The position numbers and the translations under genes were made by a program. 64,000 nt of DNA from Frigoribacterium sp. CFBP 13712. GTDB lineage: Bacteria; Actinomycetota; Actinomycetes; Actinomycetales; Microbacteriaceae. Below are positions 1-64,000 of this stretch, in pieces (within the stretch, counting starts at the first letter, position 1; every line of letters starts with the position of its first letter). The notes beneath the pieces were generated by a model. It saw only the letters and a program-made list of their open reading frames with translations. It was not told where the DNA came from and searched no databases. The stretch lies in the NCBI RefSeq assembly GCF_014842255.1, contig NZ_JACYVH010000005.1, positions 62,023-126,022 of the forward strand, in the 5' to 3' direction.

Positions 1-10
1 CCGCGCCTCC

Positions 11-895
11 TCAGTCCTCCTGCGCCTCCGGCAGCGCCTGCCCTGCGAACGGCTCGGCGCGGCGCTCGAACTCGGCACGGCGCGCCTCGGGCAGCAGCCC
101 GTTCGCCCCGTACGACAGCGTGATCGACTCGGGCTCCCACCCCGCATCCGCCACGTCGTCGAAGCGAGCGGCGAAGGTCCCCTCGGCGTCGTCCTTCGAG
201 AGGTCCTGGAAGGTGAACGAGAGCCACTGACCCGTCGGCCCCTCGAGACCACCCGACACGATCACCTGCTCGGCCAGCGTCGTCCCGCCGGTCTGCGCCA
301 GGCGGTCGGCGGCGGGCTGCGGCCAGCGCTCGTCGTCGAACCAGGGCTCGGACCAGCCGTGCCGGGCGGCGACCTCGCCGATGATCGCGACCGCCGCCTC
401 CTTCTCGGCCCACGACCGCGGCACCGACGAGGTCTGCTCGGTCGGCAGGTTCACGACCTCGAGCAGCGACGGCCCACCCCACCCGTTGTCGGTCGGGAAT
501 GCCACGTCGTCGTCGGATAGACCTGCAGGAGGCGCGACCCACCTCACCGAGAACCGCTCCGTCAGCGCCGCCTCCATCTCGTCGACCATCGCCTCGCCCT
601 CTGCGACGCCCTCCTCGAGAGAGGGGCCGGCCAGCACCTCGTCGACGGGCAGACCGAACCGGCCGGGGTGCTCGCTCCAGTCGAGCTCGGTCTCATGCCC
701 CTGAGCGTCGACGACCGTCGTGACGACCGGATCGGGCACGAGCAGCCAGGCCGGAGCGCCGATGCCGAGAGCGGGCACGGCCAGAGCCAGGCCGACGACC
801 AGGGCGACGGTGCGGCGGCGGCTCGACCCGCGCCTCCTGCCGTCTGTCGCGGCGGCGTGGTCGACGTCGGCGGGATCGGTCGTGTCGGAGGGCAT
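11..895 (-). CDS. Membrane-anchored hypothetical protein
   Basis: About 294 residues. The N-terminus is polar and Arg-rich, followed by one hydrophobic segment (about residues 29-48), so the bulk is probably extracytoplasmic. The soluble part is acidic with many Glu/Ala and no catalytic motif or family I recognise. Start chosen at ATG 895 because a GAGACT hexamer lies 6 nt upstream, the leaderless arrangement used by many genes here; ATG 931 in the same frame is the alternative. Divergent from the SDR gene at 1112, with a 62-bp palindromic repeat in the gap. Function unknown. Confidence 0.6.
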   Translation of the reverse strand: MPSDTTDPADVDHAAATDGRRRGSSRRRTVALVVGLALAVPALGIGAPAWLLVPDPVVTTVVDAQGHETELDWSEHPGRFGLPVDEVLAGPSLEEGVAEGEAMVDEMEAALTERFSVRWVAPPAGLSDDDVAFPTDNGWGGPSLLEVVNLPTEQTSSVPRSWAEKEAAVAIIGEVAARHGWSEPWFDDERWPQPAADRLAQTGGTTLAEQVIVSGGLEGPTGQWLSFTFQDLSKDDAEGTFAARFDDVADAGWEPESITLSYGANGLLPEARRAEFERRAEPFAGQALPEAQED

Positions 896-1000
896 GAGCC
901 GAGTCTCGGGCAGCACGGCGGTGGCTCGCATCCCTCGCGAGGACCATCCCGCCAAACGGGAGGCGCGGGCCGGGTTCGGCGGGAGGCGCGGGCCGGGTTC

Positions 1001-1062
1001 GGCGGGTTCCCGTCCTCCGCGGCGGGTCAGCGCTGACCCGCCCCCGATGACGGGAACCCGCC
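1001..1062. repeat. 62-bp imperfect palindrome, copy 1
   Basis: Arms of 31 bp with 3 mismatches around the perfect 20-bp core GCGGGTCAGCGCTGACCCGC. It lies between divergent genes. Two further copies occur at 1918-1979 and 55324-55385. It resembles REP-type intergenic palindromes in form; no family name can be assigned. Confidence 0.85.
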
Positions 1063-1111
1063 GCAGCCCCGGACCCAGGCCCCCAGGAGGCGCGGGGTCC
1101 AGAGTCGAGGG

Positions 1112-1849
1112 ATGGCACACATCCTCGTCACCGGCTCGACCGACGGCCTCGGCCGCGGCGCCGCCGAAGCCCTGCTCGAGCAGGGGCACCACGTCGTCGT
1201 CCACGCGCGCAGCGACTCCCGCGGGGAGGTGCTGCAGCCGCTCGTCGACCGCGGCGCCCGACTCGTCGTCGCCGACCTCGGCGACCGAGACGCGGTCACG
1301 GCGCTCGCCGACGAGCTGAACGCCCTCGACTCCCCGCTCGACGCGGTCATCCACAACGCCGGGCTCATCCGCGGTGCGGCGATGATGCCCGTCAACGTCG
1401 TCGCGCCCTACCTGCTCACCGCCCTGCTGACAGCGCCGACCCGGCACGTGTACCTCAGCAGCGGCATGCACAAGAGCGGCAGCGCGTCGGTGCTCGACAC
1501 CGTCGACTGGGCGGGGTCGCGCGAGACGGGGTCGTACTCCGACAGCAAGCTGTTCGTGACGGCGTTCTCGGCGGCTGTCGCGCGCCTCCTGCCCGATCTG
1601 CGCAGCAATGCGGTCGACCCGGGCTGGGTGGCCACGAAGATGGGAGGCGCGGGGGCGCCCGACGGCTTCGAGCTCGGTCACCGCACGCAGCGGCTGCTGG
1701 CCCTGGGCGAGCTGGGCGAGGTCAGCGGGGCGTACTGGTTCCACGACGAGCAGCAGCGGCCGCACGAGTCGGTCGGCGACGAGGGCTTCCAGGACGCGGT
1801 GCTCGCGGCGCTCGAGCGCGAGACGGGCGTGGTGCTGCCGCGCGGGTGA
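1112..1849 (+). CDS. SDR-family NAD(P)-dependent oxidoreductase
   Basis: A 245-residue short-chain dehydrogenase/reductase. The N-terminus has the Rossmann cofactor motif TGSTDGLG (about residues 7-14), then HNAG in place of the usual NNAG, and the catalytic YSDSK (YxxxK) in the second half. The length fits classical SDRs. The substrate is not predictable. ATG 1112 is preceded by CAGAGT and 6 nt, suggesting a leaderless mRNA, and no good Shine-Dalgarno is visible. It is bracketed by palindromic repeat copies upstream (1001-1062) and downstream (1918-1979). Confidence 0.85.
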   Translation: MAHILVTGSTDGLGRGAAEALLEQGHHVVVHARSDSRGEVLQPLVDRGARLVVADLGDRDAVTALADELNALDSPLDAVIHNAGLIRGAAMMPVNVVAPYLLTALLTAPTRHVYLSSGMHKSGSASVLDTVDWAGSRETGSYSDSKLFVTAFSAAVARLLPDLRSNAVDPGWVATKMGGAGAPDGFELGHRTQRLLALGELGEVSGAYWFHDEQQRPHESVGDEGFQDAVLAALERETGVVLPRG

Positions 1850-1870
1850 GCGCTGCGGGTTCGTGCATTC

Positions 1871-1909
1871 GTGTGCGTGTGCGCGTGCGTGTGCGTGCGT
1901 GCGTGCGTG
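1871..1909. repeat. GTGC microsatellite
   Basis: Alternating GTGCGTGT/GCGTGCGT simple repeat just 3' of the SDR stop, adjoining palindromic repeat copy 2. No gene is seen in 1850-2223. Confidence 0.7.
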
Positions 1910-1917
1910 GCGGGTTC

Positions 1918-1979
1918 GGCGGGTTCCCGTCATCGGCGGCGGGTCAGCGCTGACCCGCCCCGAGTGACACGAACCCGCC
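1918..1979. repeat. 62-bp imperfect palindrome, copy 2
   Basis: Same core GCGGGTCAGCGCTGACCCGC and 31-bp arms as the copy at 1001-1062, with extra mismatches in the right arm. It lies between two genes on the same strand (SDR end 1849, next start 2224). Confidence 0.85.
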
Positions 1980-2223
1980 GGACCCACCGCGCGTGGGCTG
2001 GGCCCGTCGTGCGTGGGGCGGACCCGGCGCACGTGGCGGGAACCCGTGCTCCCGAGGTCCGAGACCCTGGCCCAGGAGGTGCCATGGTGCCACAGCTATT
2101 ACGCATCGTCGCGTAATAGCTCGCGAGCGTCGGCCCGGCCCGGCCCGGCCCGGCCCGCCCGCCTCGCCCCGCCCCGGCTCCGTTTGCAGTCATGACTCGA
2201 CGAGAGGGTGCGACCCTGGTGGC

Positions 2224-2640
2224 ATGGATTCGAGAAGAGTCGTGGTCGACCCTGTCACGCAGGTCGAGCTCCTGGTGCCCGAGGGCATCTCGTCGTGGCG
2301 GGCCATCGAGCGTGCCCGCAAGGCTCGCGACGGAGAGCTGCGCAGCATCCGTCTGTTCGTCGACTGGGGTCACGCCTATCCGCTCTGGGAGAGCGGCACG
2401 GACAAATACGGGATGGAGCCCGACGACTACGGCCTCTCCGCTGAACTCGCCGCCCGACTACTCGCGTGGACCGACACCTTCTTCGACCATCTCGTGCCCG
2501 AGACGGGCTGGGACACGCTGGAGCGGGAGCAGGTGTGGCACGCCGAGGGCGAGACCCTGGCGGACCTCCTCGAGCTCGAGGTCTACGACATCGCGGAGGT
2601 GCAGCGCGAATTCCGCCCCGCCGGATGGTCTGCCGCGTGA
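2224..2640 (+). CDS. Hypothetical cytoplasmic protein
   Basis: 138 residues, acidic and Trp-rich, without signal peptide or membrane segment. Start set at ATG 2224: the hexamer GACCCT lies 6 nt upstream, and the reading frame further upstream is repeat DNA. A short hairpin follows the stop (2649-2666). I recognise the general look of an uncharacterised actinobacterial protein with conserved Trp and Asp/Glu positions but cannot name a domain. Function unknown. Confidence 0.7.
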   Translation: MDSRRVVVDPVTQVELLVPEGISSWRAIERARKARDGELRSIRLFVDWGHAYPLWESGTDKYGMEPDDYGLSAELAARLLAWTDTFFDHLVPETGWDTLEREQVWHAEGETLADLLELEVYDIAEVQREFRPAGWSAA

Positions 2641-2648
2641 AGCATCGA

Positions 2649-2666
2649 CACCCCGTAAGCGGGGTG
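2649..2666 (+). terminator. Short hairpin after the 2224-2640 gene
   Basis: CACCCCG-TAAG-CGGGGTG: a 7-bp stem with a 4-nt loop, 9 nt past the stop codon. There is no T-tract, so the terminator role is inferred from position. Confidence 0.55.
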
Positions 2667-2755
2667 CCTGTTCCCACCTCAGCCGCGTAGCGTGATCTGC
2701 AGCGGCCGGGCTGCAGGTGTCGGATAGTTCGAGCGGCGGAGGACGAGGAGGCGCG

Positions 2756-3958
2756 GTGAGCGAGACGACGATGGATCGTTCCGAAGCACGGGAGCGTCTC
2801 CGGCTGGCGGCGCTGGACGACCTGGGGATCATGGGCACCGGTGCGGAGGAGCGCTTCGACCGGATCACGCGCATGGCCAAGCAGCTCTTCGGGGTGCCGA
2901 TCGCCGAGATCAACTTCATCGACCAGGACCACCAGTTCACGAAGTCCCCGCAGTCACCGGGCGCGGCGCCGTTCGGACCGCGGGCGGACTCGTTCTGCGA
3001 CGTCGTCGTGCAGCAGCCCGACATCCTCGTGGTCCCCGACGCCCTCGAGGATGCGCGGTTCGCTCACCGAGGATCCGTCACGGGCGACCCCCACATCCGC
3101 TTCTACGCAGGTCGACCCCTGAGCGTGGCCGACGGCGCCCAGGTCGGGACGATCTGCCTCGTCGACACGGCCGCACGCGACCTCACCATCGAGGATCAGG
3201 ATCTCCTCGACGAGCTCGGCGCCTGGGTCGAACGCGAGCTGCGCCAGGTGCACGCCGCCGATCACGCCCGGCGCACCCAGCAGCAGATGCTCCCCGCGCC
3301 GTTCACGCACGAAGACGGGTTCACGGTCGCCGGATTCACGCGTCCGTACTCCGAGGTCGCAGGCGACTTCTTCACCTCCGTCTCGTCGCGCGAGCGGATC
3401 GACGTCACCCTCACCGACGTGATGGGCAAGGGCTACTCCGCCGCCCTCATCGCCGCGACGGTACGAGCCGCATTCCAGGCTCGACCCGGCTGGGATCCCG
3501 CTGCCGCCGTCTCCGCGGTCAACGAGCAGGTGCTCGCCGACCTCTCGGCGACGGGGACCTTCGCCACCCTCTTCCACGCGGCCCTCGACACTCGAACCGG
3601 TCTGCTCCGATTCGCCGACGCGGGACACGGCCTGTCGGTCGTCATCCGCACCGACGGGACCTCGGAGCGGTTGGCCTCGACGGACCTCCCGATCGGAATC
3701 GCCCAGGGCGGCGGATGGACGGCCCACGAGACCACTCTCAACCCCGGCGAGGTCCTGTTCACCTGCTCGGACGGCGCGCTCGACCTGTACGACGGCACGC
3801 TGGGCGCCCTCGAGGAGCTCGCGGCCCTCGTCCGACGATCCGCCGACGACGCGAGCCTGTTCGCAGCGCTGTCGGATGCCATTGGAGCCCTCCGTCCCGA
3901 GGACGACGTCACCGTGCTGGTCGTCCGTCGTCACGAGAAGAAAGCGATGCGACCGTGA
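2756..3958 (+). CDS. GAF-domain PP2C (SpoIIE-type) serine phosphatase
   Basis: About 400 residues: an N-terminal GAF-like domain (about 15-165) and a C-terminal SpoIIE-type PP2C domain (about 185-395). Visible phosphatase landmarks are EVAGDFF, DVMGKG, DAGHG, CSDGALD and the terminal DDVTVLVVR, the acidic residues that bind metal in this family. Such enzymes usually dephosphorylate anti-anti-sigma proteins. GTG 2756 is preferred because GAGGAGG sits 5 nt upstream; an upstream ATG (2717) lacks a ribosome site. The stop overlaps the start of the BLUF gene (GTGA), so the two are translationally coupled. A TAGCGT -10-like box lies near 2687. Confidence 0.85.
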   Translation: MSETTMDRSEARERLRLAALDDLGIMGTGAEERFDRITRMAKQLFGVPIAEINFIDQDHQFTKSPQSPGAAPFGPRADSFCDVVVQQPDILVVPDALEDARFAHRGSVTGDPHIRFYAGRPLSVADGAQVGTICLVDTAARDLTIEDQDLLDELGAWVERELRQVHAADHARRTQQQMLPAPFTHEDGFTVAGFTRPYSEVAGDFFTSVSSRERIDVTLTDVMGKGYSAALIAATVRAAFQARPGWDPAAAVSAVNEQVLADLSATGTFATLFHAALDTRTGLLRFADAGHGLSVVIRTDGTSERLASTDLPIGIAQGGGWTAHETTLNPGEVLFTCSDGALDLYDGTLGALEELAALVRRSADDASLFAALSDAIGALRPEDDVTVLVVRRHEKKAMRP

Positions 3959-4374
3959 TCACCTCCCTGACCTACCTGAGCACGGCGTCGACGCCGTTCG
4001 ATGCGACGCAGATCGCAGCCCTGCTGCTGCAGAGCCGCGAGAACAACGAGCGCCACGGCCTCACCGGGATGCTCCTCTACAAGAAGGGCCGCTTCATGCA
4101 GGTCCTCGAAGGCGCCGACTCGGATGTCCGCGAGAGATACGCGGTGATCTCCGCCGATCCCCGCCACACGGATCTCAAGACGCTCCTCGACGAGTCCATC
4201 GAGCAGCGCAGATTCCCGCAGTGGTCGATGGGCCTCCCCGACCCGGTCGACGCCGATCTGCGCTCAGCCCCCGGTTACGAGTCCCTCTTCGAGACACCCG
4301 TCGGGCGCTTCGGGATCCGCGAGGACTCCTCCCGTGCCCAGCTCCTCCTCGAATGGTTCCGCCGTAAGGCGTAG
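3955..4374 (+). CDS. BLUF-domain blue-light photoreceptor
   Basis: 139 residues, essentially a stand-alone BLUF (FAD-binding blue-light) domain with a short C-terminal helix. The photoactive residues of the family can be placed: Tyr7 (SLTYLS), Asn31 (ENNERHGLTG), Gln49 (FMQVLEG) and the Trp90-x-Met92 pair (WSM). All are present, so light activity is expected. It starts at GTG 3955, overlapping the phosphatase stop by 3 nt, the tightest form of coupling. The inferred role is light control of the neighbouring SpoIIE-type phosphatase; no anti-sigma factor is adjacent. Confidence 0.9.
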   Translation: MITSLTYLSTASTPFDATQIAALLLQSRENNERHGLTGMLLYKKGRFMQVLEGADSDVRERYAVISADPRHTDLKTLLDESIEQRRFPQWSMGLPDPVDADLRSAPGYESLFETPVGRFGIREDSSRAQLLLEWFRRKA

Positions 4375-4452
4375 CCCGTGGCCGGGCAGTCGCCTCAGGG
4401 ATTCGCGGCGACCCGTCCCGGAGAAGTGCCCGCGACGAGAGACCGGCGCGAG

Positions 4453-5310
4453 TCACGGTCGGTGCCAGTGACGCGGCCGTGCGATGTCCTGAGGGAGCGC
4501 CGTTCGGGCGTCGCCCCGGGCCGCAGCGATCTGCGACTGCGTGACGAAGAGCGCCGCGGACAGGTCCGCGCCTTCGAGCCGCGCATCGCGGAGGTCGGCT
4601 CCGAGGAGGTCCACGTGTGAGAGATCCATGCCGCGGAGGTCGGCGGCGATGAGACACGCCCCGCGCAGATCCGCACCGCCGAGCGTCATGGCTCGCAGGT
4701 CCGCCCCCGCATGATCCGACCCGGCCATGAAGTCCGAGGCCCCACCCTCGTCCTCGTTCTGGTATCCGCCTCGCACCTCTGCGCTCACGTCGATGAGAAC
4801 CTGTCGAACCTGTTCATGGAGTTCTGACACATCGGTGGCCAGTACCGACTCCGCATCAGCAGCGAGGGAGGCGGCGATCCTGTCACGGAGGTCGTCTGCG
4901 GGCGCTGCGGAATCAGGCGACATCGCTCTCGCGCTGGCCTCGGTGAGGTGCCACAGCATCTCGTGCAGTTGACGGGCCAGCGCGAAAGCAGCGAACATCT
5001 CGGGCGCCGTCGCTGGGCTCTCTCGCCAACTCACGTCGTCGAACAACTGCTGGGATACGAACTGACCGGCGCCGAAACAGTCGAAGACCGTGCAGCCGCG
5101 GAAGCCTCGCTGGGGAAGCGAATCGTGGATGGTGCACGCGAAGTCGTCGGACAGGTTTCTACAAGCGGTCCCCGCTGGCTTGTCGATCGCGAAGTCAGCG
5201 GAGCGTTGAAAGCCGAACGCCGTGCAGCAGAGTGCGAAGCAGTCGCCGCAGTTCGCTCGGAGATCTGCGCGGCTGTGAGATGAGGGGTCGGGAAGGTCGA
5301 TGGACGCCAT
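4453..5310 (-). CDS. Cys-rich pentapeptide-repeat protein
   Basis: 285 residues. The N-terminal third has a cysteine cluster (CGDCFALCC, then spaced single Cys and a CTVFDCFGAG segment), possibly a metal-binding module. The middle is helical. Residues about 205-260 form A(D/N)LxG-type pentapeptide repeats (GADLRAM, GGADLRG, AADLRG, GADLRD, GADLSA), which fold as a right-handed quadrilateral helix. Other proteins with this build are annotated only as pentapeptide-repeat proteins. No Shine-Dalgarno precedes ATG 5310, which has GAGCTT 6 nt upstream. The gene and the 230 bp 5' of it (5311-5540, no gene seen) look slightly less GC-rich than the neighbours. Confidence 0.75.
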   Translation of the reverse strand: MASIDLPDPSSHSRADLRANCGDCFALCCTAFGFQRSADFAIDKPAGTACRNLSDDFACTIHDSLPQRGFRGCTVFDCFGAGQFVSQQLFDDVSWRESPATAPEMFAAFALARQLHEMLWHLTEASARAMSPDSAAPADDLRDRIAASLAADAESVLATDVSELHEQVRQVLIDVSAEVRGGYQNEDEGGASDFMAGSDHAGADLRAMTLGGADLRGACLIAADLRGMDLSHVDLLGADLRDARLEGADLSAALFVTQSQIAAARGDARTALPQDIARPRHWHRP

Positions 5311-5540
5311 GAGGAGAAGCTCTCTGGAAAGTGAATTTCGATAGGGGGCGAGGAGGGGGGGAACTCCCGGAGGAATTCCCGATCCGGGCGCACGAAATCA
5401 CCGCCCTCGTCGAGGAGAGCGAACCGGTGCTGCTGATGAGCCTCGGCGTCACAGAGAGAATGAGGATGTCACTGCCGCCAGGCTAGCGGGCGGCGGGAGT
5501 GCGAGCCCGGTGGCGCTGCGCCCAGTCCCTTCCGGCGGCA

Positions 5541-5870
5541 TCAGATCTGGCTGTGGTCGCCCAATATGCCGGTGAATGCGTACAGCACGATGGCGACCGA
5601 GACCATCAGCATGAAGAGGCCGACGACGATCATCAGCCCGGGGGATTGGGTCTGCGCACCGACGTATGCCCCCCGCTCCTTTCGGAACAGTCGAGCCATG
5701 TCCGAGATGTGCTGATGGAACACGATGAAGCAGACACCGAAGATCGCGAAGGCAGGGGAGAAGAAGAGCGCAGCGACTTGGATCCCGGTCATCATCAGAA
5801 TGTATCGGTGAAGCGCCGGCGGTTCCGCCTTCTCAAGGGCACCCGTCGGGATTGGCGCGCCCTGTCGCAC
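5541..5870 (-). CDS. Small two-helix membrane protein
   Basis: 109 residues from GTG 5870. Two hydrophobic segments (about 28-50 and 77-100) are separated by a basic loop (RLFRKERG), which suggests a small inner-membrane protein with the loop in the cytoplasm. No family is recognised. The start is uncertain; internal Met codons at about residue 26 are possible. A long hairpin (5877-5924), probably the terminator of the upstream aldo/keto reductase, lies just 5' of it. Confidence 0.55.
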   Translation of the reverse strand: MRQGAPIPTGALEKAEPPALHRYILMMTGIQVAALFFSPAFAIFGVCFIVFHQHISDMARLFRKERGAYVGAQTQSPGLMIVVGLFMLMVSVAIVLYAFTGILGDHSQI

Positions 5871-5876
5871 GGCACA

Positions 5877-5924
5877 CGACGACGCGGCGTCCAGGGCCCG
5901 TGGGCCCCGGACACCGCGTCGTCG
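5877..5924 (-). terminator. GC-rich long hairpin 3' of the aldo/keto reductase
   Basis: Near-perfect stem of about 22 bp (two mismatches) with a minimal loop at the centre, 17 bp past the reductase stop. A transcription-termination role is inferred from size and position; no T-tract follows. Confidence 0.6.
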
Positions 5925-5940
5925 GTCGGTCAGCGCGCGG

Positions 5941-6945
5941 TCACGCCTCGCGGCCGGCGGGCATCTGGGTCTTGCGGGGGTCGGTCTCGGCGAGCCCGGC
6001 GAAGATCGACTCGATCTTCGCGAGCACGTCGGACTCGAGCTTCACGCCCGACGCCTTCGCGTTCGACTCGACCTGCTCGGGGCGCGACGCCCCGATGATC
6101 GCCGACGCCACGTTCTCGTTCGACAGCACCCAGGCGAGCGACAGCTGCGCCTGCGTCAGACCGAGCTCGTCGGCGATCGGCTTCAGCTGGGCGACCGCGT
6201 CGAGCACGTCGTCGCGCATCCAGCGCTCGATCATCGCCGCCCCGCCCTTCTGGTCGGTCGCTCGACTGCCCTCGGGCAGAGCGGCGCCCTTCGTGTACTT
6301 GCCCGTCAGCACGCCCTGCGCGATGGGCGACCAGACGATCTGCGAGATGCCGAGCTCCTTCGAGGTCGGGACCACCTCCTCCTCGATGACCCTCCACAGC
6401 AGCGAGTACTCGGGCTGGTTCGAGACGAGCTGGATCTTCAGCTCACGGGCCAGCCGGTGCGCCTCGCGCAGCTGCTCGGCGTTCCACTCCGAGACGCCGA
6501 TGTAGAGCACCTTGCCCTGACGCACGAGGTCGGCGAAGGTCTCCATCGTCTCCTCCAGCGGCGTCTCGACGTCGTACCGGTGCGCCTGATAGAGGTCGAC
6601 GTAGTCGGTCTGCAGCCGCTTCAGCGACGCGTTGATCGACTCGGTGATGTGCTTGCGGCTGAGGCCGGTGTCGTTGTGACCCTTGGGGCCGGTCGGGCCG
6701 TAGACCTTCGTGAAGATCTCGACCGACTCGCGCCGCTCGCCCTTCAGCGCCTCGCCGAGCACCACCTCGGCCTGCGTGTTCGCGTAGACGTCGGCCGTGT
6801 CGAACGTCGAGATGCCGACGTCGAGCGAGGCGCGGACGCACGCGGTCGCGGTGTCGTTCTCGACCTGCGAGCCGTGCGTCAGCCAGTTGCCGAACGTGAG
6901 CTCGGAGACCTTGAGTCCTGAGTTGCCGAGGTACCTGAATTCCAT
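5941..6945 (-). CDS. Aldo/keto reductase
   Basis: 334 residues, full length for the family. The catalytic tetrad regions are visible: DTADVYANTQAE (Asp and Tyr), FTKVYGP (Lys) and YQAHRYD (His). The long loop after the Lys resembles the Kv-beta/YajO branch, which reduces aldehydes with NADPH. ATG 6945 has AAGGAG about 6 nt upstream, so the start is firm. The physiological substrate cannot be predicted. Confidence 0.88.
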   Translation of the reverse strand: MEFRYLGNSGLKVSELTFGNWLTHGSQVENDTATACVRASLDVGISTFDTADVYANTQAEVVLGEALKGERRESVEIFTKVYGPTGPKGHNDTGLSRKHITESINASLKRLQTDYVDLYQAHRYDVETPLEETMETFADLVRQGKVLYIGVSEWNAEQLREAHRLARELKIQLVSNQPEYSLLWRVIEEEVVPTSKELGISQIVWSPIAQGVLTGKYTKGAALPEGSRATDQKGGAAMIERWMRDDVLDAVAQLKPIADELGLTQAQLSLAWVLSNENVASAIIGASRPEQVESNAKASGVKLESDVLAKIESIFAGLAETDPRKTQMPAGREA

Positions 6946-7018
6946 GGGGTTCTCCTTGTCGGGCGCGCTCCGCTGCGGGCCGTCGTCGACGCTACGCCTC
7001 GGGGGCGCCGTCGCGGCC

Positions 7019-8251
7019 TCACCCCACCCGCGGCCAGTCGGTCGTCAGGTACGCCTCGACCGCGCGGTTGCGGAACGAGTAGGGCTTGCCTCGATCGATG
7101 ATGCCCCGGACGGTGTCCAGCCTTCGCGACACGGCACCCACCTGTGGCGCGCTCGTCGCCCCCATGCGCTGCGCGATCACGGTGAGCTTCCGGTCGTCGC
7201 GGGGCAAGGCCGCCATCGCGTTGATGAACTCCTGTTCGCCGGATGGCAGACGGTTCAGGATGCGTTCGACGTGGGCTGACGCTTCGCTCTCGGCGCCTCG
7301 CCACCCGGAGACGACGTCGTCTTCCGAGATCGTCGCGCCGTCGCTCGCGTTCCAGGCACGCTGGCCCGCGAGCTGGAAGAGGAACGGCTCTCCGCAGCAC
7401 AGCTCGGCGATCGCCTTCGTCGCCTCTCGGCTCATCCGCACGATCTCGACACCGCCGTCGGCGGCCGCAGTCTCCCAGCCTTCGACGACGAACGGCTGCA
7501 GGGCCTGAAGCAGGGCCCCTTCGTCGAGTGCGGCCAGGGTCGTGGTGCGGAACCGCCGGGCGAAGGTCGCCCCCTTGCGCGCCCCGGCCATGTCCTCGAA
7601 GTCGGGCAATCCCGTCAGGTAGACCGCGATGGGCAGGAACCGTGTCACTACGACCCCGCCCGGGGCCGTCACCTCGACCTCGTACGACAGGGCGTCGCCG
7701 AGCGCGATCAGCAGCTGCGACAGGGCCGCCTCGTCGGCGATGTTCTGCACCTCGTCGATGTGGATCATCACGACGACGCCCTGCTCGATCGCCGCTCGTC
7801 CGAGCTCGACCAGCAGCTCGAACAAGGCGGTGGACGGCTCCGCACCCTCGCCGCCTCGCACCGTGACCGAGAACCCCGAGATCGCGACCTGCTCGACCCG
7901 AGCCAGGAGCTGCAGCACATGCTGTCGAGAGGAGGCGCGCAGACCCGCTGTGTCGGCCAGGCGCAGCACTGCGGAGGCGACCAGCTTCAGAGGGTCCGCC
8001 CCGACCGGCATGCGCACCTGCGGGGTCACCCAGTCGCCGAGCTCTGCGGCGTCGCGGGCGATGCGGCGTACCAGGCTCGATTTGCCGGTGCCCGGCTCGC
8101 CGAGGATCGTCCGGCCGGTCTCGTACAGACCCGCATTCCTCCGGGGTCGCAGGACGTCTCTCCAGTCGCTGAGCTGTTCGAAGCGACCTGCCCAGACGTC
8201 GGGGACGATGTCGGATCCAGCCTGGAAGGGGTTCGTGAGGGGCGACCGCAT
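7019..8251 (-). CDS. AAA-family ATPase with C-terminal helix-turn-helix-like region
   Basis: 410 residues. Walker A is GEPGTGKSS (about residues 50-58), Walker B is VVMIHIDEVQNI, and a sensor-1-like YLTGLPDF follows, as in the Orc1/Cdc6-like or AAA-16 ATPases. The C-terminal 80 residues look like a winged helix. Start at ATG 8251: the sequence directly upstream is an AT-rich double dyad (8255-8297) that would cover the promoter, so autoregulation or origin-like binding is possible. It has no neighbour suggesting a partner. The function is not established. Confidence 0.75.
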   Translation of the reverse strand: MRSPLTNPFQAGSDIVPDVWAGRFEQLSDWRDVLRPRRNAGLYETGRTILGEPGTGKSSLVRRIARDAAELGDWVTPQVRMPVGADPLKLVASAVLRLADTAGLRASSRQHVLQLLARVEQVAISGFSVTVRGGEGAEPSTALFELLVELGRAAIEQGVVVMIHIDEVQNIADEAALSQLLIALGDALSYEVEVTAPGGVVVTRFLPIAVYLTGLPDFEDMAGARKGATFARRFRTTTLAALDEGALLQALQPFVVEGWETAAADGGVEIVRMSREATKAIAELCCGEPFLFQLAGQRAWNASDGATISEDDVVSGWRGAESEASAHVERILNRLPSGEQEFINAMAALPRDDRKLTVIAQRMGATSAPQVGAVSRRLDTVRGIIDRGKPYSFRNRAVEAYLTTDWPRVG

Positions 8252-8254
8252 GAA

Positions 8255-8297
8255 GATAAAGTTATCAGAGGCTAGGTCGACTGCTGATAACTTTATC
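8255..8297 (-). promoter_or_regulatory. AT-rich double-dyad operator at the ATPase start
   Basis: A perfect 14-bp inverted repeat, GATAAAGTTATCAG (8255-8268) and its complement (8284-8297), with a 15-bp spacer. Each arm is itself a near-palindrome, GATAAnnTTATC. This is the most AT-rich patch nearby and ends 3 nt from the start codon. A binding role is inferred. Confidence 0.75.
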
Positions 8298-8355
8298 AAA
8301 CGAGGCCGGGTCAGGGTTGGAGCGCTGAGCGCATGGCTCTCACCCCCCCCCGCGC

Positions 8356-9801
8356 CTACTCCGGCCGCCGCGCCGCGGGCTCCGTCTTCTCCGCGCGCAC
8401 CGCGGGCTCGTTCTGCCGCGCCCCCGCGGGCCACGCCTCGGGCCCCGCCGACCCGGCCGGGTACGTGTCGAGCTCGACGTCGCCCGCGTTCCACGCCGCG
8501 ATCACCGGGTCGACGATGCGCCAGCACTGCTCCGCCGTGTCGCCGCGCACCGACAGGGTCGGGTCGTCGTCGAGGATCCCGCTCAGCACCTCGCCGTAGG
8601 CCGTCAGATCCGAACTGCCGAACTCCGCGTGCAGCGCCGCCCGACCGAGGTCGTACGCGTCACCCGGGCCGTTGACGTTCAGCTCGAGCGACATCTCGTC
8701 GGGGCTGATGGCGATGCGGAGGCGGTCGGGCGTGCCACCGCCGACGAACTCGGCGGGGACGTGCGCGGGCGGGCGGAACGTGATCACGATCTCGCGCCTC
8801 CTCGAGGCCAGCGCCTTGCCCGACCGGAGCAGGATCGGCACCCCGGCCCAGCGCCAGTTCGCCACCTCGACCACGACCTCCGCCAGCGTCTCGGTCTCGA
8901 GCGAGGGGTCGACGCCCTCCTCCGAGGCGTAGGCCGGCAGCTCGCGCCCGTCGACCGTGCCCGCCTCGTACCGCGCACGCCGGCTGTTCGCCACCGGATC
9001 GCCCTCCCACAGCCGCGTCGCCCGCAGCACCAGGCCCTTCTCGTCGCGCAGATCGGCCGCCGTCAACGTCGCCGGGGCGTTCATCGTCAGCACCGCCATC
9101 ACCTGCAGCAGGTGACTCTGGATCATGTCGACCAGCGCCCCCGCGTGGTCGTAGTAGCGGGCCCGGTTCTCGAGACCGAGCTCCTCGTCGTAGACGATCT
9201 CGATGCTCTCGACGTGCGTGTTGTTCAGCATCGGCTCGATCAGCCGGTTCGCGAAGCGCAGCCCGAGCAGGTTCAGCACCGTCGACCGTCCCAGGAAGTG
9301 GTCGACCCGGTGCACCTGGTCTTCGGGCACCAGCGCCAGCACCTCGCGGTTCAGCTTCTCGGCCGTCGCCAGGTCGGTGCCGAACGGCTTCTCGAGCGCC
9401 AGCGCCGTGCCCTCGGGCAGGTCGAGCTCGGCCAGGGCCGCGCAGCACTTCGCGGTGATCGCGGGCGGCAGAGCGAAGTAGATCGAAGGAGGCGCGGTGC
9501 ACTCGCCGAGGAGCGCCCGCATCTGCTCGGCATCGGTCACGTCGACCGTCCGGTAGATCGTCGACTCGAGCAGCGCCTCGACCGCCGGGCCCGACGCCTC
9601 GACGCTCTCGAACGCCTCGGCGACGTGCGCGCGCCACGCGCTCTCGTCGAACTCCTCGGTGCCGGCGCCGACCAGCTGCACCCGCCGCTCGGACTCGTGC
9701 GTCAGCAGCCCGCCCAGGCCGGGCATCAGGAGGCGCGCAGCGAGATCACCGCTCGCGCCGAGGATCAACAGGGTCGCGGACTCGGTCGGCGCGTTCGTCA
9801 T
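8356..9801 (-). CDS. zwf: Glucose-6-phosphate dehydrogenase family protein
   Basis: 481 residues. N-terminal cofactor motif GASGDLAAR, then ALEKPFGTDL (EKPFG signature) and the active-site HRVDHFLGRSTVLN with the catalytic His (usual form RIDHYLGK). It oxidises glucose 6-phosphate to 6-phosphogluconolactone with NADP, the entry to the pentose phosphate pathway. It stands alone rather than in the usual tkt-tal-zwf-pgl cluster and departs slightly from the consensus active site, so it may be a secondary paralogue. Start at ATG 9801 with TAGCGT 6 nt upstream, leaderless. Confidence 0.85.
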   Translation of the reverse strand: MTNAPTESATLLILGASGDLAARLLMPGLGGLLTHESERRVQLVGAGTEEFDESAWRAHVAEAFESVEASGPAVEALLESTIYRTVDVTDAEQMRALLGECTAPPSIYFALPPAITAKCCAALAELDLPEGTALALEKPFGTDLATAEKLNREVLALVPEDQVHRVDHFLGRSTVLNLLGLRFANRLIEPMLNNTHVESIEIVYDEELGLENRARYYDHAGALVDMIQSHLLQVMAVLTMNAPATLTAADLRDEKGLVLRATRLWEGDPVANSRRARYEAGTVDGRELPAYASEEGVDPSLETETLAEVVVEVANWRWAGVPILLRSGKALASRRREIVITFRPPAHVPAEFVGGGTPDRLRIAISPDEMSLELNVNGPGDAYDLGRAALHAEFGSSDLTAYGEVLSGILDDDPTLSVRGDTAEQCWRIVDPVIAAWNAGDVELDTYPAGSAGPEAWPAGARQNEPAVRAEKTEPAARRPE

Positions 9802-9807
9802 GCCTGC

Positions 9808-9813
9808 ACGCTA
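9808..9813 (-). promoter_or_regulatory. -10 box of leaderless zwf promoter
   Basis: TAGCGT on the minus strand, 6 nt before the ATG, so transcription probably begins at the start codon. Confidence 0.6.
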
Positions 9814-9859
9814 GTCGGGAGGTGCGCTCGGCGCCCTCGCGCGCCTCCTCGTGCAGCCT

Positions 9860-10031
9860 GACACCCCGTTCTCGGCGCTGCACCCGCATTCATCGGGGTG
9901 TTGCGCGGGAAAAGGGGTGTTCGGCGAGGAGCGCGCGGCCGCCGACGCGGGCCGACCGCCGCGCTGCACCCCGTTTCCGGCGCTGCACCCGCATCTATCG
10001 GGGTGTCGCGCGGCGAAGGGGGTGTTCGGCG
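9860..10031. repeat. Two direct copies of a ~67-bp hairpin repeat
   Basis: Copies at about 9860-9926 and 9964-10031. Each carries CACCCCGTT..CGGCGCTGCACCCGCAT then TCGGGGTGT and AAGGGG-GTGTTCGGCG, so each can fold on its CACCCC/GGGGTG arms. It fills the gap between two minus-strand genes; no coding sequence is seen. Confidence 0.75.
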
Positions 10032-10056
10032 CGGGGCGCGCGGGGCGCAGCGCGCG

Positions 10057-10731
10057 TCAGCGCTTGCGCGTGGGGCGGAGCGAGAGCGACTCGACGGTGG
10101 CCCCGTGCGGCAGATCGACCACCAGGCGGACGGCGTCGGCGACCGACTGGGGCTCGAGGTAGAGCGCGGCGTCGTACTCGCCGCCCTCCTTCTCGACGAG
10201 CTCGTGCTGCATGTCGGTGTCGACCCTCCCGGGGTGGACCGAGCTGACCCGCACGCCGTTCGGACGCTCCTCCTCGCGCAGCGAGTCGGTCAGCGCCCGC
10301 AGAGCGAACTTGCTCGCCGCGTAGGTGCTGCCGCCGGGGCCGGCGGTCAGACCCGAGCCGCTGTTGATCGTGACGACCGTGCCCTGCGCGGTGCGCAGCG
10401 CCGGCAGCAGCTGCCGGGTCAGGTCGGCCACGGCGAAGACGTTGACCTCGAAGACGCGGCGCCAGTCGTCGAGGGCGGTACGCTCGACCTCGGCGCCGCC
10501 GATCACACCGGCCGCGTGCACGACCACGTCGAGCGACTCGAGGGTCGGCGCCTCGAATGAGTCGCCCGCGAGGTCGGCGACCCAGGCGGTCGCGGACGGG
10601 AGCGACTCGACGATCGCTGCCACCGCCTCCTGCGAGCGGCCGTGCACGATCACGTGATGGTCGCGCCCGAGCTCACGGGCGACGACGAGCCCGATGCCGC
10701 GGGTCGATCCGGTGACGAGAGCGGTCTTCAC
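10057..10731 (-). CDS. SDR-family oxidoreductase
   Basis: 224 residues. TGSTRGIG (residues 8-15) binds NAD(P), HAAG replaces NNAG, a Ser lies in the INSGSG strand and the catalytic YAASK follows. A compact classical SDR; the substrate is unknown. It starts at GTG 10731 with GGAGG about 10 nt upstream. Distinct from the SDR at 1112. Confidence 0.85.
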   Translation of the reverse strand: MKTALVTGSTRGIGLVVARELGRDHHVIVHGRSQEAVAAIVESLPSATAWVADLAGDSFEAPTLESLDVVVHAAGVIGGAEVERTALDDWRRVFEVNVFAVADLTRQLLPALRTAQGTVVTINSGSGLTAGPGGSTYAASKFALRALTDSLREEERPNGVRVSSVHPGRVDTDMQHELVEKEGGEYDAALYLEPQSVADAVRLVVDLPHGATVESLSLRPTRKR

Positions 10732-10786
10732 GTGCGTGTGCCTCCAGGAGGGCGATGCGGTTCGGGGCGATGCGGGTCGGGTCTGC

Positions 10787-11233
10787 TCAGGTGCGGATGA
10801 CGGGGATCTGCCCGGTCAGCATCGGCATCTCGCGATCGCTGAGCAGCCAGTGCTCGTCGGTCGCGGTCACCAGGAACGCGAGCGGCCCGGGTCGGCACAC
10901 GACGATCGCGCCGTGGTCTTGATGCTGCAGCACCTGATCGAGCGCGCCTCCGAGATCGCGGTCGTCTTCGGATCCGCGCGACGTCACGACGGCGCATCGG
11001 CTCTCGGCGCCCATCGCCTGCAGCAGTCGCCGCATGCCCTCGGGGTCGCTGCGGTCGGGGCCCACCGGGTGCTTGGCGTTCATGTCGACCCAGTCGGCCG
11101 ACTCGAGCACGGCGGCGAGACGCTCGTCGGCCTCGTCGGCGGCGACCTGGGCGAGGTCGTGGACGGTGCCGCGCTGGTCGGGTGCGGCGAACGCCTCGAG
11201 TGCGTCGATCACGGTCTGGGGGAGCGAGGCCAC
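10787..11233 (-). CDS. Hypothetical protein
   Basis: 148 residues, soluble, with an N-terminal helical half and a C-terminal strand-rich half (AIVVCRPGPLAFLVTATDEHWLL). No family is recognised. GTG 11233 is supported by AAGGAG 6 nt upstream. It is 55 bp upstream of the SDR gene on the same strand and may be co-transcribed. Confidence 0.6.
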   Translation of the reverse strand: MASLPQTVIDALEAFAAPDQRGTVHDLAQVAADEADERLAAVLESADWVDMNAKHPVGPDRSDPEGMRRLLQAMGAESRCAVVTSRGSEDDRDLGGALDQVLQHQDHGAIVVCRPGPLAFLVTATDEHWLLSDREMPMLTGQIPVIRT

Positions 11234-11326
11234 AGGGTCTCCTTCAGTTCTGGTCGTCCATCATCCCATCCACAGCCGCCGGACGTTTCAGCCGACGGGG
11301 GGAGGTTCTGCTGCGAAGATGACGGG

Positions 11327-12223
11327 GTGAACTCGTCTGCCACCCCCCGCCCCGCCCTCGGGCTGCTCCTCGACGTCGACGGGCCGATCGCCAGCCCGAT
11401 CACCCGCAGCATCGCGATCCCCGCCATCACGCGCGATCTCGTCGCCCTGGCCAAGGCCGGCATCCCGCTCGTGTTCAACACGGGCCGCTCCGACGCGTTC
11501 ATCCGCGACGAGGTCGTCGTGCCGCTGATGGCAGCCGGTCTGCCCCGCGGCGCCCGCGTGCACGGCGTCTGCGAGAAGGGCGCCTCGTGGTTCTCGATCG
11601 GCCCCGAGCACGGCCCCGACGGCATGAGCGAGGTCGTCGTCGACGAGTCGCTCGCCATGCCCGCCGACTTCTCGGCCGAGATGGACTCCCTGGTCGCCGC
11701 CGAGTTCGCCGACCTCGTCTTCTTCGACCGCACCAAGCGCGCCATGGTCTCGATCGAGCAGCTCACCTCGGTCTCGTCGGCCGCCTACCTCGCGCGCCAG
11801 GCCGATCTCGACCGCAAGGCGATGGAGGCGCTGGTCGCCCGGGGCTTCGGCGTCCGCCGTCTCGACGACGTCCGCCCCGACGCCGACGGCGCCGTGCAGT
11901 GGCGCATCGACCCGACCATCATCTCGACCGACATCGAGTCCGTGCTGCTCGGCAAAGACCGGGGTGCCGAGCGCGCCCTCGAGCTGCTCGCCCTCGACGG
12001 CCCGCTGCCGATCAGCTGGCGCACCGTCGGCGACTCCCGCAGCGACTACGCCATGGCCGACTGGCTGCACGCCAACGGACACGACGTCGCCCACGTCGAC
12101 GTGCGCCCGGCCGACGGCGTGCCCGTGACCCCGTACCCGGTGCTGACGAGCGCCACCGACCTCATCCACGACGAGGCCGGGGCGGAGTTCCTGGCCGGCT
12201 GGGTCGGCGACCTGCGCGGCTGA
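11327..12223 (+). CDS. HAD-superfamily hydrolase
   Basis: 298 residues. HAD motif I is LLLDVDGPI (nucleophile Asp and general acid Asp), motif II FNTGRS, a Lys in CEKGAS or GKDRGAE, and motif IV VGDSRSDYAMA. The layout with a GKxxG segment resembles Cof/trehalose-phosphatase-like sugar phosphatases. The substrate is unknown. The start at GTG 11327 is the best fit in frame but has no clear Shine-Dalgarno. Divergent from the 10787-11233 gene. Confidence 0.8.
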   Translation: MNSSATPRPALGLLLDVDGPIASPITRSIAIPAITRDLVALAKAGIPLVFNTGRSDAFIRDEVVVPLMAAGLPRGARVHGVCEKGASWFSIGPEHGPDGMSEVVVDESLAMPADFSAEMDSLVAAEFADLVFFDRTKRAMVSIEQLTSVSSAAYLARQADLDRKAMEALVARGFGVRRLDDVRPDADGAVQWRIDPTIISTDIESVLLGKDRGAERALELLALDGPLPISWRTVGDSRSDYAMADWLHANGHDVAHVDVRPADGVPVTPYPVLTSATDLIHDEAGAEFLAGWVGDLRG

Positions 12224-12296
12224 CGCGACCCGCGACTGCGCGGCTGACGCGACCCGCGCCTCCTCGGCGAGCCGGCGGGTCAGCGGGGTCGGCGGG

Positions 12297-13910
12297 TCAG
12301 CGGGCGACGGTGTCGGTGACGCGCACGTCGTCGACCAGGCGGCGGATCGAGCCGTCGTCGCCGATCTCGACGAGCGCCCCGCCCCAGAACTGCAGGTCGG
12401 CGTCGGAGTCGAGCCTCCAGAGCGTGCGACCGCCGGAGAGATCGACACCGACCACGGTCGAGAACACGCGGTGACCGGCGATCGCGTCCGAGCTGTCGCT
12501 GCCGGCGACGTAGGCGACCGAGCGTGAGACGGCGACCACCGACGAGTCCGGGGGCACGTACGCCCGCATCCGCTCGGAGCCCGTCTCGGCGTCGAGCAGC
12601 AGCAGAGCCCGGTCGCCTGCGGGGTCGCCCAGCCCGGAGCCGCCCGCGCCCCGCCACGAGCGGGCGCTGAAGGTCTGCACGAACACGTCGTCGTCCCAGC
12701 GACCCGGGCGGGAGTCGCTGACGAGGGGGATGCCGCGGCTCTCACCCGTGCGCTCGACGACCCAGCGGTCGTCGCCCGTCTCGAGGTCGGCGCAGTGCAC
12801 GCCCGTCCGGTCGGAGAACGCGACGCAGCCGCCGGTCACGACGGGCAGCCGGTCCTGATCGAAGGGGCGCCGCCAGCGCTCCGTGCCGTCGGGCGACCAG
12901 GCGGACACCTCGGCCCGAGAGTCCATGCCGCGCCCGAAGTCGACGACGAACACCGTGTCGCCGACCCCGTACGCCTGGGCCGAGGGCGACAGATCGTCGG
13001 CCCACGATCGCTCGTCGCCGGTCGCGCCGTCGATCACGGTGCCGGTGCCGCCGCTCACGACGAGCAGACCGTCGTCGAGCAGCACCGACGAGCTGATGTC
13101 CCCGGTCTGCTCGTCCGACCAGACCGGGGTGCCGAGGTCGTCGCGGCGGTAGAGCAGGGTGCGGGGGCCGCTCTGCGAGCCGAGGAGGGCCTCGGCCGCG
13201 GCGCCCGCGAGGGGGTCGTCCGAGTAGCCGTAGACGGGTGCCGGCGAGACGGAGACGAGCACGAGCCCGTCGTCGGCGGCCTCGACGATCGGCGTCGCGT
13301 CATCCGAGGTGGTGACGTCGGCGAGGGCGCCGGTCGCGAGATCGACGCGCGCGTAGCCCGAGGCGCCCCGCCCGTAGCCGTAGAGACCGGTCGTGCTGAC
13401 GATCGCGTCGCCCCGTGCCTCGTCGACGAACGCCGCGAGCGTGCCGCCGCCCCCGCTGATCTCGGACACGTCGACCGACCAGCGCACCGTGCCGGCCAGC
13501 GGGTCGAGGCGCACGAGCCGTTCGGAGCGGCCGCGCTCGTCGTAGCAGCCGGTCTCGGTGTAGGCCAGCTGCGACGAGGTCGACACGAGCACGTCGGCGC
13601 CGACGGAGGCGAGCACCGAGTAGGTGAGGCAGCCGTCGGAGACCTCGGGCAGACCGAGCGCCGCGGTCGTCAGTCGCCACGGGCCGGGAGTCGGGCGGTG
13701 CCGCAGCTCGTCGACCACGAGCCCGTCGATCGGCCCGCCCGACGCCCCGCCAGCGGGGTAGCCGGGCTGCGTGGCGAGACCGAGACCGATCACCGCGGCG
13801 GTCGCGACGACGAGCGCCGTGGCCGCGACGACGAGCCGGCGCCCGAAGGAGGCGCGGTGCCAGCGGGCGCGGAGGGCCCCGTCGACGCGACGGTCGCCCT
13901 GTCCGCCCAC
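12297..13910 (-). CDS. Membrane-anchored PQQ-like beta-propeller protein, paralogue A
   Basis: 537 residues: a basic N-terminus (RARWHRASFGRR), one transmembrane helix (about 25-47), then a long outside region of repeated Trp/Asp-Gly beta blades (for example GTVRWSVDVSE, GTERWRRPFD, GGRTLWRLDSD), the PQQ-like propeller pattern. It has no catalytic Cys pair or obvious quinone ligand, so a binding or scaffold role is more likely than dehydrogenase activity. GTG 13910 has AGGAGG 5 nt upstream; this Shine-Dalgarno is part of the widespread 14-mer motif. Paralogue of 14388-15908. Confidence 0.75.
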   Translation of the reverse strand: MGGQGDRRVDGALRARWHRASFGRRLVVAATALVVATAAVIGLGLATQPGYPAGGASGGPIDGLVVDELRHRPTPGPWRLTTAALGLPEVSDGCLTYSVLASVGADVLVSTSSQLAYTETGCYDERGRSERLVRLDPLAGTVRWSVDVSEISGGGGTLAAFVDEARGDAIVSTTGLYGYGRGASGYARVDLATGALADVTTSDDATPIVEAADDGLVLVSVSPAPVYGYSDDPLAGAAAEALLGSQSGPRTLLYRRDDLGTPVWSDEQTGDISSSVLLDDGLLVVSGGTGTVIDGATGDERSWADDLSPSAQAYGVGDTVFVVDFGRGMDSRAEVSAWSPDGTERWRRPFDQDRLPVVTGGCVAFSDRTGVHCADLETGDDRWVVERTGESRGIPLVSDSRPGRWDDDVFVQTFSARSWRGAGGSGLGDPAGDRALLLLDAETGSERMRAYVPPDSSVVAVSRSVAYVAGSDSSDAIAGHRVFSTVVGVDLSGGRTLWRLDSDADLQFWGGALVEIGDDGSIRRLVDDVRVTDTVAR

Positions 13911-14084
13911 CCGCGCCTCCTCGGTGCCTCGTCGTCGTCGCCGTGCCGCTGCCGTGCGGCTCGGCCTTCAGCGTACGGGTGGGCGCCGGACGAGGAGGTG
14001 CGGGCTCGGCAGGCGGCGGGCGCACCGCAGGTAGGCTGGTCGCGCTTCGACCACCCGCACCGCGCCTCCTCGGAAGGACACGTC

Positions 14085-14291
14085 ATCGACGTCCTGATCA
14101 TCTCGATCCTCGCGGTCGCGGCCGTCGCGCTCATCGTCATGCAGGCGGTCTACCGCCGGCGGGTGCTGCGTCGACGCGAGGCCGCGGGGCAGACGGTGCT
14201 GGGCAAGGGTCCGTTCATCCTGCTCGGCGTGATGGCGGCGTTCTTCGTGTTCGCGGTGTTCGTGTTCCCGGCGCTCGTCCGCGCGAGCTAG
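14085..14291 (+). CDS. Small membrane protein with apparent ATC start
   Basis: About 68 residues with two hydrophobic helices (about 2-22 and 46-65) and a very basic loop (YRRRVLRRRE). A TAGGCT -10 box at 14034-14039 puts the transcript start near 14046, and GGAAGGA (14072-14078) is ideally placed for ATC at 14085. There is no ATG, GTG or TTG in frame between that promoter and the first helix, so an unusual start is likely; an earlier GTG in frame would lie upstream of the -10 box. No family recognised. Confidence 0.5.
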   Translation: MDVLIISILAVAAVALIVMQAVYRRRVLRRREAAGQTVLGKGPFILLGVMAAFFVFAVFVFPALVRAS

Positions 14292-14332
14292 CCTCCGCTG
14301 CGCTGAGGGCTGCCCGCACAGCGCCAGAAGAT

Positions 14333-14368
14333 GGACACGACGCCAGGTCTAAACCTGGCGCCGTGTCC
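14333..14368. terminator. Bidirectional hairpin between convergent genes
   Basis: A 16-bp stem with one mismatch and the 4-nt loop CTAA, containing GACACGACGCCAGGT. The element shares at least 20 identical bases with the hairpin at 40785-40816, so it is a dispersed repeat as well as a likely terminator. Confidence 0.7.
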
Positions 14369-14387
14369 ACAACCTGGCGCCGTGGCA

Positions 14388-15908
14388 TCAATGCGCGTCG
14401 GCGGTCGGCGGCACCACGTCGGCCTGCGTCCGCAACCCGTGCGCGACCCCGTCGGCGTCGACCGACACGAGCGCGCCCGCCCAGAAGTCGAGCGTGCCCC
14501 GCGACGGCGACCGCTGCTGCCAGAGCCGCCGCCCGTCGGAGAGGTCGAACGCCGTCACCATCGTCTGCGAGAAGTCCTGGCCGACGTAGGCGTTCGAGAA
14601 GCCGACGGTCCGCGCCAGACCGGCGAGATACGAGAGCGCCGGCACCTCGGCCGAGAAGGTCGTCTCGCCCGTGGCCGGAGACAGGCCGAGCAGGGTCGTC
14701 GGATGCATCCCTTCGAGATCGGCCGTGCCCGCCTCGGCAGAGCCCGCATTGACGACGATCGTGCCCCCGCCGACGACCTGCTGATACGCGTCGACCCGTG
14801 CCGCGTAGTCGTCGTCGAGGTCGAGCACCCGCTTCCACCGACTGGCGCCGTCGTCGGCCGACAGGCATTCGAGCGTCGCGGGCGCCTGGTCGAGCACGAT
14901 GCAGTCGTCGGTCACCGTCACCGTCTCGGTCAGTTCGAGCGGGGTCGACCAGACCAGCGCGCCCGACCGGTCGAGGGCCATGGCCTCGCGTTCGCCGGCA
15001 CGGGTCGTGACCGTGGCCACGAGCAGATCGCCCGAGACCCCGGCGTTCTCGATCGTCGCGGCGCCACCGGGCACGGGGTGCTGATCCCCGCTGGCGGCGT
15101 CGATCACCACCGGGCCGTCCGTGCTCTCGACGACCAGGTACGACCCGAGCAGCAGCGGGGTGTCGCTGGTGCCGACGACGCCGCTCCAGATCGCCGTGTC
15201 GGGGTCGTCAACGTCGACGAGGCGGTACGGGGTCGTCTCGCCGTCGCTGTACTCGAGGTCGAGGCCGCCGTCGGAGACGCGGTCGCGGGGCTGCAGTGCC
15301 ACGAGCATGCGCCCCGAGGCGATTCCGGACATCTGCTGGGCAGGCCCGGCCTCGTCGTCGGCCCCGATGACGTCGGCGAGCACGGCGCCGCTGTCGAGAT
15401 CGACCCGCACCGCGCGCGAGCTCGGCGCCGACTGCCCGACGACCGTGGCCAGCGGCCCCTCGTCGTCACGGAACATGTTCATGTACAGCCCGGACTCCCC
15501 GAGCCGAGAGGCGAGATCGACCACCCACCGGGCCTCGCCGGTCGCCGGGTCGACCCGGGCGAGCAGGGCGACCGAGCCGTCGCACCCGTCGTAGGCGGTC
15601 GCGGAACTCACGATCACGGCGTCGCCCCCGATCTCGCCGACCGGTCGCATCCCCCGGCAGCCCTCGGGCAGCGGTGTGCCGTGGATCGCCGCGAGATCGG
15701 TGCTCCACAGCTCGCCCTCCGGTGCGATCCGCAGGTCGCCGAGCAGCTCGTCGCCCTCCGACCACTCGGGGTAGACGGGCTGCGTGCCGACGCCGAGCGT
15801 CGTGACGACCGCGGTCGCGACGAGCAGGGCCGCGAACACCGTCGCGACGCGGCGCCCCGAGGAGGCGCGGTGCCAGCGACCCCGCAGCCAGCCCGTGTCA
15901 TTCCCCAT
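14388..15908 (-). CDS. Membrane-anchored PQQ-like beta-propeller protein, paralogue B
   Basis: 506 residues with the same architecture as 12297-13910: basic RGRWHRASSGRR, one membrane helix (about 22-42), the TQPxYP junction, then propeller-like blades and a matching C-terminal LDFWAGALV (LQFWGGALV in A). A tandem duplication followed by divergence is inferred. ATG 15908 has TACGAT 6 nt upstream, so it is leaderless and divergent from the permease. Role unknown; probably an extracytoplasmic binding protein. Confidence 0.75.
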   Translation of the reverse strand: MGNDTGWLRGRWHRASSGRRVATVFAALLVATAVVTTLGVGTQPVYPEWSEGDELLGDLRIAPEGELWSTDLAAIHGTPLPEGCRGMRPVGEIGGDAVIVSSATAYDGCDGSVALLARVDPATGEARWVVDLASRLGESGLYMNMFRDDEGPLATVVGQSAPSSRAVRVDLDSGAVLADVIGADDEAGPAQQMSGIASGRMLVALQPRDRVSDGGLDLEYSDGETTPYRLVDVDDPDTAIWSGVVGTSDTPLLLGSYLVVESTDGPVVIDAASGDQHPVPGGAATIENAGVSGDLLVATVTTRAGEREAMALDRSGALVWSTPLELTETVTVTDDCIVLDQAPATLECLSADDGASRWKRVLDLDDDYAARVDAYQQVVGGGTIVVNAGSAEAGTADLEGMHPTTLLGLSPATGETTFSAEVPALSYLAGLARTVGFSNAYVGQDFSQTMVTAFDLSDGRRLWQQRSPSRGTLDFWAGALVSVDADGVAHGLRTQADVVPPTADAH

Positions 15909-15914
15909 GGCGTC

Positions 15915-15920
15915 ATCGTA
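15915..15920 (-). promoter_or_regulatory. -10 box of leaderless propeller B promoter
   Basis: TACGAT on the minus strand, 6 nt before ATG 15908. Confidence 0.6.
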
Positions 15921-15943
15921 CGAGGGAAGGGCGCGCCTCCTTG

Positions 15944-15949
15944 TATGCT
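15944..15949 (+). promoter_or_regulatory. -10 box of the permease promoter
   Basis: TATGCT, giving a predicted start near 15956 and a short leader of about 43 nt with GAGGAG before the permease ATG. Confidence 0.55.
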
Positions 15950-15998
15950 GGCGCGTCGTCCCCAGGCGGGGGCCGGCACCGTCGAACGAGGAGACGAG

Positions 15999-17561
15999 AT
16001 GGCGAACCCCACGCCCACCCGCGGGCCCCGCAGCCTGTGGCGCACGAAGTCGGTCGAGTCGTCGATCGCCGACTCGAACATCGCCGAGAACGGCCTGAAG
16101 CGCACGCTCGGCACCTGGGATCTGACGCTCATGGGCGTCGCGGTGGCCGTCGGCGCGGGCATCTTCTCGGTCGGCGCGAACGCCGCCGCGAACTACGCGG
16201 GGCCGGCCGTCACGCTGTCGTTCATCCTCGCCGCGCTCACCTGCGGGCTCGCGATCATGTGCTACGCCGAGTTCGCTTCGACCATCCCGGTCGCCGGCAG
16301 CGCCTACACGTTCACCTACGCGACGATGGGCGAGTTCCTCGCCTGGATCATCGGGTGGGACCTCATCCTCGAGATGTTCACCGCCTCGGCCGTGCTCGCC
16401 AAGTACTGGGGCGTGTACCTCGCGTCGGCGTTCGAGACCTTCGGCATCGGCATCCCCGCGACCTTCATGCTGGGCGGCATCGAGGTCAGCTGGCCGGCGT
16501 TCCTGATCGTCGCCGTCTTCACCGCGCTGCTCGTCGCGGGCACGCAGCTGACCGCCCGCGTCGGCGCCGTGTTCACGATCATCAAGGTCGCGATCGTGCT
16601 CTTCGTGATCGTCGTCGGCTTCTTCTTCGTGCGCGCCGCGAACTACACGCCCTTCGTGCCCGCCGCCGAGCCGAGCGCGAACGGCGCCGGCGCGAGCGAC
16701 ACCTGGTCGCAGTCGATGTTCTCGTTCATGACCGGCGCGGCCCCCGCGCAGTACGGCGTCTTCGGGCTGCTCGCCGCGGCGTCGCTCGTCTTCTTCGCGT
16801 TCATCGGGTTCGACGTCGTCGCGACCAGCGCCGAAGAGGTCAAGAACCCGCAGAAGACGCTGCCCCGCGGCATCTTCCTCGGACTCGCCGTCGTGACCGT
16901 GCTCTACGTGCTCGTCTCGATCGTGCTGACCGGCATGGTGTCGTACCGCGACCTGGCCGGCGAAGAGGACCCTTCGCTCGCGACCGCGTTCCGCCTCGTG
17001 GGCGCCGACTGGGCCGCCGGTGTCATCTCGGTCGGCGCGCTCGCCGGTCTGACGACGGTCATCATGGTGCTGCTGCTCGGCCTGTCGCGCATCGTGTTCT
17101 CGATGAGCCGCGACGGCCTGCTGCCCCGCTGGCTCGCGAAGACGAGCCCGACCCGCAAGACCCCGGTGCGCATCCAGGTCATCGCCGGAACGGTCGTCGC
17201 GTTCGTCGCCGCGTTCACCGACGTGGGAGTGCTCGAGGAGATGATCAACATCGGCACCCTCTCGGCGTTCGTGCTGGTCAGCATCGGCGTGATCGTGCTG
17301 CGTCGCAAGCGCCCCGATCTGCCGCGGGCGTTCCGCGTGCCGCTGTCGCCGGTGCTGCCGATCCTGTCGGCCGCGCTCTGCGTGTGGCTGATGCTGAACC
17401 TGACGACGCTGACCTGGGCGCGGTTCGCGGCCTGGCTCGTGCTCGGCGTGATCGTGTACTTCGCGTACGGACGGCGGCACTCGCGGGTCGGTCGGGGCGA
17501 GGACGCATCGGCCGATGCCGGGGTCGGGACGTCGGCGGCGTCGGGGGTCGAGCGCCCGTAG
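15999..17561 (+). CDS. APC-superfamily amino-acid permease (CAT/YhdG type)
   Basis: 520 residues with about 12 hydrophobic helices. The first helix carries GVAVAVGAGIFSVG, the backbone-binding GxG(I)F motif of APC transporters, and helix 6 has FFAFIGFDVVATSAEEVKNPQK, the signature of the cationic amino-acid transporter branch. It probably imports amino acids by proton symport. ATG 15999 has GAGGAG about 6 nt upstream. It is divergent from propeller B, and a strong hairpin (17603-17642) follows. Confidence 0.88.
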   Translation: MANPTPTRGPRSLWRTKSVESSIADSNIAENGLKRTLGTWDLTLMGVAVAVGAGIFSVGANAAANYAGPAVTLSFILAALTCGLAIMCYAEFASTIPVAGSAYTFTYATMGEFLAWIIGWDLILEMFTASAVLAKYWGVYLASAFETFGIGIPATFMLGGIEVSWPAFLIVAVFTALLVAGTQLTARVGAVFTIIKVAIVLFVIVVGFFFVRAANYTPFVPAAEPSANGAGASDTWSQSMFSFMTGAAPAQYGVFGLLAAASLVFFAFIGFDVVATSAEEVKNPQKTLPRGIFLGLAVVTVLYVLVSIVLTGMVSYRDLAGEEDPSLATAFRLVGADWAAGVISVGALAGLTTVIMVLLLGLSRIVFSMSRDGLLPRWLAKTSPTRKTPVRIQVIAGTVVAFVAAFTDVGVLEEMINIGTLSAFVLVSIGVIVLRRKRPDLPRAFRVPLSPVLPILSAALCVWLMLNLTTLTWARFAAWLVLGVIVYFAYGRRHSRVGRGEDASADAGVGTSAASGVERP

Positions 17562-17602
17562 CGCCCTTAGCGGCGGGCCTCGACTGCGAGACCGTCGATT
17601 CT

Positions 17603-17642
17603 CAGGAGGCGCGGGTCGGGTTCGCCCGACCCGCGCCTCCTG
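17603..17642. terminator. Perfect 18-bp hairpin built from two inverted copies of the 14-mer motif
   Basis: CAGGAGGCGCGGGTCGGG, loop TTCG, then the exact complement. It lies between convergent genes (permease and peroxiredoxin-like). The stability and UUCG loop make termination likely, though there is no T-tract. Confidence 0.75.
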
Positions 17643-17693
17643 CGTCCGTGCGTCCGGAGTGCGGACTCGGACGACCTGCGCCGGCCGGCAGGG

Positions 17694-18365
17694 TCAGACG
17701 ACGCCCAGCTCGAGCAGGTCGAGCGTCTCGAGCACGAGGGAGACCTCGGTGCGACTGGTGTAGTCGGTGTGGATGTCGACGAAGACGACGCGACCGTCGC
17801 CGTCGATGACGAGGACGGTCGGGAACGGGATCTCGGCCGACCCGTCGACGTTGTCGTCGGCCATGTCGAAGCCGAGCTCGCGCTGGGCGCCGCGGGCTCC
17901 GACGCTCGGCTCGGTCGCGATGCCGAGCGCGCGGCTGAGCACGTTGCCCGGGTCGGACAGCACGGTGAACTCGAGGTCGCCGGCGGCGACGGACTTCTCG
18001 GACCCGGCCGGCGTCTGCGGGCTGATGGCCACGAGCTCGACGCCGCGCTCGCGGAGCGCCGGAAGCAGGTCGTCCTGATAGGTCTTGAGCGTGATGTTGC
18101 AGTAGGGGCACCAGGCGCCGCGGTAGAAGACCACGACCGCGGGAGATGCGCCGATCGCGTCGATGAGGGCGATGTCACGACCGGTGGGGGTGAGGAGCGC
18201 GGCGTCGACGATCTGGTCGCCCACGCGAACGGCGTCGGCCGGCACCCCGAGCGAGCGGAGGTGAGCCTGCTCGGCCTCGAAGATCGCCTCGAGGTCGGGC
18301 CCGATCTCGGCGTTGAAGGTCCGTTGGAAGTCGGCGACCTGCGTGGCGATGTCCTGGGACGTCAT
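17694..18365 (-). CDS. Peroxiredoxin-like (AhpC/TSA) protein, paralogue 1
   Basis: 223 residues. An N-terminal helical extension of about 60 residues precedes a thioredoxin fold with YRGAWCPYCN (Cys86, Cys89), matching the peroxiredoxin-like alkyl hydroperoxide/TSA group in which the active site is CxxC. Expected to reduce peroxides or act as a thiol oxidoreductase in the cytoplasm. ATG 18365 has only a distant AGGA. Tandem paralogue of 18543-19232. Confidence 0.82.
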   Translation of the reverse strand: MTSQDIATQVADFQRTFNAEIGPDLEAIFEAEQAHLRSLGVPADAVRVGDQIVDAALLTPTGRDIALIDAIGASPAVVVFYRGAWCPYCNITLKTYQDDLLPALRERGVELVAISPQTPAGSEKSVAAGDLEFTVLSDPGNVLSRALGIATEPSVGARGAQRELGFDMADDNVDGSAEIPFPTVLVIDGDGRVVFVDIHTDYTSRTEVSLVLETLDLLELGVV

Positions 18366-18424
18366 GTCGTCGTGGTCCTAACGGGTCGAGGCGCGAAGAG
18401 TCCCCTGAGCGTAGTGGAGTGCGC

Positions 18425-18468
18425 GGGTGCGGGGCCCGGGTGCGGGCCCGGGTGCGGGCCCGGGTGCA
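18425..18468. repeat. GTGCGGGCCCGG tandem repeat
   Basis: Three to four copies of a 12-bp unit between the two peroxiredoxin-like genes. An inverted pair of 14-mer motif copies follows at 18505-18537, a probable terminator of the upstream gene. Confidence 0.7.
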
Positions 18469-18542
18469 CCGGGTGCCTCGATCGGGCCGTCGCGCCTGCG
18501 GGTCGGGAGGCGCGTGCCGGGTCGACCCGCGCCTCCTGCGGG

Positions 18543-19232
18543 TCAGGCCTCGGGCGTCTCGAGCAGGTCGAGCGCCGCGACGATCTCGTCGACCTCGGTC
18601 CGGGTCGTGTAGTCGGTGTGCACGTCGGCGAAGACCACGGTGCCGTCGCGGTCGACGACCAGCACCGTCGGGAACGGGATGTCACCCGTCGCATCGGCGT
18701 TGCTGTCGGCGACGTCGAACCCCAGCTGACCGTGCACGGCACGCGCGTCGGCGCTCGGCTCGGTGCGGATGCCCAGCGCACCGCTGAACACGTTGCCCGG
18801 GTCGGACAGCACGGGGAACTCGAGCGAGCCGTTGGTCACCGACGCCTCGGATCCCTCGGGGGTCTGGGGGCTGATCGCGACCAGCGCGACACCGCGCTCG
18901 CGGAGCCGGGGCAGCAGCTCGGCCTGGTAGGTCTTGAGCGTCAGGTTGCAGTAGGGGCACCAGGCTCCGCGGTAGAAGACCAGCACGGCGGGGCCCTCTC
19001 CGACGGTCTCGGCGAGCGAGACCTCGTCGCCGGCGGGCGTGACGAGGGTCGCCTCGACGATCGTGTCGCCCGCCGCGACCGCGTCGTCGGGGGTGCCCGC
19101 GGCACGGAGGGCGCTCTGCTCGTCGGCGAACACCTTCGAGAACTCGGGCCCGATCTGCGCCGTGAACCCCTCGTCGAACTCGGTCACCTGGTCGGCGATG
19201 CGGGGGGTGGTGGGGGATTCGGCGTTCGACAT
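18543..19232 (-). CDS. Peroxiredoxin-like (AhpC/TSA) protein, paralogue 2
   Basis: 229 residues, closely similar along its whole length to the downstream paralogue, including YRGAWCPYCN, LVAISPQTP, VLSDPGNVF and IPFPTVLVVD. The start is ATG 19232 with GAGAGGA 6 nt upstream; the longer open frame is repeat DNA. The pair probably arose by tandem duplication. Thiol peroxidase activity is inferred from family. Confidence 0.82.
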   Translation of the reverse strand: MSNAESPTTPRIADQVTEFDEGFTAQIGPEFSKVFADEQSALRAAGTPDDAVAAGDTIVEATLVTPAGDEVSLAETVGEGPAVLVFYRGAWCPYCNLTLKTYQAELLPRLRERGVALVAISPQTPEGSEASVTNGSLEFPVLSDPGNVFSGALGIRTEPSADARAVHGQLGFDVADSNADATGDIPFPTVLVVDRDGTVVFADVHTDYTTRTEVDEIVAALDLLETPEA

Positions 19233-19322
19233 GGTCGTCCTCTCGGCGGTGAGCGGCACGTCGGGTACGTGCTGTTCGGCTGCGGCCGATCGTAGGCAGG
19301 CGAGCTGGGCGGGCGGCCCGGG

Positions 19323-19410
19323 TGCGTCACGCGGCGTCACACGCCGCGTCGCACACGGCGTCACACACGCCGCGTCGCACACGACGGCGGTCGCACACGG
19401 CGGCGGCACG
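19323..19410. repeat. Degenerate CGTCACACGCCGCGTCGCACACG repeats
   Basis: Several imperfect, partly palindromic copies of CGTCACACGCCGCG and CGTCGCACACGGCG between the peroxiredoxin-like and nei genes. No coding sequence is seen in 19233-19433. Confidence 0.65.
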
Positions 19411-19433
19411 TCCGCTTCACGCGCACCCGCACA

Positions 19434-20210
19434 TCAGCTCTGGCAGTGCGGGCACCAGTACGTGTCACGCAGCTCGAGTTCGCTCTCGCCGAGGGTCCCC
19501 CGGAGGATCTTCGTGCCGCAGCGCAGACACGGCTTGCCGGCCCGCCCGTAGACCCAGTCGGTCACGCCTCGGAGGTTGCCCGTCGTCGTGCGATCGACGC
19601 GGTCTCTGTTGGCGAGGATCAGGCGGTGCGCGAGGTCGATCAGCTTGGGCCGGTTCTCGACCTCGCCGACGGGACGCGTGGGCAGCACACCCCGCAGGAA
19701 GCACAGCTCGTTGCGATAGACGTTGCCGACGCCGGCGAGCACCCGCTGATCGAGCAGGGCGAGACCGACCTCGCGCCCGGGGTCGGCCTCGAGGTTCTCG
19801 AGCGCCGTCGTGGCGTTCCAGTCGGGGCCGAGCAGGTCGGGGCCCAGGTACGCGACGACGCTGTCTTCGGGGTCGCGGGCGACCAGCTCGACCAGACCGA
19901 GATCGAACCCGACGGCGACCCACTCGGCCGTCTCGAGCACGACCCGTGCCTGATAGGCGGGGCGCCGCCACTTCGTGCCGTGGCGGTACACGTGCCACGA
20001 ACCCTCCATCTTGAGGTGCGTGTGCAGCGTCAGGTCGCCGATGTGGTGCAGCAGGTGCTTGCCCCGCGGGATGACGTCGTCGACGACCTCGCCGGTCAGA
20101 TCGACGGTCGCGAACGCCGGCACCCGGAAGTCGCTCGCCGTCAGCGTCTGCCCGTGCAGCACCGCGTCGAGGTTGGTCGCGGCGCGGTAGACGGTGTCTC
20201 CTTCAGGCAT
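19434..20210 (-). CDS. nei: Endonuclease VIII / Fpg-family DNA glycosylase
   Basis: 258 residues. Begins MPEGDTVYR: Pro2 and Glu3 are the catalytic residues of Fpg/Nei, GKHLLH carries the conserved Lys, and the C-terminus has a zinc finger CLRCGT..CPHC. The PEGDTVxR start and length favour the Nei2 branch over Fpg. It excises oxidised pyrimidines and nicks the abasic site. It begins 3 nt after the lhr stop, so the two repair genes form a coupled operon. Confidence 0.9.
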   Translation of the reverse strand: MPEGDTVYRAATNLDAVLHGQTLTASDFRVPAFATVDLTGEVVDDVIPRGKHLLHHIGDLTLHTHLKMEGSWHVYRHGTKWRRPAYQARVVLETAEWVAVGFDLGLVELVARDPEDSVVAYLGPDLLGPDWNATTALENLEADPGREVGLALLDQRVLAGVGNVYRNELCFLRGVLPTRPVGEVENRPKLIDLAHRLILANRDRVDRTTTGNLRGVTDWVYGRAGKPCLRCGTKILRGTLGESELELRDTYWCPHCQS

Positions 20211-20213
20211 CGG

Positions 20214-23200
20214 TCACGACCTCAATCGGATGCCGCTGGGGGTGGGGGCGAAGCCGGCGTCCCGCAGAGCGTCGCCGAGGGCGGTGCCGAGCACGAACTC
20301 GCCGTCGACCCGCTCGATGGCGAGCTTCTTCAGACGCGTCCGCACCGTCGAGGCCAGCGACGCGGCCGCCAGGGCCAGCTCGCGCTCGTCGGGCTCGCCG
20401 AAGGTCAGCACGGTCTTGCCGCCCCGCTCGACGTAGACGGTCAGCCGTCCGTCGACCAGCACGACCAGCGAGCCGGCCTTGCGCCCGGGGCGGTGACCCG
20501 ATCTCTTCTTCGTCGCCGCGCCTCCTGCGTCGACGGCCGTTCGATCGGCGGCCGAGGAGGCGCGGGTCGCGTCGACCGCGGAGCCCGCCTCGCCCCGCGC
20601 CCCGGCCCCCGTCGCCGTGGTCGCCGCTGCAGCGGAGGCCGCCTCGGCCGCGCTCGTCGCCGCGCGGGCCGCCTCGTCGGCGGGGGCGCCGTCGAGTGTC
20701 TGCCCCGGCCAGGGGAGTGCGGCGCCGTACGGGTTCGCGGGGTCGGTCGCCGCGAGCGTGACCACGGGCACGTCGAGCTGGCGACCGGCGGCGACGAGGG
20801 TGTCGTCGTCTCGGCGGTCGCCCTCGTCGCGGATGAACGAGCGGAGGCGGTCGACGGTCGGGCCGGTGGCGAACTGCGCCGCCCCGAGCCCCTCGATGAA
20901 GTAGCCGCGGCGGGCGCGACCGGTCTCTTCGAAGCCGCTGAGCACCTTGTACGCCGTCGAGAAGCCGCCCCGCACGCCCTCGTTCACGACGGCGCCGCGC
21001 GTGACGACGCCGTGGCGCTCGAGCAGGATCTCGGCCGTCGCCGCGGCCCGGATCGTGCCGTCGGGCTCGGCCAGCGGCAGCAGCGACCAGCGACCGCCCA
21101 CCGTGGGCGGACCGGCCTGGCGGGGCATCGCGATGCGACCGCGGCTGCGGTACGACGACCGCGAGCGGGTGGGTGCACGGGGCCGGGGGGCCTTGCCGCC
21201 GCCGACCTGGGTGCGGAGCGGCGCGAAGGTGTCGTTGGTGATCTGCCCGGCCCAGACCAGCTGCCAGATCGCGGTGACGAGGGCGTCGTCGTCGGTGCTG
21301 CCGACCGCGTCCGAGAGCTGACGGAAGAAGTAGGCGCCGCCGCCCGCGAGCGCCGCCAGCACCTCGCGCTGGAGGTCGTCGGTCTCGGCACCCGACGGCT
21401 CGGGCAGGGTGACCTGCGCACCGTCGGCGAGGTGCAGGCTGACCCAGCCGTCGTTGCCGGGCAGGGTGCCGGTGCCCGACCAGATGATGTCGCCGGTGGC
21501 GGTGAGCTCGTCGAGCATCGCCGGGCTGTAGTCGGTGATGCGGGCGGGGAGGATCAGCGACTCCCACGCGGAGGCGGGCAGCGAGACCCCGCTCAGCTGG
21601 TCGACGACCTGCAGCACCCCGTCGAGCCCGCGCAGCCCCGAGCCCTTCAGCCCGGTGGCGACGTGCTGCCACGCGGGCAGGAACCTGCCGAGCGTCTCGG
21701 GCGCCACCGGCTCGACCTCGTGTCGCAGCGCGGCGAGCGACTTGCCGCGGAGGCGCCGTAGCACCTCGGCATCGCACCACTCGCTGCCCTGCTGGCGCGG
21801 TCGGAACTCGCCCTCGACGACACGGCGCTGCGTCGCGAGCTTGCGGAGGGCGTCGAGCACGACGGCGCCGCCGAGGCCGAGCCGCTCTGCGACCATGGCC
21901 GAGGTGAAGGGCCCGTGGGTGCGCGCGTACCGGCCGACGAGATCGCCGAGGGGGTCGTCGACGGGCTCGACGAACGCGGTCGGCACCCCGATCGGCAGGG
22001 CGACCCCGAGGGCGTCCCGGAGGCGCGAGGCGTCTTCGATGCCCGCCCAGCGCACGACGCCCGAGTGGGTGAAGCGCAGCACGCGGTTCGACCAGGCGAG
22101 ATCGGTCAGGGCCGTCTCGAGGGAGCGGTGCGCGTCGTCGCGGGCCGCGACGTCGCCGGCGACGAGCGTGGCCGCGAGCCAGCTGCGGTCGATGATCTCG
22201 TCGGTGGTGAGCGGGCCGAGCAGACGCAGCAGATCGACGACGCCCTCGATGTCGCGGGCGCGCCGGTCGGGGGCGAGTCGCTGCAGCTCGAGCTCGTGCT
22301 GATCGATGACGTCGGCGTCGAGCAGCTCGCGCAGCTCGGCGCGCCCGAGCAGCTCTTGCAGCAGCGTCGAGTCGAGCGACAGGGCCGCGGCGCGGCGCTC
22401 GGCGAGGGGCGAGTCGCCCTCGTACATGAACGCGGCGACGTAGCCGAAGAGCAGCGACCGCGCGAAGGGCGAGGGCACCTCGGTCTCGGTCTCGACGATG
22501 CGGACGGTGCGGCTGGCGAGGTCGCGGGTGAGGCTCATCAGCGCGGGGAGGTCGTAGACGTCTTGCAGCACCTCGCGCACCGCCTCGAGCACGATCGGGA
22601 ACGACGGGTACTTGCGGGCGACGTCGAGCAGCTGCGACGAGCGCTGACGCTGCTGCCAGAGCGGTGAGCGCTTGCCGGGGTTGTACCGCGGCAGCAGCAG
22701 GGCGCGGGCGGCGCACTCGCGGAACCTCGACGAGAACAGCGCCGACCCGCCGACCTCCTCGGTGACGATGTCGTCGAGATCGTCGAGCTCGAACGAGAAG
22801 AGCTCGGCCCCCGGAGGCTCGGCGTCGGTGTCGGGGATCCGCACGACGATGCCGTCGTCGGCGGCCATCGCCCCGCCGTCGACCCCGAGCTGGTCGCGGA
22901 TGCGCGCCGACACGGCGAGGGCCCACGGGGCGTGCACCTGCATGCCGTAGGGCGAGTGGAGGATGAGGCGCCAGTCGCCGAGCTCGTCGCGGAACCGCTC
23001 GACGACGAGCGTCGTGTCGGTCGGCACGTACGAGGTGGCGGCCTTCTGCTCGGTGAGGAACGCGATGAGGTTGCGGGCGGCGCGCTCGTCGAGTCCGCCG
23101 GCGGCGACCCGCGTCGTCGCGTCGGCCTCGCTCGAGTTGGCGAGCTCGCGGATGTAGCCGCCGATCGCCTTGCCGAGCTCGGCCGGGCGGCCGATGCCGT

Positions 23201-25208
23201 CGCCCTTCCAGAACGGGACGCGACCGGGCTGGCCGTAGGCGGGCGACACGAGCACGCGGTCGTGGGTGATGTCTTCGATGCGCCAGCTCGTGGCACCGAG
23301 GGCGAAGACGTCGCCGACCCGCGACTCGTAGACCATCTCCTCGTCCAGCTCGCCGACGCGCGCGGCCTTCTCGCCCACCATGAACACGCCGAAGAGACCC
23401 CGGTCGGGGATGGTGCCGCCGCTCGTCACGGCGAGACGCTGGGCGCCCGGTCGGCCGGTGAGGGTGCCGTGCACGCGATCCCACACGATGCGGGGGCGCA
23501 GCTCGGCGAACTCGTCGGAGGGGTACTTGCCACTGAGCAGGTCGAGCGTCGCGTCGTAGGCCGAGCGGGGGAGAGTCGCGAAGGGGGCGCTGCGCCGGAC
23601 CGTCTCGAACCACTCGTCGGCGTCGAGCTCGTCGAGCGCGACGGCGGCGACCGTCTGCTGCGCGAGGACGTCGAGGGGGTTGGTCGGCACGCGCAGCTCT
23701 TCGATCAGGCCGGCGACCATGCGCTCTGCGGCGACGGCGGAGTGGATCAGGTCGGCGCGGTGCTTGGGGAACAGCACGCCCCGCGACGTCTCGCCGACCT
23801 GGTGCCCGGCGCGCCCGACGCGCTGCAGACCGCTCGCGACCGACGGCGGCGACTCGACCTGGATGACGAGGTCGACGGCGCCCATGTCGATGCCGAGCTC
23901 GAGCGAGCTGGTCGCGACCACGCATCGCAGCCGACCGCTCTTCAGGTCGTCTTCGATGAGCGCCCGCTGGTCTTTCGACACCGACCCGTGGTGGGCGCGT
24001 GCGAGCAGCGGATCGGAGCCCGAGGTCTGCCCCGAGCCGCCCATCAGCTGCGCGGGCGCCCCGCCGCCGACGGCGGGGTTGCGAGTCGGAGGGGAGGGCG
24101 CGAACGGGTCCACCTCGGCGACCTCGGCATCCGTGCCGTCACCTGCCGTTCGCTGACCTGCCGAACCGTCGCCCGCCGAGCCGCCCACTGTCAGCTCGGC
24201 AGCGCCGCCGGCCACGACCAGCTGGCCCCGTGCCTCTTCGGTGGCCCGCACCGCGGTCTCGAGGTCGCCGCCCTGGCGTTCGATCCAGATGTCGTTGAGT
24301 CGTGCGGTGAGGCGCTCGGCCAGTCGGCGCGAGTTCGAGAAGACGATGGTCGACCGGTGCTCGGCGATCAGATCGACGATGCCCTCTTCGACGTGCGGCC
24401 AGATCGACCCCTGAGGCGCCGCGCCCGCCGCCGAGCCCTCGAGCGGTGCGGCCGTGCCGAGCTCGGTCATGTCGTCGACCGGCACGACGACCCGCAGGTC
24501 GAACTTCTTGTCGGCGCGGGGGTTGACGATGGTGACCGGCGCCGGGCCGGCCAGGAACCTCGCGACCTCTTCGGGCGGACGCACCGTCGCGCTGAGGCCG
24601 ATGCGCTGGGCCGGCTTGTCGAGCAGGGCGTCGAGTCGCTCGAGCGAGAGGGCGAGGTGGGCGCCCCGCTTGGTCGACGCGACCGCGTGGACCTCGTCGA
24701 TGATGACGGTCTGCACGCCCTTGAGCGTCTCGCGCGCCTGCGAGGTGAGCATCAGGTAGAGCGACTCGGGTGTCGTGATGAGGATGTCGGTCGGGGTGCG
24801 GGCCAGCCGCCCGCGATCGCTCGAGCTGGTGTCGCCCGAGCGGACGCCGACCGTGATGTCGGGTGCCTCGGTGCCGAGTCGCCGGGCCGTCTGCGTGATG
24901 CCGACCAGAGGCGACCGGAGGTTGCGCTCGACGTCGACGCCGAGGGCCTTGAGAGGGGAGATGTAGAGGACGCGGGTGCGGTGCAGCTTCTCTTCGGGCG
25001 GGGGCGTCGACGCCAGCGAGTCGATCGACCAGAGGAACGACGCCAGGGTCTTGCCCGACCCCGTGGGCGCGATGACGAGTGCGTGGTCGCCCTGGCTGAT
25101 GGCCGCCCAGGCGCCCTCTTGCGCGCGGGTCGGCGCGGCGAACGCCCCGCGGAACCACTCGCGGGTGGCGGGGGAGAAGCGGTCGAGCACGTCGTTCATC
25201 GGTGCCAT
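20214..25208 (-). CDS. lhr: Lhr-family ATP-dependent DNA helicase
   Basis: About 1664 residues, the long Lhr type. Motifs: APTGSGKT (Walker A), IIDEVHAV (Walker B, DEVH), LSATVRPPEE (motif III), SLELGIDMG and QRVGRAGHQVG (motif VI), then the large winged-helix and C-terminal region. Two low-complexity insertions stand out: a Gly/Ala/Pro stretch between the RecA lobes and an Ala-rich stretch before the last 120 residues, the latter carrying two inverted copies of the 14-mer motif. ATG 25208 has CGGAG 6 nt upstream; ATG 25229 is possible. Operon with nei. Confidence 0.9.
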   Translation of the reverse strand: MAPMNDVLDRFSPATREWFRGAFAAPTRAQEGAWAAISQGDHALVIAPTGSGKTLASFLWSIDSLASTPPPEEKLHRTRVLYISPLKALGVDVERNLRSPLVGITQTARRLGTEAPDITVGVRSGDTSSSDRGRLARTPTDILITTPESLYLMLTSQARETLKGVQTVIIDEVHAVASTKRGAHLALSLERLDALLDKPAQRIGLSATVRPPEEVARFLAGPAPVTIVNPRADKKFDLRVVVPVDDMTELGTAAPLEGSAAGAAPQGSIWPHVEEGIVDLIAEHRSTIVFSNSRRLAERLTARLNDIWIERQGGDLETAVRATEEARGQLVVAGGAAELTVGGSAGDGSAGQRTAGDGTDAEVAEVDPFAPSPPTRNPAVGGGAPAQLMGGSGQTSGSDPLLARAHHGSVSKDQRALIEDDLKSGRLRCVVATSSLELGIDMGAVDLVIQVESPPSVASGLQRVGRAGHQVGETSRGVLFPKHRADLIHSAVAAERMVAGLIEELRVPTNPLDVLAQQTVAAVALDELDADEWFETVRRSAPFATLPRSAYDATLDLLSGKYPSDEFAELRPRIVWDRVHGTLTGRPGAQRLAVTSGGTIPDRGLFGVFMVGEKAARVGELDEEMVYESRVGDVFALGATSWRIEDITHDRVLVSPAYGQPGRVPFWKGDGIGRPAELGKAIGGYIRELANSSEADATTRVAAGGLDERAARNLIAFLTEQKAATSYVPTDTTLVVERFRDELGDWRLILHSPYGMQVHAPWALAVSARIRDQLGVDGGAMAADDGIVVRIPDTDAEPPGAELFSFELDDLDDIVTEEVGGSALFSSRFRECAARALLLPRYNPGKRSPLWQQRQRSSQLLDVARKYPSFPIVLEAVREVLQDVYDLPALMSLTRDLASRTVRIVETETEVPSPFARSLLFGYVAAFMYEGDSPLAERRAAALSLDSTLLQELLGRAELRELLDADVIDQHELELQRLAPDRRARDIEGVVDLLRLLGPLTTDEIIDRSWLAATLVAGDVAARDDAHRSLETALTDLAWSNRVLRFTHSGVVRWAGIEDASRLRDALGVALPIGVPTAFVEPVDDPLGDLVGRYARTHGPFTSAMVAERLGLGGAVVLDALRKLATQRRVVEGEFRPRQQGSEWCDAEVLRRLRGKSLAALRHEVEPVAPETLGRFLPAWQHVATGLKGSGLRGLDGVLQVVDQLSGVSLPASAWESLILPARITDYSPAMLDELTATGDIIWSGTGTLPGNDGWVSLHLADGAQVTLPEPSGAETDDLQREVLAALAGGGAYFFRQLSDAVGSTDDDALVTAIWQLVWAGQITNDTFAPLRTQVGGGKAPRPRAPTRSRSSYRSRGRIAMPRQAGPPTVGGRWSLLPLAEPDGTIRAAATAEILLERHGVVTRGAVVNEGVRGGFSTAYKVLSGFEETGRARRGYFIEGLGAAQFATGPTVDRLRSFIRDEGDRRDDDTLVAAGRQLDVPVVTLAATDPANPYGAALPWPGQTLDGAPADEAARAATSAAEAASAAAATTATGAGARGEAGSAVDATRASSAADRTAVDAGGAATKKRSGHRPGRKAGSLVVLVDGRLTVYVERGGKTVLTFGEPDERELALAAASLASTVRTRLKKLAIERVDGEFVLGTALGDALRDAGFAPTPSGIRLRS

Positions 25209-25255
25209 CTTGCTCCGGACCACTGACATTCCGTCTCACGCGCCTCCTCGGGGTC

Positions 25256-25315
25256 TCGACGAGTCACGACACGCCGCGCGCCCCGACTCCCTCGCGGCGG
25301 GTCGTGACTCCTCGA
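25256..25315. repeat. Long intergenic hairpin upstream of lhr
   Basis: About 23-bp arms with two mismatches, reading TCGACGAGTCACGAC and its complement, 14-nt loop. It lies between the divergent lhr and 25361 units. It could be a promoter-region element or a dispersed hairpin. Confidence 0.65.
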
Positions 25316-25348
25316 CCGACCGTCGCGGGGCGCGGCCGGCGGCCCGGC

Positions 25349-25354
25349 TACGGT
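25349..25354 (+). promoter_or_regulatory. -10 box of leaderless promoter
   Basis: TACGGT followed by GGTCGC and then ATG 25361. Confidence 0.6.
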
Positions 25355-25360
25355 GGTCGC

Positions 25361-25426
25361 ATGCCCCCCGCGTTCCGCATCGACCCGTCCGCCGGCCCCG
25401 GCCGTCGAGCGACGAGTCGCGGATGA
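25361..25426 (+). CDS. Possible 21-residue leader peptide
   Basis: ATG 25361 sits 6 nt after TACGGT, the leaderless geometry of this window. The 21-codon frame ends in TGA overlapping the ATG at 25423 (ATGA), so its translation could deliver ribosomes to the next gene. The peptide has no recognisable motif. It may simply be the physical start of the transcript. Confidence 0.4.
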   Translation: MPPAFRIDPSAGPGRRATSRG

Positions 25427-25629
25427 CCCGCCGAGGAGGCGCGGCTCTCCGCCGCGGGCAGCTGGCCGTCAGCAAGGCGCTCGCCTTCGCCTCGGCGCTC
25501 GCCCTCCTCGTCGGCCTGGTGCGGATCCTGCAGGCGCACGTCGTGGCGGGGGCGGCCTTCGTCGTCATCGCCGTGGCGCTGATCGCGGTCGCGTTCGCAC
25601 TCGCCCGGGCGGCGACCCGGCGTCGCTGA
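25423..25629 (+). CDS. Small membrane protein
   Basis: 68 residues: a basic start (MTRRGGAALRRGQ), then two hydrophobic helices (about 18-36 and 41-62) and an ATRRR end. It overlaps the preceding 21-codon frame by ATGA. The 14-mer motif (AGGAGGCGCGG) lies within codons 5-8. No family recognised. Confidence 0.55.
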   Translation: MTRRGGAALRRGQLAVSKALAFASALALLVGLVRILQAHVVAGAAFVVIAVALIAVAFALARAATRRR

Positions 25630-25670
25630 GCCGACCCGCGCCTCCTCGGCCCGGTGTCGGCGGCACCGCC

Positions 25671-25676
25671 TACGCT
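25671..25676 (+). promoter_or_regulatory. -10 box of leaderless aldo/keto reductase promoter
   Basis: TACGCT, then GGCCGC, then ATG 25683. Confidence 0.65.
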
Positions 25677-25682
25677 GGCCGC

Positions 25683-26663
25683 ATGCACAGTCGCACACTC
25701 GGCCGCACCGGCCGCGAAGTATCCGTCATCGGCCTCGGCACCTGGCAGCTCGGAGCCGACTGGGGTGACGTCACCGAGAGCGACGCGCTCGAGGTGCTGG
25801 GCGCCTCCGTCGAGGCGGGGGTCACCTTCTTCGACACCGCCGACGTCTACGGCGACGGGCGCAGCGAGCAGATCATCGGCCGGTTCCGCGCCGCGAACCC
25901 CGAGGTCGACGTCACCGTCGCGACCAAGATGGGCCGCCGTCTCGACCAGCTGCCGGCCAACTACGTCCGCCAGAACTTCATCGAATGGACCGACCGCTCG
26001 CGCCGCAACCTCGGCGTCGACACCCTCGACCTCGTGCAGCTGCACTGCCCGCCCACGCCCGTCTTCGAGAGCGACGCCGTGTACGACGCGCTCGACGAGC
26101 TGGTCGCGAACGGCGCGATCGCCGCCTACGGCGTCAGCGTCGAGGAGACGGCCCAGGCCCTCACCGCCATCGCCCGCCCGAATCTCGCGACCGTGCAGAT
26201 CATCCTCAACGCGTTCCGGCTGAAGCCGCTCGACGAGGTGCTGCCCCGAGCCGAGGAGGCGGGGGTCGGCATCATCGCCCGCGTCCCGCTGGCCAGCGGT
26301 CTGCTCTCGGGCAAGTACACGACCGAGACGACCTTCGCCGAGAACGACCACCGCAGCTACAACCGCAACGGCGAGGCCTTCGACCAGGGCGAGACCTTCA
26401 GCGGCGTCGACTTCGAGCAGGGCGTCGCCGCGGCTCGCGAGTTCGCCGAGTCGGTGCCCGAGGGCGTCACCGTGCCCCAGGCGGCCCTCGCCTGGATCGT
26501 CGACCAGCCCGGCGTCAGCACCGTCATCCCCGGGGCCCGCAACGTCGAGCAGGCGCGCGCCAACGCCGCGGCCGGCGATGTCACGCTCGACGAGGGGCTC
26601 GACTCCGAGGTCGTCCGCATCTACGAGAAGTACTTCCGCGAGGCCGTGCACCCGCGCTGGTAG
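25683..26663 (+). CDS. Aldo/keto reductase
   Basis: 326 residues. DTADVYGDGRSE supplies the catalytic Asp and Tyr, VATKMGRR the Lys and LVQLHCPP the His. The C-terminal STVIPGARNVEQARANAAA is the NADP-phosphate binding region. It belongs to the same broad family as 5941-6945 but to another subgroup. The mRNA is leaderless (TACGCT 6 nt before the ATG). The substrate is unknown. Confidence 0.88.
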   Translation: MHSRTLGRTGREVSVIGLGTWQLGADWGDVTESDALEVLGASVEAGVTFFDTADVYGDGRSEQIIGRFRAANPEVDVTVATKMGRRLDQLPANYVRQNFIEWTDRSRRNLGVDTLDLVQLHCPPTPVFESDAVYDALDELVANGAIAAYGVSVEETAQALTAIARPNLATVQIILNAFRLKPLDEVLPRAEEAGVGIIARVPLASGLLSGKYTTETTFAENDHRSYNRNGEAFDQGETFSGVDFEQGVAAAREFAESVPEGVTVPQAALAWIVDQPGVSTVIPGARNVEQARANAAAGDVTLDEGLDSEVVRIYEKYFREAVHPRW

Positions 26664-26674
26664 CGCGCCCGGCC

Positions 26675-26826
26675 GTGCGCCGCTGAGCGCCGCCCGGCCG
26701 TGCCGGGCAGGCCCCGTCACACCTCGTATCCGGCGTGACACCCCGAGACGGCTGTGCGCCGCTGAGCGCCGCCCGGCCGTGCGGGCAGTCCCGTCACACC
26801 TCGTATTCGGCGTGACACCCCGAGAA
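26675..26826. repeat. Two direct copies of a ~74-bp repeat
   Basis: Copies at 26675-26748 and 26754-26826, nearly identical, containing CGCTGAGCGCCGCCCGGCCG and GTCACACCTCGTAT. They separate convergent genes. The second copy ends in the hairpin at 26815-26836. Confidence 0.8.
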
Positions 26827-26836
26827 CGCGGGGTGT
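26815..26836. terminator. Hairpin between convergent genes
   Basis: ACACCCCG, 6-nt loop, CGGGGTGT. Terminator role inferred from the convergent arrangement. Confidence 0.55.
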
Positions 26837-26873
26837 GGGGCCGGTTCCGGGGTGTGGGGCCGTTTCTACTGGG

Positions 26874-28529
26874 CTAGCCGCGGGGGCGGTACACGCGCAA
26901 CGCCCGGGGCAGCAGGCGCACCTCGTAGCGGTACCCGTCGCGCTCGGCGGTGTCGGGCAGCGAGGTGTCGCCTTCGCCGTCGTGCGCGATCGCCGGGCGG
27001 AGCGCCCCCGCGACGGTCACCGCGAACCGCGAGGTGACCTCGGTCGAGAACGCCTCCTTCTCGGGCAGAAGACCGAGGAGGCGCAGGGTCGCCGTGCTCC
27101 TCGGGCCGAACGCGAGCGACGACAGCGCCCCGATACGGCCGAGTCTCGAGCCGGACGACAGGGTGCGGACCTCGAGCGAGCCGTCGTCGAGGGCCCGGCG
27201 CCGCATGGGCGAGACGACGTCGTCGTCGTTGCGGCCGACCCCGACGAAGACCGACCACGCCGTGCGCGCGGCCCCCTGGCGCACGGCGCCGCCATCGACC
27301 GTCGCACCGACGCTGGCCGCACCGGCGCCACCGCGGCTCACCGCATCGCCGTCCCGCTCGAAGGTCACCGTGCGCCCCCGTCGCAGGATCTGCACCCCGG
27401 ACACGAGCCCGGCCACGCGCTTGCCCAGCCGCCCTTCGAGTCGGTCACGCTCGGCGAGGTAGTCGGCGTAGACGCCGAGGGCCGTGGCGTTGATCGCGAG
27501 GTGGTGCGGCTCGCCGTCGACGTCGACCGCGGCGACGTCGACCCGCGCACCGGTGCCGGCGGCGAGGGCGGCGACGGCCGTCTCGACCGAGTCCGTGCCG
27601 ACCGCGCGGGAGAAGTGATCGAAGGTGCCGCCGGGCACGACGAGCAGCGGCAGATCGTGCTCGAGCGCGACGCGGGCGGCGGTCTCGACCGTCCCGTCGC
27701 CGCCGACGACCGCGAGCACCCGCGGAGGATTCCGCCGCCGCAGTTCGGCGGCGACCATCTCGCCGAGGTCGGTGTCGCCGAGCGACCTGTACCGCGCCTC
27801 CGGAAGCCGCTTGCGCAGCAGGGTCACGGGGTCTCGCCGACGAGCAGCCCCCGACGCCCCGTTCGAGACGACGAGCACGCCTTCGCCGCGCGACGACGCG
27901 GGCAGTCCGATCGGTTCGCCGGCCAGAGCGGCCGGGCCGACGGGGTGCGCCGGCACGGGCAGCACGAGCCGTCCCGCGACCGCGACCCCGGCGCCGAGCA
28001 GCGCGCCGCCGACCACGTCGGACAGCCAGTGCGCGCCGACCTTCAGCCGCGAGTAAGACACGGCGGCGGCCAGCGGAGCGAGCACGAGACCGGTGCGGGG
28101 CGACTCGAGCGCCACCCCGGTGACGAACGCGATCGCGCTGGCGGTGTGGCCGGAGGGGAAGGAGGCGCTCCGAGGCTGGCGACGCAGCTGACGGCCGATG
28201 GGCACGTCGTCGAGCAGAGGCCGCGGACCCCCGACGAGGTTCTTGCCGACCGCGTTGGCGATCAGGCTGGCCATCCCGAGCGAGAGCGCGCCGCGCGAAC
28301 CGGCCCGGCGGTTGCCGACGAGCAGCAGCACGGCGGCGGTCGTCAGCCAGAGCGTGCCGTGGTCGGCCGAGTGCGAGAGGCGCTTCCAGGCCCGATCCGA
28401 TCGGGGGTGCCGCTCGCGTCCGTTGATCAGGTTCGCGGCCGCGCGGTCGACACGGCGCACGCCCATCGGCAGGGTGATGACGGGGAGGATCCGTCGTCGG
28501 GCGGCAGGGACGTCGTGGTCGGGGAGCAC
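26874..28529 (-). CDS. PAP2 phosphatase / diacylglycerol kinase fusion
   Basis: 551 residues in two parts. Residues about 60-200 are a PAP2 membrane phosphatase with all three motifs: KNLVGGPRP, SFPSGHT and SRLKVGAHWLSD. Residues about 215-550 are a DAGK-type lipid kinase domain with VVGGDGTVE and LLVVPGGTFDHFSR. The protein thus carries opposing lipid phosphatase and kinase chemistry and probably works on prenyl or diacylglycerol lipids at the membrane. GTG 28529 has TACGGT 6 nt upstream, leaderless. Confidence 0.88.
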   Translation of the reverse strand: MLPDHDVPAARRRILPVITLPMGVRRVDRAAANLINGRERHPRSDRAWKRLSHSADHGTLWLTTAAVLLLVGNRRAGSRGALSLGMASLIANAVGKNLVGGPRPLLDDVPIGRQLRRQPRSASFPSGHTASAIAFVTGVALESPRTGLVLAPLAAAVSYSRLKVGAHWLSDVVGGALLGAGVAVAGRLVLPVPAHPVGPAALAGEPIGLPASSRGEGVLVVSNGASGAARRRDPVTLLRKRLPEARYRSLGDTDLGEMVAAELRRRNPPRVLAVVGGDGTVETAARVALEHDLPLLVVPGGTFDHFSRAVGTDSVETAVAALAAGTGARVDVAAVDVDGEPHHLAINATALGVYADYLAERDRLEGRLGKRVAGLVSGVQILRRGRTVTFERDGDAVSRGGAGAASVGATVDGGAVRQGAARTAWSVFVGVGRNDDDVVSPMRRRALDDGSLEVRTLSSGSRLGRIGALSSLAFGPRSTATLRLLGLLPEKEAFSTEVTSRFAVTVAGALRPAIAHDGEGDTSLPDTAERDGYRYEVRLLPRALRVYRPRG

Positions 28530-28535
28530 GCGTCC

Positions 28536-28541
28536 ACCGTA
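28536..28541 (-). promoter_or_regulatory. -10 box of leaderless PAP2-DAGK promoter
   Basis: TACGGT on the minus strand, 6 nt before GTG 28529. Confidence 0.6.
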
Positions 28542-28584
28542 CCCGGGGTCGCCTGGCGCTCGGTCGCGCGTCGGGCTGCGCCGA

Positions 28585-28642
28585 TCGAGTGGTCGGAAGA
28601 TGCTCTTCCGGGCGCCGGCAAGAGCATCTTCCGACCACTCGA
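28585..28642. terminator. Perfect 23-bp hairpin
   Basis: Arms 28585-28607 and 28620-28642 are exact complements (containing GAGTGGTCGGAAGATGCTCT), 12-nt loop. It lies just 3' of the epimerase-like gene and 5' of PAP2-DAGK. Strong terminator-like structure without a T-tract. Confidence 0.75.
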
Positions 28643-28680
28643 CGACGGGCGCCGCATGAAGGAGGACCAGCCGCGCCGGG

Positions 28681-29535
28681 TCAGGCGTGCCGCGCGCCCT
28701 CGCCGGCGATCACGGCCCGGTACCCCTCGCGGAACGTCGGGTACGCGAACGAGAACCCCGTCGCCCGCAGTCGAGCGTTCGAGAGCCGCTTGTCGCCGCC
28801 CGCCCGCCGCCCGGTGGGAGGCGCGCTCGGGGGAGCCTCGACCCCCAGCTCGTCCGCGAGGAACAGCAGCACGTCGTCGAGCCGGACGGACTCGTCGTCG
28901 ACGCCGAGGTAGACGGCATCGGGCTGCGAGACCGCCGTCGTCAGGTGCACGATCGCGGCGGCGGCGTCGTCGCGGTGGATGCGGTTCGTGTGCGGCGACC
29001 CCCCAGGCTGGTCGGACAGCGTGGCCGCACCGCTGCGCACCTGCTCGATCAGTCGCTCGCGACCGGGCCCGTAGACCCCGCCGAGCCGCAGCAGCACCGC
29101 CTCGGGAGCCCGTTCGCGCAGCAGCCGCTCGGCCTCGAGCAGCACGTCGGCGGTCGGCGTCCCGCCGCGCGCCGGGGTCTCCTCCGTCACGAGTCCGCCG
29201 TCGGCGACGTCGTAGACCGCGGTCGACGAGACGACGAGGAGGCGCGGGTCGGCCGCCGACGCCGCGATCCCGTCGAGCACGTGGCGCAGCCCGTCGACGT
29301 AGGTGGCGCGGTACTCGCCCGGCGTGCGCGAGCCGGCCGCCAGAGCGACGACGACGACCTCGGTGTCGTCGTCGACCACGGGTGTCTCGCGACGGAGGTC
29401 GACCGAGCGACCCTCGATGCGGGCGGGCAGCAGGTCGGCGCGGCGGCGGAGTCCGACCACGCGGTGGCCGTCGGCGGCGAACCGCAGACCCGCCTCGGTG
29501 CCCAGGTCGCCGCAGCCCGCGATCAGAACGCTCAT
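28681..29535 (-). CDS. NAD(P)-dependent epimerase/dehydratase-like protein
   Basis: 284 residues. The N-terminal AGCGDLGTEAGLRF is a Rossmann nucleotide-binding loop, SSTAVY and RLGGVYGPGR follow the extended-SDR pattern, and NRIHRDDAAAAIVH is typical of YeeZ-type atypical SDRs. The classical YxxxK Lys is not seen, so catalysis is doubtful. ATG 29535 has TAGCCT 6 nt upstream, leaderless. Confidence 0.78.
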   Translation of the reverse strand: MSVLIAGCGDLGTEAGLRFAADGHRVVGLRRRADLLPARIEGRSVDLRRETPVVDDDTEVVVVALAAGSRTPGEYRATYVDGLRHVLDGIAASAADPRLLVVSSTAVYDVADGGLVTEETPARGGTPTADVLLEAERLLRERAPEAVLLRLGGVYGPGRERLIEQVRSGAATLSDQPGGSPHTNRIHRDDAAAAIVHLTTAVSQPDAVYLGVDDESVRLDDVLLFLADELGVEAPPSAPPTGRRAGGDKRLSNARLRATGFSFAYPTFREGYRAVIAGEGARHA

Positions 29536-29541
29536 GCTCCG

Positions 29542-29547
29542 AGGCTA
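29542..29547 (-). promoter_or_regulatory. -10 box of leaderless epimerase-like promoter
   Basis: TAGCCT on the minus strand, 6 nt before ATG 29535. Confidence 0.6.
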
Positions 29548-29596
29548 TCCCTCGCGCGCCTCCTCGATCCGTGCCGGGGGCGCGGCGGCGTGCGCG

Positions 29597-30088
29597 TCAG
29601 AGGAGGTCGAGGGTCGCCTGGTCGGGCTCTCCGCCGAAGTACTTCGTCAGGGCGCGCCCGAACCGCGACTCGGCGGGCTCCGCCTGCGCGAAGAGGGTCA
29701 GCGACGAGCGCGCCTTCAGCGCGTCGACACCGCCGAACACCGCCTCGGCGTCGGAGGTCGGCAGGGCGAGCAGCACGTCCACGCTCTCGCACAGCCGCGG
29801 CCCGAGCAGGGGGTGCGCCAGGTACGCGCGGGCCTCTCCGATCGACCCGATCGCGTAGTGCTGCGCCGTCGCACTGCGACCCAGCCCCGCGATCTGCGGG
29901 AACACGAACCACATCCAGTGGCTCGTCTTGCGACCGTCGCGCAGCTCGGAGAGGGCGCGGTCGTAGGTGCCGTGCGCCTCCTGGGCGGTGACGAAGCGGG
30001 CGAGGTCGAACGGGTCGGTGGCGACGTCTGCGTCGGCGTCGCGGTCGCCGTCGCGGCTGTGCGGGTCGGAGTCGTGGGTGTCGCTCAT
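29597..30088 (-). CDS. DUF1810-family protein
   Basis: 163 residues. After an Asp-rich leader, FDLARFVTAQE, ALSELRDGRKTSHWMWFVFPQIAGLGRS, HYAI and EARAYLAHPLLGPRL match the DUF1810 pattern closely. This is a small soluble family of unknown biochemical role. ATG 30088 has TAGAAC 6 nt upstream. Confidence 0.85.
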   Translation of the reverse strand: MSDTHDSDPHSRDGDRDADADVATDPFDLARFVTAQEAHGTYDRALSELRDGRKTSHWMWFVFPQIAGLGRSATAQHYAIGSIGEARAYLAHPLLGPRLCESVDVLLALPTSDAEAVFGGVDALKARSSLTLFAQAEPAESRFGRALTKYFGGEPDQATLDLL

Positions 30089-30184
30089 CGCTCTGTTCTA
30101 CGCCGCACCGGACCCGCTAGTCTGGTCGGCTGCCCACGGGGCGGCGCGCATCGACCGCACGCACCTGCGGCCGGAAGGCCCGAC

Positions 30185-31384
30185 ATGACCCCGACCGACC
30201 CGACGCCCGCCGCCGACCCGACCCCGGTCGCCGACCCGACGCCCGCCGCCGACCCGACCGACCCGACCCCAGCCGCCGACCCGACCGACCCGACGCCCAT
30301 CGACCGAGCACCGATCGTCATCGAGCGCATCACCATCCCGCAGACGATCGACGCGCCCGACGCCGCCGACTTCGTCGAGACGGTCGCCGTCGAGAACGCG
30401 ATCCGCGCCGACGCGATCGGCTCGGACGACTTGGCCTGGCTGCCCGACGAGCAGCTGCCGAACTGGCTCGACGCCTACAAGGACATGCGCTGGTACGTCG
30501 TCCGCGACGCCGGGCGCATCGTCGCGACCGGGTCGTACGAGAGCCGACTCGACGGCGACGGCGCGAGCACCGCCTACGTCGACGTGATGGTGCTCCCCTC
30601 GCACCGGCGCCGGGGGATCGGCTCGGCGCTGCTCGCCCACGTCGAGGAGGTCGCGCGCCGCGAGGGCCGGACCCAGGCGATCGCCTACGTGCGGTCGACC
30701 GGCGAGGCCGAGCCGCGCCTCCTGCCCCCCACCGGTGCCGGATCGGTCGGCGCAGGCGATGCGGCCGTGCAGCTGCTGCAGGGCGCCGGCTGGGTGCTCG
30801 GGCAGGTGGTGCGCTGCAGCCGCCTGGCGTTGCCGGTGGACGAGGAGGCGCTGGCCGGCATCCGAGACCGCGCCCGCGCCGCCGCCGGAGACGACTACCG
30901 ACTGCACACCTGGGTCGGACGCTCACCCGAGCGGTGGCTCGACGACCTCGCCGCGCTCGAGACGCGGATGAGCACCGACGCCCCCTCGGGCGGGGTCGAC
31001 GAGCCGGAGGACGTCTGGACTCCCGAGCGGTTCCGCGACGCCGAGGAGAAGGCGCTCGCCGGGCCGCGGACGCGTTTCACCGCCGTCGTCGAGCACGTGC
31101 CGACCGGGCGGCTGGCGGGGTTCAGTCAGCTCGAGGCGCCGGCCGAGCGGTCGCGACCGGCGTTCCAGCAGGACACCCTCGTGCTGCGCGAGCACCGCGG
31201 CCACCGACTCGGCTGGCTGCTGAAGATCGCGACGACCGACCTGCTCACCGCCGAACGACCTGGTCACCCCGGCGTCTTCACCTTCAACGCCGAGGAGAAC
31301 CGCCCCATGCTCGACGTCAACGAGGCCGTCGGCTTCGTCCCCTTCGAGTACGAGGGGGTGTGGAGCAGGAGGCTCAGGCCGTGA
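30185..31384 (+). CDS. Double GNAT acetyltransferase-like protein with Pro/Asp repeat leader
   Basis: 399 residues. Residues 1-37 are a low-complexity (DPTPAADPT)n repeat. The first GNAT domain has VLPSHRRRGIGSALL, the acetyl-CoA loop RxxGxG. The second ends in VLREHRGHRLGWLLK and TFNAEENRPMLDVNEAVGF, as in mycothiol synthase-like and other double-GNAT proteins. The substrate is unknown. It overlaps the convergent SIMPL gene by 11 bp. Confidence 0.8.
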   Translation: MTPTDPTPAADPTPVADPTPAADPTDPTPAADPTDPTPIDRAPIVIERITIPQTIDAPDAADFVETVAVENAIRADAIGSDDLAWLPDEQLPNWLDAYKDMRWYVVRDAGRIVATGSYESRLDGDGASTAYVDVMVLPSHRRRGIGSALLAHVEEVARREGRTQAIAYVRSTGEAEPRLLPPTGAGSVGAGDAAVQLLQGAGWVLGQVVRCSRLALPVDEEALAGIRDRARAAAGDDYRLHTWVGRSPERWLDDLAALETRMSTDAPSGGVDEPEDVWTPERFRDAEEKALAGPRTRFTAVVEHVPTGRLAGFSQLEAPAERSRPAFQQDTLVLREHRGHRLGWLLKIATTDLLTAERPGHPGVFTFNAEENRPMLDVNEAVGFVPFEYEGVWSRRLRP

Positions 31385-32054
31385 AGTCGGCGCTGATCGT
31401 CGCGGTGACCTCGATGTCGGCGGGGTGCAGGGCGTAGACCACCGAACCGCCGTCGTCGAGCATCGAGGCGGCCATCAGCGAACGGGACGAGCCGAAGCCG
31501 AGGTGACCCGCGCCTCCTGAGCCTCCTTCGCCCGGTCGCAGCCCCGGCTCGTAGACGGCCTGCAGCACGGGGCTGCCGAGGCCCAGCGCGTCGGCGTAGT
31601 CGGAGGCGCGCGCCACGGCGTCGGCGACCGCGGCGAGACGGGCGTCCTGTTCGACCTCGGCGCGACGCGCGTGACCGAGCGACCACTCGATGCCGTCGAT
31701 CGACACGCCCTCGACGTGCGCGAGCTCGCCGACCCAGTCGGCCAGCGCGGCGAAGTCCTGGAACCGCACCTCGATCGTCGACCGCGTGCGATACCGGACC
31801 GAGGAGGCGCGGCTCCCGTCGGGCGAGGCAGGCTCGGTCACGAGACCGACCGACACCGAGCGCGCCGTCCACCAGGTGGCCGCACCCTGCCGGCGCAGCA
31901 CCGTCGCCTGCTCGGTGACCCGGTTGTGCACCGCGATGCCCTCGTCGACGACGGCCGCGCGGTCGTCGCCCTCGAGCTCGACCGCCAGCCGGAGCAGCCC
32001 CCGCTCGGCGTGATGACGGTGCGTGACGGTGCCCGAGACGACGATGTCGGCCAT
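31374..32054 (-). CDS. SIMPL-domain (DUF541) protein
   Basis: 226 residues without a signal peptide. The first strand MADIVVSGTVTH, the IEVRFQDFAALADWVGELAHV segment and the C-terminal DIEVTATISADF are characteristic of SIMPL-domain proteins, whose role is poorly known. Start ATG 32054; GGCGGAG precedes it. It is 14 bp downstream of the esterase gene, a likely operon. Its last 11 bp overlap the opposing GNAT gene. Confidence 0.8.
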   Translation of the reverse strand: MADIVVSGTVTHRHHAERGLLRLAVELEGDDRAAVVDEGIAVHNRVTEQATVLRRQGAATWWTARSVSVGLVTEPASPDGSRASSVRYRTRSTIEVRFQDFAALADWVGELAHVEGVSIDGIEWSLGHARRAEVEQDARLAAVADAVARASDYADALGLGSPVLQAVYEPGLRPGEGGSGGAGHLGFGSSRSLMAASMLDDGGSVVYALHPADIEVTATISADFTA

Positions 32055-32068
32055 GTCTCCGCCGCCCT

Positions 32069-32755
32069 CTAGACGACCAGGTCGGTGCTGTCGGGCGCGT
32101 GCGTGCCCTCGGCGGTGACCGGGTTCGTGACCCTCGAGATGAACGCGTTCAGGTCGTCGAGCTCGTCTTGCGAGACGCCGTGGGCGAGCTCGGCGTAGAC
32201 CTCGACGTCGGCGTCGGCGTGCTCGCCGAGCCACTCGACGGTGCGGGTCACGGCGTCGATCGGGATGACCTGGTCGGCGTCGCCGCGACCGTAGAAGACG
32301 GCGGGGCGCACCCGCGCGAGGGCGGCGTCGGCGTCTGCCGAGGCGGGGTCGGCGACCACGAAGCCGGCCAGCACGGCCGCGAATGTGAAGCGCTCGGGCG
32401 CGCGACGCAGCAGCTGCAGCGAGAGCGAGCCGCCCTGCGAGAAGCCGAGCAGGCTGACGCTCGTGTACGACCCGGTCAGCGAGTCGAGCCAGTCGAGGAC
32501 GGCGGTCGCCGCCTCGTCGACCGGCGCGGGGTCGGGCGAGCCCGGCAGAGCGAGCGGGTACCACGAGAAGCCGTCGCCGTGAGGGAGGGGCGCTCGCAGC
32601 GAGGCGATCGCGAAGGCCTGCGGCAGATAGGGGGCCAGCCCGATCAGATCGCCCTCGTGCGAACCGACCCCGTGCAGCAGCACCAGCAGCGGCCGGCCGT
32701 CGCGCTCGGACTCGTCGACGGACCACGTGACCACGGAGGGATCGATCTGCACCAT
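32069..32755 (-). CDS. Alpha/beta-hydrolase carboxylesterase/phospholipase
   Basis: 228 residues. LLVLLHGVGSHEGDL is the oxyanion region, LLGFSQGGSLSLQLL the nucleophile elbow (GFSQG), and YGRGDADQVIP and ELAHGVS supply the catalytic Asp and His. Short carboxylesterase/YpfH family. Leaderless: TAGGCT 6 nt before ATG 32755. Probable operon with the SIMPL gene. Confidence 0.87.
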   Translation of the reverse strand: MVQIDPSVVTWSVDESERDGRPLLVLLHGVGSHEGDLIGLAPYLPQAFAIASLRAPLPHGDGFSWYPLALPGSPDPAPVDEAATAVLDWLDSLTGSYTSVSLLGFSQGGSLSLQLLRRAPERFTFAAVLAGFVVADPASADADAALARVRPAVFYGRGDADQVIPIDAVTRTVEWLGEHADADVEVYAELAHGVSQDELDDLNAFISRVTNPVTAEGTHAPDSTDLVV

Positions 32756-32761
32756 GGCCAG

Positions 32762-32767
32762 AGCCTA
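32762..32767 (-). promoter_or_regulatory. -10 box of leaderless esterase promoter
   Basis: TAGGCT on the minus strand, 6 nt before ATG 32755. It faces the DUF4916 promoter. Confidence 0.6.
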
Positions 32768-32844
32768 TCCAGCGCCACCGTCGTCGTGTTCGCCCGTAGC
32801 GTTTTCGTCACCCGACCGTCACACGGGGTTGGTAGACATGCCCC

Positions 32845-33387
32845 ATGAGCTCCGTGCAGACCCCTGACCCCAATCCCGGCTGGCTCTCGGAGGAGGAGCT
32901 CTTCCAGATACGTCAGCGGCTGCCGATCCTGTACGTCGAGGCGGTGCCGGTGCGGGTCGACGGCATGGGCGTCGTCACCGAGGTGGGCGTACTGCTGCGC
33001 GCCTCGTCGGAGGGCTCGATGTCGCGCATGCTCGTCTCGGGCCGCGTCATGTACGGCGAGAGCCTGCGCACGGCGCTCTTCCGCCACCTCGAGAAGGACC
33101 TCGGGCCGATGGCTTTCCCGCAGCTGCCGCTGTCGCCCGTGCCGTTCCAGGTCGCCGAGTACTTCCCGCTGCCGGGGTCGTCGGTCTACACCGACGCGCG
33201 TCAGCACGCCGTGTCGCTCGCGTACGTCGTGCCGGTCACGGGCACCTGCGACCCGCGCCAGGACGCCCTCGAACTCACGTGGCTGACGCCGCACCAGGCG
33301 GCGAGCGATGACGTGGCCGCCGAGATGGAGGGCGGGCGCGGCGCTCTGCTGCGCAGCGCCCTCGCCTCCGTCGGCGCCCTGCAGTAA
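32845..33387 (+). CDS. NUDIX-like DUF4916 protein
   Basis: 180 residues. The sequence (NPGWLSEEELFQIRQRLPILYVEAVPV, LVSGRVMYGESLRTALFRHLEKDLGP) matches the DUF4916 group of NUDIX-fold proteins, in which the canonical GX5EX7REUXEEXGU box is degenerate. Hydrolase activity is therefore doubtful. TAGACA lies 6 nt before ATG 32845. Confidence 0.8.
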   Translation: MSSVQTPDPNPGWLSEEELFQIRQRLPILYVEAVPVRVDGMGVVTEVGVLLRASSEGSMSRMLVSGRVMYGESLRTALFRHLEKDLGPMAFPQLPLSPVPFQVAEYFPLPGSSVYTDARQHAVSLAYVVPVTGTCDPRQDALELTWLTPHQAASDDVAAEMEGGRGALLRSALASVGALQ

Positions 33388-33416
33388 CCCGCCGCCGCGA
33401 CCCCAGGAATCCGCTC

Positions 33417-33480
33417 AGACCCCAGGAAGCCGCTCAGACCCCAGCTCGCGCCCTGGGGTCTCAGCCACTTCCTGGGGTCT
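33417..33480. repeat. GACCCCAGGAA hairpin, copy 1
   Basis: 28-bp arms with three mismatches, 8-nt loop, built on GACCCCAGGAAG and CTCAGACCCCAG; a further half-copy lies at 33399-33416. A related hairpin is on the other side of the next gene (34495-34556). Confidence 0.8.
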
Positions 33481-33548
33481 CGCGCCGCTATCCACAGGCG
33501 CGGAGCTGCAGGAGGCGCGGGTCGCGCCGGACCGGCAGGCTCGCTCCC

Positions 33549-34490
33549 ATGGCGAACACCGACGACTCCCTCATCCGCCGTGCGACGTGGGTCCGAGGCG
33601 GCCGCGACGACCACGACCTCCGTCGCCGCGCCTCCTGCGGCGAACTCGTGCGGCTCGCCCCCGGCACCTACCTGCCGACAGCGATCTGGACCGCGGCCGA
33701 TCAGCGCCAGCGGCACGCGCTGCGGGTCCGCGCCGTGGTCGGTCGGCTGGCGTCCGACGTGGTGGTCTCGCACGAGTCGGCCCTCGCCCTGAGCGGCTTC
33801 CCCCTGCTGGGGCGCTGGCCCGAGCGCGTCCACGTCGTCGATCGGCGACGGTCGCGGACCCTCTCGTCGTCGACCCTCGTCCGTCACGCGGCCGCTCTCG
33901 ACGCCTCGGACGTGATGGAGAACTGGGGCATGCCCTCGGTCGTCCCCCTCAGAGCCGCTCTCGACGTGGTGCGCACCCGCGATCTCCACGGCGGACTCGT
34001 CGTGATCGACCACGGACTCCGGTCGGGGGCGTTCAGCCGTTCGGCTGCGAGGTCGCACCTCGATGCCCGGGCGAACCGGCGGGGCGTCCGGGTGGCGTCA
34101 CTGGCTCTCGACCTCGCCGACCCGCTGTCGGAGTCGGCGGGGGAGTCGCTCAGCCGCGCGGGCATGTTCGAGGCGGGGCTGGTGCGACCGGTGCTGCAGA
34201 GGGAGTTCCGCGACGCCCGCGGCCTCATCGGCAGGGTCGACTTCTGGTGGCCGTGCTGCGGGGTGGTCGGCGAGTTCGACGGTCTCGTCAAGTACCTGGG
34301 GCGGGCCGAACGCAGGGGCCGCACACCCGAGCAGGTCGTGGTCGACGAGAAGATCCGTGAAGACCGGATCCGTGCGCTGCCCGAGGTGCGCGGCTTCGCC
34401 CGGTGGATCTGGGACGAGGCCCTGAAGGGGCGCCCGATGCTCGACCGGCTCGCCGCTGCCGGTCTCGCACGCTGCACGCACGCCCGATGA
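33549..34490 (+). CDS. AbiEi-like / DUF559-like protein
   Basis: 313 residues. The N-terminal half (IRRATWVRGGRDDHDLRRRASCGELVRLAPGTYLPTA) resembles the winged-helix AbiEi antitoxin-type domain; VVSHESALALSGFPLL follows. The C-terminal half (ESAGESLSRAGMFEAGL, QREFRD, GRVDFWWPCCGVVGEFDGLVKY) has the spaced Glu-Asp-ExD-K pattern of PD-(D/E)xK nuclease-like folds. Such proteins are common orphan genes in this group; no toxin partner is adjacent. CAGGCT lies 7 nt before ATG 33549. Bracketed by two hairpins of one family. Confidence 0.68.
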   Translation: MANTDDSLIRRATWVRGGRDDHDLRRRASCGELVRLAPGTYLPTAIWTAADQRQRHALRVRAVVGRLASDVVVSHESALALSGFPLLGRWPERVHVVDRRRSRTLSSSTLVRHAAALDASDVMENWGMPSVVPLRAALDVVRTRDLHGGLVVIDHGLRSGAFSRSAARSHLDARANRRGVRVASLALDLADPLSESAGESLSRAGMFEAGLVRPVLQREFRDARGLIGRVDFWWPCCGVVGEFDGLVKYLGRAERRGRTPEQVVVDEKIREDRIRALPEVRGFARWIWDEALKGRPMLDRLAAAGLARCTHAR

Positions 34491-34494
34491 CCGA

Positions 34495-34556
34495 GACCCC
34501 AGGAAACAGCTGAGACCCCCGTGCGCGCACGAGGGTCTCAGCGAGTTCCTGGGGTC
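34495..34556. repeat. GACCCCAGGAA hairpin, copy 2
   Basis: 24-bp arms with three mismatches; the loop holds the palindrome CGTGCGCGCACG. Same sequence family as 33417-33480. It lies between convergent genes and so may also terminate both. Confidence 0.8.
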
Positions 34557-34568
34557 AGGAGGCGCGGG

Positions 34569-36452
34569 TCAGCGACCGCCGCGCTGGCCGCCGCCGGTGC
34601 GGGCCTTGCCGCCGACGAGGCCGCCGACCTTCAGCGAGCCGGGGCGACCGCCCTCCGAGGAGGCGCGGCGTCCGCCGGAGCGCTGCCCGCCTTCGCGGGG
34701 GCCGCCCTGCGACGCCGCGAAGTCGGCCTGGTCGTTGCGGACGGCGTTGGTGCGGCTCTGGCCGCCGTCGCTCTGGGCGCGGCGTCCGGTCTGGCGGGTG
34801 CCACGGGTCTCGTCGCGGCCGGCATCGCGGCCGCCGTCGCGCACCGGGGTCACGGCGCCACGGCCGGACTCGGTCGAGTAGAAGGTCGAGGCGCCACCGC
34901 GGGGGGCGGCGTCGCGGCGCGCGCCGCCGTCGCGGCCGGCACCCTGGCGTCCGCCGTCACGCGAGCCACCCGAGCGGGCTGCGCCGTCGCGACCGCGACC
35001 GGTCTCGGAGCCGCGACCCGCGCCTCCTTGGCGTCCGTCGCGCGAGCCGCCGGCCGATGCCGCCGCGGGGCGACCCGAGCGGTCCTGGCGGGCGATGGGG
35101 TTGCCCTGCGAGTCCTGACGGGCGGCGCGCTTGCGCTGCGCGTTGGCGCCCTGCGAGCGACCGCCGCCACCCTGCTGCTGCTGCACGGCGGCACGGGGGG
35201 CGGGCTTGACGTACGCGGCGACCTCGCCGACCAGCGCGGCGACCTCGGGCGAGGACGGCACGACGGCGGTGATGGTCGGGCGGATGTCGGCCTTCTTCAT
35301 CAGCTGGGCGACGTCGCGCTTCTGGCTGGGGATGACGAGGGTGACGACGTCGCCCTCGGCGCCGGCGCGGGCGGTGCGGCCCGAGCGGTGCAGGTACGCC
35401 TTGTGCTCGGTGGGCGGGTCGACGTGGATGACGAGCTCGATGTCGTCGACGTGCACACCGCGCGCGGCGACGTCGGTGGCGACGAGCACGCGGGCGCTGC
35501 CGTCTTGGAAGGCGGCGAGGTTGCGGTCGCGCTGCGGCTGCGACAGGTTGCCGTGCAGGTCGACGGCGGGGATGCCGGCGTCGGTCAGCTTCTTGGCGAG
35601 CTTCTTGGCGTGGTGCTTGGTGCGCATGAAGAGGATGCGACGGCCCTTGCCGCCGGCCAGCGTCTGCACGAGGGCGTTCTTGCTGTCGAGGTCGGGGGTC
35701 TCGAACACGTGGTGGGTCATCTTGGCGACGGGCGAGTTGGCCTCGTCGACGGAGTGCAGCACCTCGTTGTGGAGGAACTGCTTGACCAGCTTGTCCACGC
35801 CGTTGTCGAGGGTCGCGCTGAAGAGCAGGCGCTGACCGTCGGTCGGAGTGGCCTTCAGGATGCGCGTGACACCGGGCAGGAACCCCAGGTCGGCCATGTG
35901 GTCGGCCTCGTCGAGCACGGTGATCTCGATGGCGTCGAGCTTGACGAAGCCCTGCTTCATGAGGTCTTCGAGGCGGCCGGGGCAGGCGATGATGATGTCG
36001 ACGCCGGCCTTGAGGGCCTGCACCTGACGGTTCTGCGAGACGCCGCCGAAGATGGTGGTGGTGCGCATGCCGTAGGCCGCGGCGAGCGGGGCCAGGACGG
36101 CGTCGATCTGCGTGGCGAGCTCGCGGGTGGGGGCGAGCACCAGGCCGAGGGGGCGACCGGCGCGACGCTGACCGCCGGCCAGCTTGCCGCCGAGGCGCGC
36201 GGCCATCGGGATGGAGAACGCGAGGGTCTTGCCCGAGCCGGTCTTGCCGCGGCCGAGCACGTCGCGCCCGGCGAGGGTGTCGGGCAGGGTGTCGACCTGG
36301 ATCGGGAAGGCGGTGGTCTTGCCCTCTGCCGTGAGCGACTTGACGATCGGGGCGGGGACGCCGAGCGAGCTGAAGGTGACGGTGTCGGCCGTCTCGTCGA
36401 CGGTCGAGCCGTCGGGGGTGGTGTTCTCGGTGTCGAGGGTGTTCGTTGACAT
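34569..36452 (-). CDS. DEAD-box RNA helicase with Arg/Gly-rich tail
   Basis: 627 residues. Helicase core with the Q motif (FSSLGVPAPIVKSL..FPIQ), GKTGSGKT, PTRELATQ, VLDEADHM (DEAD), FSATL, ARVLVATDVAARG and HRSGRTAR. Residues about 440-627 are a disordered Gln/Arg/Gly/Asp tail (GGRSQG, GRQGGAGRG, RDGGR repeats) like the RNA-binding tails of cold-shock DEAD proteins. ATG 36452 has GAAAGGTG upstream. The 345 bp before it (36453-36797) hold no gene; they include one 14-mer copy and may contain a long leader. Confidence 0.9.
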   Translation of the reverse strand: MSTNTLDTENTTPDGSTVDETADTVTFSSLGVPAPIVKSLTAEGKTTAFPIQVDTLPDTLAGRDVLGRGKTGSGKTLAFSIPMAARLGGKLAGGQRRAGRPLGLVLAPTRELATQIDAVLAPLAAAYGMRTTTIFGGVSQNRQVQALKAGVDIIIACPGRLEDLMKQGFVKLDAIEITVLDEADHMADLGFLPGVTRILKATPTDGQRLLFSATLDNGVDKLVKQFLHNEVLHSVDEANSPVAKMTHHVFETPDLDSKNALVQTLAGGKGRRILFMRTKHHAKKLAKKLTDAGIPAVDLHGNLSQPQRDRNLAAFQDGSARVLVATDVAARGVHVDDIELVIHVDPPTEHKAYLHRSGRTARAGAEGDVVTLVIPSQKRDVAQLMKKADIRPTITAVVPSSPEVAALVGEVAAYVKPAPRAAVQQQQGGGGRSQGANAQRKRAARQDSQGNPIARQDRSGRPAAASAGGSRDGRQGGAGRGSETGRGRDGAARSGGSRDGGRQGAGRDGGARRDAAPRGGASTFYSTESGRGAVTPVRDGGRDAGRDETRGTRQTGRRAQSDGGQSRTNAVRNDQADFAASQGGPREGGQRSGGRRASSEGGRPGSLKVGGLVGGKARTGGGQRGGR

Positions 36453-36797
36453 GTGGTGCACCTTTCGGGGCATCGGTGTCGAGCCGGGCCAGGCTGCGTG
36501 ACCACCGTGTCGGGCGACGACGTCGTGCTGACGTGTTCGCGCGAAGGCGGGGCAGTGCCGGGAGAACGGCTGTCGTAGCCGGGCTCGAGATGTGGCGACG
36601 GTGCAGGTGTGCACGATCGTTTCGCCGCAGAGTGAGCTTCGCGCGCCTGCTGGTCTGCCTGGGTGTGTGCCAGGACGGGAGAGGCGGGGAGGGGCGTGCT
36701 ACGACGCAGGGAGCCGGTCAGGCCGACTCGCAAGTGACCCCAGCCTAGCGGAGGTGCACGGAAAGCGCGACGGGGGTGCCGAGGAGGCGCGGGTCCT

Positions 36798-37376
36798 CTA
36801 CGGACGGCAGCGCGCCCCGAAGGTGGCTTCGGCGAGCATCGATGCTGCGAGCAGGCAGACGGGCATCAGGGCGAACATGGTCCATTGGGTGTGACCGAAG
36901 CGATGCGGTGCCGCAGACCTTCGACGCGACCCTGTTCGGGGCCCGAGTTGAGCCCATACGGGGGCGATGGTGAGAAGTGCTGTCGATGTCACGGCCAGGG
37001 TGATCGTCGTCTGCAGGATCATGGTCGCCATCTGCTGGGAGCCCCAGAGTCCTAGTATCCAGATGGCCGAGACGAGAAACCAGGCAGGCAGTGCGGTGAA
37101 TACGAATCCCAGCATTGCACCGGCGCGGACGCCTCTTGTGACGGAGGCTGCCTTCTGGCTCTGATCACGTCGGGATACGAAACGTCCGCTCCCTATCAGA
37201 ATGAAACCTGTCAGGGTCGTCGCCAGACCGATCCTGATCAATTGCACAGGCCGGACGCCTCCACATACTGTCTCAAGAGCCCAGATCGACAGTACGAGGC
37301 TCTGCGCCCCGATGAGTGCGAATGTGATGAGTGCAGAGCAGAGGGTGAGCAGCCTGGTGATCAGAATCGGACTCAT
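36798..37376 (-). CDS. Multi-pass membrane protein of unknown function, A
   Basis: 192 residues with about five hydrophobic helices (about 8-30, 48-66, 85-108, 115-138, 162-182) and basic loops (SRRDQSQKAA, RTGSRRRSA). No family recognised. Base composition is clearly lower in GC than the neighbours, with relaxed third positions, and the 14-mer motif is absent from it. Adjacent to the similar-looking gene 37441-38040; the two look acquired together. Confidence 0.6.
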   Translation of the reverse strand: MSPILITRLLTLCSALITFALIGAQSLVLSIWALETVCGGVRPVQLIRIGLATTLTGFILIGSGRFVSRRDQSQKAASVTRGVRAGAMLGFVFTALPAWFLVSAIWILGLWGSQQMATMILQTTITLAVTSTALLTIAPVWAQLGPRTGSRRRSAAPHRFGHTQWTMFALMPVCLLAASMLAEATFGARCRP

Positions 37377-37440
37377 GAGCTGCCTAGAAATAGATCGACG
37401 AGCCTTGTCGAAGCGGCATCGAGAAGCTCGGGTGGGGTCA

Positions 37441-38040
37441 TCAGTACTCCCCGCGCCAAGTCCAACTCGTCACGGATAAGACGGTGACGGCGACGAGTGC
37501 CCCGGCGAGTATTCCGAGAATCAATCTCCGGTTTTCACGTGAGACGCACGGACGCGCCTCGATATCGAGGGCGATCAAGCTGATACTCGCGGGAGCTATG
37601 GCCAGTAAGAGGTAGGCGATGGTCAGGAATGCGGTCACCCAGTCGCGAGTCGAATTCGGCCCGGCCACGATGTAGACAGCATGGAATGCGATGTAGCACA
37701 CCGCGAGTAGAGCGACGATCACATGGAGAACGCGCATGAAGAAGCGCGGCTGTCTGGCAGTCGATCTGCGCGACTGGAGCGAGTCCACGCATGCGTGAAG
37801 ACAGAGAATAGTGACGACGAGGAGAATGCTGCACGTCAGGAGGGTGGGCCCAAGGACGGCGCTGCGAAAGAGACCAGCGAGTGTTAGCGGGTATAAAGCG
37901 CCCAGTGTGAGAGTGCTCCAGAACCTCCAATGGCGTCTCGCTGTGGTCACATCCCGGCATTGATGATCGCGAGCCACCGGTTGTCTCGCGTCTGCCGACA
38001 GTGGGTCTCTCCGCAGGTGTACGTCATCTGCAGTGAACAT
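37441..38040 (-). CDS. Multi-pass membrane protein of unknown function, B
   Basis: 199 residues: a polar, basic N-terminus of about 35 residues, then about five hydrophobic helices. No family recognised. Low GC like gene A, which starts 64 bp downstream; probably one operon. ATG 38040 has CATACT 7 nt upstream and TTGTAT 17 bp before that, a complete -35/-10 pair for a leaderless mRNA. Confidence 0.6.
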   Translation of the reverse strand: MFTADDVHLRRDPLSADARQPVARDHQCRDVTTARRHWRFWSTLTLGALYPLTLAGLFRSAVLGPTLLTCSILLVVTILCLHACVDSLQSRRSTARQPRFFMRVLHVIVALLAVCYIAFHAVYIVAGPNSTRDWVTAFLTIAYLLLAIAPASISLIALDIEARPCVSRENRRLILGILAGALVAVTVLSVTSWTWRGEY

Positions 38041-38047
38041 GGTAGGC

Positions 38048-38076
38048 AGTATGTCTAACGACTGGTAGTAATACAA
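38048..38076 (-). promoter_or_regulatory. Promoter of the low-GC membrane protein pair
   Basis: On the minus strand: TTGTAT, 17 bp, CATACT, then 7 nt to ATG 38040. One of the few places here with both elements visible. Confidence 0.6.
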
Positions 38077-38172
38077 GTGGGGGGTAGCGAGCCCCACCAG
38101 GGATGACGTTCTTCACTCCTGAGCGTCAGCCAGGCGACTTCGGAAGCATCAAGCCTCCGTTCGAACGACGCC

Positions 38173-38895
38173 TCAGCGCACCGTCCCGTAGCGCTCGCCG
38201 ACGGGGATCTCCACGGCGACCGTGTTGCCCGGCTGGGCGAGGGGGCAGGCCCAGGCGGGGTCGTAGGCGCAGCTCGGGTTGTAGGCGAAGTTGAAGTCGA
38301 GCACGATCGTGCCGGGCTCGGTGCCCGCGCCGAGGTCGGCGCCCTTGACCGAGTCGATCAGGTACCGACCGCCTCCGTACGTCCCTCCCGGCTTGCCGGC
38401 CAGCGCATCCTTCACCGGCACGAACAAGCCGCCACCGTACTGCACGAGCTTCCACACGTCGAGCCTCCCGACGCCGGGCACATCCGCTACCCCGACGAGG
38501 TCGAACTGCACATCGCCGTCGGTGCCCGTCTCGACGACCATGCGTCGCGTCTCGACCGGCTCGACGACGACCTCGAACCGCCAGGCCGGGTCGTACGGAG
38601 TGGTCGGCAGTCCCGTGAAACCGGGCCGGTCCTCCGGCAGGAGCGGCGTCGACGGGTGCGTCGTGAACAGCTCGTCGCGGGTGCGTCGCCAGAGGTCGTG
38701 CGCCTCGACCAGATCGGCCGACTCGCGCACGTCGCGGTACAGGCGGTGGATGGTCCGACGCCACGACGCGATGTCGAGCGCCGACCGAGCCGCGCTGGGG
38801 ACCGAGGCCCCGGGCACGTCACTCCCTGCCGCGGCCACAGGGGTCGCGGAGTCGGATGCAGCAGAAGACGAGGAGGCGCGGGTGGGGTCGGTCAC
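38173..38895 (-). CDS. DUF1684-family protein
   Basis: 240 residues. The C-terminal part has the DUF1684 landmarks: LFVPVKDALAGKPGGTYGGGRYL, LDFNFAYNPSCAYDPAWACPL and a final VGERYG. The N-terminal 35 residues are Ser/Ala-rich and probably disordered. The start is set at GTG 38895 because TACGGT lies 7 nt upstream; longer starts would lie inside the promoter. Function of the family unknown. Confidence 0.83.
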   Translation of the reverse strand: MTDPTRASSSSAASDSATPVAAAGSDVPGASVPSAARSALDIASWRRTIHRLYRDVRESADLVEAHDLWRRTRDELFTTHPSTPLLPEDRPGFTGLPTTPYDPAWRFEVVVEPVETRRMVVETGTDGDVQFDLVGVADVPGVGRLDVWKLVQYGGGLFVPVKDALAGKPGGTYGGGRYLIDSVKGADLGAGTEPGTIVLDFNFAYNPSCAYDPAWACPLAQPGNTVAVEIPVGERYGTVR

Positions 38896-38902
38896 GTCAC
38901 CC

Positions 38903-38908
38903 ACCGTA
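38903..38908 (-). promoter_or_regulatory. -10 box of leaderless DUF1684 promoter
   Basis: TACGGT on the minus strand, 7 nt before GTG 38895. Confidence 0.6.
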
Positions 38909-38982
38909 CGCAGCGCCTCCGACACTGCTCGCGCCTCCTTCTCAGGTCCGCGATGCTCCGGCGCCCGCCCGTCGAGCGCCTT

Positions 38983-39471
38983 CTAGGCGTGCTTCGGGTG
39001 CGTCGGCGCCCCGCGCCAGGTCGGCGCGAGCGCCTTCATGCGGAGTGCGCGCCACTGCCAGGTCGCCCAGAGCCCGGGCCAGAGCAGCAGGCCGAGGGCG
39101 CCGGCGTGGAATTCCATGCGGTCGCGCAGCAGCGTCCCGTCCGGGCCGTCGGGCGAGACCGCCATCCGGTGGTTGATGCGCATCCGGGCGAACTGGCCGC
39201 TCGTGCCCGTGCCGGTGTCGCGCTGGATCCACGCCCCGTCGCGCTCGTGCCAGTCGAGGTCGACGTGCGTGCTGCCGAGGGGCAGGACGCCGAGGATGCT
39301 CGCCGAGACGGGATGCGCCTCCTCCGTCCAGCGCTCGGGGAAGCCCTCGGGCGCATCCGAGCGGTACTTCACCAGGGGCGTCGTCACGGCGACCATCACG
39401 CGGGGGTCGCGGAGGGCGTCGGTCGCGACGTCGACGGGGCAGGCGAGGCGGATCTTGAGCTGCACGTGCAT
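38983..39471 (-). CDS. Hypothetical SRPBCC-like protein
   Basis: 162 residues, soluble. The N-terminal MHVQLKIRLACPVDVATDALRDPRVM and the following strand-rich region look like a START/SRPBCC (polyketide cyclase-like) fold, as in DUF2505/DUF2867-type proteins, but no signature is decisive. ATG 39471 is chosen; GGAG lies about 12 nt upstream. An in-frame TTG at 39483 would be 2 nt from that site. Confidence 0.5.
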   Translation of the reverse strand: MHVQLKIRLACPVDVATDALRDPRVMVAVTTPLVKYRSDAPEGFPERWTEEAHPVSASILGVLPLGSTHVDLDWHERDGAWIQRDTGTGTSGQFARMRINHRMAVSPDGPDGTLLRDRMEFHAGALGLLLWPGLWATWQWRALRMKALAPTWRGAPTHPKHA

Positions 39472-39651
39472 GCGTCGATCCAACTCCTGCGGGCTGTGGA
39501 GGGGGCCGCCTGTGGAGGGGCGGCGCGGGCGCGGGGGCTCTGGGTGGGCTCGCCTGTGGAGGGGACTCGCCGGTGGAGGGGCCGAGGAGGCGCGGGTCGC
39601 GGCGGTCCGTCATCGCGCGTCATGCTCGGCCACCGCCCCGCTCGCCCGACC

Positions 39652-39657
39652 TACTGT
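39652..39657 (+). promoter_or_regulatory. -10 box of leaderless ComB-like promoter
   Basis: TACTGT, then GGAGGG, then ATG 39664. Confidence 0.6.
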
Positions 39658-39663
39658 GGAGGG

Positions 39664-40260
39664 ATGAACGCGCACGGCCAGCAGAAGTACCAGGTCAGGC
39701 TCGACCACGGCATCGCCGGAGCCGGCCGCATCGCACCCGGCGCCCACCTCGTCGTGGTCGTCGACGCCCTCGACGGGCACGGGCTGCTCTCGACCGACGA
39801 GACGGTCGCCGCCGTGCTCGATGCCGTCGCCGAGGGGTCCGAAGGGGCTGACCGGATCGAGGGCGCCGACGACACCGAGCGCGGCGACGGGCCCGTGCAG
39901 GCCGAGACCGTCGAGCTGCTGCTCGTGACGACCCCCGCCGACGCCGACGGAGTCGCCCGCCGCGTGCTCGAGCGGCAGGCCGACCGGGGCGACCGCGCCG
40001 TCGTCGCGATCGTCGCCGCCGGCGCCGTCGAGCCCGACGGCTTCCGCCCCGCGGTCGAGGATCAGCTCGCCGCCGGAGCCGTCGTCGACGCGCTCGCCGC
40101 GGTCGGCATCGACTCGTCGTCGCCCGAGGCGGCCGTCGCCTGCGCCGCCGCGGTGTCGCTCCGGCGGGCGACGTCGCACCTGCTCACGGCGTCGGCCTCG
40201 GCGGGAGAGCTCGTCGCGACCGGCCGGGCCGACCTCGTGTCGGCGACCCGCGCCTCCTGA
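39664..40260 (+). CDS. ComB-like (2-phosphosulfolactate phosphatase family) protein
   Basis: 198 residues. LVVVVDALD and the long C-terminal block FRPAVEDQLAAGAVVDALAAVGIDSSSPEAAVACAAAV with LTASASAGELVATGRADLV follow the ComB pattern (VEDxLGAGAI, SPEA, S(G)REL). It is shorter than typical ComB proteins, and the usual N-terminal VIDVLRAT is degenerate, so an enzymatic role in coenzyme M-type chemistry is not expected. The stop codon lies within a 14-mer copy. Confidence 0.6.
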   Translation: MNAHGQQKYQVRLDHGIAGAGRIAPGAHLVVVVDALDGHGLLSTDETVAAVLDAVAEGSEGADRIEGADDTERGDGPVQAETVELLLVTTPADADGVARRVLERQADRGDRAVVAIVAAGAVEPDGFRPAVEDQLAAGAVVDALAAVGIDSSSPEAAVACAAAVSLRRATSHLLTASASAGELVATGRADLVSATRAS

Positions 40261-40362
40261 GCTGCGCCGCGCCTCCTGGGCCGCGCCAGTGCCGACTGTC
40301 GGGGGCGCGGCGTAGCCTGTGCCGCATCGCGACCACCCGTCGCCCGAATCGCTGGAGGAACC

Positions 40363-40668
40363 ATGAAGGCAGTGCTCACCGACGGAACCGTCGTCGCCGA
40401 GGCCCCGAAAGACGAGCTCGTCTCGATCGAGGGCAACTGGTACTTCCCGCCGTCGAGCGTCGACGAGAGCCTGCTCGAGAAGAGCCCCACCCAGTACCAC
40501 TGCCCGTGGAAGGGCGACACCCAGTACTTCAGCGTCCGATCGGGCGACACCCTGCTGAAGGACCGCGCCTGGAGCTACCCCACCCCCATCCCGTCGTCGT
40601 TCGACCGCGTCGGCTCGGACTACTCGGGCTACGTCGCCTTCTACAACGACGTGCAGATCGTCGACTGA
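40363..40668 (+). CDS. DUF427-family protein
   Basis: 101 residues. VVAEAPKDELVSIEGNWYFPPSSV, YHCPWKGDTQYFSV, AWSYPTPI and YVAFYNDVQIVD are the full DUF427 pattern, a small soluble fold of unknown role. ATG 40363 has GGAGGA 5 nt upstream; a TAGCCT box lies near 40315, giving a short leader. A 14-mer copy begins a few bases after the stop. Confidence 0.88.
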   Translation: MKAVLTDGTVVAEAPKDELVSIEGNWYFPPSSVDESLLEKSPTQYHCPWKGDTQYFSVRSGDTLLKDRAWSYPTPIPSSFDRVGSDYSGYVAFYNDVQIVD

Positions 40669-40784
40669 CCCGAGGAGGCGCGGGTCGGGCCCGTCAGGCC
40701 GCACTCGTCGCCGCGACGCCAGGTCGCCACGCGCCACGACGCCACGTCGCCAGGTCGCCACAGCGCCACGACGCCAAAAGATGG

Positions 40785-40816
40785 ACACGACGCCAGGTTT
40801 ATACGTGGCGTCGTGT
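40785..40816. terminator. Hairpin between convergent genes, same family as 14333-14368
   Basis: ACACGACGCCAGGT stem with one mismatch and loop TTAT. The 20 bases from 40779 are identical to those from 14329. It lies in the 309-bp gene-free stretch 40669-40977, which otherwise holds degenerate GCGCCACGACGCCA and GCGAGGCGGGTG repeats. Confidence 0.7.
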
Positions 40817-40977
40817 TCACTTTCTGGCGTCTTAGGGGGAGCGGCGCGGGGGTGCTGGCGTCTTAGGGGGAGCGGTGCGGGGGTGCTGGCGGTGCGGCGG
40901 GTGCAGCGCGAGGCGGGTGTAGGCGGCGAGGCGGGTGCAGCGCGAGGCGGCCGAGCGGGCGGGCGCTGCGGCGGGGG

Positions 40978-41622
40978 TCAGTGGGCGGCGGTGCGCTGGC
41001 GGTGCGCTCGCACCTTGGCGCGGTTGCCGCAGCGCTGCATCGAGCACCAGCGGCGGCTGCCGGCACGCGACTCGTCGTAGAAGACCAGCCCGCACGCCTC
41101 GTTCGAGCAACGCCGCATCCGCGAGTCCGGCCCGCCGCCGAACCCGACGGTCGTGAACAGCGCGACCGCATCGCGGGCGACCGATGCCATGGCCTGCCCC
41201 AGCCGGAGCCGCCCCGCGCCGGCCTGACGCCGACCACCCTCGAGCGACGGCGGCACGTCGGGCAGCGCGGCGAAGAGGTTGAGCGTGTCGACGTCCTGCG
41301 GATCGGTCGAGGTGCCGTCCGCTGCGGCCACGGCGAGTCGGGCGATCGCGTCGCGCAGACCCCGGGCGTCGGCGAGCTCGCGATCGCCCGCGGCACCGGC
41401 GACCCCCTCGAAGCGCTCGCCGATCCAGTCGTCGAGGTCGGGCGGCAGCAGCAGGCCGTCCCACGGGGTCGACCCGTCGGCGGGCAGCGCGAGCCCGGAC
41501 TCGGGGCCGAAGCGCGAGCCGGCGCGGAACCCTCCGAGGTAGGCGAAGTCGAGCCCGAGCGAGCCCGAGTCGAAGAACCAGCGGGTGTCGGTGTCTGATC
41601 TGAGCCACTGTCCGGTCTGCAC
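40978..41622 (-). CDS. CGNR zinc-finger protein
   Basis: 214 residues. C-terminal CGNR zinc finger: RRCSNEACGLVFYDESRAGSRRWCSMQRCGNRAKVRAHRQR, with four Cys and the CGNR tetrapeptide. The N-terminal part is the ABATE-like stress-response domain (LGLDFA...LRDAIARL). Probably a DNA-binding transcription regulator. GTG 41622 has TAGAGT 6 nt upstream. Confidence 0.88.
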   Translation of the reverse strand: MQTGQWLRSDTDTRWFFDSGSLGLDFAYLGGFRAGSRFGPESGLALPADGSTPWDGLLLPPDLDDWIGERFEGVAGAAGDRELADARGLRDAIARLAVAAADGTSTDPQDVDTLNLFAALPDVPPSLEGGRRQAGAGRLRLGQAMASVARDAVALFTTVGFGGGPDSRMRRCSNEACGLVFYDESRAGSRRWCSMQRCGNRAKVRAHRQRTAAH

Positions 41623-41628
41623 CGAACC

Positions 41629-41634
41629 ACTCTA
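41629..41634 (-). promoter_or_regulatory. -10 box of leaderless CGNR promoter
   Basis: TAGAGT on the minus strand, 6 nt before GTG 41622. Confidence 0.6.
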
Positions 41635-41685
41635 ACCGGTTACGCGCCTCCTCGGCTCCCGCTCTGCCCTGCCCTGCCGCGCTGC

Positions 41686-42141
41686 TCAGGGCTCGCGCTT
41701 CGTCCAGGTGATGAGGTGGTCGGGGTCGTACCTGCGCGAGCAGCGCCCGCACGACAGCGGGCGCTTCGGCTCGCGGTACCGGAAGTGCTCGTGCCCGGCC
41801 GAGCAGAGGCCCACCCACGGAGCGAGATCCGACGCGATCGCCCCGTCGTGCAGACGGCTGCCGATGTAGCCGAGATCGGTCGCGACGGACTTCCAGCGCG
41901 GTCCGTGCCCCGCCTTCGACCCGGCGAGGGCGTGCGCCACCTCGTGCAGCAGCACCTGGTGGATCTCGTCGTCGTCGTACCGACCGGCCAGGTGCTTCGA
42001 CACCGTGATGCGCTTCTGCGTGTAGTTGCACAGGCCGGCGCGGGTCTTGGCGTTGTCGAAGCCGAAGCTCCAGACGGCGGGGTCGAGATGCAGGGCGATC
42101 AGCGCGTCGGCCCAGCGCCTCACCCGATCGAGATCGGCCAT
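41686..42141 (-). CDS. SprT-like zinc metalloprotease-like protein
   Basis: 151 residues. VLLHEVAHALAG is the HExxH metal site, followed by GHGPRWKSVATDLG, as in SprT/Spartan-type proteins, and a C-terminal zinc ribbon CSAGHEHFRYREPKRPLSCGRC. The function of the bacterial members is unclear. No Shine-Dalgarno or good -10 precedes ATG 42141, so the start is less certain. Two 14-mer copies lie just upstream in the 84-bp gap. Confidence 0.85.
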   Translation of the reverse strand: MADLDRVRRWADALIALHLDPAVWSFGFDNAKTRAGLCNYTQKRITVSKHLAGRYDDDEIHQVLLHEVAHALAGSKAGHGPRWKSVATDLGYIGSRLHDGAIASDLAPWVGLCSAGHEHFRYREPKRPLSCGRCSRRYDPDHLITWTKREP

Positions 42142-42225
42142 GAGCGGATCAGGAGGCGCGGGTCGCGCGAGGCACGCCCGTCACGCCGAGCACGCGAGGT
42201 GCCGCGCACGCCGAGGAGGCGCGGG

Positions 42226-43320
42226 TCACCGGGGCGGGAACGGCCAGGTCGACGGCTGGTCGTCTTTGGGCAGGGCGTCGACGACTCCGGTGACACCGGT
42301 CGCGCCGGGTCGGGTCGTGTCGGCGTCCTCGTCGTCGGGTCGGCCAGAGGTCGCACCGCGGTCCGACCGAGGGGACGAGTCACGGAACCGGTCGCCCTCG
42401 CGGTGACCGGCGGCGTTCGCGGCGAGGCTCGAGATCTTGCCCCACAGGCTCGTGTCGGCTCGCACCGGGCGGTCGCTCTCGGGGGCGGGCGGCACCTCGT
42501 CGCGCCGGGCGTGGCGGGCCGCACGTTCGTCGGAGTCGTCGGTGCGCGTCGCGGCGGCCCGCGCGGCGGCCGCGGGGTCGACGAGCGACTCGGACGGCAG
42601 ACCGCCGGTGGGGTTCGTGTCGCCGGGGCGGGGAGCGTCGTGACCGGCGTCGAAGACCTCGGCCGCGCCTCCGGAAGCGGGGTCGTCGAGCTGCTCGACC
42701 GACTGGCCGTCGGTCTGCGCGAGGTAGGCCCGGAGGATGTCGTCGATGGCGTTCTGCAGATCCACCGCGCGATCGCGCGGGGCGCCGCTCGCCGAGTAGG
42801 CGGTCAGCGCGTGGGCGAGACTCGCCCGCGCCTCGTCGTGGCGGCCGGGCTCGAGCAGCGTGTAACCCTCGAGCTCGGCGGCCGCGGCCTCGAGCTCGCG
42901 CCACTCTTCGGTCGACGCCGTGATGAGACTCGTGTGCAGGTCGTTGAGCGCACGCTCGAGCTTGCCCTGCTCACGGAAGATGTGCGCCCGACGGATCCGC
43001 GCAGCCGTCGAGTCGGCCCGATCGCCGGTGAAGTGCGCGAGACGGAAGGCCTCTTCGGCGATCGCCAGGGCCTCGTCGAGACGACCGAGCAGCCTCAGCA
43101 GATCGGCGCGCTCGCCGAGGGCCGAGGTGCTGCGGCTCTGCCCGAGCGCCCCGAGGCGGGCCTCGGCGGCGGGCACGTCGACCGCCGTGCGGAGGCTGAT
43201 CGGCTCGAAGCCGCCGGCCCCGCCCAGCCTCGAGCCGGCAGGCGCGGCGAGGCCCGGGGGCACGCTCTGGGGGCGGGCGCTGCCGGGTGCGGATCCGAGG
43301 TGGGGGTCGTGCTCGCTCAT
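42226..43320 (-). CDS. Tetratricopeptide-repeat-like protein
   Basis: 364 residues. Residues about 55-195 are helical repeats with TPR-type spacing (RADLLRLLGRLDEALAIAEEA, ALNDLHTSLI, PGRHDEARASLAHAL). The C-terminal 165 residues are acidic and low-complexity. It probably serves as an interaction scaffold; no partner is adjacent. TACCCT lies 8 nt before ATG 43320. The stop codon is the last part of a 14-mer copy. Confidence 0.7.
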   Translation of the reverse strand: MSEHDPHLGSAPGSARPQSVPPGLAAPAGSRLGGAGGFEPISLRTAVDVPAAEARLGALGQSRSTSALGERADLLRLLGRLDEALAIAEEAFRLAHFTGDRADSTAARIRRAHIFREQGKLERALNDLHTSLITASTEEWRELEAAAAELEGYTLLEPGRHDEARASLAHALTAYSASGAPRDRAVDLQNAIDDILRAYLAQTDGQSVEQLDDPASGGAAEVFDAGHDAPRPGDTNPTGGLPSESLVDPAAAARAAATRTDDSDERAARHARRDEVPPAPESDRPVRADTSLWGKISSLAANAAGHREGDRFRDSSPRSDRGATSGRPDDEDADTTRPGATGVTGVVDALPKDDQPSTWPFPPR

Positions 43321-43415
43321 CGTGTACGAGGGTAACCGCCCGCCCCGCGAACGGACCGCACGGCGCGCAGGCTCACCCGCTTGCCGCCCCGATTCGCGAC
43401 GCATCCGCCGTCGCA

Positions 43416-44060
43416 GTGGTGGACGAGGTGCCTCGAAGCGGTGGCGCGGGGTGGGCGGGGCGGCGCTGCGCCGGGCTGGTGGACGAGGTGCCTCGAAGCG
43501 GGGCATCGGGGCCGCGGGGGCAACGTTTCGGGGCACTTCGACGCGCGGGGAGCGCGGGTGGGATGGGCGCGGGAGGCGCGGGGCGGGGCGGTGGCGAACG
43601 AGGTGCCGCAAAGCGGGGGGTCGGGGGCGGGGGAGCAACGTTTTGGGGCGCTTCGATGCGCGGGGGGCGCGGGCGCGGGCGCGGCGGTGGCGAACGAGGT
43701 GCCGCAAAGCGGGGGGCCGGGGGCGGAGGAGCAACGTTTTGGGGCGCTTCGATGCGCGGCGGGCGCGGGCGCGGGGGCGCGGGATGCGCGGGGAGCAGTG
43801 CTGCCGAACGAAGTGCCGCAAAGCGGGGGGCCGGAGGCGGGGGAGCAACGTTTTGGGGCGCTTCGATGCGCGGCGGGAGGCGCGGGGCGGGGCGGTGGCG
43901 AACGAGGTGCCGCAAAGCGGGGGGTCGGGGGCGGGGGAGCAACGTTTTGGGGCGCTTCGATGCGCGGCGGGCGCGGGCGCGGGGGCGGTGGCGAACGAGG
44001 TGCCCCGAAGCGGGGGGTCGGGGGCGCGAGAGCAACGTTTTGGGGCACTTCGACGGGGTG
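43416..44060. repeat. Tandem array of about seven hairpin repeats
   Basis: Units of about 74 bp spaced 95-115 bp apart (starts near 43416, 43477, 43590, 43686, 43799, 43894 and 43988). Each runs from CGAGGTGCC(T/G)C(G/A)AAGCG to CGTTT(T/C)GGGGC(G/A)CTTCGA, which are imperfect complements, so every unit can fold. The first unit is partial. It fills the 800-bp gene-free gap between two minus-strand genes; the units start frames in several ORFs, none gene-like. Confidence 0.85.
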
Positions 44061-44123
44061 GCGCACGCGGAGCGGGCGCGGGGCGCGGGGCGCGCGCGGG
44101 GCGCGCGCGGGGGGAGGCGCGGG

Positions 44124-45350
44124 TCAGGGCACGCGGGTCAGCGGCACCGAGACGATGCGGTCGTCGTCCGCGCCGGGCGAGCCTCGGCCGTCGGTGTTGC
44201 TCGTCACGAGCCAGAGGGTGCCGTCGGGCCCGGGCAGCACGTCGCGGATGCGGCCGAGCGACCGGTCGCCGGTGAACCGCTCGGTGGGCACCGCCGCCGA
44301 GGTCGCCGGCACCTGGATCTCGAACAGCCGCTCGCCGCCGAGCCCCGCCAGGAACAGCGTCGAGCCCACGGCCGTGAGACCGCTCGGGCTCGCGTCGTCG
44401 GTCGACCACTGCAGCACCGGGTTGAGGAAGTCGCCGTCGTCGCCGCGGCCCTCCACCTCGGGCCAACCGTAGTTCGAGCCCGGCGACAGCGAGTTCAGCT
44501 CGTCGTAGGTGTTCTGACCGAATTCGGCGGCCCACGGCGACCCGAAGGCGTCCCACGCGATGCCCTGCGGGTTGCGGTGCCCCAGCGTGTAGACCGGCGA
44601 GCCCGGCATCGGGTTGTCGGACGGCACGGCGCCGGTCGGCGAGAGGCGCAGCACCTTGCCGCCGAGCGAGTCGGGGTCCTGCGCGGCGGTCGGGTCGGAG
44701 GCGTCGCCGGTCGTGGCGTAGAGCATGCCGTCGGGGCCGAAGGCCAGGCGCCCGCCGTCGTGGTTCGACGCCTTGGGGATGCCGGTCAGCACCTCCTCGA
44801 CGCCGCCCAGCCCGTACGAGCCGGCCGTGCCCGTGATGGGCGCGCGCACGATGCGGTTGTCGTCGGCGGTGGTCAGGTAGGCGTAGAGGTACGACGGGGC
44901 CCCGCCGAGCACCGCGAGACCGAGCAGCCCGCCCTCGCCCTCGTGCACGACGCCCTCGATCCGCGCCACGTCGCGCAGCTCGCCCGAGGCGGTGAGCTCG
45001 ACCACGCGGCCGCTGTCGCGGAGGCTGACGAGCGCCGAGCCGCTGTCGAGTCGGACGACCGACCAGGGCGCCTCGAGTCCGGTGGCGACGTCGGTCGTCT
45101 CGGCGTCGTCGGCGATCGTGACCCCGTCGGTGCTCGTCGTGGCGGCCACCGGCGAGGGCCCGACGTCGGCCGGTCCGCTCGAACGCGCCGACGACGACGA
45201 GGCGTCGGAGAGCGCGGGCCCGGCGGTGGGCACCTCGCTCGTGCAGCCGGCCACGAGCAGGAGACCCGCGGTGAGGGCGAGACCTGTGGCGAGCACCCGC
45301 GGGCGGACGGCGCGGTGCCCCCGGGGGGTGGTCTTCCGCGCCTCGTGCAT
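44124..45350 (-). CDS. PQQ-dependent sugar dehydrogenase-like lipoprotein
   Basis: About 408 residues. Signal peptide with lipobox LVAGC (lipid Cys about residue 36), then the six-bladed propeller of soluble aldose (glucose/sorbosone) dehydrogenases: APWSVVRL, GEGGLLGLAV, DGGRLAFGPDGMLYATTGD, GKVLRL, YTLGHRNPQGIAWD, AEFGQNTYDELN, NYGWP. It oxidises sugars outside the membrane if PQQ is available. Start uncertain between ATG 45350 and ATG 45368. Nothing in the sequence ties it to the flagellar genes beside it. Confidence 0.85.
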   Translation of the reverse strand: MHEARKTTPRGHRAVRPRVLATGLALTAGLLLVAGCTSEVPTAGPALSDASSSSARSSGPADVGPSPVAATTSTDGVTIADDAETTDVATGLEAPWSVVRLDSGSALVSLRDSGRVVELTASGELRDVARIEGVVHEGEGGLLGLAVLGGAPSYLYAYLTTADDNRIVRAPITGTAGSYGLGGVEEVLTGIPKASNHDGGRLAFGPDGMLYATTGDASDPTAAQDPDSLGGKVLRLSPTGAVPSDNPMPGSPVYTLGHRNPQGIAWDAFGSPWAAEFGQNTYDELNSLSPGSNYGWPEVEGRGDDGDFLNPVLQWSTDDASPSGLTAVGSTLFLAGLGGERLFEIQVPATSAAVPTERFTGDRSLGRIRDVLPGPDGTLWLVTSNTDGRGSPGADDDRIVSVPLTRVP

Positions 45351-45458
45351 CACCCCATGAGACAGCATGGCGAGCACCCCGGAGGGCCCGATCGCTCCAT
45401 CGTTAACGGACCGTGACGCGGGTGTCCGCACTCTGGAGGACACCGATCGGCGGCCTCG

Positions 45459-45869
45459 TCAGCGGGGGCCGAGCTCCGCCCGGAGCGGCCAGTCCTGACC
45501 CTCGAGGATCAGCTGAGCACCCGCCCCGGTCACCCGGTTGACGACGACGGGCGCCAGCAGGTTCACCGTCATCCCCGAGGAGGCGGGGGTCGCCACGACG
45601 AGGAGCATCGCGTCGTCCGCGTCGGTCAGCTCGAGCAGCGCCGTCTGCTCGTCGGTGATGACCGGCGAGTAGTCGGTCAGGTGCACCGACGCGTCGAGCA
45701 CGAACAGCCGCACGTCGGCGGCGTCATCGGCGGCGTCGAGGACGTCGACGGCGCGGAGGGCGAAGAGTCCGACGGCGCCCTCGATCTCGTCGAGCACGAA
45801 GTCGACCTTCGGCTCGAGGCCGAACGGCGGGGCGACGAAGCGCACCGGGGTCCGCGTGATGCCGCTCAT
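45459..45869 (-). CDS. fliW: Flagellar assembly factor FliW
   Basis: 136 residues. FVAPPFGLEP, DEIEGAVGLFALRAVD, RLFVLDASVHLTDYSPVI and the diagnostic TVNLLAPVVVNRVTGAGAQLILEG follow the FliW family. FliW binds both flagellin and the translational repressor CsrA; free FliW takes CsrA off flagellin mRNA. Last gene of flgN-flgK-flgL-fliW, overlapping flgL by ATGA. The usual partner csrA is not next to it or elsewhere in the window. CsrA-type hairpins are present in the fliC, flgB and fliH leaders. Confidence 0.9.
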   Translation of the reverse strand: MSGITRTPVRFVAPPFGLEPKVDFVLDEIEGAVGLFALRAVDVLDAADDAADVRLFVLDASVHLTDYSPVITDEQTALLELTDADDAMLLVVATPASSGMTVNLLAPVVVNRVTGAGAQLILEGQDWPLRAELGPR

Positions 45870-46750
45870 CGGAGGAAGTCCATCAGCGAGGTCTGGACGA
45901 CCCGGGCGGTGACGGCGAGCGCCGCCTGGTAGCTGTTCTCCTGGAGCTTGAGTTCGAGCACGGCCTGCCCGAGGTCGAGGTCCTCGATGCCGGATCGCTG
46001 GGCCTCGAGTCCGACCTTGGTGTCCATCAGGGTGTCCTTGGCTCTCAATAGCTGAGCGTGGCTCGCTCCGACCGACGACTGTACGCCGCGGAGGTCGCCG
46101 ACGCGAGTGTCGATCTCGGCGAGGTGAGCGCTGACGTTGACCCCGCCGCGGAGGTCGGTCACGATGTCGTCGATCAGGCGGAACACCGAGTCGTCGCCGG
46201 TGCCGAAGGCCGCCCGGCCGTCGGCGTCGACGCGGACGGTGGTCTCGGGGCCGACGCGACGCACGACGGTGCCGCCCTCGGACCCGGTGTGGGTGTAGTC
46301 GTCCGTCCAGGCGACGCCGGCGTCGGAGGTGCCGGCGAAGACGCTGCGGCCGTTGTAGCTGGTGTTGGCCGTGCCGAGCAGGTCCTTCTTCAGGCCCTCC
46401 AGCTCGATCGCGATCGCCTCGAGCGCGGCGGGCCCCGCGGCGCCGGTGTTGGCGCCCTGGAGGGTGAGCTGCCGCACCTTCGCCATGATCGAGTCGGCCG
46501 CCGAGAGGGCGCCGTCGGCGGTCGACAGCCAGCCGTCGCCGTCGTCGGCGTTGCGCGACTGCTGGGCGGCGGCCGCCTGCAGGTTCTTCACGCGCATGGC
46601 CTCGGCGGCACCGGTCGGGTCGTCGGAGGGCCTGCCGATCCTCTGCAGGCTCGACGCGCGGTCCTGGCTCTCGGCGACGCGGGTCTTGCTCGACATCAGG
46701 TGCTGCTGCGCTCGCAGGCTGCTCATCTGATCGGTCACTCGGCTGATCAT
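45866..46750 (-). CDS. flgL: Flagellar hook-filament junction protein FlgL
   Basis: 294 residues. MISRVTDQMSSLRAQQHLMSS and LQRIGRPSDDPTGAAEAM are the flagellin-type N-terminal D0/D1 helix; GIEDLDLGQAVLELKLQENSYQAALAVTARVVQTSLMDFLR is the matching C-terminal helix. GGGAGG, which includes the end of flgK, lies 7 nt before ATG 46750. It joins FlgK to the filament. Confidence 0.92.
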   Translation of the reverse strand: MISRVTDQMSSLRAQQHLMSSKTRVAESQDRASSLQRIGRPSDDPTGAAEAMRVKNLQAAAAQQSRNADDGDGWLSTADGALSAADSIMAKVRQLTLQGANTGAAGPAALEAIAIELEGLKKDLLGTANTSYNGRSVFAGTSDAGVAWTDDYTHTGSEGGTVVRRVGPETTVRVDADGRAAFGTGDDSVFRLIDDIVTDLRGGVNVSAHLAEIDTRVGDLRGVQSSVGASHAQLLRAKDTLMDTKVGLEAQRSGIEDLDLGQAVLELKLQENSYQAALAVTARVVQTSLMDFLR

Positions 46751-46756
46751 CGTCCG

Positions 46757-48178
46757 TTACCTCCCGACCCGGCCCATGCCGTTGATGAGGGTGTCGAGCA
46801 TCTCGTCGATGGCGGTCATGACGCGGGCGGCCCCCTGGTAGGCGTGCTGGTACGAGAGCAGGTTGACGTTCTCCTCGTCGAGGCTGACGCCTGCGCCCGA
46901 GAGCTGACGGTTCTTGGCCGAGCTCGCCGCGAGGTCGGTGAGCGCGGCCTGCTGCGACTCGCTCTTCGCGGTCGCACCGATCGTCGCGACGACGGCCGAC
47001 CAGGTGCGGTCGGGCGAGCCGGCTCCGACGCCGATCTGGGCGACGGCGAGGGCGACCGTGTTGTCGTGCGCGCCTCCTGCGCCGTCGCCCGAGGCGATCG
47101 TGCCGGGCCCCGTCGGCAGCACCGTGAGGCTGCGGGCGGGCGAGCCGCCGGGCGTGAGGGCGAAGAAGTCGTGACCGTCCGTGCCGTCGGCGGTGAAGCC
47201 CGTCCGGTGCACGGCGTTGACCTGCGTCGCGAGCTGGGTGGCGAGGGCGTCGTACGAGGCGGCGGCCTCGGCCAGCGTGCCGCCGACGCCGCCCGCGGCG
47301 GGCTGCAGCAGCGAGACCGTGCCGGCGAGGCTGCCGCCGGTCAGCGGGATCGACCGGCCGGAGCGGTCGGCCCACTCGACGGCCACACCGGCCGTCGCCG
47401 TCGCCATGCTGTAACCGCCGGTGACGGCGACCGTGCGGGCCGAGGTGCCGCTGACCAGGGCGTCGCCGCCGATCAGCACCTCGACCGTGCCGTCGCCCAC
47501 GTCTCGGACGGTGCCGCCGGCGATCGTCGCGATGCGCTCGGTGAGCAGCGATCGGGCGTCGATCAGCTCGTTCGAGCCGACTCCGAGCTGCGTGTTCGTG
47601 CGGATGCGGGCGTTGAGGTCGGCGACCTGCGAGGCGGCGGAGTTGAGCTCGGCGGCGAGTCCGTCGCTCTGCGTGCGCAACCCGCCCCACTGCTCGTCGA
47701 CGGCACGGTGCCCGGCCGAGAGCGCGGCGGCCAGCGAGGTGGCCTGACCGATCAGCACGGCGGCGGGCCCGGCGTCGCCGGGGTTGTTGGCGACGTCGCC
47801 CCAGGCCGACCAGAACGCGTTCAGCTGACTCGAGATGCCGTTCGTCGAGGGCTCGCCGAGCGACGCCTCGAGGGTGGCGATCGCGGAGGCGCGGGTCGAC
47901 TGGTACCCGGCGGTCGCGGCCGCGCTCCGCACCTGCCCGTCGACGACCTGGTTGCCGAGTCGGGCGATGGCGTCGATCGAGACGCCCTGACCGGCGACGA
48001 CGCCGGCGCTGAAGATGCCGGCCCGGGCCGGCGACTCGATCGACGAGGTCGTGATGCGCTGACGGGTGTAGCCGTCGGTGTTGACGTTGGCGATGTTCTG
48101 ACCGGTCACGTCGAGACCCGTGCGGGCCGCCACGAGACCGGTGTAGGCCGTGTTCAGGCCGCCGAAGGTGCTGCCCAT
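46757..48178 (-). CDS. flgK: Flagellar hook-associated protein FlgK
   Basis: 473 residues. The N-terminus STFGGLNTAYTGLVAARTGLDVTGQNIANVNTDGYTRQRI is the rod/hook/FlgK signature, and the C-terminus EENVNLLSYQHAYQGAARVMTAIDEMLDTLIN is its partner helix. Starts 2 nt after the flgN stop and so is coupled to its chaperone. One 14-mer copy lies within the gene (47885), in the second half of the N-terminal helix. Confidence 0.93.
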   Translation of the reverse strand: MGSTFGGLNTAYTGLVAARTGLDVTGQNIANVNTDGYTRQRITTSSIESPARAGIFSAGVVAGQGVSIDAIARLGNQVVDGQVRSAAATAGYQSTRASAIATLEASLGEPSTNGISSQLNAFWSAWGDVANNPGDAGPAAVLIGQATSLAAALSAGHRAVDEQWGGLRTQSDGLAAELNSAASQVADLNARIRTNTQLGVGSNELIDARSLLTERIATIAGGTVRDVGDGTVEVLIGGDALVSGTSARTVAVTGGYSMATATAGVAVEWADRSGRSIPLTGGSLAGTVSLLQPAAGGVGGTLAEAAASYDALATQLATQVNAVHRTGFTADGTDGHDFFALTPGGSPARSLTVLPTGPGTIASGDGAGGAHDNTVALAVAQIGVGAGSPDRTWSAVVATIGATAKSESQQAALTDLAASSAKNRQLSGAGVSLDEENVNLLSYQHAYQGAARVMTAIDEMLDTLINGMGRVGR

Positions 48179-48180
48179 GC

Positions 48181-48720
48181 TCAGAGGCTCCCGTCGAAGA
48201 GGTGCCCGCCGGAGGCGGTGGTCCCGCCCGGGGTGCCGACCCGGCGCCCGGCGGCGGTGGCGGCGGTCGAGCCGGTCGCGTCGTAGATGGCGCCCGCTGC
48301 GGCGGTCGCGTCGTCGGTCGTCGCGGCCAGGGTCTCCTGGGTGGCGCGGGCCGCGGCGCGGAGGAAGCGCTCGTTCTCGTCGCGCAGCTGCGCGATGCGG
48401 GCGGTGAGGTCGGTCATCGCCCGGAGGTGGGCGGTGAAGATCTCGCCCCAGGGGCCTGCGGGAGCCGCGGCGATGATGTCACGGAGGGGCGCCTCCTCGT
48501 CCGTCCCCCACTGCTGGGCGACGGAGGAGACCTCGACGCTGCGCTCCAGCCCGGCGGTCCGCAGCCGGTCGAGCACCTGCTCGACCTCGCGCGTGGCGTG
48601 ATCGATCCAGCGGGTGCGACCGGCGGTCAGCAGCAGCTGCTCCTCCTCCAGCTTGAAGGTGAGCAGCTCGAGCAGCTCGCGTTCACGCCAGAGCAGCGCG
48701 GACAGTTCGTTCGCGCCCAT
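48181..48720 (-). CDS. flgN: FlgN-type flagellar export chaperone
   Basis: 179 residues, largely helical. ANELSALLWRERELLELLTFKLEEEQLLLTAGRTRWIDHATREVEQVLDRLR is the FlgN pattern; such proteins carry FlgK and FlgL to the export gate. First gene of the minus-strand operon. ATG 48720 has GAGGAG 7 nt upstream; the sigma-28-type promoter is at 48786-48813. The C-terminal 40 residues are Ala/Gly/Thr-rich. Confidence 0.82.
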   Translation of the reverse strand: MGANELSALLWRERELLELLTFKLEEEQLLLTAGRTRWIDHATREVEQVLDRLRTAGLERSVEVSSVAQQWGTDEEAPLRDIIAAAPAGPWGEIFTAHLRAMTDLTARIAQLRDENERFLRAAARATQETLAATTDDATAAAGAIYDATGSTAATAAGRRVGTPGGTTASGGHLFDGSL

Positions 48721-48785
48721 GGGGTCTCCTCGGTCGGGTGTCGATGATCTCGGCGGGGGAGCGGTGACGTCCCCTACGAGGAGGA

Positions 48786-48813
48786 CTATCGACGCCACCC
48801 CCGCCGCCGTTAG
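48786..48813 (-). promoter_or_regulatory. Sigma-28-type promoter of flgN-flgK-flgL-fliW
   Basis: On the minus strand: CTAACG, 14 nt, GTCGATAG. This fits the sigma-28 consensus TAAA-N15-GCCGATAA. Same spacing as the other three flagellar promoters in the window. Confidence 0.85.
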
Positions 48814-49059
48814 CGAGGCGCGCCAGACGGTCGACGGATCCGATCGCATAGCGGGTGGCCGGGGTCGACCGGAAGTCGCTCCGGCACCCCACTGCGGGGG
48901 AGGGGGTACGGGTGCTGTCCTCCACAGACGCGACACCTGTTCCCCCTGACTGGGGTCACACAGGCGCCCCGCAGGCTGAGTGGACGCCGATAGCGTTGCC
49001 GGTGCAGGGACGGTCGTCGACCAGCCCGACCGGTCACCCCGAAGACCGACCACGCACCC

Positions 49060-49103
49060 GCACGACCCCCGCACGACCCCCGCACGACCCCCGCACGACC
49101 CCG
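49060..49103. repeat. GCACGACCCCC tandem repeat in the fliA leader
   Basis: Four perfect copies of an 11-bp unit, 170 bp before fliA. They lie in the 555-bp gene-free region between flgN and fliA, downstream of a TAGCGT box at 48991 that may be the fliA promoter. Confidence 0.8.
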
Positions 49104-49275
49104 ACACCCCGAAGCACGAACCCCCGTCTCGACGCGTCCGACACGCGTCTCGACCGCACCAGTCGCTTACCCGCAGCTCAGACCGTGCGTCTCGACATCA
49201 GCCCTGATCAGAGGGCTGTTCGTCGCGCCCGCGATCCACACCTGTCCTGACGGACCCTCTTGCTGGGAGCAAGCG

Positions 49276-50097
49276 ATGAACCGCACCGAACGCAACGCCC
49301 TGGTGGTCGAGAACCTGCCGCTCGTCGGCTACCTCGTCTCCGAGGTCTGCGCCCGCGCCACGCACCTGTCGCGCGACGACCTCGCCGGCGTCGGCGCGAT
49401 CGCGCTCGTGCAGGCGGCCGACGCCTTCGACCCGACCCTCGGGATCCCGTTCGGCGCCTACGCCCGCACCCGCATCGTCGGGGCCTTCGCCGACGACATG
49501 CGCTCGGGAGACTGGGCCAGCCGCGGCACCCGCAAGCGCATCAAGGAGACCCTGGCCACCCAGGAGGCGCTGACCGCGTCGCTGGGGAGGCGCCCGTCGG
49601 TCGACGAGCTCGCCTCGGCCCTCGGGGTCGACCGTCAGGCGGCGCAGTCCGCGCTGAGCGACGCCGGCCGCACGGTCTCGACCCTCGACGACACGATCGC
49701 CGACCACCTCTCGAGCGACCTGCCGCTGCCGGGCGACGACCTGCTCGTCGACGAGCGCAGCCGCTACCTGCGGGCCGCCGTCGAGGCCCTCCCCGAGCGC
49801 ATGCGCCTGATCATCGAGGGCGTCTACTTCGGCGACCGCACCGTCACCGAGATCGCCGACGAGCTCGGCATCACCCACAGCGCCGTCTCGCAGCAGCGCA
49901 CCGAGGCCGTCCGTCTGCTGCGCGACGGACTCGCCGCGCACTACGCCGACGACCCCGACGCCGGGTTCGAACCCGTGTCGAAGACCGCGCCCGCCCGGCG
50001 CAGCGCCTACCTGTCGCGCGTCGCGACGAACGCGGCCGTCGGCATCGCCCGCGCCCTGCGCGACCCCGAGCCCCAGGGCTTCAGCACGGCGGTCTGA
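49276..50097 (+). CDS. fliA: Flagellar sigma factor (sigma-28, FliA/WhiG type)
   Basis: 273 residues. Region 2: HLSRDDLAGVGAIALVQAADAFDPTLGIPFGAYARTRIVGAFADDMRSGDW. Region 3: GRRPSVDELASALGV. Region 4 HTH: RTVTEIADELGITHSAVSQQRTEAVRLLRDGL. This layout and its place next to fliC identify a flagellar sigma. It probably recognises the four CTAACG-N14-GTCGAnAG promoters here, but no such site precedes fliA itself. ATG 49276 has GGGAG 7 nt upstream. Confidence 0.9.
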   Translation: MNRTERNALVVENLPLVGYLVSEVCARATHLSRDDLAGVGAIALVQAADAFDPTLGIPFGAYARTRIVGAFADDMRSGDWASRGTRKRIKETLATQEALTASLGRRPSVDELASALGVDRQAAQSALSDAGRTVSTLDDTIADHLSSDLPLPGDDLLVDERSRYLRAAVEALPERMRLIIEGVYFGDRTVTEIADELGITHSAVSQQRTEAVRLLRDGLAAHYADDPDAGFEPVSKTAPARRSAYLSRVATNAAVGIARALRDPEPQGFSTAV

Positions 50098-50124
50098 ACC
50101 GCCCCGAGAACTTTCGACGTCGCA

Positions 50125-50152
50125 CTAACGCGCGTCGTGAGCCGGTCGACAG
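50125..50152 (+). promoter_or_regulatory. Sigma-28-type promoter of fliC
   Basis: CTAACG, 14 nt, GTCGACAG. Predicted start near 50160, giving a leader of about 53 nt. Confidence 0.85.
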
Positions 50153-50164
50153 TAGCCGGTGTCA

Positions 50165-50178
50165 GCCCACGGATGGGC
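50165..50178 (+). promoter_or_regulatory. CsrA-type hairpin in the fliC leader
   Basis: GCCC-ACGGAT-GGGC: a perfect 4-bp stem with hexaloop ACGGAU. The GGA in the loop preceded by AC is the core of known CsrA sites. A second ACGGAGG, overlapping the Shine-Dalgarno, is at 50198-50204, the arrangement known from Bacillus hag. Confidence 0.7.
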
Positions 50179-50197
50179 CGACGAACAACACCCAGTC

Positions 50198-50206
50198 ACG
50201 GAGGAG
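50198..50206 (+). promoter_or_regulatory. fliC Shine-Dalgarno with second ACGGA site
   Basis: ACGGAGGAG: GGAGGA is 7 nt before ATG 50213, and the ACGGA core would let CsrA block ribosome entry. Confidence 0.65.
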
Positions 50207-50212
50207 AACACC

Positions 50213-51037
50213 ATGGGTATGCAGATCAACACCAACCTCGCGGCCAACAACACCTACCGCAACCTCAACAGCACGCAGAACGACCTGTCGAAGAGCCTCG
50301 AGAAGCTCTCCAGCGGTCTTCGCATCAACCGTGCCGCTGACGACGCGGCGGGTCTCGCGATCTCCGAGGGCCTGCGCTCGCAGGTCGGCGGACTCACGGT
50401 GGCCGCACGCAACGCCCAGGACGGCATCTCGGTCGTGCAGACCGCGGAAGGCGGACTGACGGAGGTCCACTCGATCCTCCAGCGCGTCCGCGACCTCGCT
50501 GTTCAGGCCGGTAACGACTCGAACAACGCGGACGCCCGCACGGCCATCCAGACCGAGGTCACGGCCCTCGGCGAGGAACTGACCCGCATCGGCAACTCGA
50601 CCAACTTCAACGGCATCGACCTGCTCAACAGCGCCGGCAGCCTGACGTTCCAGGTCGGCGCCGGTTCGGTCGCGGAGAACGACCAGATCTCGGTCAGCCT
50701 GACCGACATCACGGCCGTCGCCACGACCGTCGCGGGTCTGACCTTCGACTCGGCCGCCAACGCCCTCGCCTCGATCGCCGAGCTCGACACGCAGATCACC
50801 GCCGTGTCGTCGGCGCGTTCCGAGCTCGGTGCCGTGCAGAACCGCTTCGAGCACTCCATCGCGTCGACCAACGTCGCGAAGGAGAACCTCACGGCGGCTC
50901 AGTCGCGCATCCGCGACGTCGACATGGCCGAGGAGATGGTCAAGTACACGCGCTCGAACGTGCTCAGCCAGGCCGGCACCGCGATGCTGGCCCAGGCGAA
51001 CCAGAGCACGCAGAGCGTCCTGTCGCTGCTCCGCTAG
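50213..51037 (+). CDS. fliC: Flagellin
   Basis: 274 residues, a minimal flagellin with D0/D1 only. The N-terminus MGMQINTNLAANNTYRNL and KLSSGLRINRAADDAAGLAISEGLRSQ and the C-terminus NVAKENLTAAQSRIRDVDMAEEMVKYTRSNVLSQAGTAMLAQANQSTQSVLSLLR are standard. The central D2/D3 is nearly absent, as in other short flagellins. Strong Shine-Dalgarno, own sigma-28 promoter, and a double hairpin after the stop. Confidence 0.97.
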   Translation: MGMQINTNLAANNTYRNLNSTQNDLSKSLEKLSSGLRINRAADDAAGLAISEGLRSQVGGLTVAARNAQDGISVVQTAEGGLTEVHSILQRVRDLAVQAGNDSNNADARTAIQTEVTALGEELTRIGNSTNFNGIDLLNSAGSLTFQVGAGSVAENDQISVSLTDITAVATTVAGLTFDSAANALASIAELDTQITAVSSARSELGAVQNRFEHSIASTNVAKENLTAAQSRIRDVDMAEEMVKYTRSNVLSQAGTAMLAQANQSTQSVLSLLR

Positions 51038-51048
51038 TCGGACCGGGG

Positions 51049-51077
51049 CCCGGCTCCGTGCTCCCAGCACGGGGCTG
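51049..51077 (+). terminator. First hairpin after fliC
   Basis: CCCGGCTCCGTGCT, short loop, AGCACGGGGCTG: about 11 bp with one mismatch, 12 nt past the flagellin stop. Confidence 0.6.
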
Positions 51078-51100
51078 ACGTCTCGACCCGCCTCGCTCGG

Positions 51101-51154
51101 AGACCGGGTGGCGAGGGGTCGCAGCTGATCCTGCGACCTCCTGCCACCCGGTCT
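51101..51154 (+). terminator. Large two-stage hairpin after fliC
   Basis: Perfect outer stem AGACCGGGTGGC with its complement and perfect inner stem GGTCGCAG, 6-nt loop, 4-nt internal bulge on each side. Likely terminator of fliC that would keep flagellin mRNA in excess over fliD. Confidence 0.7.
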
Positions 51155-51224
51155 CGACACGGTCACCGCGCCTCCTGCAGTCCCCTTGATCCGCACGCCC
51201 ACCACCCCTCGACAGGAGCACCGC

Positions 51225-52613
51225 ATGGCCTCGTTCGGCATCGACGGCCTCGTCAGCGGGCTGGACACGACGGCGCTCATCAACTCGTTGATGCAGTCCG
51301 AGGCCGTGCCCCAGACGATCCTCAAGAACAAGGCCACCACCGGGCAGACGCTCGTCGCGGCCCTGCAGGGGCTCAACACGAAGATCGCCGAGCTGGCGAC
51401 GCTCGCCGCCGCGACCGCCAAGACCGGCTCGCTCTCGCTCTTCACGCCGACCAGCAGCTCGACCGCTGTGACCGCGAAGACCTCCGCCGGCGCCGTCTCG
51501 GGCTCGGTCGACCTCGTCGTCGGCGCCGTCGCGTCGTCCAAGACCGCGGTGACCGCGGCCATGACGGCCTGGCCCGACTCGCCCGCGACCCTCACCTTCG
51601 TCTCGGCGTCGGGAGCGGTGACCGAGGTGACCGCCGCCTCCTCGTCGCTCGACGACGTCGTCAAGGCCGTCAACGCGTCGGCCGCCGGCGTCTCGGCCGT
51701 GAAGGTCGCCTCGGGCACGGACGCCTCGGGCGCCGTGCAGTACCGACTGCAGCTCTCGAGCGAGAAGACCGGGGCCGAGGGCGGCTTCGAGGTGCACCGC
51801 GGCAGCGCCGCCGACGTCGCGGCGGGCACGGCGACCGACCTGATGACCGAACCCGGCGCGGCCGTGATCTCGCAGGCGCGCGACGCCTCGATCACGCTGT
51901 GGGCGGGGACGGCGGCCGAGCAGGTCGTCACCAGCAGCAGCAACACGTTCGCGGATGTGATCCCCGGCGTCTCGGTGACGGTGTCGGCCGTGACCACCGA
52001 GCCCGTGCACCTCTCGATCGCCCGTGACGCGACCGCCGCCACGAAGGTCGCCACCGACCTCGTCGCCGGGGTCAACGCCGCCCTGACGATCATCGCCGGC
52101 AAGAGCGCCGCGTCGACCTCGACCAGCGCGGCGGGCGTCACGACGGTCACCGCCGGCGTCTTCGGCGGCGACTCGACCACGCGGGGCATCACGCAGCGCC
52201 TGACCGATGCCGTCCTCAGCCCCGTCGACGGACAGTCGCCCAGCGCGATCGGCATCTCGATCGACGCGAAGACCGGGCAGTTCGCGGTCGACGCCGAGAA
52301 GTTCGCCGCCGCCCTCGCCGCCGACCCCGAGAGGGTGCAGGCGACGATGAGCGCCATCGCCGAGCGCGTCGCGTCGACGTCGACCGCCGTCTCGGACAAG
52401 TTCGACGGATCGCTCACGAAGGTCATCACCGGTCAGCAGTCGGTCGTCCGCGACCTGAACGACCGCGTCGGCATCTGGGACGACCGCCTCGCCGCGCGAC
52501 GCGAGAACCTGCAGAAGACCTACTCCGCCCTCGAGGTCGCCCTCAGCGCCCTCACCGCCCAGCAGAGCTACATCACCAGCCAGCTCGCGGGCCTGTCGGC
52601 GAGCAGCAGCTGA
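51225..52613 (+). CDS. fliD: Flagellar cap protein FliD
   Basis: 462 residues. N-terminal ASFGIDGLVSGLDTTALINSLMQSEAVPQTILKNK is the FliD signature, and the C-terminus LNDRVGIWDDRLAARRENLQKTYSALEVALSALTAQQSYITSQLAGL is its partner helix. It caps the filament and inserts flagellin. AGGAG 7 nt before ATG 51225. The stop overlaps fliS by TGATG. Confidence 0.94.
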   Translation: MASFGIDGLVSGLDTTALINSLMQSEAVPQTILKNKATTGQTLVAALQGLNTKIAELATLAAATAKTGSLSLFTPTSSSTAVTAKTSAGAVSGSVDLVVGAVASSKTAVTAAMTAWPDSPATLTFVSASGAVTEVTAASSSLDDVVKAVNASAAGVSAVKVASGTDASGAVQYRLQLSSEKTGAEGGFEVHRGSAADVAAGTATDLMTEPGAAVISQARDASITLWAGTAAEQVVTSSSNTFADVIPGVSVTVSAVTTEPVHLSIARDATAATKVATDLVAGVNAALTIIAGKSAASTSTSAAGVTTVTAGVFGGDSTTRGITQRLTDAVLSPVDGQSPSAIGISIDAKTGQFAVDAEKFAAALAADPERVQATMSAIAERVASTSTAVSDKFDGSLTKVITGQQSVVRDLNDRVGIWDDRLAARRENLQKTYSALEVALSALTAQQSYITSQLAGLSASSS

Positions 52614-53086
52614 TGGACGCCACCTCGTTCGCGGCCTTCGCCGCCGCCTCGTCCGCCCCGACCGCCGTCGTGCAGAAGCAGCGCGCCCGATACACGGCCG
52701 AGGCCGTGCAGTCGGCGACGCCCGTTCAGCTCGTCACCATGCTCTACGACCGCCTGCTGCTCGACCTCTCTCGGGCCGAGGTCGCCCAGACGGCCGCCGA
52801 CTGGGCCGCGGCCTCGGAGCAGCTGCTGCACGCCCAGGCGATCGTCGCCGAGCTGTCGTCGTCGCTCAGGATCGACGTGTGGGATGGCGGCGAGGGCCTG
52901 CTCGCCCTCTACACGTACTCGTCGACCGCCCTGGTCAACGCGAACATCCACCGCGACGTCGCCGTGACCCGCGAGGTGATCGCGCTGCTCGAACCGCTGC
53001 GCCAGACGTGGCACGAGGCCGCCGCGTCGCTGCAGGCCGAGGGGCGCGCGTCGGGCGCCGGGATGTCGGGTTCGGGTGTCGGCTGA
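52613..53086 (+). CDS. fliS: Flagellin chaperone FliS
   Basis: 157 residues. RARYTAEAVQSATPVQLVTMLYDRLLLDLSRAE is the FliS N-terminal pattern; the four-helix body continues to LYTYSSTALVNANIHRDVAVTREVIALLEPLRQTWHEAA. It binds the flagellin C-terminus before export. ATG overlaps the fliD stop, coupled. Confidence 0.92.
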   Translation: MDATSFAAFAAASSAPTAVVQKQRARYTAEAVQSATPVQLVTMLYDRLLLDLSRAEVAQTAADWAAASEQLLHAQAIVAELSSSLRIDVWDGGEGLLALYTYSSTALVNANIHRDVAVTREVIALLEPLRQTWHEAAASLQAEGRASGAGMSGSGVG

Positions 53087-53471
53087 GGGGGCTGTGCCGG
53101 CTGGCGGGATGGGAGATCACCCGCGGTGGTCGGCCGTGCTCGACGACCTCGAGCGCTGGCTGGACGACGCCGAGCGGACGCTGTCGGGGCCGGGGCCGTC
53201 GAGCGGGGTCGAGCAGCGGAGCGGGGTCGAGCCGGCCGGAGCCGCGTCGAGCCCGCACGCGCCCCCGCTGCCCTGGGCGCCGCCCACGGGGCTGGGGCCG
53301 ATGCCGGCCGCTCTGTCGGACCGCGCCTCCTCGGTGCTCTCTCGCCAGTCGGTGCTCGTGGCCCGTCTCTTGGAGGCGCGTTCCGCGGTGCAGCAGCAGC
53401 TCGGCGCCGTCCGCCGGGTCGAGGCCTCGCACGAGCCCGGTCGGCCCGTGTACCTCGACGCCCTCGGCTGA
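53076..53471 (+). CDS. FliT-like flagellar accessory protein (by position)
   Basis: 131 residues from GTG 53076 (ATG 53109 possible). An N-terminal helix (WSAVLDDLERWLDDAERTL), a Pro/Gly-rich middle and a C-terminal helix (SRQSVLVARLLEARSAVQQQLGAVRRVEA). Sequence similarity to a named family is not evident. Position after fliS, where fliT often lies, and size suggest a chaperone. The stretch 53472-53593 has no gene. Confidence 0.55.
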   Translation: MSAEGAVPAGGMGDHPRWSAVLDDLERWLDDAERTLSGPGPSSGVEQRSGVEPAGAASSPHAPPLPWAPPTGLGPMPAALSDRASSVLSRQSVLVARLLEARSAVQQQLGAVRRVEASHEPGRPVYLDALG

Positions 53472-53593
53472 CGCCTCGCCGCACGGCGTGCGAGGGGCCG
53501 GCGTCCATGCCGCCACGTTCTCGACACGCCGCCACGCGATCCGGTGGCGGGGTGCGGAGTCGGTGGCGGCGTGCGCGGGGCAGGAGGCGCGGG

Positions 53594-55156
53594 TCAGCCC
53601 CAGGGGATGACGCCGACCACGATCGCCACGGCCAGCATCACGAGCGACACGATCGCCGCACGCCACAGCACCTTCTTGTGGTGGTCGCCGAGGTTCACGT
53701 TCGCGAGGCTGACGAGCAGCAGGATCGCTGGCACCAGCGGGCTCTGCAGGTGCACCGGCTGACCGACCACCGACGCCCGCGCCATCTCGACCGGGTCGAT
53801 GCCGAACGCCGCGCCGCTCTGCGCCAGCACGGGCAGGATGCCGAAGTAGAAGGCGTCGTTGCTCATGAAGAAGGTGAGCGGCAGGCTCAGCACTCCGGTG
53901 ATCACCGCGAGGTACGGGCCCATCGAGGTGGGGATCACGTCGACCAGCCACTGCGCCATCGCGTCGACCATGCCGGTGCCGTTCAGCACGCCGATCAGCA
54001 CGCCGGCGGCGAAGACCATCGAGACGACTCCGACGATGCTCGGCGCGTGCGCCACGATCTCGGCCGACTGCTCCTTCACCCGGGGGAAGTTCGCCAGCAG
54101 CGCGATCGCCGTGCCGACCATGAACACGTAGGCGAGCGGGAACAGGTCGGCCACGAGCAGCACCATCACGGCGACGGTCAGCACGAGGTTGAACCAGATC
54201 ATCTTCGGGCGGAGCGTCGGGCGGTCGGGGTCGAGCATCGTGTCGGCCAGGGTCGCTCCGCCGGGGGTGCCGTTCTCGTTGCCGCCGTAGGCCGCCGCGC
54301 CCGCGCCGGCGCCCGCGCCAGCGCCGGCGGGGTTGTCGACCGCGCGCTCGCCGGGTGCGTCGGCGCGGCTGCCGTCGGCCCGTCCGCCCCGCACTCCGAG
54401 GGCGACCGTCGGGCTGGTGAACATCGAGACGCCGACCCCGGGGATGCCGGTGCCGCCGCCGCGCGAGGCGGTCGCGAGCTCCTGCGAGAGCGGCGACATC
54501 GCAGCCGCCGCGGCCCCGAGGCGCGAGTCGCCGATCTCGAGTGTGCCGAGGCGGCGGCGCTCGCGCAGCCCCATCAGCCATGCGAAGACGAAGACCAGCA
54601 CGAGGCCGGCGATCAGCGACGGCACGAGGGGCACGAAGATGTCGCTCGGCTGCACGCCGAGGGCCGCCGCCGCACGGACGGTCGGGCCGCCCCACGGCAC
54701 GATGTTCAGAGTCCCGTTGGCGAGACCGGCGACGCAGGTCAGCACCACGGGGCTCATGCCGAGCTTGAGATAGATGGGCAGCATGGCCGCGGTCGTCACG
54801 ATGAACGTGGTCGAGCCGTCGCCGTCGAGCGAGACCGCCCCGGCGAGCAGCGCCGTGCCGAGCACGACCTTCGCGGGGTCGTTGCCGGTCACCCGCAGGA
54901 TGAGCCGCACCAGCGGATCGAACAGCCCGACGTCGATCATCAGACCGAAGTACATGATCGCGAACATCAGCAGTGCGGCCGTCGGGGCCAGATCGCCGAT
55001 CGCCTCGATGACCATGTCGCCGATGCCGAGACCCGCGCCGGCGAAGAGCCCGAAGATGGTCGGCACCATGATCAGGGCCAGCATCGGCGACAGCTTCTTG
55101 GTCATGATCAGCGCCATGAAGGTCAGCACCATGAGGTAACCGAGTACGACGAGCAT
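53594..55156 (-). CDS. Citrate transporter (CitMHS family)
   Basis: 520 residues with about 11 membrane helices. SLDGDGSTTFIVTTAAMLPIYLKLG, LNIVPWGGPTVRAAAALG and FFMSNDAFYFGILPVLAQ are typical of CitMHS metal-citrate/proton symporters. A long Gly/Ala-rich cytoplasmic loop (about residues 220-310) interrupts the core. ATG 55156 has AAGGAG 6 nt upstream, so the longer frame start is rejected. The divergent CitA/CitB-type pair probably controls it. Confidence 0.9.
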   Translation of the reverse strand: MLVVLGYLMVLTFMALIMTKKLSPMLALIMVPTIFGLFAGAGLGIGDMVIEAIGDLAPTAALLMFAIMYFGLMIDVGLFDPLVRLILRVTGNDPAKVVLGTALLAGAVSLDGDGSTTFIVTTAAMLPIYLKLGMSPVVLTCVAGLANGTLNIVPWGGPTVRAAAALGVQPSDIFVPLVPSLIAGLVLVFVFAWLMGLRERRRLGTLEIGDSRLGAAAAAMSPLSQELATASRGGGTGIPGVGVSMFTSPTVALGVRGGRADGSRADAPGERAVDNPAGAGAGAGAGAAAYGGNENGTPGGATLADTMLDPDRPTLRPKMIWFNLVLTVAVMVLLVADLFPLAYVFMVGTAIALLANFPRVKEQSAEIVAHAPSIVGVVSMVFAAGVLIGVLNGTGMVDAMAQWLVDVIPTSMGPYLAVITGVLSLPLTFFMSNDAFYFGILPVLAQSGAAFGIDPVEMARASVVGQPVHLQSPLVPAILLLVSLANVNLGDHHKKVLWRAAIVSLVMLAVAIVVGVIPWG

Positions 55157-55323
55157 CCGAACTCCTTCGTCCGTGAGCGGCACCGTGGAGGAGCCGAGCG
55201 TGTCCGGGCACGCTAGCCGCGCCTCCTCGGTCGCGTCGCGCTTCTGCGCATTCGCCGACTATCGCGCGTTGGTCGTGTTCTGCGCGTTCTGCTCACGCGC
55301 GCGGGAGTGCGTCGCGGGGGTGG

Positions 55324-55385
55324 GGCGGGTTCGTGTCATCGGGGGCGGGTCAGCGCTGACCCGCCGCCGATGACGGGAACCCGCC
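55324..55385. repeat. 62-bp imperfect palindrome, copy 3
   Basis: Same core and arms as copies at 1001-1062 and 1918-1979, more than 53 kb away. It lies between divergent citrate transporter and sensor kinase genes. Confidence 0.85.
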
Positions 55386-55458
55386 GAACCCGCGGGCCGC
55401 AACGCGAGCGGCGTGGGCAGGGATCGCAGGAGGCGCGGGTCGCCCCGACCGCGCCCGG

Positions 55459-55464
55459 TACCCT
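55459..55464 (+). promoter_or_regulatory. -10 box of leaderless sensor kinase promoter
   Basis: TACCCT, 7 nt before GTG 55472. Confidence 0.6.
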
Positions 55465-55471
55465 GGCCGAC

Positions 55472-57406
55472 GTGACCGACGACAGCTCACGCCCGCGCTC
55501 GCGGCCCGGCGCCCGCCTCCGCCTCCGCCCCCGCCGGTTCGCCACCGAGGTGCTGCTGCTGCAGCTCGCCGTCGTCACCGCCATCGTCGTCCTCACCAGC
55601 GCCGTGTTCGCCGCGATCGCCGTGCAGCGTCTGGCCCGCGAGGCCGAGTCGACGGCGCTCGCCGTGGCGCAGAGCGTCGCCTCCGACACCGATGTGCGGG
55701 CCGAGGTCGCGGCCCTCAGCGTCGACGGCACGCCGATCGACGAGGGCGCCCTCGCCGCGGGCGACCTGCAGCGCACGGCGGTCGCGGCCCAGCTGCGCAC
55801 CGGAGCGCTCTTCGTCGTCATCACCGACGACCGCGGCGTCCGTCTGGCGCACCCCGACCCGACGCGCATCGGCGAGCGGGTCAGCACGAGCCCCGACGCG
55901 GCGCTCCGCGGGGAGGAGGTCGTCTCGTGGGAGCGCGGCACCCTCGGCGAGTCGGCCCGCGCCAAGGTGCCGATCGTCGCGCCCACCGCGGACGACCCGC
56001 GATCCGGTGCAGGAGGCGCGGGCTCGGCAGGCGGATCGGCCGACGTCCCGGGCGGGGCCGGCGCTCCGACCGGGTCAGGCGACGCCGGGTCCGCGCGCGT
56101 CGCCGACGCCGCCGACGTGGTGGGCGAGGTCAGCGTCGGCTATGCCCCCGCGCGCGTCTACGAGACGCTCGCGCGCGACAGCCTGCCCGTGATCGGCGTC
56201 GCCCTGCTCGCGCTGGCGATCGGCGTCGTCGCCTCCGTGCTCATCCGTCGGCGCCTCGACCGGCTGACCCTGGGGCTCCAGCCCGAGGAGCTCGCCGCCC
56301 TCGTGCAGAACCAGCAGGCCGTGCTCGGCGGTGTCGCCGAGGGAGTGCTCGCGGTCTCGCGCGACGGGGTGGTGACGGTCTGCAACGATCTGGCACCGCG
56401 CCTCCTCGGCCTGCCGCCCGACCCGGTGGTGGGCCGACGGGTCGACTCGCTCGAGCTGCCGGGCGTGCTCGTCGAGATGCTGGTCGGCACGTCGCCGGAT
56501 GGCCGAGGAGGCGCGGGCCGGGCCCCGCAGACCGGCCCCGGCCCCGCCGACACCACGCTGGTCGTCGGGCCTCACGTGCTGCTCGTCGACGTGCGCGCGG
56601 TCTCGCACGACGGCGTCGACCTCGGACGCGTGGCGGTGCTGCGCGACCGGACCGACGTCGAGGCGCTGACCCGCCGCCTCGACGCGGTGGGCGCGATGAC
56701 CACCGCTCTGCGCGCCCAGCGGCACGAGTTCGCCAACCGGCTGCACGCCGTGTCCGGGCTGCTCGAGCTCGGTCGCACCGAGCAGGCGCGCGGCTACCTC
56801 GCCGACGTGCTCGACCACGGTCCGCTGCGCTACCCGGTCGCCCACGCGGATCGGCTGACCGAGCCGTACCTGCAGGCGTTCTTGGGGGCGAAGGGGGTCG
56901 AGGCCGCCGAGCGCGGGGTGCTGCTGAAGCTCGGCCCCGAGACGCTCGTGTCGGGCACGGTCGTCGAGGCCGGCGACGTCACCACGGTGCTCGGCAACCT
57001 GGTCGACAACGCCGTGCGCGCCGCGGTCGCCGGCGACGTCAGCCCCGCGTGGATCGAGGTCGAGGTGCTCGACGACGGCACCGACCTGCACCTGTCGGTG
57101 ATGGACTCGGGCCGCGGCGTCGCCGACGCGGACGCGCTGTTCGAGCGGGCGGCGGGCGGTGCGAGCGGCGCCGAGGCCGGTGGCGGGGCAGCGGCGCTCC
57201 CGCCCGACGGTGCGGTCGACCCGGACGACCCCTCGCGCGTGCACGGGCTCGGCTTCGGTCTGCCGCTCTCGCGCGACATCGCCCGGCGGCGCGGCGGCGA
57301 CGTCTGGCTCGGCTCGCCCGGCGGAGACGGCCACGGTGCCGTGTTCTGCGCGCGTCTGGCCGACGCCGTCCAGCCGCCCGCGCCTCCTGAGAGGATCGAC
57401 CCGTGA
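55472..57406 (+). CDS. CitA/DcuS-type sensor histidine kinase
   Basis: 644 residues: one membrane helix (about 22-48), an outside PDC-type sensor (about 50-245), a second helix (about 246-266), a cytoplasmic PAS domain (about 280-400), then the kinase with RAQRHEFANRLHAVSG (His418) and ATP-binding NLVDNAVRAA, DSGRGV and GFGLPLSRDIA. CitA-type kinases sense citrate or C4-dicarboxylates. The sensor domain contains a Gly/Ala-rich insertion coded by a 14-mer copy (about 56010). GTG start; the stop overlaps the regulator (GTGA). Confidence 0.9.
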   Translation: MTDDSSRPRSRPGARLRLRPRRFATEVLLLQLAVVTAIVVLTSAVFAAIAVQRLAREAESTALAVAQSVASDTDVRAEVAALSVDGTPIDEGALAAGDLQRTAVAAQLRTGALFVVITDDRGVRLAHPDPTRIGERVSTSPDAALRGEEVVSWERGTLGESARAKVPIVAPTADDPRSGAGGAGSAGGSADVPGGAGAPTGSGDAGSARVADAADVVGEVSVGYAPARVYETLARDSLPVIGVALLALAIGVVASVLIRRRLDRLTLGLQPEELAALVQNQQAVLGGVAEGVLAVSRDGVVTVCNDLAPRLLGLPPDPVVGRRVDSLELPGVLVEMLVGTSPDGRGGAGRAPQTGPGPADTTLVVGPHVLLVDVRAVSHDGVDLGRVAVLRDRTDVEALTRRLDAVGAMTTALRAQRHEFANRLHAVSGLLELGRTEQARGYLADVLDHGPLRYPVAHADRLTEPYLQAFLGAKGVEAAERGVLLKLGPETLVSGTVVEAGDVTTVLGNLVDNAVRAAVAGDVSPAWIEVEVLDDGTDLHLSVMDSGRGVADADALFERAAGGASGAEAGGGAAALPPDGAVDPDDPSRVHGLGFGLPLSRDIARRRGGDVWLGSPGGDGHGAVFCARLADAVQPPAPPERIDP

Positions 57407-58185
57407 CCACCCCCGACCTGACCGTGCTCGTCGTCGACGACGACTTCTACGTGGCCGAGCTGCACCGGCGGCAGGTCGACGAGGTGCCGGGGTTCCGCGC
57501 GCTGGCACCCGTCGGAACGGTCGCCGAGATGCGCCGCGTGCTCGCCGAGACCCCGGTCGACCTGCTGCTGCTCGACGTGCACCTGCCCGACGGGAGCGGC
57601 CTCGACCTGCTGCGCGAGGTCGACGTCGACGCGTTCGTGCTCAGCGCGGCCTCCGACGGGGAGACGGTGCGGCGCGCGCTGCGGCGCGGGGTCGTCGGCT
57701 ACCTGATCAAGCCGTTCGGTTCGGGCGTGCTCGCCGACCGGCTGCGGGCCTATCAGCGCTATCGCAACGTGCTCGACGACCGCGGGAGCGTCGACCAGGA
57801 GGCCCTCGAGCGCGCACTCCGCATCCTGCACTCGGGCGACGCGGCGAAGGCGGCGTCGCCGTCGCGCTCGGCGACGGAGCAGTCGGTGCTCGAGCAGTTC
57901 GCGGTGCCGGGTGCGGGTGCGGGTGCCGGTGGGGGTGGGGGTGCGGGTGCTGGTGGGGGTGCTGCGGGCGCCGGTGCCGGTGCCGGTGCGGGTTCCGGTG
58001 CGGGTGCGGGCGCCGGTGGGGGCGCGGACGGAGAGCTCTCCGCCGCCGACGTCGCTGCTCGGGTCGGTGTGTCGAGGGCGACCGCGCAGCGGTACCTCGC
58101 CGCGCTCGCCGCCGACGGCCTCGTCACGATGAGGCTGAGCTACGGAGCGACCGGCCGCCCCGAGCACCGCTACTCCCGCGCCTGA
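57403..58185 (+). CDS. CitB/DcuR-type response regulator
   Basis: 260 residues. Receiver: DDD at 12-14, phosphoacceptor Asp58 (LLLLDVHLPDGSG) and Lys103 (LIKPF). Residues 170-208 are a pure Gly/Ala linker. The C-terminal HTH (LSAADVAARVGVSRATAQRYLAALAADGLV) is the CitB-type DNA-binding domain. Coupled to the kinase by GTGA. The probable target is the citrate transporter promoter between 55157 and 55471. Confidence 0.9.
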   Translation: MTTPDLTVLVVDDDFYVAELHRRQVDEVPGFRALAPVGTVAEMRRVLAETPVDLLLLDVHLPDGSGLDLLREVDVDAFVLSAASDGETVRRALRRGVVGYLIKPFGSGVLADRLRAYQRYRNVLDDRGSVDQEALERALRILHSGDAAKAASPSRSATEQSVLEQFAVPGAGAGAGGGGGAGAGGGAAGAGAGAGAGSGAGAGAGGGADGELSAADVAARVGVSRATAQRYLAALAADGLVTMRLSYGATGRPEHRYSRA

Positions 58186-58189
58186 CGCG

Positions 58190-58640
58190 CGCCGCGCCTC
58201 CTCCGCTCGCCGGCTCGTCGAGGTGACGCAAACGGGGTGGTCGCGGCCTCGGAGGGGCCCGTTCGCGTCACCTCGATGCTGCTGCTGCGCGTCTGACGTG
58301 CGCCGCGCCTCCTCGGCTCGCCTCCGTCCCCCCCCCCGCTCGTCGAGGTGACGCAAAGGGGGTGGTCGCGGCCTCGGAGGGGCCCGCTTGCGTCACTTCG
58401 ATGGTGCTGCTCCGCGTCTGACGCTCGCCGCGCCTCCCCGGCTCGCCTCCCCCCTCCCCCGGCTCGTCGAAGTGACGCAAAGGGGGTGGCCGCGAGCTCG
58501 GAGGGGCCCGCTTGCGTCACTTCGATGCTGCTGCTGCGCGTCTGAGGTGCGCCGCGCCTCCCCGGCTCGCCCCCCCGCTCGTCGAGGTGACGCAAAGGGG
58601 GTGGTCGCGCCCCCGAAGGGGCCCGTTCGCGTCACTTCGA
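58190..58640. repeat. Tandem array of four hairpin repeats
   Basis: Units of about 114-123 bp. The hairpins lie at about 58216-58276, 58341-58402, 58465-58526 and 58578-58640. Each joins TCGA(G/A)GTGACGCAAA to (G/T)CGTCAC(C/T)TCGA through a GGTCGCGGCCTCGG-type loop. Spacers carry GCGCGTCTGA..GCCGCGCCTCC, copies of the sequence around the response-regulator stop, so the array seems to have grown from the gene end. No gene in 58186-58668. Confidence 0.85.
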
Positions 58641-58668
58641 CGCACCCCCCCCCAGTACGGGGTGGGGG

Positions 58669-58696
58669 CTTACGGCGCAGCTCCGGACGTCGATAG
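58669..58696 (+). promoter_or_regulatory. Sigma-28-type promoter of flgB operon
   Basis: CTTACG, 14 nt, GTCGATAG. Predicted start near 58704, placing the first CsrA-type hairpin at the 5' end of the mRNA. Confidence 0.85.
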
Positions 58697-58704
58697 AGCG
58701 ACGT

Positions 58705-58719
58705 GAGCACGGATCGCTC
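58705..58719 (+). promoter_or_regulatory. CsrA-type hairpin 1 in the flgB leader
   Basis: GAGC-ACGGATC-GCTC. The stem can extend outward by a T-G wobble and a G-C pair. It begins 16 nt after the first base of the -10 element, the same distance as in fliH. Confidence 0.65.
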
Positions 58720-58727
58720 GCCCACCC

Positions 58728-58742
58728 GGCCACGGATCGGCC
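58728..58742 (+). promoter_or_regulatory. CsrA-type hairpin 2 in the flgB leader
   Basis: GGCC-ACGGATC-GGCC: a different stem, identical loop. Eight nucleotides separate it from hairpin 1. Confidence 0.65.
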
Positions 58743-58751
58743 CCCGCCCGA

Positions 58752-58883
58752 CGCACGCAGCAGCACGCACGCAGCACGCAGCACGCAGCACGCAACACGC
58801 AGCAGCACGCAGCACGCAGCACACAGCACGCAGCAGCAGCAGCAGCACGCAGCACGCAGCACGCACGCAGCAGCAGCACGCAC
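58752..58883. repeat. CACGCAG/CAGCAG microsatellite in the flgB leader
   Basis: About 130 bp of CACGCAG, CACGCAGCAG and CAG units between the hairpins and the flgB start. Slipped-strand length changes here would alter the leader length of the whole operon. Confidence 0.85.
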
Positions 58884-58912
58884 AGGGCACCTCGAACCTC
58901 CCCGGGACGGCC

Positions 58913-59257
58913 ATGCCACTCGAATCCGTGACGCAAGCGGCGCTGCAGAGCGCCCTCGACGGTCTGTCGCTGCGCCAGAAGTCGATCGCGAACAACATCG
59001 CCAACGTGAACACGCCCGGCTACCAGGCCAAGCGCGTGCAGTTCGAGGAGGCGCTGGGCCGGTCGGTCGCGGAGGGCGGCGGGGCGGTCCAGGCGACCAC
59101 GGCCCGCTCGCTCGAGCCGACGCGCACCGACGGCAGCAACGTGAACCTCGACACCGAGACGCTGTCGAACGTCGACACCGTGCTGCGGTACCAGTTCGCG
59201 ACGCAGGCGATGAACTCCGAGCTGACGGCCGTGCGCGCCGCGTTCAGGACGAGCTGA
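58913..59257 (+). CDS. flgB: Flagellar proximal rod protein FlgB
   Basis: 114 residues. LSLRQKSIANNIANVNTPGYQAKRVQFEEAL is the rod-protein N-terminal motif, and LRYQFATQAMNSELTAVRAAFR is the C-terminal helix. ATG 58913 is chosen; a longer frame would only translate the microsatellite. First gene of flgB-flgC-fliE-fliF-fliG; TGATG overlap with flgC. Confidence 0.93.
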   Translation: MPLESVTQAALQSALDGLSLRQKSIANNIANVNTPGYQAKRVQFEEALGRSVAEGGGAVQATTARSLEPTRTDGSNVNLDTETLSNVDTVLRYQFATQAMNSELTAVRAAFRTS

Positions 59258-59652
59258 TGACCGCCTTCGACGCGATCGGCATCGCGAGCACCGGCCTGAC
59301 CGTGCACCGCAAGTGGCTCGACGCCGTCTCGGACAACATCGCCAACGCGAACACGGTCAAGTCGATGGACGACACCGCGTTCCAGGCCCGCTACATCGAG
59401 GTGCAGGAGGGCGACGGCACCTCGGGCGTCTTCGTCAGAGCCGACCGCTATGGCAGCGAGGCCGGGCGCGTCACGTACTCGCCCGACCACCCGCTCGCCG
59501 ACGCCGAGGGCTACGTGCGCATGCCCGACATCGACCTCGGCGCCCAGATGGGCGACCTCATCATGGCGCAGCGCGGCTACCAGGCCAACGCCGCTGTCGT
59601 CGACCGTGCCAAGACGGCCTACGAGGCCGCACTCCAGATCGGACGTGGCTGA
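59257..59652 (+). CDS. flgC: Flagellar proximal rod protein FlgC
   Basis: 131 residues. AIGIASTGLTVHRKWLDAVSDNIANANT is the rod motif; VYSPDHP-like GRVTYSPDHPLADAEGYVRMPDIDL and MAQRGYQANAAVVDRAKTAYEAALQIG are FlgC-typical. Coupled on both sides by overlapping start and stop codons. Confidence 0.94.
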   Translation: MTAFDAIGIASTGLTVHRKWLDAVSDNIANANTVKSMDDTAFQARYIEVQEGDGTSGVFVRADRYGSEAGRVTYSPDHPLADAEGYVRMPDIDLGAQMGDLIMAQRGYQANAAVVDRAKTAYEAALQIGRG

Positions 59653-60020
59653 TGCCCCTCTCGGCGATCCAGGCTCTCGGAGCCGTCCAACCGTCCGGCT
59701 ACGCCGACGCCGCCTCGCTGCTGCAGGGGGCCGGTGGCGCGTCGGGTGCCGCGGGCGCTCTCGACGCGACCGGACGAGGAGGCGCGACCAGCGCCTCCGG
59801 GGCGACCTTCGGCGCGTCGATGGCCGGTGCCGTCGAGGGCCTCCAGCAGATGCAGGGTGAGGCCAAGACCCTCGCCGTGAAGGCCGTGACCGGCGATCTG
59901 ACCGACATCCACGATGCGACCATCGCGGCGACCCGCGCCCAGGTCACCCTCGAGCTCGTCAGCGCCGTCCGCAACAAGGGCGTCGACGCCTTCAACGAGA
60001 TCATGAGGATGCAGGCCTGA
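59652..60020 (+). CDS. fliE: Flagellar hook-basal body protein FliE
   Basis: 122 residues. The C-terminus (DLTDIHDATIAATRAQVTLELVSAVRNKGVDAFNEIMRMQ) is the diagnostic FliE helix. The N-terminal half is Gly/Ala/Ser-rich and contains a copy of the AGGAGGCGCG motif (59778-59787). FliE couples the MS ring to the rod. Overlaps flgC and fliF. Confidence 0.92.
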   Translation: MPLSAIQALGAVQPSGYADAASLLQGAGGASGAAGALDATGRGGATSASGATFGASMAGAVEGLQQMQGEAKTLAVKAVTGDLTDIHDATIAATRAQVTLELVSAVRNKGVDAFNEIMRMQA

Positions 60021-61693
60021 TGCCCACCGCCGTCAAGAACTCGCTCGACCGGATGCGCGCGACCCTCGCGGGCTTCTCGATCGCGCAGAAGACCATCGCG
60101 GTCATCCTGCTCGCCGCCCTCGTGCTCGGCGTCGTCGCGCTGTCCGCGTGGCTGTCGAAGCCGACCTACACGCCGCTGTTCAGCGGCGTCGACCCGGCCG
60201 ACGCGAGCGCCATCGTCGAGCAGCTGCAGGCCGACGGGGTGCCGTACGAGCTGACCGCCGGCGGCAACACGATCCTCGTGCCCGAGGAGCACGTCTACCA
60301 GGAGCGCCTCACCGCCGCGGCCGCCGGACTGCCCTCGACCGCCGGCACCGGCGGCTACACGCTGCTCGACACGATGGGCGTGACATCGTCGGAGTTCCAG
60401 CAGGACGTCACCTACAAGCGCGCCATCGAGGGCGAGCTCGCCAACACCATCAAGGCGATGGAGGGCGTGAAGAACGCGACCGTGCAGCTCGCCATCCCCG
60501 AGGAGACCGTGTTCGTCGCCGAGCAGCGCGACCCCACGGCGTCGGTGTTCGTCGAGACGCAGGCGGGGGTCTCGCTCACCACGAAGCAGGTGCAGGCGAT
60601 CGTCAACCTGACCAGCGCCTCCGTCGAGGGCATGACCCCGACCGGCGTGGCCGTCACCGACTCGACAGGCACGGTGCTCTCCGAGGTCGGCACCGGGGCG
60701 ACGGGAGGAGGCGCGGGCGAGGCCGGCGAGTACGAGACGAAGGTGCAGACGGCCGTGCAGACCATGCTCGACAAGGTCGTCGGCGTCGGCAACTCGTCGG
60801 TCGTGGTCGCCGCTCAGCTGGACCAGAACTCGGGCACGCGCGTCACCGAGTCGTTCACCGAGCCCGAGAGCGGACCCCTCGCGCTGAACGAGTCGAGCAC
60901 CACCGAGCAGTACGGCCCGGACGGCGCCGGCACCGGCACCACCGGGGTGCTCGGCCCCGACAACATCGCCGTGCCCGCGGGCGGCGACGGCGAGGCCGCG
61001 ACGGCCGACGGCGCCGCGGGCGACGGGTACGTCAACGAGTCGGCGACGAAGAACAACGCGGTCGACAAGGTCACCGAGACGATGAGCGTGCCGTCGGGCA
61101 CGGTGGCCCGCCAGACGGTGTCCGTCGCGCTGAACGCGACGGCCGCGCAGGGCGTCAACATGCAGAGCATCCGCGACCTGGTCGACAGCGCGGCCGGGAT
61201 CGACGGCGCCCGCGGCGACACCGTCGACGTGGCCATGGTCGACTTCGACACCTCGGCCGCCGCCGCCGCGCAGGAGGCGCTCGCCGCCGCCGACGCCGCC
61301 GCCGCGACGGAGGCGATGTGGTCGACGATCCGCACCGCGAGCATCGTCGGGTTCGTCGCGCTCGCGGCCATCGTCGCGCTCATCGTCTTCGCCCGTCGGA
61401 GCCGCCGTCAGGCCCGGGAGGACGTCGACCTCGGCGAGCTCGCGTCCGCGAACGCAGCCCAGACCTGGGATGCGACCATGCGTCTCGACCTGGACGCCGC
61501 CTCCGGACGCTCCATGCTCGGCGCAGACGACACGGCGACGCAGATGCTGCCCACGGTCGACGCCCCCGAGCCGTCGCCAGAGGTGCTGTCGGCCGAGCGC
61601 CGCCGCGCCGAGGTGGACGCGCTCGCCGAACGCGACCCGGCCAAGACGGCCGAGCTGCTGCGCGGCCTGATGGACCAGCGGAGCGGACTGTGA
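60020..61693 (+). CDS. fliF: Flagellar MS-ring protein FliF
   Basis: 557 residues. N-terminal helix (about 22-43), the YscJ-like domain (SKPTYTPLFSGVDPADASAIVEQLQADGVPYELT; TYKRAIEGELANTIKAMEGVKNATVQLAIPEETVF), a C-terminal helix (about 435-455) and a cytoplasmic tail ending in DPAKTAELLRGLMDQRSGL, which binds FliG. Another 14-mer-like copy (60706) encodes a GAGE insertion. Overlaps fliG by GTGA. Confidence 0.95.
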   Translation: MPTAVKNSLDRMRATLAGFSIAQKTIAVILLAALVLGVVALSAWLSKPTYTPLFSGVDPADASAIVEQLQADGVPYELTAGGNTILVPEEHVYQERLTAAAAGLPSTAGTGGYTLLDTMGVTSSEFQQDVTYKRAIEGELANTIKAMEGVKNATVQLAIPEETVFVAEQRDPTASVFVETQAGVSLTTKQVQAIVNLTSASVEGMTPTGVAVTDSTGTVLSEVGTGATGGGAGEAGEYETKVQTAVQTMLDKVVGVGNSSVVVAAQLDQNSGTRVTESFTEPESGPLALNESSTTEQYGPDGAGTGTTGVLGPDNIAVPAGGDGEAATADGAAGDGYVNESATKNNAVDKVTETMSVPSGTVARQTVSVALNATAAQGVNMQSIRDLVDSAAGIDGARGDTVDVAMVDFDTSAAAAAQEALAAADAAAATEAMWSTIRTASIVGFVALAAIVALIVFARRSRRQAREDVDLGELASANAAQTWDATMRLDLDAASGRSMLGADDTATQMLPTVDAPEPSPEVLSAERRRAEVDALAERDPAKTAELLRGLMDQRSGL

Positions 61694-62739
61694 CCGACCT
61701 CGTCGTGCCCTTCGCCGCCACCCCGCAGGCGCCGACCGCCCTGACGGGGCCGCAGAAGGTCGCCGTCATCCTGATGCAGATGGAGCAGAGCCGCGCCGCG
61801 ACCGTCATGCAGCAGTTCAGCGAGGACGAGGCGGCGGAGATCACGACGGAGATCGTGCGGATGCGCCGGGTCGACGCCGCCGTCGCCGAGTCGACCGTGG
61901 CCGAGTTCCACGAGCTGAGCGTGTCGGGTCAGCACCAGCCGCGCGGCGGACACGACGTCGCGATCGGTCTGCTCGAGGCATCGTTCGGGTCGGAGCGCGC
62001 GGCCGGCGTCATGGAGCGGCTCGCGTCGAACATGGCCCGCAAGACGTTCGAGTTCCTCGACGAGGCCGACCCCGGTCAGGTCGTCGCTCTGCTCGACGGC
62101 GAACTGCCGCAGACCATCGCCCTCGTGCTCGCGCATGTGCGTCCGCCCCAGGCGTCCGCCGTGCTCGCCGGGCTCGACCTCGACGTCCGAGCCGACGTCG
62201 CCCAGGCGATCGCCACCATGGGCACCGCCACGCCCGAGGCCGTCGGGATCGTCGCGGCGACGCTCAAGATCCGGGCCGGGGCCGTCGTGGCTCCGCGCGA
62301 CCAGATCGAGGTCGTCGGCGGCATCCAGCCCCTCGTCGAGATCATCAACCGCAGCGACAGCGCGACCGAGCGGGCGCTGCTCGACGGTCTCGACGCCCGC
62401 GACCCCGAGCTGGCCGAGGAGGTCAGGTCGCGGATGCTCACCTTCGAGGACATCGTCCGACTCGAGACGCGCGACATCCAGCAGGTGCTGCGCGGCATCG
62501 ACGCGGCCGTGCTCGCCCTGGCGATGAAGGGCGCGCCGTCGGCCGTGACCGAGGTCATCCGCGGCAACGTGTCGGCCCGCAACGCCGAGCTGCTCGACGA
62601 CGAGCTGGCCTCGCTCGGACCGGTGCGCCGGTCGCAGGTCGAGGAGGCGCGGGCCGAGGTCGTCCGCGCCATCCGCGAACTCGAGGCGCTCGGCTCGATC
62701 ACCGTGCACCGCGCTGACGACGACGCCCTGGTCGAGTAG
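61690..62739 (+). CDS. fliG: Flagellar motor switch protein FliG
   Basis: 349 residues. LTGPQKVAVILMQMEQSRAATVMQQFSEDE starts the N domain; GELPQTIALVLAHV is the middle-domain EHPQ motif with Leu for His; FEDIVRLETRDIQQVLRGID is the C-terminal charged torque helix. Starts at GTG 61690, overlapping the fliF stop. It forms the rotor track for the stator. Confidence 0.95.
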   Translation: MTDLVVPFAATPQAPTALTGPQKVAVILMQMEQSRAATVMQQFSEDEAAEITTEIVRMRRVDAAVAESTVAEFHELSVSGQHQPRGGHDVAIGLLEASFGSERAAGVMERLASNMARKTFEFLDEADPGQVVALLDGELPQTIALVLAHVRPPQASAVLAGLDLDVRADVAQAIATMGTATPEAVGIVAATLKIRAGAVVAPRDQIEVVGGIQPLVEIINRSDSATERALLDGLDARDPELAEEVRSRMLTFEDIVRLETRDIQQVLRGIDAAVLALAMKGAPSAVTEVIRGNVSARNAELLDDELASLGPVRRSQVEEARAEVVRAIRELEALGSITVHRADDDALVE

Positions 62740-62752
62740 CCCGGCCACCCAC

Positions 62753-62774
62753 CGCGGCCCCCCTTCGGGGCAGC
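62753..62774 (+). terminator. Possible weak hairpin between fliG and fliH
   Basis: GCCCC-CCTTC-GGGGC, 16 nt past the fliG stop and just before the fliH promoter. Weak; it may reduce rather than stop read-through. Confidence 0.4.
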
Positions 62775-62776
62775 TC

Positions 62777-62804
62777 CTAACGCCGGCCCGCCCCCGGTCG
62801 AGAG
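62777..62804 (+). promoter_or_regulatory. Sigma-28-type promoter of fliH-fliI
   Basis: CTAACG, 14 nt, GTCGAGAG. Internal to the flagellar cluster, directly after fliG. Confidence 0.82.
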
Positions 62805-62812
62805 TCGCAGCT

Positions 62813-62827
62813 GAGCACGGATCGCTC
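62813..62827 (+). promoter_or_regulatory. CsrA-type hairpin 1 in the fliH leader
   Basis: GAGC-ACGGATC-GCTC, with an extra T-A pair at the base where flgB has a T-G wobble. Starts 16 nt after the first base of the -10 element. Confidence 0.65.
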
Positions 62828-62837
62828 ACCTCACCCC

Positions 62838-62852
62838 GGCCACGGATCGGCC
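62838..62852 (+). promoter_or_regulatory. CsrA-type hairpin 2 in the fliH leader
   Basis: GGCC-ACGGATC-GGCC with an extra C-G pair at the base. Ten nucleotides after hairpin 1. Confidence 0.65.
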
Positions 62853-62880
62853 GTCGTCCTCGAACGCCGAACGGCCCGTG

Positions 62881-63699
62881 ATGCTCGATCCCGTGATGAA
62901 CCCCCCGGCCTCCGCGCCGGGCTCCGTCGCGCGTGTCGTGTATCCGACCATCGCCGGACCGGGGTCCGACCGCGCCGCCGCCCGCGACGCCGACGACGTG
63001 CGCGCCGAGGCCCGGGGCCACGCCGCCGGGTACGCCGCGGGTCTCCGCGCCGCCGAGCTCGAACTCGCCGCGCGCCGTGCCGCCCTCGAGGCCGAGCACG
63101 CCGAGCTGCACGAGCGGCTCATGGCGCACGGCATCGCCGCGGCGGACATCCTGGTCACGGCAGCGAGGGCGCTGGACGCCCGCGTGGTCCAGTCGGTCTC
63201 CGACGCCGAGGAGGTGCTGGTCGCCACCGCATTCGACCTCGCGGAGGCGGTGGTCGGCTACGAACTCCGCGCCTCCGAGCCCTCGGCGGACGCGCCCGCG
63301 GCGGACGCGCCCGCGGCGGACGCGCCCGCGGCGGACGACCCGTCGGCGGACGAGCCGTCGGTGGACGAGCCCGCGACCCCCGGAGACCCCGATCCCCGCG
63401 CCGGACGCACCGCCCGGGCCGCCGTCGCGCGCGCCCTCGCCGGAGCGGACGGGAGCGTCGTGACCACCCTGCGGCTGCACCCTCTCGATCTGGCGCTCCT
63501 AAACGAGTCGACCCGTGCCTCCTCGGCTCCGGGGGTCGTCTTCGCCGCGGATCCGTCGCTCGGACGGGGCGACGCCGAGGCCGATCTGCCGGTCGGGCTG
63601 ATCGACGCCCGTCTCGACACGGCGCTCGCCCGCGCGCGACAGGCCCTGCTGGGCGCGCCCGCGGACACCCCGCCGTCCACGACCGGAGCGACCTCGTGA
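62881..63699 (+). CDS. fliH: FliH-like flagellar export ATPase regulator
   Basis: 272 residues. The N-terminal coiled-coil (RAEARGHAAGYAAGLRAAELELAARRAALEAEHAELHERL) has FliH-type Gly/Ala spacing. The C-terminal DAEADLPVGLIDARLDTALARARQAL matches the FliH end. A tandem coded repeat (ADAPA)4 lies between (about residues 137-160). It holds FliI at the export gate. ATG 62881 has no strong Shine-Dalgarno, which is odd for this cluster. Confidence 0.85.
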   Translation: MLDPVMNPPASAPGSVARVVYPTIAGPGSDRAAARDADDVRAEARGHAAGYAAGLRAAELELAARRAALEAEHAELHERLMAHGIAAADILVTAARALDARVVQSVSDAEEVLVATAFDLAEAVVGYELRASEPSADAPAADAPAADAPAADDPSADEPSVDEPATPGDPDPRAGRTARAAVARALAGADGSVVTTLRLHPLDLALLNESTRASSAPGVVFAADPSLGRGDAEADLPVGLIDARLDTALARARQALLGAPADTPPSTTGATS

Positions 63700-64000
63700 C
63701 CGCGCCGACCGCCCTGGCGCCCGCCCCCGTCGCCCGCGTCGCACCCGCACCCGCCCGCGTCGCCCCCGCACCCGCCCGCGTCGCCCAGGCCCGCGTCGCG
63801 CAGACCCGCATCGCGGCCGCCCGCGCCGCCGCCCGCCCGCAGCGCGTCGGCCGGGTCAGCACCGCCGTCGGTCTCGGCATCACGATCGTCGGTCTCGACG
63901 CCGCGGTCGGCGACGTCGTCAGCGTCGGTGACGCGACCGACGGTTCGAACCTCGCCGAGGTCGTCGCGACGACTCCCGACGGCGTCCGCTGCATGCCGCT
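63696..64000 (+). CDS. fliI: Flagellum-specific ATPase FliI (N-terminal part, cut by window end)
   Basis: 101 codons visible, starting at GTG 63696 which overlaps the fliH stop. After an Ala/Pro/Arg/Val repeat leader (APAPARVAPAPARVA) comes the beta-barrel start GRVSTAVGLGITIVGLDAAVGDVVSV and LAEVVATTPDGVRCMPL, as in FliI/F1-beta-like ATPases. The Walker motifs lie beyond 64000. Confidence 0.85.
   Translation, partial: MTAPTALAPAPVARVAPAPARVAPAPARVAQARVAQTRIAAARAAARPQRVGRVSTAVGLGITIVGLDAAVGDVVSVGDATDGSNLAEVVATTPDGVRCMP

Follow-up and report, generated by a model that had tools for sequence, protein, structure and literature searches.

Among the closest described systems is the flhDC mRNA of E. 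coli, where CsrA, bound at two positions close to the 5' end, shields the transcript from RNase E (PMC7652899). In Bacillus subtilis, hag is controlled by a switch of CsrA, FliW and flagellin. Repeated GGA hairpins that bind CsrA are known from the CsrB/RsmZ-type RNAs, which are free RNAs with many CsrA sites. The flaA leader of Campylobacter jejuni carries adjacent GGA hexaloops at a spacing of 21 nt, ~18 nt being optimal for two CsrA sites. CsrA of this organism also co-purifies with basal-body mRNAs such as flgI, and a table gives 1.6-fold for flgB and, in one column, 4.8-fold for fliH (PMC4894983). For the Actinobacteria, a 2008 genome paper reports that csrA neighbours flagellar genes in Kineococcus, Nocardioides, Acidothermus and Leifsonia, and that the flagellin gene of Kineococcus has a CsrA site resembling that of hag. 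It states that the regulation of the Kineococcus motility island was not fully discernible and that FlgM is missing from those flagellated Actinobacteria whose genomes had been sequenced at the time (PMC2587704).

We analysed a stretch of 64,000 nucleotides from Frigoribacterium sp. CFBP 13712 (the window), in which two flagellar leaders share an RNA element with putative CsrA docking that has probably not been described before and that probably controls flagellum assembly. Upstream of flgB, on the plus strand, lie hairpin 1 (GAGC-ACGGATC-GCTC, 58705..58719) and hairpin 2 (GGCC-ACGGATC-GGCC, 58728..58742). The same two hairpins recur upstream of fliH on the same strand (62813..62827 and 62838..62852). 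Direct reading of both leaders confirmed the positions and the four identical ACGGATC loops claimed in the preliminary description, and also the change it had noted at the base of hairpin 1, below the 4-bp stem (T58704-G58720 before flgB, T62812-A62828 before fliH). Together with G58703-C58721, hairpin 1 of flgB reaches 6 bp. All four loops present A-N-GGA in a short hairpin loop, and the GGA-to-GGA spacing (23 and 25 nt here, 22-26 nt in named relatives, 21-28 nt in Microbacteriaceae) is one that a single CsrA dimer could bridge. A count of the double site ACGGATCG-N6-36-ACGGATC over the 3.16-Mb genome of this strain gives exactly two occurrences, namely these two leaders, and none when the pattern is read backwards. 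The ACGGATC 7-mer alone is not enriched (14 in the window, 15.6 expected), nor are matches to GGCCACGGATCGGCC with up to three mismatches (12 against 13.8 expected). Single-motif scans were dropped as too noisy, since A-N-GGA hairpins and lone ACGGATC are common in this GC-rich genome. An Rfam scan of positions 58600-63000 gave three unrelated sub-threshold matches (E up to 5), and the loci of six relatives gave none at the gathering score.

Both leaders follow a putative FliA-like promoter on the plus strand, a class we assign from the sigma-28 consensus. The boxes are CTTACG (58669-58674) and GTCGATAG (58689-58696) for flgB (58669..58696), and CTAACG (62777-62782) and GTCGAGAG (62797-62804) for fliH (62777..62804). 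As had been pointed out, the first base of the -10-like box lies 16 nt upstream of hairpin 1 in both cases. Similar boxes precede the element in the flgB leaders of relatives; 78 of 78 leaders in one set and 59 of 85 in another have a gap of 9 nt from box to hairpin 1. Six Microbacteriaceae leaders without a -10 motif, as judged by script, have the hairpins. The distance from hairpin 2 to the start codon covers a wide range (21-170 nt), in contrast to the almost constant distance between box and hairpin 1. Because the latter is nearly constant, a transcription start downstream of the hairpins is disfavoured, and a position of the hairpins at or a few nucleotides from the mRNA 5' end would fit.

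The first gene downstream of the element is flgB (58913..59257, plus strand; PF00460 and homologues), which encodes a rod protein and is followed by flgC, fliF and fliG. The second copy precedes fliH (62881..63699, plus strand; PF02108, 28.2 bits, cut-off 24.1), a gene of the export apparatus. Among the loci compared, the fliH copy was seen only in Frigoribacterium; no leader follows fliG in the Curtobacterium, Leifsonia and Microterricola loci. Where fliH (Frigoribacterium) or, in another genus, a FliJ-like gene has its own promoter, the element accompanies it, and these copies suggest that the RNA may be re-attached whenever the transcript is split.

Conservation of the loops in relatives, on which the initial proposal depended, was borne out in the Microbacteriaceae and in other families. 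In the window and 55 further contigs, 54 of the 56 loci have the element before flgB; the exceptions are one with ACGGAAC in loop 1 and one contig without flgB. All 95 Microbacteriaceae flgB leaders carry the element, with hairpin 1 altered in four and lost in one; these genomes are mutually related, so that the counts are not independent events. A script for the family, which demanded A.GGA, retained 91 rows with A-N-GGA loops in 90 of the hairpins 1 and 88 of the hairpins 2. A strict test on further CsrA-positive loci found tandem hairpins in 34/44 (32/42 outside the Microbacteriaceae), compared with 3/2200 shuffles and 0/146 other stretches. Ten of the 44 failed it, two with nothing recognisable. 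At the first basal-body gene, the strict test was positive in 10 of 14 other families with FlgB, with f29 and f38 weak. Three weaker R2 matches (E 4e-5 to 1.4e-4, in three genomes) were set aside, as they were not at flgB and looked coding-like by eye. The observation reported initially is correct and its extent greater than first described. The recurrence of the flgB element across many families of the class had been missed at that stage, as had the restriction of the fliH copy, among the loci compared, to Frigoribacterium.

The stems vary with compensation while A-N-GGA stays constant. Across families, the stem of hairpin 2 is GGCC/GGCC, CGCC/GGCG, GCCG/CGGC or GCCA/TGGC. The core of hairpin 1 is paired in all 90 seven-base loops, with both-sided changes at two pairs; a control slid by +3 likewise gives two both-sided pairs. 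Most core pairs do not covary within the Microbacteriaceae, and covariation in the lower stem is weak (pair 5 is paired in 50/90, with 43.2 expected). The sequence of the 4-bp core stem is conserved far beyond what CsrA binding alone should need.

A csrA homologue, the presence of which had been named as a check, was found in the genome (84.9 bits against a cut-off of 27), and its product has the RNA-contact residues L4 and R44. A match to the CsrA antagonist family FliW lies on the minus strand at 45471..45746 (PF02623, 68.1 bits, profile positions 29-122), and fliW was found in 76 of 80 CsrA-positive genomes. Among 299 Microbacteriaceae genomes, csrA and flgB occur in the same 95, which are those where the element was read; in one additional genome csrA is absent and the FlgB query matches weakly (7e-4). 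We rejected the idea that csrA belongs to the fliH operon. Predicted minus-strand genes at 73371-74937 (in coordinates extended from the window), the first of which matches YitT, lie between flgE and a run from FlbD via FlhA to csrA. Pfam supports the FlgE-type, FlbD and FlhA assignments; the frame upstream of csrA, taken as flhF, gave no Pfam match.

As in hag, csrA and fliW are present, and the flagellin leaders of these actinobacteria combine an upstream hairpin with a site on the Shine-Dalgarno sequence. In the window, these are the hairpin GCCC-ACGGAT-GGGC (50165..50178, plus strand) and ACGGA over the Shine-Dalgarno sequence (50198..50202, plus strand), with the flagellin ATG at 50213. 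From 30 flagellin loci, four without a start call were excluded; in the remaining 26 leaders, the A-N-GGA hairpin is found in 24 (71/1040 shuffles) and A-N-GGA at the Shine-Dalgarno sequence in 25. The flgB leaders differ: A-N-GGA falls into the Shine-Dalgarno window in only 22/95, and two upstream hairpins take the place of a conserved site there. The second, Shine-Dalgarno site of the hag type is thus a property of flagellin leaders and not of flgB leaders.

The element would resemble flhDC in that an early flagellar mRNA has two CsrA-type sites, here at a putative 5'-end position (PMC7652899). In contrast to flhDC, it precedes rod and export genes instead of a master regulator and belongs to another phylum, its 5'-end position is inferred, a tight hairpin pair recurs across families, and mRNA stabilisation is a proposal. 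The flaG, flaB and flgI sites of C. jejuni, unlike those described here, lie near the Shine-Dalgarno sequence (PMC4894983). Compared to CsrB/RsmZ, we find two putative sites within an mRNA leader and no Rfam match. The claim that such control had not been described stands in part. In the open-access literature we found no such element for the leaders of flgB or fliH, but csrA beside flagellar genes and a hag-like flagellin site were already known from the 2008 paper (PMC2587704).

RNA folding was predicted for isolated hairpins, nascent RNAs and full leaders. Taken alone, the two 15-mers are predicted to form the hairpins given above (-3.4 and -5.5 kcal/mol). In RNAs ending just past hairpin 2, pairing probabilities for hairpins 1 and 2 are 0.94 and 0.42 (flgB) and 1.00 and 0.99 (fliH). 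Adding the gene start lowers these values: flgB retains 0.76 and 0.08, and both hairpins of fliH fall below 0.001. When the two leaders are folded as stretches of 90 and 91 nt, the hairpins are missing from the minimum-energy structure. They are also mostly absent from full-leader predictions. A candidate competing partner is CGAATCCGTG in flgB codons 3-6 (58921..58930, plus strand), which is complementary, with one bulge, to CACGGATCG of both loops; loop complementarity of the same kind exists for CGATCCCGTG at the fliH start (62886..62895, plus strand). As a conserved second half of a switch, the complementarity between loop and CGANTCCGTG was rejected: TCCGTG at the flgB start is missing from 39 of the 95 Microbacteriaceae members, full CGANTCCGTG is present in only 38, and the complement is missing from many leaders of other families. 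Competing pairing between loop and first codons is kept as a possibility at the level of the Microbacteriaceae. There, a C in the loop is associated with TCCGTG (52/74 versus 3/13; Fisher p 0.003, a statistic that ignores relatedness). By genus, the probability of hairpin 2 in the full leader is 0.14 for real and 0.34 for shuffled sequences, with real lower in 26/30. Outside this family, competing pairing is not clearly above shuffles (0.21 real, 0.29 shuffled). The gain in ribosome-site access upon forcing the hairpins does not clearly exceed that of shuffles either (p 0.061). For the FliJ copy, even the nascent RNA gives low probabilities for the two hairpins (0.06 and 0.29), and the full leader is predicted to form hairpin 2 (0.97).

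From the loop sequences and the occurrence of csrA, we consider it very probable that CsrA binds the leader hairpins. It counts against this reading that extra loop bases can reduce the affinity of RsmE, the loops here having 7 nt (PMC7652899). Overall, the most convincing explanation, which we hold with some confidence, is a conserved 5'-leader element of the actinobacterial basal-body operon, with a CsrA dimer on both loops and positive action. The direction of this action is our tentative preference, at slightly short of an even chance. The hairpins would fold immediately upon transcription, and one CsrA dimer would most likely clamp both loops at the mRNA 5' end. As in E. coli flhDC, CsrA on the hairpins would protect this end against decay; in the Microbacteriaceae it may also stop hairpin 2 from pairing with the first codons, so that the ribosome site would not be closed. 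CsrA would then favour synthesis of basal body and export apparatus (flgB, fliH) and repress flagellin via the hag-like leader, while FliW and flagellin would determine the level of free CsrA. A fuller version is rather unlikely as a whole. It assumes a reciprocal switch in which free CsrA opens and protects the flgB and fliH mRNAs, with their 5' hairpins locked against the first codons, and closes the flagellin mRNA via its hag-type leader. The balance would be set by FliW and cytoplasmic flagellin. The leader itself would be old among flagellated Actinobacteria and would be copied with new promoters at operon splits. If this was true, a flagellin backlog would cause more export-competent bases to be built. 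A leader element that matches the CsrA core and tracks csrA offers a testable control point for the basal-body operon, and CsrA of this phylum, so far suspected of repressing flagellin, would become a candidate for coordinating the early and late stages of assembly.

CsrA on both loops could instead act as a repressor of flgB and fliH that, from its upstream position, impedes ribosome loading or promotes early termination; free CsrA would then shut down basal body and filament together. This would agree with the repressive hag layout of flagellin in the same genomes and with hairpin 2 ending 23-55 nt before the start codon in 90/91 Microbacteriaceae leaders, but the scarcity of Shine-Dalgarno sites in flgB compared to flagellin leaders and the nearly fixed distance to the promoter box, not to the start codon, make it improbable. 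The leaders might also serve mainly as a sponge: abundant flgB and fliH mRNAs would titrate CsrA, as flaA mRNA does in C. jejuni (PMC4894983), and so adjust the translation of flagellin while hardly affecting their own genes. The lack of an Rfam family at threshold, in a scan that covered the window stretch and six loci only, is compatible with such a role; it is nevertheless highly doubtful, with just two sites per mRNA and with new internal-promoter transcripts bearing their own element, an arrangement that control in cis accounts for more easily. We give very little credence to a role at the DNA level, in which a transcription factor would bind the repeats immediately after the FliA-type promoter and the hairpins would be incidental. 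The strongly conserved stems and the nearly fixed distance to the -10-like box would suit DNA sites, but an operator should keep its sequence without compensatory pairing, and both-sided changes occur between families and, if few, within the Microbacteriaceae. In addition, the spacing between the repeats drifts (21-28 nt), and the six leaders without a -10 motif retain their hairpins. Even without a protein, a 5'-terminal hairpin can slow 5'-dependent decay, and the stems are more conserved than CsrA would need, but protein-free stabilisers or sites for another RNA-binding protein are scarcely credible, since a stabiliser needs neither A-N-GGA in both loops across families nor a twin at the hag position of flagellin leaders, and csrA is present in every Microbacteriaceae genome where the element was read.

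The flgB leader of our own strain is unusually long. Downstream of hairpin 2 and ahead of flgB, it contains a tandem repeat of the GCACGCA type (58753..58882, plus strand), which extends the distance from hairpin 2 to the start to ~170 nt; the remaining 53 leaders in the named set have 21-57 nt there.

The leaders of flgB and fliH each carry two tandem hairpins with the loop ACGGATC, as the preliminary description had claimed. Both pairs were read directly in the sequence: GAGC-ACGGATC-GCTC (hairpin 1; 58705-58719 and 62813-62827) is followed by GGCC-ACGGATC-GGCC (hairpin 2; 58728-58742 and 62838-62852). Single motifs showed no excess over expectation in motif scans. The double site was found by a pattern search in exactly these two places in the whole genome, and a reversed control pattern gave 0 matches in the same genome. 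Upstream of the two elements lie the promoters CTTACG...GTCGATAG (flgB) and CTAACG...GTCGAGAG (fliH). We take these to be FliA-like, based on the sigma-28 consensus and on similar boxes that precede flagellin (50125-50152) beside a sigma-70-family gene (49276-50097).

The genome search for csrA suggested by the preliminary description located the gene at C5:148501, on the contig of the window, 22.5 kb beyond the window and shortly after flhA. The encoded protein has both L4 and R44, the residues marked as critical in a CsrA review (PMC7652899). A match to fliW, encoding the CsrA antagonist family, lies inside the window (45471-45746, minus strand). csrA is present in 95 of 299 Microbacteriaceae genomes, and a FlgB query matched 96: the same 95 plus one genome whose sole match was weak (G290; E 7e-4). 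Of 80 chosen CsrA-positive genomes, 76 encode FliW, and the other four had no FlgB match either. Judged from sequence, the flgB/fliH element is well supported as a CsrA-type leader, to which CsrA presumably binds. No Rfam family matched the element in the window stretch or in the loci of six relatives, and our literature search, limited to portions of open-access papers, turned up no description of such an element in the leader of flgB or fliH.

A comparison of 56 loci took in the window together with 55 contigs from Frigoribacterium, Curtobacterium, Leifsonia, Microterricola and one further Microbacteriaceae isolate. Our script recovered 54 flgB leaders with the element, so that the conservation of the loops expected from an alignment of relatives was borne out. 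The two loci not returned were a contig without flgB and a leader with ACGGAAC in loop 1, missed because the script demanded A.GGAT. All 54 leaders share the 4-bp stem of hairpin 1, and only two, both from Leifsonia, depart from the common hairpin 2 stem. Within the required A.GGAT loop, N varied in three leaders (hairpin 1) and 15 leaders (hairpin 2), and the last base of the hairpin 2 loop differed in the two Leifsonia leaders.

When flgB starts were read in all 95 flagellated Microbacteriaceae genomes, the script found tandem A-N-GGA hairpins 5' of flgB in 91, including one six-base hairpin 1 loop (L174) and three eight-base hairpin 2 loops (L185, L193, L197). The four loci dropped by the script were read by eye: L188 has lost hairpin 1, L192 carries GAGCC-AGGA-GGCTC, and L194 and L196 carry GAGC-AGGATC-GCTC. 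A covariance model from close relatives, whose training set overlaps some of the Frigoribacterium loci it was scored on, detected the element in 94/95 genomes at E < 0.01; on L188 it matched hairpin 2 only (0.013). In a class-wide sample, csrA was present in 58 of 393 genomes. Of 52 CsrA-positive genomes searched for FlgB, 44 had it; outside the family, this search covered CsrA-positive genomes. A strict test asked for a pair of hairpins 5' of flgB, each with A-N-GGA or A-GGA and a stem of 4 bp or more (G-U pairs permitted), separated by 15-40 nt. It gave 34 passes among these 44 loci (32/42 outside the family); at least one of the passes (L259) is doubtful by eye. Controls gave 3/2200 for dinucleotide shuffles and 0/146 for other stretches of the same loci. 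By eye, eight of the misses have a shorter or altered element (L227, L228, L235, L237, L238, L240, L241, L254) and two have no version of it (L232, L262).

The variation within the hairpins favours an RNA structure over a DNA site. In the family, hairpin 1 keeps all four core pairs in 90/90 seven-base loops. At pair 2, G-C is replaced twice by A-T; at pair 3, A-T gives way to G-C in three cases and to G-T in two. A fitted alignment of 87 leaders had 99.8% of cells paired and two pairs changed on both sides; this number was reached by 4/500 shuffles, and also by a control slid by +3. Between families, the hairpin 2 stem varies as a unit (GGCC/GGCC, CGCC/GGCG, GCCG/CGGC, GCCA/TGGC), these stems having been chosen by a script that demanded pairing. 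The stem sequences are conserved beyond what CsrA binding should need. Hairpin 1 follows the -10-like box by 9 nt in 78/78 rows of the 56-locus comparison and in 59/85 family rows, and we infer that the element probably lies at or very near the 5' end of the mRNA. Six leaders of one Microbacteriaceae genus (L186, L189, L190, L191, L193, L197) keep the hairpins while the script found no FliA-like -10 motif, which suggests a promoter switch before flgB in this genus. Between hairpin 2 and the start codon lie 21 to 170 nt.

Of the 27 Frigoribacterium loci tried, 24 have the fliH element; many of these 24 are the same species from two collections. Two of the missing contigs stop 20 nt past fliG (L006, L021), and the third (L008) stops short of the site seen in its genome (G015, ~1.6 kb past fliG). 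In the Curtobacterium, Leifsonia and Microterricola loci, a frame begins directly after fliG and there is no such leader; therefore, the fliH copy probably arose together with a new promoter. A second model, scored on 80 genomes with the stricter filter setting that applies to sets of more than 40, gave 52 rows at E < 1e-5: 47 are at flgB, four are at fliH of the Frigoribacterium group, and one, in a different genus (G077), lies 3' of a FliI-type ATPase gene. This last copy has its own promoter, CTAACG...CCGATAG. Next comes ATGACGGATTCCGTG, which opens a short frame; the stop of this frame overlaps the start of a FliJ-like gene (Pfam FliJ score 23.4 bits, under the 28.4 cut-off). Therefore, a second lineage seems to have acquired the element along with an added internal promoter. 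In this region (L279:1772-1919), the short frame begins MTDSV and is possibly a translationally coupled leader peptide.

The hairpins could also take part in a switch with the first codons. In predicted nascent RNA, ending just after hairpin 2, pairing probability exceeded 0.5 for hairpin 1 in 82/87 family leaders and for hairpin 2 in 85/87; in the predicted full leader to the first codons, it did so in 28/87 and 5/87. Shuffling all sequence 3' of hairpin 2 partly restored the hairpins. By genus, real versus shuffled values were 0.14 and 0.34 for hairpin 2 (lower in 26/30 genera), 0.34 and 0.49 for hairpin 1 (23/30), and 0.35 and 0.42 for free access to the ribosome site (22/30). The strongest predicted partner of loop 2 is flgB +6 to +13, a stretch with unusual codon choice. 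Codon 4 of flgB is GAA or GAT in 84/95; in the rest of flgB, GAT makes up 10/157 Asp and GAA 14/157 Glu codons (30 of the loci). TCC occurs at the flgB start in 65/95, versus 59/270 Ser codons in the rest of the gene (30 loci). Among 14 distinct fliH leaders, hairpin 2 behaved as at flgB (0.01 versus 0.22), and hairpin 1 hardly differed (0.55 versus 0.62). Several points count against such a switch. The gain in access from forcing the hairpins was not clearly above shuffles (p 0.061), other families showed little difference (hairpin 2, 0.21 versus 0.29; hairpin 1, 0.47 versus 0.49), and the FliJ copy showed the opposite trend. Moreover, there are general reasons why GC is often avoided in early codons, and part of the codon pattern at the flgB start is protein sequence. 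The loop complementarity at the ORF start, previously discounted, was weakened further by later counts. Codons 4-6 in loci L106-L200 are strongly biased to GA(A/T)-TC(C/G)-GT(G/C), unlike the remaining flgB in 30 of them.

Flagellin leaders follow the plan of Bacillus hag, with an upstream CsrA-type hairpin and a second site overlapping the Shine-Dalgarno sequence. A start was obtained in 26 of 30 loci. In 24/26, an A-N-GGA hairpin with a stem of 3 bp or more lies between -75 and -25 (typically GCCC-ACGGA(T/C)-GGGC), and in 25/26 the Shine-Dalgarno sequence carries A-N-GGA. Shuffled leaders had such a hairpin in 71/1040; with at least 4 bp, the counts were 22/26 real versus 29/1040 shuffled, and these shuffle counts strengthen the control. 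The second site was noted for Kineococcus flagellin in 2008 (PMC2587704). Just 22/95 flgB leaders have A-N-GGA in the Shine-Dalgarno window, so the element at flgB is not of the hag type. As a functional model, the E. coli flhDC leader comes closest; there, CsrA occupying two sites close to the 5' end reportedly shields the mRNA (PMC7652899). Because the sites lie beside the promoter and off the ribosome site, we tentatively prefer activation of flgB and fliH by CsrA via the element to repression.

The flgB region of the window strain has further features. About 170 nt separate hairpin 2 from the flgB start here, versus 21-57 nt in the remaining 53 leaders of the 56-locus comparison; a 7-bp GCACGCA-type repeat fills 58753-58882 of this leader with 18 copies. 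Immediately 5' of the flgB promoter, a 124-125-bp repeat is present 3.7 times (58195-58640); by eye, every copy has inverted arms, GTGACGC...GCGTCAC. Between fliS and flgB, inside the flagellar cluster, 53594-58185 encodes a CitMHS-type transporter (minus strand) as well as a Cache-domain sensor kinase and a response regulator, as assigned by Pfam.
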